This document shows, piece by piece, positions 1-22,682 of a DNA stretch of 22,682 nucleotides; within the stretch, counting starts at the first letter, position 1, and each line of letters begins with the position of its first letter. The position numbers were made by a program, and so were the translations under genes. The stretch is from a virus. Location: positions 1-22,682 of IMG/VR virus record IMGVR_UViG_3300031977_003469, one strand, 5' to 3'. The notes under the pieces were generated by a model. That model searched no databases and had not been told where the DNA came from. It saw nothing but the letters and a program-made list of their open reading frames with translations.

Positions 1-1
1 T

Positions 2-628
2 ACCGATTTGTCTATATTTATGGGTTTATCGGCCTCTGGTGATTTAATTTATTACAAAGGAGGAACAGTTGATCATGGTGGACAATTTTTATTATATCCT
101 CAAGACGATACTATAAAATTAGAATCTGGTTCAAGAAGTATTTTAACTATACCGGGAAATGTATGGGCTTCAACTGGCGCCGCAACTGTTATCAGCGAAG
201 ATAAGAATATATATTTTGGTTCTTCAGCTGTAAGAGTAAATTCTTCTGCAGCTTACACTGGAGCCAGACACACTATACCTTACAACCCTTATATTTATGA
301 TGATAACTATTATACACTTCATTTAAAACTATTAAGCTTAAGTGGTTCACCCAGTGCAAAAATATCTTTCACAATTGGGGAGACAACAAATACATTGTCA
401 ACAACAGCTTATTTAGAAAGAGCTGTTTGGGAGTCTGTGTATTTAAGACATAAGGCTATTGATCCTAGCGAAAATAGAACAGGTACGGTGGATGTTGTTA
501 GTTTAGGTAGTGACGCTTTGTTTTTAGTAGATGGCTTGCATATACATCAAGGACAGGAACCTATAACTCCTATAATTCCAGAAGATGTAAGATATGGTGG
601 AGAGGTAAATTGGAAGATAGAAGATTAA
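2..628 (+). CDS. C-terminal part of phage structural protein, beta-sandwich (partial)
   Basis: The reading frame is open to the window edge, so this is probably the 3' end of a larger gene; an internal TTG at 8 is the first possible start inside the window but has no visible ribosome site. About 207 residues are visible. They are rich in S, T, G and Y, with alternating beta-strand-like segments and a closing pattern (LFLVDGLHIHQG) of the kind seen in carbohydrate-binding CBM4/9-like sandwiches of phage tail and fibre proteins. No transmembrane segment is visible. It lies upstream of another lectin-like gene, so a virion surface, baseplate or fibre role is inferred from fold-like features and context. 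The family is not certain. The stop overlaps the next gene by 19 bases. Confidence 0.6.
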   Translation, partial: TDLSIFMGLSASGDLIYYKGGTVDHGGQFLLYPQDDTIKLESGSRSILTIPGNVWASTGAATVISEDKNIYFGSSAVRVNSSAAYTGARHTIPYNPYIYDDNYYTLHLKLLSLSGSPSAKISFTIGETTNTLSTTAYLERAVWESVYLRHKAIDPSENRTGTVDVVSLGSDALFLVDGLHIHQGQEPITPIIPEDVRYGGEVNWKIED

Positions 629-1062
629 TATTAATAGAAGTAATAAACACTATAATAATAGAAGCGGCCGGTGCACATTGGTCTTTTTGGATAGCTCCTA
701 ATGGAAAGATAAATAATATAGGAAATTTAGAGCACAGTGACTGGTTCTACAAAAACATTGATAAATTTGGTTATAAAAATAAAAAAGCTGCTACTCCAGA
801 TATAGAAAAAAGAAGAGGTGATATATATTCTATAGCTCTTGAAAAAGGTTGGATAAGAGGTAGATTTGATGACAGTGAATTAGGTGCTGAGTTTAACAAA
901 GAAAAGGTTTCAAGTTATGCAGTAAGACATTTGTTAAAATTAGTATCTACCAATATGAAAAAAAATCTTTCAAATGTATATTATGACTTAGAGGGTAAGA
1001 GTCCTAAAAGAGGTACAACTGCGGCACCAGAGTTTATAAAAATGATAAGAAAGTACGGTTAA
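610..1062 (+). CDS. Conserved-looking phage protein of unknown function
   Basis: A 150-residue protein read from a TTG at 610, preceded by a good ribosome site (GGAGAGG, about 599-605), which decides the start. It overlaps the end of the upstream structural gene by 19 bases. Visible features are an HWSFWIAPNGKI segment near residue 23, an H-x2-WF motif near residue 42, and GDIYSIALEKGWIRGR near residues 71-86. The last pattern resembles small phage proteins with a GWIR motif, though I cannot name a domain. The C-terminal third is basic and probably helical. There is no signal peptide or membrane segment. It sits between two structural-type genes, so a role in assembly or as a minor virion protein is possible but unproven. 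Confidence 0.65.
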   Translation: MEDRRLILIEVINTIIIEAAGAHWSFWIAPNGKINNIGNLEHSDWFYKNIDKFGYKNKKAATPDIEKRRGDIYSIALEKGWIRGRFDDSELGAEFNKEKVSSYAVRHLLKLVSTNMKKNLSNVYYDLEGKSPKRGTTAAPEFIKMIRKYG

Positions 1063-1067
1063 TTATT

Positions 1068-2486
1068 ATGGAATCTAAAAGCTTTGCAATAGAAAATAAA
1101 GTAAAATTTTTAACAAACAAGAGCGATTATCCTCACCAACCTATATACTCTCTATTAAATAACCTTGCCATAACTGGTAATAATTTTATGTCTTTGATTA
1201 GGCTAAGGAGATCAAAAGAAGAGAGTATTGACATTCCAACAAGTTTTTCTACTGTAGAGGACTCTCTAACAGCTGGAGAGGGTGTTCTATCTTTATTCGT
1301 AAGTACAGATCAAGGACTTACTTCCGTTACTGGCTCTAAGTTAATAAGCGCTATGTCTATAGTTATAAGTACTGCTTCTTTATCAGCTTTTTCTGTGACC
1401 CAAGAAGAAGAACCTCGCTCAGCAACATCTGAACCAACAGAATACATAATCACTACTCAATTAGAAAAATATAAAAGAGATAGTATATACATGGGAGAGG
1501 ATGAAGAGTATAATAGGATGGATGTTGTTGTTAAAGAGTTGGGGTTGTTCTATAGAGATATTGTACTTACAGGATTTCCTAATTTAGAAAATTTTAACTA
1601 TATAGGTAATGCGTTCAGACCTCAAGGGTATAGTCTAAACACAACAGGTGCAGAGGGTGATTCTCTTATATCTCAATACGTTTATGCAAGAGAAGAATTG
1701 GGTGAGTTCGGTTCCTCACTTTCTGCTACATCGATAAGAGATAGGTCTGGTAACGATTTACATTTAAATATATTGGGCCAAGGATATGGCAGTGGACAGT
1801 TTGATGACGGAAGTATAACAGGATGGGAAGCAGGCCCAGTTGATGGTGCTTTCAGACTTGAAGGTGGTGCACCTCCATCTACAGAACCTACTTATCTTAA
1901 GAGTGATACTAGCACTTTGTTTAGTACATTTGACGTAGGGACTAGCGGTATGACTGTTATGGCCCACGTAAAATTTAATTCAACAGCCTCTACAGACATA
2001 ATAACAATAGGTAATGCTCAAAAAGAATTTTCTCTTTCTTTAGACAAAGGAGCTTTAACATTAGACACATTGAATCATAATTCACTGACAGATTCTATTT
2101 CTGCAGGTAAGTTTGTTATCGGATCTGCAGAAGAACCAGATGCTACGTTGAAAGATACACCAATGGGTACGTGGATGCACGTTGCTGCAAGAGTTGATAT
2201 GAGAGAATTGTCTAGTACATCAGGAGCTACATTGTTTATAAACGGTACACCTGTTACATTAGCTAGAAGTCAAGAAAGTATATCAGCTTCAATGTCAAGT
2301 TTGCAAATGTCAACCAACGCTAGAATATACGTAGGAATAGATCCTTCCGAATCTCTTTCCTCTATGACAGGCTCGGTTGGTTTAACTAGAGTATTTAATT
2401 CAGCATTGTCAGATGCCGAGATATTCCAAAATTATATCACCTCTATACCATCCAATATGGTAGTTGATGAAATAAATATTGGATAA
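1068..2486 (+). CDS. Virion structural/adhesin-like protein with C-terminal LamG (concanavalin-like) domain
   Basis: A 472-residue protein starting with ATG 6 bases after the preceding stop. Residues from about 285 to 465 look like a LamG/concanavalin A-type jelly roll: a strand pattern GMTVMAHVKFNST, then GTWMHVAARVD, then LFINGTPV, then IYVGIDPS, and a closing GSVGLTRVFNSALSDAEI. That order is typical of LamG_3 domains in phage tail fibres and other surface proteins. The N-terminal part (1-280) is S/T/G-rich with no recognised domain. Such domains usually bind sugars or act as structural decoration. The neighbouring upstream gene is also beta-sandwich-like, so this is likely a tail or baseplate adhesin or a capsid decoration. 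The fold call is fairly safe; the exact virion position is inference. Confidence 0.7.
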   Translation: MESKSFAIENKVKFLTNKSDYPHQPIYSLLNNLAITGNNFMSLIRLRRSKEESIDIPTSFSTVEDSLTAGEGVLSLFVSTDQGLTSVTGSKLISAMSIVISTASLSAFSVTQEEEPRSATSEPTEYIITTQLEKYKRDSIYMGEDEEYNRMDVVVKELGLFYRDIVLTGFPNLENFNYIGNAFRPQGYSLNTTGAEGDSLISQYVYAREELGEFGSSLSATSIRDRSGNDLHLNILGQGYGSGQFDDGSITGWEAGPVDGAFRLEGGAPPSTEPTYLKSDTSTLFSTFDVGTSGMTVMAHVKFNSTASTDIITIGNAQKEFSLSLDKGALTLDTLNHNSLTDSISAGKFVIGSAEEPDATLKDTPMGTWMHVAARVDMRELSSTSGATLFINGTPVTLARSQESISASMSSLQMSTNARIYVGIDPSESLSSMTGSVGLTRVFNSALSDAEIFQNYITSIPSNMVVDEINIG

Positions 2487-2490
2487 TGAG

Positions 2491-2508
2491 TTTACAAAGT
2501 TTACAAAG
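2491..2508 (+). repeat. Perfect 9-bp tandem duplication
   Basis: The 9-mer TTTACAAAG occurs twice head to tail (2491-2499 and 2500-2508) just after the stop of the LamG gene. Each copy carries a TTTACA hexamer that can serve as a -35 box. Only the first is correctly spaced from the TATTAT downstream. Confidence 0.8.
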
Positions 2509-2519
2509 TGCATTATTAT
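2491..2519 (+). promoter_or_regulatory. Sigma70-like promoter upstream of the 2582 gene
   Basis: TTTACA at 2491-2496 and TATTAT at 2514-2519 are separated by exactly 17 bases, close to the host vegetative promoter consensus. It lies in one of the few intergenic gaps (2487-2581) and points at the AT-rich gene pair 2582-4646. A host-type promoter in a T4-like phage suggests early transcription. The call is by eye, and AT-rich DNA gives chance matches. Confidence 0.5.
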
Positions 2520-2581
2520 ATAAAGCCCTTCCTTTGAGTTTTATATTTATATAAAGTAAAGCTTTAAATAAGAGATATAAA

Positions 2582-3352
2582 ATGAATTATATAATAAATA
2601 AAAATAATATAATAAATAAGTTTAGAGATTATATAAATAAAAAAATTACTAAAGCAGATAAGTTTGACCCTAAGAACGGCAAAGAAGTAAGCCCCTTAGA
2701 TAAGTACGAAACACTTAGTAATATATTATTATTATATAAATGGTTACTAGATAATATCAAGCTTGATATAAGAAGACATTATATACATAACGATAAAGAG
2801 TTTAGTATAGCATATAATAAACTCATTAGTCATATTAATAATAAGATTAGATCTGGCAAACAGGGACTAATATATCTATCTGTTAATAATGGCAAATATA
2901 TATTTACTGGCGATAATCAGCAGTACAAAGATATGCTAGTTAAAAACAAGAACACATTAGTTAATGTAATGAGAGCTATAGTAGATGAATTAAATTCTGT
3001 AATAAGTGGAACTTATACACCAGAAGATGGTAAAGTTATGCTTAGAGATAGATTGATGGAAATGCAATCAGAATGGAATAGTATTAAAAAAGAATATACT
3101 ATAGAAGAAATAGCAGAACACTTTATTAACACTCTGCCAGAAGATATTATAGAGTCTATACATAATAGCAGTAGATTTGAAGAGTTTAACAAACTCTTTA
3201 AAGAAGAGTACGACAGAATACTATCTGCAGAAGATAATTATTTTTTTAGAAAGTCTGTTGTTGAAAAAATAACTAAAGATAATATTAATGATATTATATC
3301 TGATGTTAGAAACTCTTGTGCCATGGCTTACTTGGGGAACTTTGATGAATGA
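2582..3352 (+). CDS. Hypothetical protein, K/N/I-rich, helical
   Basis: A 256-residue protein from ATG 2582 behind an A-rich leader (AAGAGATATAAA) with only a weak ribosome site. It is very rich in N, K, I, D and E and is predicted by eye to be mostly alpha-helical. No recognised domain, signal peptide or membrane segment was found. The first 20 residues are low complexity with a repeated NIINK-type pattern, reflecting higher local AT content than the flanking structural genes. It has its own upstream promoter candidate and overlaps the next gene by 8 bases, so the two are probably made together. Function is unknown. Confidence 0.65.
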   Translation: MNYIINKNNIINKFRDYINKKITKADKFDPKNGKEVSPLDKYETLSNILLLYKWLLDNIKLDIRRHYIHNDKEFSIAYNKLISHINNKIRSGKQGLIYLSVNNGKYIFTGDNQQYKDMLVKNKNTLVNVMRAIVDELNSVISGTYTPEDGKVMLRDRLMEMQSEWNSIKKEYTIEEIAEHFINTLPEDIIESIHNSSRFEEFNKLFKEEYDRILSAEDNYFFRKSVVEKITKDNINDIISDVRNSCAMAYLGNFDE

Positions 3353-4646
3353 GTTAGATAAGAATATATTAAAAGAATTCTTATATGTACTGAAAGATGA
3401 ATCTGATGGCGATGTGATAGAAGAAGCTAGCACTGCAAAACAATTAGAAGACGCGTTTGTTTCAAAGCTAAAAGAGAAAGGATTTAAAACGCGTGGTATT
3501 TCAAAACCAACTGTTATAACAAAATGGTTTGGTAGAGAAGAAAAGAAAAGTCCTGGGATATCTAAATCTTTTGAGCAGCAAGCTAATAGGTTAGTTAGTT
3601 TTTTAAAAAATGATAAAAATTGGACAGTATATAGAACAAATAAGTATAAACCTTTCAAAAACTTATGGAATAGGATAAGGGGAGGTTTTTATATAAGTGG
3701 TAGCTTAGATAAGTGGAACCCAGCTGATATATTGTTAGTAAAACCCACCGCAGCTGCAGAACTTAGAAAAATAAAAACAATAGACGAAGCAAATAATTTT
3801 TTTTATGATTGCATAAAAAATAAAAAACATATTATACCAGTTTCTTTAAAAAAACCTCTTGTTGGTAAAAAAAGAAGCAATATAACTATACCAAATTTCA
3901 AAAGAGTTGAAGGCCGACCCGACTACGTTAGTAACAATCAAGGTTTTAAGTTTATATTTCCTGGTATAAATAAATTCTCAGGCCAGATTAATATTTTTTC
4001 TGGAGGAAAGGAAAAAAACATAACTGTAAGAATACCAAGAGTAACTAATAAGAGCAAAGGAAGTAAACTTAGAGATCTAGTTGTTTTTGAAATGTCAAAA
4101 ATAAAAGATCCTGTTACTGGTAATTATTTTTCCTCTGGCCAACACGGAAAGATAAGTTCTAATTTTATAAAACTTATTGAAGACCCTAACAATAATATTT
4201 CAATTCCTGATTTATTACGTAAAGATTTTTTTGATGAGGGTGAGGGAGGTGAAATTATTTTAAATAGTGATGGAGAGAATGCACTTAAAGAAATAAATAA
4301 GTACTATTCTTCCATAAAAAAACTTCCAGCCATAGTTAAAATATCTTCTCCTTCTTACTATACAGATATGTTTAGTAACAAAGAAAGTTTTACTAAAAAA
4401 GCTGCAGATTTAATGCCCGCAAAAGAACCCAGCATTAATTATTTAAATGGTAGATTATCTTCTTTATTTCAGACTATATATATTTATTATTATTTTTCAA
4501 AAGCTTATAACGATAATAAATCTGCTGTGGAGAAATCTATATATAATATGTCACAGATTGCTCAATCAAAGTCAGAGCAATCTTCTCCCCATATAAAATT
4601 AGAAGGAAAAAAACTTTTAGTACCCAAAAATGTTTTATTTTCCTAA
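3345..4646 (+). CDS. Hypothetical phage protein, possible PD-(D/E)XK nuclease-like
   Basis: I place the start at ATG 3345, which has a GGGGAA site 5 bases upstream and overlaps the previous stop by 8 bases; the frame extends further upstream but without a ribosome site. The product is 433 residues and basic (many K). Residues around 115-175 read GSLDKWNPADILLVKP, then about 40 residues later IIPVSLKKP. An acidic residue in an NPADI strand followed by S-x-K-K is the layout of the PD-(D/E)XK nuclease core, here with S in place of the usual acidic residue before x-K. This is suggestive only. The C-terminal half has no recognised motif. Alternatives are a virion structural or DNA-packaging protein. 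Its partner gene 2582 is also unknown. Confidence 0.6.
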   Translation: MNELDKNILKEFLYVLKDESDGDVIEEASTAKQLEDAFVSKLKEKGFKTRGISKPTVITKWFGREEKKSPGISKSFEQQANRLVSFLKNDKNWTVYRTNKYKPFKNLWNRIRGGFYISGSLDKWNPADILLVKPTAAAELRKIKTIDEANNFFYDCIKNKKHIIPVSLKKPLVGKKRSNITIPNFKRVEGRPDYVSNNQGFKFIFPGINKFSGQINIFSGGKEKNITVRIPRVTNKSKGSKLRDLVVFEMSKIKDPVTGNYFSSGQHGKISSNFIKLIEDPNNNISIPDLLRKDFFDEGEGGEIILNSDGENALKEINKYYSSIKKLPAIVKISSPSYYTDMFSNKESFTKKAADLMPAKEPSINYLNGRLSSLFQTIYIYYYFSKAYNDNKSAVEKSIYNMSQIAQSKSEQSSPHIKLEGKKLLVPKNVLFS

Positions 4647-4655
4647 TAATTTTAT

Positions 4656-4661
4656 TATAAT
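4656..4661 (+). promoter_or_regulatory. Possible -10 box before the 4700 gene
   Basis: A consensus TATAAT lies at 4656-4661 in the 53-base gap after 4646. The sequence 17 bases upstream (TTTTAT, 4633-4638) is a poor -35. In such AT-rich DNA this may be chance. Confidence 0.25.
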
Positions 4662-4699
4662 ACATTAAGTATTTTAATTTAACAGTGAGGTTATATGAG

Positions 4700-5116
4700 A
4701 TGTCAAACAATTTACTACTTGCTACATTTGTTAGAAATAACAATGTACGATACACTGTAGAACTAATAAAAAATAATTTCCAATTAGTAGGAAATAAGAT
4801 TTTTGTTCTTCAAGATATATCAGATAACAATAAGAAGATATTGACTTACAATATATTAAATAATAACATTGTTTTTTCTGATATCATAAATAATACTATA
4901 TCACTCCACAGAAAGCAAGAAACCAATACTCTATATACTCTTAATGCTCTTAATGAAATAGTTAAGTCTGAAAATGGCGGTGCACTTAATAGTGAGTACA
5001 GTGTTGATTGGGATAATTGGAGAAATAGTGTTGTTGTTACATATAAGAATGATGAAACTGGAATTTTTGAATTAAAGAAGATTGATACTAAATTAAATAA
5101 CATTATAAAAATATAA
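4700..5116 (+). CDS. Hypothetical protein, beta-rich
   Basis: The frame is open from a GTG at 4685, but that GTG overlaps the likely ribosome site (GTGAGG, 4685-4690), so the ATG at 4700 is the better start, giving 138 residues. The protein is rich in N, I, L and K with alternating hydrophobic strands, for example LLATFVRNNNVRYTVELI and KIFVLQDISDNNKKILTYNI, which suggests an all-beta fold. No domain, signal peptide or transmembrane helix is recognised. It ends 9 bases before the large glycosyltransferase fusion, whose ribosome site (TGAGGT) closely resembles this one. It may belong to the structural block upstream or be the first gene of the glycan island. Function is unknown. Confidence 0.6.
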   Translation: MSNNLLLATFVRNNNVRYTVELIKNNFQLVGNKIFVLQDISDNNKKILTYNILNNNIVFSDIINNTISLHRKQETNTLYTLNALNEIVKSENGGALNSEYSVDWDNWRNSVVVTYKNDETGIFELKKIDTKLNNIIKI

Positions 5117-5125
5117 TGAGGTTGC

Positions 5126-7519
5126 ATGGAAGATAAATTAGTTACTGTAATTCTCTTAGGAGAAAACTCTGATAACAAAAATATTCAACACGTTATCAAA
5201 AACATTTTTGATCAAACACATAAAAACATAGACTTAGTAGTTTCCACTTTTAAAGAAGTTGAAGAATCTTTTAAAGAGGAATGTTCGAAACTATCATTGA
5301 ATATTAGATGGTTGCAACAAAACCCCTCTTCTGACTTCTTTAAGGAATTAATTGATCTTGCAGATGGAGACTATATTTTTTATAAGACACTTAACAATAT
5401 TTTGTGGTATCCTCGACACATTCAATCTCACTTAGAAGAGTTCAAAAAGAACAGGAATGCTCAATGGGCTTTTTCTCATGTAGAGTACAAAGATGTCAAT
5501 TTGGGAGATCATCCTTTTAACGTTATTAGTTATAGAATAGATAATCCACCAAACTTAGATAGAATAACTATTGATGAGGTCTGTCATAGTTCCAAGCTTG
5601 CAACAGATTGGACACAATGTTTAAGACAAGACAAAAATGGTAATCCGTTTTTTCTGGCTGGATATGTGGCTCAACAATGGAACAAGAATGCAATTAGAGG
5701 ATGCATCCCTCCAGAAATTACATTAGCTAATTGGGTTGATCCTAAGAGAAAGTCAAGCGGCGAAGATACAGGTGAAAAGACCGAATCAAAATTAGGTGCA
5801 CCTATATCCGATCAACCAGTTGAGGAAACAAAGATGGTTGATGGAGAAGTCGTTATTGAAAGAAAGTGGCCAACGATTGTTGGCAACTCTTACTTCTCTG
5901 ATAGAAATAATAAACTTAGAGAACTTATTGAATCCAATGTTTCAACAGAAGATATTAAATCTATTGCTTTGAAGAGAACAATGGGTATGGGAGATGTACT
6001 TCTTGTCGAGCCTATTATTAAGAAGCTTAGAGAAAAGTACACAAATGCCGTTATCAATCTTTACACCTCTAAAGAATCTATAGTAGAGTACTTTGAAAAC
6101 AAACCAGACTCCATTACTAGGATAGGGGAGAAAGAGCTGTCGCAGGATTATTTGGATCAACAAGATGAAGACTTAAAGTTTGACTTAGACTTAAGTTATG
6201 AGAGTAGGGAAAATACTTCTTTTGTAGATGCTTATGCTGACGTTTGTTTTATTGACTTTAATGATCAGAAAGATAAGCATGCGTCTTTGGTTAGTGGATC
6301 TTGGGATGAGGATGACGAAATAAAGACTGACAAAAAGATAGCTGTTGTATGTGCTGACGGATCTGGTTGGCATGGTAAGTCATGGCCATTGAGTTATTAC
6401 GAAGATGTTGTTGAATATCTTCTTGAAAATGACTACTATGTTATTGAGACAGGTAAGGTCACCACAGACCTTACTCCGAAGAAATATCATGATTGTGATT
6501 TTGATACAATGGTAAAATGCATATCTTCTGCTTCATTATATGTTGGCGGAGATAATGGCCCTATGCATATTGCAAGGGGATATAATGTACCATGTGTGAT
6601 CATTGCAGGTGCTGCATTACCTTACTATTCCAACCCTAATAGAGATAACATTTATTATCTTGAAAATCCAGAGAGTGAAGGGTGGGGTATTAAACATAGA
6701 TTTTTCTTTGGTCCTAATGGAGATGGAGGAATAACTTTTGTTCCTCACTGTGATGAAGATCCTTATTGCGGATTGAGAGATGTAAGCTCTAAGAATGTGA
6801 TTGACGCTATCCAAAAGTTAACTGCGGAAAATTACAAATTAAATATTTCTGGATCTTTCGTTAAGGAGGATATAGTTGGTGGTTTGGCTTATTACAAAAG
6901 TGATTATGGATTAGAAAGAGAAAATAAGTTTTATCACCCAGATCAAAATTTGGATCTTAGTGAATATTACGAAGAGGATACAGAAGATTATTTTGAAGAG
7001 TACCTAACCATACCTTTTGATTTTGTTTCCAAATTGCACAACGGTGGAAAAGTGCTGGACTTAGGATGCAATATGGGGATCTTAACTCGGCGCCTTCTAA
7101 ACTTTGATATGGATGCGTACGGCATAGACATTAATTCTAAGAGTGTAGATAAATCAAAGATTGTTTATGATATGGAAGAAGGCAGAGTTACTGTCAAGGA
7201 TGCTTTGGATACCGATTCTTATGAAGGAAACTATCAAGTAATAGTTTGCAATGATATGTTAGATAAAGTTTCTGAACCACAAAAGCTTTTGCAAAATATT
7301 CACTCAAACATTACTGATGATGGTAGTTGCGTACTTGGTATTCAAGTTGTAAATGTTGATGATTTAGATCAAAGATCTGATATATTTTCAATAGGAGAAA
7401 ATATAAACATTTTTGATAAAGACGGAGTAGAAAGATTGTTTTCTGAGAACGGTTTTTCTATCAAAGAAATCAGAGACAACGGTAACGGATTTGTGTACTA
7501 CAATTTAATTAAGTCTTAA
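5126..7519 (+). CDS. Three-domain fusion: GT2-like / GT9 heptosyltransferase-like / SAM methyltransferase
   Basis: A 797-residue protein from ATG 5126. Residues 5-120 resemble a GT2 (GT-A) glycosyltransferase, with VTVILLGEN and a QTHKNIDLVV segment. The position of the usual metal-binding DxDD after GDYIFYK reads TLNN, so this domain may be inactive or altered. Residues about 280-560 resemble a GT9 ADP-heptose LPS heptosyltransferase: MGMGDVLLVEPIIKKLREKY near 284, a GSGWHGKSWP segment, and VGGDNGPMHIARGYNVP near 472. Residues about 637-770 form a class I SAM methyltransferase, with VLDLGCNMG as the glycine-rich motif I and GIDIN as the acidic loop. It heads the sugar island and is followed 12 bases later by a DUF4254-like gene. 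It probably transfers and then methylates a sugar in the cytoplasm. The acceptor is unknown. Domain family calls are strong; substrate is inferred. Confidence 0.85.
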   Translation: MEDKLVTVILLGENSDNKNIQHVIKNIFDQTHKNIDLVVSTFKEVEESFKEECSKLSLNIRWLQQNPSSDFFKELIDLADGDYIFYKTLNNILWYPRHIQSHLEEFKKNRNAQWAFSHVEYKDVNLGDHPFNVISYRIDNPPNLDRITIDEVCHSSKLATDWTQCLRQDKNGNPFFLAGYVAQQWNKNAIRGCIPPEITLANWVDPKRKSSGEDTGEKTESKLGAPISDQPVEETKMVDGEVVIERKWPTIVGNSYFSDRNNKLRELIESNVSTEDIKSIALKRTMGMGDVLLVEPIIKKLREKYTNAVINLYTSKESIVEYFENKPDSITRIGEKELSQDYLDQQDEDLKFDLDLSYESRENTSFVDAYADVCFIDFNDQKDKHASLVSGSWDEDDEIKTDKKIAVVCADGSGWHGKSWPLSYYEDVVEYLLENDYYVIETGKVTTDLTPKKYHDCDFDTMVKCISSASLYVGGDNGPMHIARGYNVPCVIIAGAALPYYSNPNRDNIYYLENPESEGWGIKHRFFFGPNGDGGITFVPHCDEDPYCGLRDVSSKNVIDAIQKLTAENYKLNISGSFVKEDIVGGLAYYKSDYGLERENKFYHPDQNLDLSEYYEEDTEDYFEEYLTIPFDFVSKLHNGGKVLDLGCNMGILTRRLLNFDMDAYGIDINSKSVDKSKIVYDMEEGRVTVKDALDTDSYEGNYQVIVCNDMLDKVSEPQKLLQNIHSNITDDGSCVLGIQVVNVDDLDQRSDIFSIGENINIFDKDGVERLFSENGFSIKEIRDNGNGFVYYNLIKS

Positions 7520-7531
7520 CTGGAGGTTCTT

Positions 7532-7972
7532 ATGGATACGGTAGGTTCACTGTTTGATAAAATCAGCATAGCCGAAAAGAGATCTAGTGTAGTAGAAGAT
7601 GAAAGTGTTTTATATGACATAAATTGTCAGATAGGTTGGATGTTGCTAGAAATAGGACATATACTTGTTGAAGGTTTTAACAATAATAGACCTATAACTT
7701 TTTCAAAACATAAGATATATGATAAAGATGTTAGAGACTTTACTCCAGATAGTTTAACAGATTTAATAAAGAATTTAAAAGAGTACAATGAAACTCTGTG
7801 GGATCTGGAAGATATAAGAAGAGATAAAGGTCTAACAGATTCTGAAAGACTGGCTGCAGCTGATGATGTGTCTGTTTTTAACAAGAAAAGAAATGACACA
7901 ATAGATAAGATAGATTCGTATATTGAAAAATGCATAGTCTCTGCAGCAGTTGACAAGATAGGCCCAGAGTAA
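7532..7972 (+). CDS. DUF4254-like protein
   Basis: A 146-residue protein with a strong GGAGG ribosome site before ATG 7532. Near residues 85-97 it has YNETLWDLEDIRR, and near 116-128 FNKKRNDTIDKID. These match my memory of the DUF4254 pattern (an N-x3-W-x-LED-x2-R helix and a later N-x2-RND-x-I-x2-ID helix), a family often found beside heptosyltransferases in lipopolysaccharide gene clusters. Its biochemical role is not established. It sits between a GT9-containing fusion and a heptose nucleotidyltransferase-like gene, which is exactly the expected company. It is all-helical with no membrane segment. The stop overlaps the next start by one base (TAATG). The family call rests on short motifs and should be confirmed by profile search. 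Confidence 0.65.
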   Translation: MDTVGSLFDKISIAEKRSSVVEDESVLYDINCQIGWMLLEIGHILVEGFNNNRPITFSKHKIYDKDVRDFTPDSLTDLIKNLKEYNETLWDLEDIRRDKGLTDSERLAAADDVSVFNKKRNDTIDKIDSYIEKCIVSAAVDKIGPE

Positions 7973-8430
7973 TGTTATTTCATATAGACTTTTTCATAAA
8001 GAACAGATCGTTTCTAAGAAATTTAGTTTTTACGAATGGTTGTTTTGACTTACTTCACCCTGGCCATTTGAGAGTTTTGCGTACGATGCAATATTTTAAC
8101 GAAGAAGAATTTAACTCTATCTCTTTAGTAGGTGTTAATTCTGATAGATCAGTTTCGCAACTAAAAGGATTATCCAGACCAGTTGAGACATTTGAGAAAA
8201 GATGTGAGAAAATATTAGAAACTGGCTACGTAGATGGTGTATTAGAGATAGATAATATTAGTTCTTTGAGTACTATAAAAACTTTAATGCCAGATGTTCT
8301 TATAAAGGGAGGCAGTACAGATCAAATAGTTGGGCAAGACTTTGTGGAATCATATGGTGGAAAAGTTATAAAGACAGATCTAATTAAAGGTTATTCTACA
8401 ACAAATATATTGAAAGAAAGAAATAATTGA
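7972..8430 (+). CDS. RfaE/HldE C-terminal-type nucleotidyltransferase (heptose-1-phosphate adenylyltransferase-like)
   Basis: A 152-residue stand-alone cytidylyltransferase-fold enzyme. It shows FTNGCFDLLHPGH near residues 20-32 with the HxGH nucleotide-binding motif, VNSDRSV near 55, LKGLSRPV near 64, VLIKGG near 109, and GYSTTNIL near 140. The order and wording match the C-terminal adenylyltransferase half of HldE (RfaE), which makes ADP-D-glycero-beta-D-manno-heptose from heptose-1-phosphate and ATP. The N-terminal ribokinase-like half of bacterial HldE is absent here and not seen elsewhere in the window, so a kinase must come from the host or another part of the phage genome. Other cytidylyltransferases with HxGH exist (glycerol-3-phosphate, for example), but the KGG and STTN motifs favour the RfaE type. 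It overlaps both neighbours by 1 and 4 bases. Confidence 0.85.
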   Translation: MLFHIDFFIKNRSFLRNLVFTNGCFDLLHPGHLRVLRTMQYFNEEEFNSISLVGVNSDRSVSQLKGLSRPVETFEKRCEKILETGYVDGVLEIDNISSLSTIKTLMPDVLIKGGSTDQIVGQDFVESYGGKVIKTDLIKGYSTTNILKERNN

Positions 8431-9965
8431 AAAAATTTATCATACTTCAATTAGCAGGTTTTGGTGATACACTTTCCGCAATAACAAGACTGCCTGCGGT
8501 AAAGGAAAAATATCCCTACTACGAAATAATTTTCTATCTCGGCGGATATGGTAAGTCAGTTCAGTTCAGTAAAGAACAAATAGAGAGAGAAGGTTATAAA
8601 GCCAACATCATAAAGAATTTTAATTTTCACAATCAAATACCAGATATGAGAAAATTCTTGCAACAAAATGTTGTAAGTGAAGGAGACATATTAGAAGACT
8701 GGAGTTTTTGTGAAGAAATATTTCAAAATAAAGAACCTGTTTTTTATAAGTATCAGATGCAGTTTCCATACTCATATTCCTGTAGTGAAAAAAATGAAGA
8801 AGTTCAAGACAAGTGTATAGCTGTACATCCTTTGACAAAATCTGGAAACGCAGAGGGATATGGGAGTGATTTAGAAAACAAAAGATTTTGGGATAGGGAT
8901 GAATGGAGGCAGTTGTGTATTAATCTTTGCAACAATGGTTATACACCAGCTTTCGTCGGTTATGGTGATGAGGATTGGGGTTTAATAGAAGAACTCACTA
9001 CAGAGGGTTACAGAGTCTTAGATAAGAGAATGGGAGTAGAAGAAACAATATCGTTTTTGCAAACAGTTGATGGTGGCGTTTTTTGTAACAGCTGGGATTG
9101 GGAAGTAACATCAAGAGCTGGTATACCAACTTTTTGTTTTTATACAAAGAATCACTTTTTCATTCAAAACCACGTTCCCCACGGACCATCTGATTTTTGG
9201 AACAATTGTTATATAGAATCAAGATCGCAACTTTATACTAAGGAAGATGGTAAATATCCACTAAAAGAACTGGGTTGTGTAAAAGCTGCAGATGTTTATG
9301 ATAAGTTAAGGTACATTATTGATAACAAAGAAAGACCTCATGTTGATTATGATGTTTGTATGATAAGTTATAATGACCAAGATCATATAGCAAGAACACT
9401 TAACAATGTTAAACCTTATATAGATAATAAATTTTGTGTTGTTGATGGTTGTTCCACAGATAAAACAGTAGATATAATAAAACATATTATTCCAGATGAT
9501 AAATTAAAATTGGATGTGGTTAAATGGGATAAGAAGTTTGATGTACAAAAAAATAATTCTATAAAAATGTCAGAGAAAAAATGGGTTGTGTTTATAGATG
9601 CTGATGAAACTTATGAGCATATTTTTTGGAATCAATTATCTTGGTACATAAGAGAGTCAGAAGGGTTAAACATTGAATGTATTAATGTTTCAAGAATAAA
9701 CACATACAATGACATTGGCATTCAAGAGTTGCAACAGTTTGTTGAAAGTAAAGGGTGGAGAATTAATAATTTTGGTTGGGTTAATTATCCAGATTTTCAA
9801 CAAAGAGTTTTTAGAAATAATTTAAGGTTTGAAGGATCAGTTCATGAAACTATAAAAAATTGCAAAAAAGAATATTATTTGTATCCTGTTAATTGTGTAC
9901 ATGATAAAAGTTATAAGAAGCAATTAAAATCTTTTAAACTATATAAGGATATTGAGAATGGTTAA
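8427..9965 (+). CDS. Two-domain glycosyltransferase: GT9-like N-terminus, GT2 C-terminus
   Basis: A 512-residue protein read from TTG 8427, whose TTGA overlaps the previous stop. Residues 1-300 resemble GT9 heptosyltransferases: FIILQLAGFGDTLSAITRLP at the start, AVHPLTKSG near 132 in the donor-site half, and a degenerate form of the late GT9 motif (GGVFCNSWDWEVTSRAGIP). Residues about 305-500 are a GT2 glycosyltransferase: VCMISYNDQDHIARTL, a CSTDKTVD segment, VVFIDADE carrying the DxD metal motif, and FEGSVHE near the end. That last pattern resembles GT2 enzymes of lipopolysaccharide core synthesis such as WaaE. This domain order is the reverse of the fusion at 5126. The GT2 half looks catalytically intact. 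It probably adds two sugars in sequence; the substrates are unknown. Confidence 0.8.
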   Translation: MKKFIILQLAGFGDTLSAITRLPAVKEKYPYYEIIFYLGGYGKSVQFSKEQIEREGYKANIIKNFNFHNQIPDMRKFLQQNVVSEGDILEDWSFCEEIFQNKEPVFYKYQMQFPYSYSCSEKNEEVQDKCIAVHPLTKSGNAEGYGSDLENKRFWDRDEWRQLCINLCNNGYTPAFVGYGDEDWGLIEELTTEGYRVLDKRMGVEETISFLQTVDGGVFCNSWDWEVTSRAGIPTFCFYTKNHFFIQNHVPHGPSDFWNNCYIESRSQLYTKEDGKYPLKELGCVKAADVYDKLRYIIDNKERPHVDYDVCMISYNDQDHIARTLNNVKPYIDNKFCVVDGCSTDKTVDIIKHIIPDDKLKLDVVKWDKKFDVQKNNSIKMSEKKWVVFIDADETYEHIFWNQLSWYIRESEGLNIECINVSRINTYNDIGIQELQQFVESKGWRINNFGWVNYPDFQQRVFRNNLRFEGSVHETIKNCKKEYYLYPVNCVHDKSYKKQLKSFKLYKDIENG

Positions 9966-10692
9966 TCCAGAAGATATTCATGTCGTACTTTTGACTTATG
10001 ACAAGCAGTGGAATTTTTATTTGAATTTAGATATAATAAGAAAGAATTACGATTTTGGAAAAGACATATGGGTTTCTCATGTTTACAACGGAGACATGAA
10101 ACAACTATACACTGGTGTTGGAGAAAACAATTTTTTAAGAGTAGAAAAAAATAGAGGATATCAAGAAGGTGCATTAGATCTTTACAAAAAAGGGTTGGAT
10201 TTTGCAAAAACATTAAATAAAAAATATACTATGATAATGAATTCTGATGTTTGGGTTTTGAATCAACAAAGTTTTCTTAATTTATTTAATAACATAGGTG
10301 ATAAATATTTTTCTACAGGTAAAGACATAATGTTTGGTAGACCATTGACAGATATGTTTATATTCAAAACAGAACACATACCAGACTTAATAGAAGAAGA
10401 AGTACTTGGTTTCAGAAAAGAGAAGGATATTCTTAAAGAAGAATATAGAAAAACTGGATGGAACATATTTGAAGAATGGATGCTGAATGCATTGTATACT
10501 TCATATTCTGCTAAAAAAGAAGATGCCGGATTAGATGATTATTGGGAAGTAATGTTTAGAGGTGAACACCCAAGGTATAGTTGGAATGAAGAAAATCACG
10601 TTCTCCACATACATGATATAAATACAAAAAAGAAATTACTTCAACAGAATGATATTTTAAAAGGTGATAATATAGAAAACTTTATCAAGTAG
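9958..10692 (+). CDS. Putative glycosyltransferase (GT-A-like)
   Basis: ATG 9958 is preferred over the in-frame TTG at 9952 because the AAGGA site (9945-9949) is then 8 bases away; the gene overlaps the preceding stop by 8 bases and encodes 244 residues. It starts with IHVVLLTYDKQWNFYLNLDII, resembling a GT-A first strand. Then come NRGYQEGALDLYKKGLDFA and YTMIMNSDVWVLN, where NSDVW sits where a DxD-type metal motif would be expected. The tail has HPRYSWNEENHVLHIHD. No membrane segment is visible. The fold is inferred from this layout and from neighbours that are all glycosyltransferases. It could instead be a nucleotide-sugar-binding protein without transferase activity. Confidence 0.6.
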   Translation: MVNPEDIHVVLLTYDKQWNFYLNLDIIRKNYDFGKDIWVSHVYNGDMKQLYTGVGENNFLRVEKNRGYQEGALDLYKKGLDFAKTLNKKYTMIMNSDVWVLNQQSFLNLFNNIGDKYFSTGKDIMFGRPLTDMFIFKTEHIPDLIEEEVLGFRKEKDILKEEYRKTGWNIFEEWMLNALYTSYSAKKEDAGLDDYWEVMFRGEHPRYSWNEENHVLHIHDINTKKKLLQQNDILKGDNIENFIK

Positions 10693-10699
10693 GTGCTTA

Positions 10700-10927
10700 A
10701 TGAAAAATAAAGAAATGGTTAATCACCCTAACCATTATAATAATAATCCTTCGGGAATAGAATGTATAGATGTTATACGACATATGAATTTCAATGTTGG
10801 CAATGCTGTAAAATATTTGTGGAGAGCTGGCGTTAAGGATGACAAAACTCATATCGAAGATTTAGAAAAGGCTTCGTGGTACATTCAAGATGAGATAAAA
10901 AGAATAAATGAACTTAAAGAAAAATAA
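10700..10927 (+). CDS. DUF3310 protein (phage nucleotide-kinase-like)
   Basis: A 75-residue protein from ATG 10700 with a TAGGTG site upstream. VNHPNHYNN near residue 7, GIECIDVIRHM, and NAVKYLWRAGVKDD followed by HIEDLEKASWYI are hallmarks of DUF3310, a family common in phages and related to the C-terminal part of the T7 gp1.7 nucleotide kinase. Family members are short, as here. It lies between two glycosyltransferase genes, an unexpected place for a nucleotide-metabolism gene. Its end overlaps the next gene by 20 bases. The family call is strong; activity in this phage is inferred. Confidence 0.85.
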   Translation: MKNKEMVNHPNHYNNNPSGIECIDVIRHMNFNVGNAVKYLWRAGVKDDKTHIEDLEKASWYIQDEIKRINELKEK

Positions 10928-12023
10928 GAACAAAGTTATATTAATAGAAAATTTAGATTATAATAATAAACCTAAAGTAATACATCACACCAATGAACTT
11001 ACTATGGGTGGCACTGAAAAGTTAATACAAATAAACATGCCATATTATTTGAAGGACGAACACTTTGAACATTACTTGGCTTACAGAAGTAATGGTAACA
11101 ATCCAAGAGAAGTTTATTTCAAAGATATATTAGATGAAGATCACATGATATCTTATGAAGATGAAAGTGAATTCGTAAAGAAGGTAGAAGAAATAAAACC
11201 TTTCATAATGCATAGATATTCTGCAGGTATACCAGAGTTTCCTTTTGTTAATGACATAAAGAAAAACACAAAGTACTTTGTCTCAACTTCAACATTTGGC
11301 AATCAAGACGACACCATAGATATTGAATCTGTTATTTATGTTTCAAGTCATATAAGAAATTTATGTAAGAAACAAAATGAAAAAAATCACGGCATAGTAC
11401 GTATACCTGTCTGCCCTCCATGCTCAGAAAATAATCTTAGAGATGAACTTGGTATAGATAAAAATACTTTTGTTTTTGGTCGTATTGGTCGGGACGACAA
11501 CAACATCTATGATCCAATAGCTATAGAATCATATTATGATATAGAAAAAGAAAATGATGTTTGTTACCTTGCTGTTGCTCCATCTGATTTATTATTGAAA
11601 GATATTGAACGGCTCGGCGTGAAAAATTTTAAGTACATAGATAGAACTACAGATGAAAAAAGACTTTCATCTTTTTATAACACAATAGATGTCTTAGCTC
11701 ACAGTAGAAAAGATGGTGAGTGTAATCCATTAAATATTTGGGAAGCATTTTCTCACGGTAAACCTGTTATAAGTCATTATGGTTTTCCTTTCAACGGCCA
11801 TGTTGAATCAATAGATAATTGTGGGTTTGTTGTGTTGCCTCAAGATAAAGAAGGATACAAAAGATTAATGTTGTCTTTTGTTAATGGTGATATAGATTAC
11901 AATAAAATTAGCAAAAATTGTATTTCTAACTGGAGTAAAAACTCAACTCCTTACTTGTCTAGTAAAGATCATCTTAACGTGTACAAAAGAATATTGAAAA
12001 TGCATGAGGAGAACAATGAATAG
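10908..12023 (+). CDS. GT4-family glycosyltransferase (GT-B)
   Basis: A 371-residue protein from ATG 10908, overlapping the DUF3310 gene by 20 bases, with a weak ribosome site. Near residues 23-40 it has VIHHTNELTMGGTEKLI, the glycine-rich acceptor-side loop of GT4 enzymes. FGRIGRDDNN near 190 is the start of the donor-binding domain. HSRKDGECNPLNIWEAFSHGKPVISH near 265-290 contains the E-x7-E motif of retaining GT-B transferases. The first 20 residues are lysine-rich and could be an extension from an over-early start. It is followed by a sugar epimerase with an 8-base overlap. It would transfer a nucleotide-activated sugar in the cytoplasm; donor and acceptor are unknown. Confidence 0.8.
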   Translation: MNLKKNKNKVILIENLDYNNKPKVIHHTNELTMGGTEKLIQINMPYYLKDEHFEHYLAYRSNGNNPREVYFKDILDEDHMISYEDESEFVKKVEEIKPFIMHRYSAGIPEFPFVNDIKKNTKYFVSTSTFGNQDDTIDIESVIYVSSHIRNLCKKQNEKNHGIVRIPVCPPCSENNLRDELGIDKNTFVFGRIGRDDNNIYDPIAIESYYDIEKENDVCYLAVAPSDLLLKDIERLGVKNFKYIDRTTDEKRLSSFYNTIDVLAHSRKDGECNPLNIWEAFSHGKPVISHYGFPFNGHVESIDNCGFVVLPQDKEGYKRLMLSFVNGDIDYNKISKNCISNWSKNSTPYLSSKDHLNVYKRILKMHEENNE

Positions 12024-13008
12024 AAAAGTTCTGATAACGGGTGCAGCTGGTTTTGTAGGATCTCACACAGCAAAAAAATTCCTTGACGAAGGTTGGTACG
12101 TTTATGGAATTGATAATTTTTCTAAAGGGTACGAGAAAAATATAGAAGGTATGTTATCTAATCCTAATTTTGAATTTATAGAACATGATATAAAAAGAAA
12201 TATGGATTTTGATTTAGAATTAGATTGTATATTTCATTTGGCTGCTATAGGCGATATACCGTATTGTTTTTTAAACCCGAAAGAAGCCATTAACGATAAC
12301 ATAATAGGTAGTGTTAATGTATTTGACTTAGGTGTTAAAAGTAATGTAATGCACATATACTTTGCAGATACCTCTGCAGTTTATGATAACATAAATTTAA
12401 AAGAGGGAGAAATGTATAACGAATATGTTGCTCCGAACGCATTTAGCCCTAACAGTATATACGCTATAACTAAATCATCAGCATCTCATTTGTTGAGATC
12501 TTTGTGCTCAGTTAATGGAATAGGGTTTACTGGATTTAGGTACTCAAACATATATGGACCTTCTATGGATTTGACGAGAGAAGTACCTCCAGTGATTGGA
12601 GGTTTTGCATCAAAGTTGTTGAGTGGATCAAAGCCTTTGATATATGGAGATGGGAGCAAGATTAGAGAGTTTGTTTATATAGATGATTTAGTTAATTTAC
12701 ATTTCAACTCTATCGAATATAGAATGACCATGAAAAACCCTGTTACCTTTAATGTAGGGTCTGGAAATCCAATAACAATATTAGATCTTTATGATTTAGT
12801 GTGGGAAGTTTGTTCTGAGTTTACAGAAGACATTCCAGAAAAAGGAGACATAGAGTGGAGACATTCTAGAGTAAACGAAGCTGAAAAAGTAATTCTTAAT
12901 AGCGAATATGTTAATAGTTTTTGTCATTGGAATTGTATGACAAGTCTTGAAGATGGTATCAGAAAAACAATAACTTCACTAATAAAGAAAAAGGAAAACG
13001 ATGGATAG
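12016..13008 (+). CDS. NAD-dependent nucleotide-sugar epimerase/dehydratase (extended SDR)
   Basis: The start is ATG 12016, not the in-frame ATG at 12004, because GAGGAG (12005-12010) sits 5 bases before it; this gives 330 residues, normal for the family. Residues 9-15 are GAAGFVG, the NAD-binding glycine motif, followed by an acidic residue at the end of strand 2 (GIDNF). The catalytic set is visible as S120 in ADTSAVY and Y149-x3-K153 in YAITK. Later motifs FRYSNIYGP, GDGSKIREFVYIDDLV and FNVGSG are typical of UDP-glucose 4-epimerase-type and dTDP-glucose dehydratase-type enzymes. In a heptose setting it could stand in for the ADP-heptose epimerase HldD, but nothing in the sequence proves that. 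The gene overlaps both neighbours by 8 bases. Confidence 0.85.
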   Translation: MNRKVLITGAAGFVGSHTAKKFLDEGWYVYGIDNFSKGYEKNIEGMLSNPNFEFIEHDIKRNMDFDLELDCIFHLAAIGDIPYCFLNPKEAINDNIIGSVNVFDLGVKSNVMHIYFADTSAVYDNINLKEGEMYNEYVAPNAFSPNSIYAITKSSASHLLRSLCSVNGIGFTGFRYSNIYGPSMDLTREVPPVIGGFASKLLSGSKPLIYGDGSKIREFVYIDDLVNLHFNSIEYRMTMKNPVTFNVGSGNPITILDLYDLVWEVCSEFTEDIPEKGDIEWRHSRVNEAEKVILNSEYVNSFCHWNCMTSLEDGIRKTITSLIKKKENDG

Positions 13009-13624
13009 TTTTTTAGAAAGCTATATTGAAGACTCAATACGTATATTACAAAAAGTAAACAAGGATGATATTGAAAATGTATTGAGTGAAATAAAGAAAG
13101 TTAAATACCGCAACGGTAGAATTTTCTTTGTTGGAGTTGGAGGGGGTGCCGCACATGCATCCCATGCTGTAAATGATTTTAGGAAAATAGCAAATATAGA
13201 AAGTTACTGTGTTACTGATAATGTGGCAGAATTAACTGCCAGAGTTAATGATGATTCATGGAATAACAGTTATGTAGAATGGATAAAGTTAAACAAGTTA
13301 AGAGAGAGTGATTTAGTATTCGTTTTCTCTGTTGGTGGTGGAGATGCAGAAAGAAATATAAGCAATAATATTGTTAACTTGCTTAAATATGTTAGGGAGG
13401 AAACAGAAGCTAAAATAGTTGGTATCATTGGCCCCAACGGAGGTTACACTAAGAAAGTGGCTGATGCATGTGTAATCATCCCCATAAATATGTACGACCC
13501 TATTTCTAAAAATTATATTACTCCACACACAGAAGGTTTTCAATCTATTTTTTCTCACTTAATAGTTTCACATCCAGAAATAATGTATTATAATACTAAA
13601 TGGGAAACTAAGTATAAGGAGTAA
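13001..13624 (+). CDS. SIS-domain phosphosugar isomerase, GmhA-like
   Basis: A 207-residue single SIS domain without CBS domains, about the length of GmhA, the sedoheptulose-7-phosphate isomerase that starts heptose synthesis. GRIFFVGVGGGAAHASHAVNDF (residues 39-60) matches the GmhA phosphate-binding loop and helix. FVFSVGGGDAERNI near 107-120 is the second phosphate loop. TPHTEGFQSIFSHLIV near 174-189 matches the C-terminal catalytic helix. By hand alignment to E. coli GmhA, the catalytic His180 is kept as H186, while Glu65 aligns with D59, a conservative change. It overlaps the epimerase by 8 bases and is 4 bases from the transaldolase that would make its substrate. Other ketose-phosphate isomerases of the SIS family cannot be excluded. 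Confidence 0.75.
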   Translation: MDSFLESYIEDSIRILQKVNKDDIENVLSEIKKVKYRNGRIFFVGVGGGAAHASHAVNDFRKIANIESYCVTDNVAELTARVNDDSWNNSYVEWIKLNKLRESDLVFVFSVGGGDAERNISNNIVNLLKYVREETEAKIVGIIGPNGGYTKKVADACVIIPINMYDPISKNYITPHTEGFQSIFSHLIVSHPEIMYYNTKWETKYKE

Positions 13625-13628
13625 TTAA

Positions 13629-14297
13629 ATGTCTATATTCTTGGATACGAGTGATGTCAATCTTATAAAGAAGTACAACGAAATGGGTGTTATAAGAGGA
13701 GTTACAACAAACCCTTCTATTATTCTTTCTAATGGATTGGGGGAATATGAATCACTCAAAGAATGGGCCGTGGGCGTATCTGATATGATAAATCCATACC
13801 CACTTTCTATAGAAGTAACAACTAATGATTGGCAAAAAATATTAGCACAAGCTTCTGAATATTCTTCATGGGCGGATAACATAAATGTTAAAGTAACTAT
13901 ACACGATGAAGAAGGTAAAGAAAATCTTAGTATTATCAAGATATTAGAACAAGTAAAAGATATCAGAGTTAATGTAACAGCTATGATGAGTGCACAACAA
14001 TGTTTCTTAGCAGCTCTAGCTGGAGCTACATATGTTTCTTTGTTTGGTGGCAGAGTTAATAATATGGGATACAATACCAATGAAGAAATAGTGAAACTAA
14101 AAAATATACTTACTTCTGCAGAACTTGATTCTAAAATAATTGTTGGATCTGTACGAGAATCATTAAATATAGTAGAATGGATAGATTCTGGAGCAGATAT
14201 AGTTACTGTTCCTCCAAGTTTTTTAGAAACAATGATATGTCATCCATATAGCAAAGAAACAGTCAAGCAATTTATGGATGCGTCAGAGAAGCTATAA
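13629..14297 (+). CDS. talC: Transaldolase, TalC type
   Basis: A 222-residue protein with a GGAG site before ATG 13629, the size of the short TalC/fructose-6-phosphate aldolase group. Residues D6 (FLDTSD), TTNPS at 26-30 and the Schiff-base lysine K88 (NVKVT) are present. Two positions that separate transaldolase from fructose-6-phosphate aldolase read E62 (SIEV) and F139 (SLFGGR), the transaldolase state; the aldolase has Gln and Tyr there. It should therefore interconvert fructose-6-phosphate plus erythrose-4-phosphate with sedoheptulose-7-phosphate plus glyceraldehyde-3-phosphate. TalC is a known auxiliary metabolic gene of marine cyanophages. Here it sits directly after a GmhA-like isomerase, which suggests it supplies sedoheptulose-7-phosphate. 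Confidence 0.85.
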   Translation: MSIFLDTSDVNLIKKYNEMGVIRGVTTNPSIILSNGLGEYESLKEWAVGVSDMINPYPLSIEVTTNDWQKILAQASEYSSWADNINVKVTIHDEEGKENLSIIKILEQVKDIRVNVTAMMSAQQCFLAALAGATYVSLFGGRVNNMGYNTNEEIVKLKNILTSAELDSKIIVGSVRESLNIVEWIDSGADIVTVPPSFLETMICHPYSKETVKQFMDASEKL

Positions 14298-14309
14298 AAG
14301 GAGAATATA

Positions 14310-14522
14310 ATGTCTGAAGAAAAAAAAGAAGAAACAGATAACGTTTGGACTTGCAAGTGTTGTGGGTATGAATCTAAATCGGGGGAGAGAGTTTTATCTC
14401 TCAATATGGGTGATTCGTTCCAGTGTTTAGTATGCCCCGGTTGTTACACAATGCAACTACCACCTCCAGTTTATGAAGAGTTTAAAAAGATGATGGAATC
14501 AAATATTGTGAGGCCAACATAA
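14310..14522 (+). CDS. Small zinc-ribbon protein
   Basis: A 70-residue protein with an AGGAG ribosome site before ATG 14310. It has two cysteine knuckles: WTCKCCGYES near residues 13-22 and CLVCPGCY near 39-46, consistent with one bound zinc in a rubredoxin-like ribbon. The C-terminus is a helix (PVYEEFKKMMES). Nothing indicates DNA binding over protein binding. It ends immediately before the methyltransferase ATG, with no spacer, so translation may be coupled. Its role in the sugar island is unknown. Confidence 0.7.
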   Translation: MSEEKKEETDNVWTCKCCGYESKSGERVLSLNMGDSFQCLVCPGCYTMQLPPPVYEEFKKMMESNIVRPT

Positions 14523-15068
14523 ATGAACCTAAGAAAAAATAGTATAGACAATACTGGTAAAAAAGTTCATGTAGAATTAGGTTGTGGAAACAACAGAAGA
14601 GATATTGAAGGTTGGGTTAACATAGGTATTGATATAGAAAAAGGACATCTTGTTGATCACATATGTAACTTGGGTTTTGATGATATACCTTTAGATACAT
14701 CATCTGTCGATCTGGTACAAGCTGTTGATGTTGTAGAGCATATACCTAAGTGTGCTTGGATAAAGAATGATGAAGGTAGGGTTGATAGATTACTGCCATT
14801 GGTTCATTTGATGAACGAGATATACAGAATACTAAAACCAAATGGTGAATTTTACATGGAGATTCCATACGGTGAATGGGGGTACAGAAGAGATCCTACT
14901 CATGTTACTCAACTTTCAGATGATTGGTTTCACTACTTCCAACCTCATGATAATTTATATTGGGATCAAGGAATAGTTAAGTGCAATTTTAAAGTAAAAG
15001 AACACAGGTTAAAAGGATGGAAACATCTGGATGATATTATGGTGTCAAGAGTGGTGGCTGTAAAATGA
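14523..15068 (+). CDS. SAM-dependent methyltransferase (class I)
   Basis: A 181-residue single-domain methyltransferase. VHVELGCGNNRRDIEGWVNIGIDIEKG (residues about 14-40) contains the glycine-rich SAM motif and the acidic residue of motif II (here D). VDLVQAVDVVEHIP near 59-72 is the type 11 VEH motif, and EIYRILKPNGEFYMEIP follows near 98-114. The length is normal for small-molecule methyltransferases of surface-glycan clusters. A GTGAGG site lies 8 bases before the ATG, inside the upstream gene. It overlaps the next small gene by 4 bases (ATGA). The likely substrate is a sugar, but protein or DNA methylation cannot be excluded by sequence. Confidence 0.8.
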   Translation: MNLRKNSIDNTGKKVHVELGCGNNRRDIEGWVNIGIDIEKGHLVDHICNLGFDDIPLDTSSVDLVQAVDVVEHIPKCAWIKNDEGRVDRLLPLVHLMNEIYRILKPNGEFYMEIPYGEWGYRRDPTHVTQLSDDWFHYFQPHDNLYWDQGIVKCNFKVKEHRLKGWKHLDDIMVSRVVAVK

Positions 15069-15238
15069 ACTTAGCTAACCAACTATCTAATTCAATGTCA
15101 GAAAAATCGGAAGAAACTTATTCTGAAAAAGAAGAGCAAAGAAGTGTTTCTAATAAAGACAGAAATGATAAGTTTTGGATGAAAAGAAAAAACAAAAATA
15201 GAATGAAAAGAAAATCAAGAAAAAGAAACAGAAAATGA
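15065..15238 (+). CDS. Small basic-tailed protein (57 aa), hypothetical
   Basis: A 57-residue reading frame that fills the 166-base gap between two clear genes. ATG 15065 overlaps the methyltransferase stop and its own TGA overlaps the next start, both as ATGA, and a GGTGG site lies 7 bases upstream. These junctions are the main evidence that it is real. The N-terminal 36 residues are rich in S, E and N; the last 20 are strongly basic (ending KRKSRKRNRK). It could bind nucleic acid or an acidic partner. No family is recognised. Confidence 0.6.
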   Translation: MNLANQLSNSMSEKSEETYSEKEEQRSVSNKDRNDKFWMKRKNKNRMKRKSRKRNRK

Positions 15239-16248
15239 ATTTAAAAAAGTATGTTAATAATGAAAATATAAAATTATTAATTGTACAATGTAGTGAATAT
15301 GATTATACAGTAGCCACCCTAATAGAGGGATTACATGAGTATTGCAAAAATAATAAAGATATAATATTTAAATGCGTTTCTGATTCTAATTATGCTAAAC
15401 ATTATAAAGATTATACTATATCAGAACAAGATATAGAAGAGTACGTAAAGAGCTGCGATTTTATTGTTACAACTTCTAACAGATGGGTTAGATACGACCT
15501 TGTTAAAAAGTTTTATGACATAAATAAAGTAATTTTTCTGGATGGGTCAGATAGTATGGATTTTACTGCTGACCCTAAAGATTTTGTTCTTTATTTTAAA
15601 AGAGAATTATTAAAAGAAAATAAAATATTAAATGTTAAACCATTTCCCTTTGCTGCAGAAAATAGATATTTTTTTAATAACAACATCGACTTAAATAATT
15701 TATATAATTCTTTCGAAAAAATATGGGATAACAAATTGATAAAAGTTTGTTGCCTTCTCTCAACTGATAATAATAGAAATCATAGATATAAAATAAAAAA
15801 CACTATAGACAGTAAGTACTCTGGTTTTGAATGGTATGTTGGAGATCCAGTAATGGGAGGTACTAAAACTGGAATAGATTCTATAGTTGGTAAATTACAT
15901 AACGATGCGTATTATGATTTGCTAAAAAACACAAAAATTTCAGTAGATGCGTGGGGTGCCGGAAAGTTAACTGGAAGAATGTTTGAATCATTAGCTAATG
16001 GATGCCTCTTGTTTCAACAACCAATAGATGACTTACTTTATTATGATGAATTAAAAGTTGACAAAGAAATTGTTTTTTATTATAATGAAGGTGAGTTAAT
16101 AGAAAAAATTGAATACTATATCAATAATGAAAAAGAATCCAAAGATATAGCTTATAACGGTTTTGTTAAGTTGTTAAAAAGCCACACCACTTTAAGTAGA
16201 GCAAAATATTTTATCGATACTTTAAAAGAAAAAAAATACAGGAGATAG
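15235..16248 (+). CDS. Glycosyltransferase, GT-B with Glyco_trans_1_2-like C-terminus
   Basis: A 337-residue protein from ATG 15235, translationally coupled to the small gene upstream. The N-terminal half begins KLLIVQCSEYDYTVATLIEGL. The C-terminal half has ISVDAWGAGKLTGRMFESLANGCLLFQQP near 237-265, then VFYYNEGELIEKIEYYINNEKES and HTTLSRAKYFIDTL. This order matches the C-terminal domain family known as Glyco_trans_1_2, seen in spore-maturation CgeB-like and phage glycosyltransferases. The gene is notably more AT-rich (K, N, I, Y codons) than its neighbours, hinting at a separate origin. It is the last glycosyltransferase of the island. Substrate unknown. Confidence 0.75.
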   Translation: MNLKKYVNNENIKLLIVQCSEYDYTVATLIEGLHEYCKNNKDIIFKCVSDSNYAKHYKDYTISEQDIEEYVKSCDFIVTTSNRWVRYDLVKKFYDINKVIFLDGSDSMDFTADPKDFVLYFKRELLKENKILNVKPFPFAAENRYFFNNNIDLNNLYNSFEKIWDNKLIKVCCLLSTDNNRNHRYKIKNTIDSKYSGFEWYVGDPVMGGTKTGIDSIVGKLHNDAYYDLLKNTKISVDAWGAGKLTGRMFESLANGCLLFQQPIDDLLYYDELKVDKEIVFYYNEGELIEKIEYYINNEKESKDIAYNGFVKLLKSHTTLSRAKYFIDTLKEKKYRR

Positions 16249-16252
16249 TAGA

Positions 16253-16423
16253 TTGGCTCGTACAAATCGCCGCAGGGAAAAAAATATTGACGATATGTTG
16301 GATAGAAAGAGAAAGATTTCTGATAAGAAAAAAGGCTCCAGTCGGAAAAACCTTAAAAGCAGTTTAAGAAACGTGGACATAAACAACTTAAAAGAAGAAG
16401 ACATTGAAGAGTTTTATGAGTAA
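16253..16423 (+). CDS. Small charged protein (56 aa), hypothetical
   Basis: A 56-residue frame starting at TTG 16253 with an AGGAG site (16240-16244) 8 bases upstream, filling the gap after the glycosyltransferase and overlapping the next ATG by 8 bases. The first 40 residues are very basic (starting MARTNRRREK, with KRK and KKK runs), and the last 15 are acidic (EEDIEEFYE). Such charge asymmetry suits binding to nucleic acid or a protein partner. No family is recognised. Spacing, the ribosome site and full gap coverage support it as real. Confidence 0.6.
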   Translation: MARTNRRREKNIDDMLDRKRKISDKKKGSSRKNLKSSLRNVDINNLKEEDIEEFYE

Positions 16424-16787
16424 TCTAAGTTTAGAGGAAAAAATAAATTTTATTTCTGGTACTTATCGCGACCCAAAGATAGCCGCTATAGACTTTGATA
16501 ATACACTTTTTGAGAGAAGTGAAGAAGGATATCCAGAAATTGGCGCACCCATAGAAAAAAATATAGATTACGTAAAAGAAATGCAGGTTAAGGGATGGAA
16601 GACAATACTTTGGACTTGTAGAGATGGAGAAGCTTTGGAAATGGCTTTAGAGGCTTGTAACAATGAAGACTTATTCTTTGACAAAGTTAATGATAATTTG
16701 TACGAAGAAGATAACAATGTTTTGTCTAGGAAAATTTATGCTTCAATATATATTGATGACAAAACATTAAACCCTATGGAGATATAA
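16416..16787 (+). CDS. HAD-superfamily hydrolase-like protein
   Basis: ATG 16416 is preferred over the in-frame TTG at 16404 because of the 8-base overlap with the preceding frame and a GAAGAG site; the product is 123 residues. IAAIDFDNTLF (residues 22-32) is HAD motif I with D26 and D28, TILWTCRDG near 66-74 is motif II, and YIDDKTL near 112-118 is motif IV. The small size means little or no cap domain. Similar short HAD proteins occur in many phages without assigned substrate. In this context it could be the heptose-bisphosphate phosphatase (GmhB role), but it is just as likely a nucleotide phosphatase linked to the thyX block downstream. Confidence 0.75.
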   Translation: MSNLSLEEKINFISGTYRDPKIAAIDFDNTLFERSEEGYPEIGAPIEKNIDYVKEMQVKGWKTILWTCRDGEALEMALEACNNEDLFFDKVNDNLYEEDNNVLSRKIYASIYIDDKTLNPMEI

Positions 16788-16788
16788 A

Positions 16789-17004
16789 ATGCAGAGTATG
16801 TTAAAAGGTTTGATGCATGATGAGGCCAATGGCGTTATTGTTATTCATGTATCTGAATCTATAAAAAGTTCTACCTTGAAGAATATTATTGATATTGTTC
16901 TTGATCAAGATGAGGTTGTTGATCAACCAAAAATTGCCCCACAAAGGCAAATAGAAGATACTATTCCTTTAGAAAATCCTTCGATTGCAAGAGCTTCTTC
17001 ATGA
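16789..17004 (+). CDS. Hypothetical protein (71 aa)
   Basis: A 71-residue protein from ATG 16789, one base after the HAD stop, with GGAG upstream. The first 45 residues (GVIVIHVSESI, then TLKNIIDIVLDQDEVV) look like strand-helix, and the rest is proline-rich and probably disordered. No family is recognised. Its stop overlaps the thyX start by 4 bases (ATGA), so it is likely translated with thyX. Confidence 0.55.
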   Translation: MQSMLKGLMHDEANGVIVIHVSESIKSSTLKNIIDIVLDQDEVVDQPKIAPQRQIEDTIPLENPSIARASS

Positions 17005-17696
17005 AAATAGATGTTTTAGATAAGGGGTATGTAGAATTAGTAGGTAACTTAGGAACAGATCTAACGCCAGTAAATGCTGCAAGAGTGTCTTTTGATGGAG
17101 TTAGTGAAGAATATAAAAATAAAGATTATAGGTTAATAAAATACCTTATCAAACATAAACACTTTTCTCCATTCAGACATCAACATTGTATGTTCATTAT
17201 AAAAGCTCCAGAGTTTGTTATGAGACAATGGTACAAGCATGTAGTAGGAGCTGAAACAACATCGACACATTCTACGAAAGACCACGCGTGGAATGAGATT
17301 AGTGGTAGGTATGTTCCATATGATGAGTTTTACAACCCCCATTTTTTTCGTAAACAAAGTGAAGATAACAAACAAGCTTCTGATGGTTTGATTACTGATC
17401 AGATAATGGCAAGAACATTATGGTGTGAAGCACAAGATCAAGCAATTGTAAGTTACAAGAAGATGTTGGAGATGGGAGTTGCAAGAGAACAAGCTAGATC
17501 TATTCTTCCATTAACTTTATATACAAAGGTTTATTGGACTGCTTCTTTCCAATCTATTATGAACTTTATTGAACTTAGAGATGAAGCAACTTCTCAGTTA
17601 GAAATACAAGAATATGCAAGAGTACTAAAGGATATAATGTTGCAGGTGTTTCCTAAAACAACCCAAGCTTGGTTTGAAGTTGCAAGTGAAAATTAA
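17001..17696 (+). CDS. thyX: Flavin-dependent thymidylate synthase ThyX
   Basis: A 231-residue protein, usual for ThyX, which makes dTMP from dUMP using FAD, NADPH and methylene-tetrahydrofolate. HFSPFRHQHCMFIIKAPEFVMRQWYKH (residues 54-80) is the conserved N-terminal block. The signature RHR-x4-NE-x-S-x-R is present in altered form: K79-H80-V81, then about 16 residues (with TTSTHSTKDHAW), then N98-E99-x-S101-x-R103. The C-terminal block ARSILPLTLYTKVYWTASFQSIMNFIELR contains the dUMP-binding arginine region. It overlaps the upstream gene by 4 bases and ends in the gp32 promoter region. Phage ThyX supports dTMP supply for AT-rich genome replication. Confidence 0.9.
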   Translation: MKIDVLDKGYVELVGNLGTDLTPVNAARVSFDGVSEEYKNKDYRLIKYLIKHKHFSPFRHQHCMFIIKAPEFVMRQWYKHVVGAETTSTHSTKDHAWNEISGRYVPYDEFYNPHFFRKQSEDNKQASDGLITDQIMARTLWCEAQDQAIVSYKKMLEMGVAREQARSILPLTLYTKVYWTASFQSIMNFIELRDEATSQLEIQEYARVLKDIMLQVFPKTTQAWFEVASEN

Positions 17697-17708
17697 ATTA
17701 TTTTTTAG

Positions 17709-17737
17709 TTTACATTTGATTTGTTTTTTATTATACT
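17709..17737 (+). promoter_or_regulatory. Sigma70-like promoter for the gp32 gene
   Basis: TTTACA (17709-17714) and TATACT (17732-17737) are separated by 17 bases in the 94-base gap before the gp32-like gene. This is close to the host vegetative consensus and suggests early or middle transcription of the replication genes. The ribosome site AGGAG follows at about 17779-17783. Confidence 0.6.
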
Positions 17738-17790
17738 ATTCCACAACAAAGTAATAGGTTATTCTTTAACTTTTTTATAGGAGAAAATAC

Positions 17791-18687
17791 ATGGCTATTA
17801 ATTTGGAAAAGATCCAAAGTGCTCTTGATAGGTTTGATCCAGAAAAGAAGAAGAGCAATAACAGCTCTGGTTCAGACAACATGATCAAACTTGATGAGGG
17901 TGAACACACTATTCGTATCGTACCTTATAAGTATGACGAAGAAATGCCATTTAGAGAGTTTAATTTTCATTATAGGATTAATGATAGGACTTTTGTATGT
18001 CCAGAAAAACACGGTAATCAAAAGTGTCCAGTTTGTTCTTTTGTAAAGACTACTTGGGCAGAGTATAATAAGACTGAAGATGAAACATTCAAGGATTTAG
18101 CAAAATCTATGAGTGTATCAACTAGGGTTTTTATTCCCATCATAGTAAAGGAAGGCCCTAACAAGGATAGTTTGTATTCTCCATCTAACACACAAGCTCG
18201 TTGGTGGTCAATTTCAGCTTCTAACTCGCCACGTAGCACTTACAATAAGATCTTAAATGCAGCTAAGATTGCTTTGAAGAGAAACATTGATATTACAGAT
18301 GTTAATCAAGGTATGGATCTTATTGTACAAGTAGAGAAGGGATTTAATGATTGGGTATATCCAGTTGATATTTCTTTGGATATTACCCCAAGTACTTTGG
18401 TTGACGGAAATCAACAGGACTTCGACGCTGTTATCGACAGTGTTGAAAATATTGATAACATCTTCCCAATGTCTGATGTCAATGAAATTAAGGAAGCGTT
18501 AGACGCACATCTAAACCCTGCAGGAACAAGTGAAGAAACAAATAACAGTTCTATGGGTTCAGCTAAGAGTTATTCCTCGGCCAAGGAGGACGAGGATGAC
18601 CTCCCTTTTGATGAAGCACCTATAGCTAGAGACAATGATGCTATAGGTAAGAAGTTCGCAGGTATCTTAGGTAGTAACAGTAATTAA
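17791..18687 (+). CDS. 32: gp32-like single-stranded DNA-binding protein
   Basis: A 298-residue protein with AGGAG before ATG 17791. Residues 36-90 form the start of the OB-fold, with EGEHTIRIVPYKYDEEMPFREFNFHY. A zinc-binding set H60, C70, C79, C82 has spacing close to T4 gp32. The C-terminus is a serine-rich linker followed by an acidic tip (EDEDDLPFDEAP), the region that in T4 gp32 recruits replication partners. It coats single-stranded DNA during replication, recombination and repair. It has its own promoter upstream and a strong terminator right after the stop, so it is set up to be made in large amount as a single transcript. Confidence 0.9.
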   Translation: MAINLEKIQSALDRFDPEKKKSNNSSGSDNMIKLDEGEHTIRIVPYKYDEEMPFREFNFHYRINDRTFVCPEKHGNQKCPVCSFVKTTWAEYNKTEDETFKDLAKSMSVSTRVFIPIIVKEGPNKDSLYSPSNTQARWWSISASNSPRSTYNKILNAAKIALKRNIDITDVNQGMDLIVQVEKGFNDWVYPVDISLDITPSTLVDGNQQDFDAVIDSVENIDNIFPMSDVNEIKEALDAHLNPAGTSEETNNSSMGSAKSYSSAKEDEDDLPFDEAPIARDNDAIGKKFAGILGSNSN

Positions 18688-18691
18688 ATTT

Positions 18692-18720
18692 ATGTGGGGG
18701 GGGTTTCCCCCCACATTTTT
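18692..18720 (+). terminator. Strong rho-independent terminator after gp32
   Basis: A 10-bp perfect stem (18692-18701 with 18707-18716, core six G:C pairs) and a 5-base loop, followed by a T-run that continues as ATTTT. It lies in the 51-base gap between gp32 and uvsX, and the uvsX ribosome site follows directly. Confidence 0.9.
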
Positions 18721-18738
18721 ATTTTAGGAGAATAAAAA

Positions 18739-19875
18739 TTGCCCGCTAAAAAGAAGTCACCTTCAAAAAAGAAGAGTGATAATTCTATAATTGATGATCT
18801 ACTAGTAGACCAACTTAACCAAAAGTTAGGAGGTGTTGCTTATGTTATGGGTAAGGATGACACACCTACAGAGGTTAAACATTGGTACACCACAGGTTCT
18901 GCTCAATTAGATACAATTATAAATAATGATGCTGATAAAAGAGGCGGTATACCGGTAGGTAAACTTGTTGAAATAAGCGGAGAATCTCAAACAGGTAAGT
19001 CAATGTTGTCTTACATAATATTGAAAGATTGTTTGGATCAAGGTGGTGTTCCCGTTCTCATAGATACAGAGAATGCAGCTAATATAAGTTTTCTTCAATT
19101 ATTAGGTTTAGATCCTTATAATTCACCATTTACTCTCGTACAAGTTGACACAGTAGAAAAAGTATTTTCTGCTATTGAAGAAATAATTAAACTTATAAAA
19201 GCTAACGAACCAGATAGGCAAGTTTGTATAGTCTGGGACTCAGTTGCCGCAACTTCAACAGATCAAGAAGTTCGTAATGATTATGATGAAAATACTATAG
19301 GTCTATTTGCTCGTAGAATGGGTCAAGGATTGCGAAAGACTATAAGGATGATTGGAACACACAATGTATCCTTAGTATTCTTAAATCAACTTAGAAAGAA
19401 CATAGGGGTTATGTTTGGGGACGATACCATAACTCCCGGTGGTAGTGCACTACCTTTCATGGCTTCTGTTAGAATCAAACTATTTAACGCAGGTAAAATA
19501 AAAAGTTCTGACAATAAAATTATCGGAGCTAAAGTAAGAGCTAAGATAATAAAAAATAGATTTGGGCCTCCTTTGGGAGAGTGTGAGTTCAAAGTTTATT
19601 TTAATCGTGGATTGGTAGATCATGAGAATTGGTTAGATGTACTCTTAAAAGCCGGAGTAGCTCAAAAGATTTCAGCTCAAAAGAGTGCTATTGTAATAGA
19701 CGGTGTTTCTCATGAGTTTAAAAATAGAAGTTTTCTGGATTATGTAGACGAAAATCCAGAGTTTAAAAAGGATTGTGCTGTACTTGTAAAAAAGGCATTA
19801 GTTACAGAACAACACAAGACAATATCTTATCAAGACGAGATCATAGAAGAAGTAAAATCTGACGAAGAGATTTAA
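18739..19875 (+). CDS. uvsX: UvsX/RecA-like recombinase
   Basis: A 378-residue protein starting at TTG 18739, fixed by AGGAG 8 bases upstream. The first 13 residues are lysine-rich. Walker A is GESQTGKS (81-88) and Walker B is VCIVWDSVA (162-170). LVFLNQLRKNIGVMFGDDTITPGGSALPFMASVRIKL is the RecA-type L2 region and following strand. It forms ATP-dependent filaments on single-stranded DNA for strand exchange and recombination-dependent replication, working with gp32. It lies between the gp32 terminator and a long hairpin, so it may form its own transcription unit, though no promoter was recognised in the short gap upstream. The use of TTG rather than ATG may lower its translation. Confidence 0.9.
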   Translation: MPAKKKSPSKKKSDNSIIDDLLVDQLNQKLGGVAYVMGKDDTPTEVKHWYTTGSAQLDTIINNDADKRGGIPVGKLVEISGESQTGKSMLSYIILKDCLDQGGVPVLIDTENAANISFLQLLGLDPYNSPFTLVQVDTVEKVFSAIEEIIKLIKANEPDRQVCIVWDSVAATSTDQEVRNDYDENTIGLFARRMGQGLRKTIRMIGTHNVSLVFLNQLRKNIGVMFGDDTITPGGSALPFMASVRIKLFNAGKIKSSDNKIIGAKVRAKIIKNRFGPPLGECEFKVYFNRGLVDHENWLDVLLKAGVAQKISAQKSAIVIDGVSHEFKNRSFLDYVDENPEFKKDCAVLVKKALVTEQHKTISYQDEIIEEVKSDEEI

Positions 19876-19882
19876 AAAAATG

Positions 19883-19941
19883 CCAAGTTTTTTCACTATA
19901 AATGTATTTAAATTTTTTTATATTATAGTGAAAAAACTTGG
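19883..19941. terminator. Long perfect hairpin, probable bidirectional terminator or processing site
   Basis: A perfect 19-bp inverted repeat (19883-19901 against 19923-19941) with a 21-base AT-rich loop. On the + strand it is followed within a few bases by T-rich DNA (about 19946-19959); on the - strand it is followed by CA and then seven Ts. It starts 7 bases after the uvsX stop. Termination is the simplest reading, but the stem is longer and the loop larger than usual. Confidence 0.6.
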
Positions 19942-20096
19942 GTTACTTTTCTCTTTTTTGCTTTATATTTATAAAGAATTTTCTAAAAAATAGAAGAAAA
20001 CAGGTCAGACCATCTTACGGTCAATGTCTTTAATTCTCTCTTTAAAAAAACGTGTAGTAATATCGATGGATAACTACGCTCAAAAAGGTATGTAAA
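19942..20096 (+). other. Non-coding leader before the exonuclease gene
   Basis: Together with the hairpin this forms the largest non-coding gap (19876-20096, 221 bases). It holds a short dyad (CTTTATATTTATAAAG, 19961-19976), a GACC/GGTC mini-stem near 20008-20022, and T- and A-rich stretches. I see no convincing promoter with both boxes, although TAATAT at 20058 could be a -10. An AAGG site lies about 10 bases before the exonuclease ATG. A 23-codon frame (20024-20095) exists but has no clear ribosome site. Confidence 0.5.
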
Positions 20097-21083
20097 ATGA
20101 AGAAAAAAGTTATTTTTGTTGATTTAATGAATATGTTTATTCGTAATTTTTCTGCTCTTACATTAACTAATGTTAACGGAGAACACGTAGGTGGTTATTA
20201 TGGTACATTATCTAGTCTACGTTCTCTTATCAATAAACTTGACGCGGATGAGGTTGTTATAGCGTGGGAGGGAAAGCAATCTGGTGAAAGAAGAAGAAAG
20301 ACTTTAACCTCTTACAAAGAAGGTAGGAAGATGGTTGGTCTTAATCGTATTTTTGAACATGAAGAAGAGGATGAGAGAGAGTCTCTGGTACGACAAATAC
20401 AACTTCTAAAGGAAACGCTAGAGTTTCTACCTGTGCACCAAATAGCTGTGCAATATCAAGAGGCTGATGATATCATTGCTTGGATGGTAAACAACACATT
20501 TAAAGGATATGAAAAAGTAATAGTATCAACAGATAAGGATTATTTTCAATTAGTAGATGAAAACACATCTGTGTACAGGCCAGTTAAGATAAATAAAAAA
20601 CATGGTCAAGTTATAGATATAGAATACATGATTAATGAAGAAGAATGTTGGTCTCCTAATTACACTTTATTAAAGGCTGTGTGTGGAGATAAATCTGATA
20701 AGATAAATGGTGTACCAAGAGTAGGTGAGAAAACTTTTAAAAAAGATTTCCCCTTTTTGAAAGAAGAGAAGGCACATTCCACAAATGATATTTTTACCTA
20801 CGCTGCAGAACAGGTTATGAACAAGAATAAAAAATATCAAAAGTACATTGATAACAAAGACTTAATAGAACAAAACTATGGTTTAGTTCAGCTACATGAA
20901 GTAAATCTAACAATACAGGATATGGATTATATAAATTATTGTTTAGAAAATAACAAACCAAAGTTTAACCCTATGAAGTTTAGGCTTAAACTATTGACAG
21001 AAGATGTATCACCTAATAATGCATCTGAGTGGACTAGTACTTTTGCATCATTACAAAAATCATTGGGAGAAAAAAATGTCTGA
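20097..21083 (+). CDS. 5'-3' exonuclease, FEN / T4 Rnh-like
   Basis: A 328-residue protein of the PIN/FEN nuclease family, the length of T4 RNase H. Acidic metal-binding residues are visible at D9 (IFVDLMN), E122/D124/D125 (QEADDIIAW), D146/D148 (VSTDKDYF) and D198/D201 (CGDKSDKINGVPRVGEKT), the last leading into the helix-hairpin-helix that grips DNA. It likely removes RNA primers and flaps at lagging-strand junctions, working with gp32. It overlaps the helicase gene by 8 bases. A phage FEN-type exonuclease of T5 or T7 style is an alternative, but the neighbours favour Rnh. Confidence 0.85.
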   Translation: MKKKVIFVDLMNMFIRNFSALTLTNVNGEHVGGYYGTLSSLRSLINKLDADEVVIAWEGKQSGERRRKTLTSYKEGRKMVGLNRIFEHEEEDERESLVRQIQLLKETLEFLPVHQIAVQYQEADDIIAWMVNNTFKGYEKVIVSTDKDYFQLVDENTSVYRPVKINKKHGQVIDIEYMINEEECWSPNYTLLKAVCGDKSDKINGVPRVGEKTFKKDFPFLKEEKAHSTNDIFTYAAEQVMNKNKKYQKYIDNKDLIEQNYGLVQLHEVNLTIQDMDYINYCLENNKPKFNPMKFRLKLLTEDVSPNNASEWTSTFASLQKSLGEKNV

Positions 21084-22437
21084 TAATCAAAATTTTGAGT
21101 CTTTTGGTAATAAATTCCAAACGAGAGTTCTTAAGTCGGTTCTCGCAGACAGAAAGTTTTTTGAAAAAATATATGAAATATTGAAGGAAGATTATTTTAC
21201 TTATGAACCACATAGAGCTATGTGGGTCGAGGTTTGCAAGTTGTATGAAAAATATAATTCTGTACCTACATATGATATGTTAAAAACAGAATTAGCTAAT
21301 TATCCAGATGGTGATTTAAAAGAAGCTATGTTGACTGTACTTGTAGATCTAAATAAGAAGTTTGATCACACTGATTTAGAGTACACAAAAGATAAAGCTT
21401 TTGAGATGTGCAAAAATGGTTCCATGAGAAATGCTATTATAAGTTCTGTAGAACTCTTGAAAGAAGGTAAGTACGAAGAGATTCAAAGAACAATAGAACA
21501 CGCTTTAAAGATAACTTCAGAAACAGATTTAGGTCATGACTATTTTAGTGGGTTGTCAAATAGATCTGTTGTGCAAAAACGTACACCTATTCCTACAGGA
21601 TGGAAGGCTATTGATAGCAACGATGTTTTAGACGGTGGATTGGCCTCTGGTGAACTTGGTATGATTATGGCCCCTACCGGAGGTGGCAAGTCTTTTTTCT
21701 TGGTAAACCTCGGATATGGTGCACTTGCTGCAGGTAAGAATGTCGTTCACTATTCTTTTGAATTAAGTGAGAAAAACATAGGACACAGATATGATGCACG
21801 AATCACCGGTATACCTGTGAAAGAATTGTACTCAAGAGTTGATGAGTGGGAACAAAGACTCAATATGTTTAACGGTGGTAAACTAGTAATAAAAGAGTAT
21901 CCAACAAAATCAGCAACGGTTAACACAATAAAATTCCATATAGGAAGATTAATATCTGAAGGTTTTGAACCAGATCTTATAATAATTGATTACTTAGATT
22001 TAATGAAATCCAGAAGAGGTTATGATCAGAAAAGATTTGAGTTAGAGGCCATAACAGAAGATATAAGAAGTTTTTGTATGGAATCTCAATTTCCTATATG
22101 GACAGCTACTCAAACTAATAGAGAGGGTTTTAATGATGAGATTATTACTATGGACAAAATTGGAGAGGCTATCAGTAAGGCTCAAGTTGTTGATTTTTTC
22201 GGTACTTTCTCACAAAAGTACTTTCACATTGGTAAGAATAGAATGGGTAGTGCCAATGTTAATTTTACTATCAACATTGATTATGGAAAGTCTTTGATAA
22301 AGATAAACGATATGTCTGATCTTGACAGTATTAATCCATCTTTGTCAGCCAATAACGTTGTAGCTCAATTAAAGACAAACTCATCTATCGGAGATAAAAT
22401 GTCTAATCTCTATAGGAAACATAAGGATAACATTTAA
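21076..22437 (+). CDS. 41: DnaB-type replicative helicase, gp41-like
   Basis: The start is ATG 21076, which follows a GGGAG site and overlaps the exonuclease stop by 8 bases; an in-frame upstream ATG at 21004 has no ribosome site. The 453-residue protein has an N-terminal helical domain (about 1-150), then the RecA-like motor: MIMAPTGGGKSFFLV (197-210) is Walker A, VVHYSFELSE is motif H1a-like, LIIIDYLDLM is Walker B, and IWTATQTNREG carries the sensor glutamine. It unwinds DNA at the phage fork as a hexamer, with a primase that is not in this window. T4 gp41 is about 475 residues, so the length fits. Placement beside uvsX and rnh supports the call. Confidence 0.9.
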   Translation: MSDNQNFESFGNKFQTRVLKSVLADRKFFEKIYEILKEDYFTYEPHRAMWVEVCKLYEKYNSVPTYDMLKTELANYPDGDLKEAMLTVLVDLNKKFDHTDLEYTKDKAFEMCKNGSMRNAIISSVELLKEGKYEEIQRTIEHALKITSETDLGHDYFSGLSNRSVVQKRTPIPTGWKAIDSNDVLDGGLASGELGMIMAPTGGGKSFFLVNLGYGALAAGKNVVHYSFELSEKNIGHRYDARITGIPVKELYSRVDEWEQRLNMFNGGKLVIKEYPTKSATVNTIKFHIGRLISEGFEPDLIIIDYLDLMKSRRGYDQKRFELEAITEDIRSFCMESQFPIWTATQTNREGFNDEIITMDKIGEAISKAQVVDFFGTFSQKYFHIGKNRMGSANVNFTINIDYGKSLIKINDMSDLDSINPSLSANNVVAQLKTNSSIGDKMSNLYRKHKDNI

Positions 22438-22682
22438 TGGCAGAACAATATACAATTATTAGAACTAGTAGATATGGTCATCAAGCAGCTAAAATACGAC
22501 AATTAGGAACCTTGATGAAAAAAGATGTTAAGAGAAAAGACGATGTTATATCTGTTTGTAATGAAATGGCCAGCAAAGATTTTGCGGCAAAGAATGAAAT
22601 TGTAATATATGACGTTGTACATAACAATGAAATGGGAGAAAGCAATATAATTCACACTGTTGAAATTGATGGAGGAGAGAGT
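22437..22682 (+). CDS. Hypothetical protein, cut by window end
   Basis: An open frame from ATG 22437, overlapping the helicase stop by one base (TAATG), runs to the window edge: 82 residues visible. It begins MAEQYTIIRTSRYGHQAAKI, then a basic segment (MKKDVKRKDDVISV) and an acidic end. No family is recognised. Its place after the helicase suggests a replication role. GGAGGAGAG at the very end looks like the ribosome site of another gene, so this one may stop just outside the window. Confidence 0.6.
   Translation, partial: MAEQYTIIRTSRYGHQAAKIRQLGTLMKKDVKRKDDVISVCNEMASKDFAAKNEIVIYDVVHNNEMGESNIIHTVEIDGGES

Follow-up and report, generated by a model that had tools for sequence, protein, structure and literature searches.

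The LPS clusters of cyanomyoviruses (P-SSM2, S-SM2, S-SSM7, S-CAM1 and P-TIM68; T4-GC 303-308) are the nearest known phage system to the locus described here. The kinds of gene shared with them include not only nucleotidyltransferases of the HldE-C family, HldE-N-like PfkB kinases and small HAD proteins, but also SDR epimerases, carbamoyltransferases and glycosyltransferases. However, these clusters lack the isomerase clade treated below, carry a cupin and a HAD protein where the records name a nucleotidyltransferase and a phosphoheptose isomerase, and have an unlinked transaldolase, TalC, whose gene in P-SSM2 lies roughly 50 kb away from the LPS cluster. TalC has been interpreted in the literature as a pentose-phosphate gene (PMC3037559, PMC2984593), and a 2010 survey left it possible that phage sugar clusters do not work (PMC3037559). 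Another relevant system is that of Caulobacter phage Cr30, in which a heptose-7-P kinase, a phosphoheptose isomerase, an epimerase and a GT2 protein are annotated. The Cr30 isomerase also has the H-D-E-H metal site discussed below, but it possesses a GmhA-type phosphate loop and has no transaldolase or nucleotidyltransferase annotated beside it. The GDP-heptose pathway is not known to include a transaldolase. The GmhA of this pathway in M. tuberculosis retains the catalytic Glu and Gln (PMC7705670), and differs in this from the isomerase reported here.

The present locus lies in a phage fragment of 22.7 kb (22,682 nt), referred to as the window, all of which was searched. It resembles the ADP-heptose pathway in its HldE-C-like nucleotidyltransferase and in the GmhA-like fold of its isomerase, and differs from it by the non-canonical nature of that isomerase and by the absence, within the window, of a sugar kinase (PfkB, GHMP or HldE/HddA), of a GmhB phosphatase and of HldD. 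The operon is a new, differing version of the known cyanophage "LPS" clusters.

Gene run and variable insert

A contiguous + strand run, as originally predicted, is present at positions 5126-16787. Its 14 genes (Table 1), most of which overlap or are separated by only a few bases, lie between genes for structure and genes for replication in a divergent phage, for which no DNA-level relatives were found among named phages. The run contains 11 + strand ORFs of at least 140 codons, compared with none in each of 200 base shuffles. An earlier feature list did not include the 797-aa protein's methyltransferase domain, the GT4 and GT1-type glycosyltransferases or the second methyltransferase. The DUF3310 protein is a common phage protein that probably stands outside the sugar pathway.

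Table 1. Genes of the run, with positions in the window and the evidence for each assignment.
Feature	Position	Strand	Evidence
797-aa multidomain glycosyltransferase	5126..7519	+	GT9 PF01075 and methyltransferase PF13489
DUF4254 protein	7532..7972	+	PF14063 36.8 bits, cut-off 27
HldE-C-like (rfaE domain II) nucleotidyltransferase (NT)	7972..8430	+	TIGR02199 112.7 bits
512-aa protein with C-terminal GT2	8427..9965	+	PF00535 44.7 bits, residues 310-402
246-aa protein	9952..10692	+	Kept in sister phages; no Pfam family match
DUF3310 protein	10700..10927	+	PF11753 53.2 bits
GT4-type glycosyltransferase	10908..12023	+	PF00534 34.7 bits; kept in sister phages
NAD-dependent sugar epimerase/dehydratase SDR (EPI)	12004..13008	+	PF01370 148 bits
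SIS-fold metallo-isomerase, H-D-E-H clade (SIS)	13001..13624	+	Predicted model, metal-site residues, clade
Transaldolase of SIS-cassette lineage (TAL)	13629..14297	+	PF00923 121 bits; tree
70-aa cysteine-rich phage protein	14310..14522	+	Conserved in phages; end of variable insert
Methyltransferase	14523..15068	+	PF08241 23.6 bits, cut-off 21.2
GT1-type glycosyltransferase	15235..16248	+	PF13524 53.5 bits; shared with L003 and L148
Candidate phosphatase, small BT0820-like HAD protein	16404..16787	+	NF046079 77.6 bits, cut-off 165

Comparison with sister phages, all of them genome fragments, shows that the glycosyltransferase core (5126-12023) is conserved and that EPI-SIS-TAL (12004-14297) is an insert into it that varies between phages. 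NT is found in sister phages L144-L147, which carry neither EPI, SIS nor TAL; L003 has EPI and SIS and lacks TAL and NT, and L148 has EPI alone. This differing content indicates that the genes are not one obligatory travelling pathway. The 797-aa protein is common to L145-L147, and the DUF4254 protein is also kept in sister phages. A 109-kb sister phage encodes, near its tail sheath gene, an rfaE_dom_I-like (HldE-N-like) kinase (80 bits) and, next to it, a NodU carbamoyltransferase; a kinase and a carbamoyltransferase are paired in P-SSM2 in much the same manner.

The patchy distribution would fit EPI, SIS and TAL being transient acquisitions or cargo that have no joint function, and Sullivan et al. 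2010 left it possible that the LPS genes of cyanophages serve as stuffer DNA (PMC3037559). We nevertheless regard this explanation as very unlikely, since the frames are intact and tightly spaced (EPI and SIS overlap by 8 bases, and 4 bases separate SIS from TAL), the metal-site residues stay invariant, and the SIS-TAL pairing recurs across distant phages and bacteria.

Among the core genes, two proteins with GT9 domains had been predicted, and one of them stands. The 797-aa protein combines a GT9 domain (30.7 bits, residues ~394-510, Pfam cut-off 22), which scores far under heptosyltransferase equivalog cut-offs, with a C-terminal methyltransferase (57.4 bits, residues 635-779). The 512-aa protein was not confirmed as GT9 by Pfam, where its sole match is the GT2 domain in the C-terminal half, or by hhalign, where a thin profile gave 3% probability against E. 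coli WaaC/F/U; its AlphaFold model, with few relatives to draw on, reached a pLDDT of only 45.6. By eye, the stretches GFGDTL and AGIPTFCFY in its N-terminal half look GT9-like. The DUF4254-like protein was recovered with a profile score over the cut-off, and the candidate HAD phosphatase matches a small HAD family at a score under that family's cut-off. Profiles ruled out the latter protein as GmhB; it does not match the HAD domains of cyanophage GC306 or of phage locus L047, and no counterpart turned up among the examined sister phages.

The isomerase and its clade

The isomerase had been described as GmhA-like, which agrees with its predicted fold but not with its phylogenetic position or metal site. 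Its family scores are weak (SIS_2, 22.2 bits; gmhA TIGR00441, 29.2 bits versus a cut-off of 209). The suggested comparison of a predicted structure (pLDDT 95.8) with known templates gave Z about 20-24 against GmhA and DiaA (rmsd 2.2-2.8 A over 164-182 residues) and Z of 18 or less against every other SIS structure, and the modelled fold is of the GmhA/DiaA structural class. In a quick tree, the SIS clade is long-branched and separate from GmhA (SH-aLRT 100, versus 98 for the GmhA rows). The metal site consists of H55, D59, E178 and H186, and this H-D-E-H set occurs in 99-100% of the aligned family, whereas GmhA has H-E-Q-H, the Zn/catalytic residues conserved across its orthologues (PMC5705639). 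The clade thus departs from GmhA at two of these four metal/catalytic positions, catalytic E65 being replaced by D and Q172 by E in about 99-100% of clade members, and the substrate loop differs by N52 to V and S121 to G. A signature of the clade is H-D-E-H together with a V-[GS]-S-V-G-S substrate loop. With the TIGR00441 score, the separate clade and the H-D-E-H site all against it, the assignment as canonical GmhA was rejected. A DiaA-like non-enzymatic role is not favoured, since all four metal-ligand positions hold plausible ligands. The Q175E variant of B. pseudomallei GmhA has been reported inactive (PMC5705639) and SIS natively has E at the equivalent position, so that sedoheptulose-7-phosphate (S7P) may not be its substrate. 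No relatives of SIS were found among named phages with the fragment's own sequence as query, and the SIS of locus L001 gave matches there only at about 27-32% identity.

Transaldolase and cassettes in bacteria and phages

In bacteria, the same clade is found in a cassette of the order GHMP (HddA-like) kinase, HddC-like nucleotidyltransferase, SIS, GmhB and transaldolase. Within 3 kb of SIS at 80 bacterial loci, a GHMP kinase occurs at 61, an HddC/MurU-like nucleotidyltransferase at 63, GmhB at 69 and a transaldolase at 63. HddA is the best NCBIfam match of the kinase, and the kinase, phosphatase and nucleotidyltransferase families match those of the GDP-heptose pathway. The isomerase groups outside GmhA, as the original prediction had named as grounds for doubt, yet its clade is embedded among HddA/GmhB-type heptose genes. 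Canonical GmhA is also present in 14 of 20 bacterial genomes having the H-D-E-H SIS, which indicates that the latter is not simply a GmhA replacement. No description of the transaldolase-containing bacterial cassette was found in the open-access library searched. The Polynucleobacter cassette (L091) resembles the fragment in its SIS clade, its transaldolase and its tight order. The GHMP kinase, GmhB and the HddC-like enzyme of the bacterial cassettes are missing from the fragment, which carries a nucleotidyltransferase of the HldE-C type instead. The substitutions in SIS, its separate long branch and the dedicated transaldolase of most cassettes could also be explained if the same operon logic led from another ketose or aldose phosphate to a rare, non-heptose nucleotide sugar. 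This we consider unlikely, as the best-matching models for the bacterial kinase, phosphatase and nucleotidyltransferase partners are of the HddA, GmhB/histidinol-phosphatase and MurU/HddC types.

Phage loci with SIS have a transaldolase within 3 kb in 52 of 61 cases and a GHMP kinase in 44 of 61. Transaldolase, SIS, GHMP kinase and an HldE-C/cytidylyltransferase-type nucleotidyltransferase are combined in 22 of them, where 17 of 24 nucleotidyltransferase frames are at least 230 aa long with an N-terminal DxDxT HAD motif, amounting to a complete-looking set of steps.

TAL belongs, as predicted, to the transaldolase/FSA family and retains the aligned lysine and the TTNP motif. It could be an ordinary metabolic gene of TalC type that feeds nucleotide synthesis and sits in a glycan operon by chance: transaldolases of the TalC type occur commonly among cyanophages, TAL matches 502 phage records, and the published pentose-phosphate interpretation is of this kind. 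We judge this highly improbable. In the tree, TAL is placed not with cyanophage TalC (about 33% identity) but with the bacterial cassette transaldolases, in a shared clade (98 in the tree) at 59% identity; it also follows SIS closely, whereas the talC of P-SSM2 is remote from the LPS genes. The placement favours the earlier idea that the transaldolase supplies the sugar precursor.

Activation, modification and the proposed pathway

The predicted HldE-C-like nucleotidyltransferase was upheld: its top curated model is TIGR02199, under the cut-off of 181.5 bits but far from the 22.8 bits for glycerol-3-P cytidylyltransferase, and it is 37% identical to E. coli HldE, with HxGH, KGG and STTN motifs aligned. 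In the tree it falls, with modest support, between HldE-C and the cyanophage GC304 clade. EPI is likewise a sugar epimerase by family, as predicted. Its scores among SDR models (TIGR01181 108.8, GalE 103 and TIGR02197 (HldD) 80.5 bits) and 23% identity to E. coli HldD led us to reject it as HldD; its closest solved relatives are UDP-glucose 4-epimerase and UDP-glucuronate decarboxylase, and it is a generic SDR of the GalE/decarboxylase type.

The evidence backs the ADP-heptose pathway first proposed only in part. A classical pathway (GmhA, HldE, GmhB, HldD) with the absent steps provided by the host would account for NT, for the rfaE_dom_I-like kinase of the sister phage and for the GT9 domain of the 797-aa protein. 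It is nonetheless distinctly unlikely, given an isomerase that falls outside the GmhA clade and whose metal site differs, an epimerase that is not HldD, the missing kinase and GmhB, the sister phages that have NT without SIS, and the co-occurrence of canonical GmhA in bacterial genomes.

With barely more than even confidence, we instead read the run as a modular phage operon for nucleotide-sugar synthesis and glycosyl transfer that makes a heptose-like sugar. The following account of its substrate, nucleotide, product and acceptor, and of its biological role, is inferred. TAL would form sedoheptulose-7-phosphate from fructose-6-P and erythrose-4-P, and SIS would convert this ketose-phosphate to an aldose-phosphate, which would be a heptose 7-phosphate or the epimer of it at C2. 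The sugar-1-phosphate may then be produced by a kinase and a phosphatase from elsewhere in the phage or from the host, which NT would activate before EPI modifies the sugar. Phage glycosyltransferases would finally attach it to a glycan, the acceptor being probably a surface glycan, most probably host surface polysaccharide, or a virion protein. More tentatively, and on balance doubtful, the H-D-E-H SIS and its dedicated transaldolase may define an undescribed nucleotide-sugar pathway, widely distributed among bacteria and present in many phages, leading to a heptose epimer or rare sugar, with phage hybrids that swap in activation of the HldE-C/cytidylyltransferase type, in some cases fused to a HAD phosphatase.

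Sugar clusters in phages first came to notice with P-SSM2; the transaldolase and the distinct isomerase clade now name a likely precursor step. Complete-looking phage versions, such as L047, mean that the pathway could be rebuilt in vitro, enzyme by enzyme.

Composition of the sugar-gene run

The 22,682-base window is a fragment of a virus genome, with genes for ThyX, a gp32-like protein, a UvsX/RecA-type recombinase and helicase-like proteins (named from sequence) at its right end. The phage is divergent, since its recombinase finds its closest named-phage match, in Microcystis phage Mel-JY01, at only ~38%. Between these genes and a LamG-containing structural-type protein lies the contiguous + strand run of sugar genes described in the original prediction, and this description held: most genes overlap or lie <15 bases apart, with two ~160-base gaps near the end, and frames of such lengths are absent from shuffled sequence. 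Profiles identified GT2, GT4 and GT1-type transferases, an SDR epimerase, a transaldolase (TAL), a separate methyltransferase, a small HAD protein, a DUF4254 protein, an HldE-C-like nucleotidyltransferase (NT) and a 797-aa protein with GT9 and methyltransferase domains, the isomerase (SIS) giving a weak match only. The second predicted GT9 domain was recovered by neither profile nor alignment searches. For the SDR, dTDP-glucose dehydratase and GalE models outscore HldD; among solved structures it is similar to UDP-glucose epimerases and UDP-glucuronate decarboxylases, and it is 23% identical to E. coli HldD.

Sister phages carry different parts of this set: L003 has the core, epimerase and SIS without NT or TAL, L148 only the epimerase among epimerase, SIS and TAL, and L144-L147 the core and NT with all three missing. 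Content at the insert point, which lies between the GT4/E246 genes on one side and the 70-aa gene on the other, thus differs among these phages. In the 109-kb contig behind L146, a PfkB protein (best model rfaE_dom_I) adjoins a NodU carbamoyltransferase near a tail sheath gene; GHMP kinase and SIS_2 had no match there. In cyanophages P-SSM2 and S-SSM7, too, a carbamoyltransferase gene has NT and the HldE-N-like kinase next to it or close by, so that the HldE halves are separate genes in such phages. Single frames in two uncultured phage contigs (L227, L220) match both HldE domains, possibly a whole phage HldE.

Coordinates of window genes and compared features
Feature	Locus	Position
HldE-C-like NT	window, +	7972..8430
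246-aa protein (E246)	window, +	9952..10692
SDR epimerase	window, +	12004..13008
SIS isomerase	window, +	13001..13624
TAL	window, +	13629..14297
70-aa gene	window, +	14310..14522
HAD-NT fusion	L047	12181-12921
SIS-HAD-transaldolase trio	L161	5995-7985
Intermediate isomerase, Caulobacter phage Cr30	L162	4881-5480
Second SIS	L079	2806-3357
Second SIS	L095	9264-9848
Second SIS	L100	7844-8395
Second SIS	L114	4006-4581
HldE-N-like kinase + HldE-C-like frame	L227	2180-3643
HldE-N-like kinase + HldE-C-like frame	L220	3002-4426
T4-GC306	L223	7104-7448
T4-GC307	L223	7429-7785

The isomerase clade and its neighbours

With the window SIS protein and its first relative as queries, scans identified 61 viral loci and, among bacteria and archaea, at least 564, 80 of these being retained. 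Aligned to the metal/catalytic positions H61, E65, Q172 and H180 of E. coli GmhA, the family has H (100%), D (100%), E (99%) and H (99%); H-E-Q-H is described as conserved among GmhA orthologues, and a GmhA Q175E variant is reported inactive (PMC5705639). The clade split from canonical GmhA with strong support in a quick tree, and 14 of 20 genomes carrying it also encode canonical H-E-Q-H GmhA. The excellent AlphaFold model (pLDDT 95.8) best matches GmhA and DiaA, clearly ahead of other SIS folds, but given the H-D-E-H site and separate clade the protein is a predicted GmhA-fold metallo-isomerase candidate, and not GmhA proper. Isomerases of Cr30, L188 and L189 are intermediate, combining H-D-E-H with a GmhA-like phosphate loop.

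In bacteria, SIS sits in a compact cassette with a GHMP kinase (top NCBIfam model HddA), an HddC/MurU-like nucleotidyltransferase, a GmhB-type HAD protein and a transaldolase, found within 3 kb at 61, 63, 69 and 63 of the 80 loci, respectively. The corresponding phage counts are 52/61 for transaldolase and 44/61 for GHMP kinase; transaldolase was absent from a contrast set retrieved via the window's 512-aa protein or UvsX. Twenty-two phage loci combine TAL, GHMP kinase and an HldE-C/cytidylyltransferase-type NT without GmhB or HddC, and most of their full-length NT frames bear an N-terminal HAD motif. Such fusions of a small HAD domain to an NT-type domain, seen in L047 and ~16 other phage loci also carrying GHMP kinase, SIS and TAL, could unite phosphatase and activation in a single protein. 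In L001, a SIS-GmhB fusion is flanked by GHMP kinase and transaldolase, and a Lawsonia intracellularis plasmid carries a SIS-HAD-transaldolase trio.

Window TAL is 59% identical to SIS-adjacent bacterial transaldolases (L079, L095, L100, L114), which it joins in a clade (98*) apart from cyanophage TalC; characterised transaldolases being absent, this tree shows lineage, not activity. It retains both TTNP and the aligned lysine within VK(I/V). Directly after TAL, these four bacterial loci encode a second SIS with an H-D-E-L site, perhaps a non-catalytic or heteromeric partner.

Two cyanophage annotations may be noted. T4-GC306 (homologues in L002, L221, L222, L225 and L226), annotated 'phosphoheptose isomerase', looks like a ~110-aa HAD protein by weak Pfam matches and a DxDGT motif, and shares homology with the HAD domain at the N-terminus of L047-type nucleotidyltransferases. 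T4-GC307, annotated 'putative nucleotidyltransferase' and elsewhere cysteine dioxygenase, matches Cupin_2 and, weakly, lyxose isomerase.

Proposed pathway

From family chemistry, TAL would form S7P from F6P and E4P, and SIS would convert a ketose phosphate to an aldose phosphate; enzymes from outside the window fragment would supply anomeric phosphorylation and dephosphorylation. NT would then activate the sugar, the SDR modify it and the glycosyltransferases transfer it. The simplest candidate acceptors are a polysaccharide of the host surface or a virion protein. For P-SSM2, superinfection exclusion is an old proposal (review PMC2984593); nothing in the present data points to DNA modification, another predicted target. 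The original observation was mostly right, whereas its naming as an ADP-heptose pathway finds only partial support and is partly contradicted by the non-GmhA SIS and non-HldD SDR. The run is a variation on already known phage sugar clusters, with added interest from an isomerase clade that is so far uncharacterised and is accompanied by its own transaldolase.
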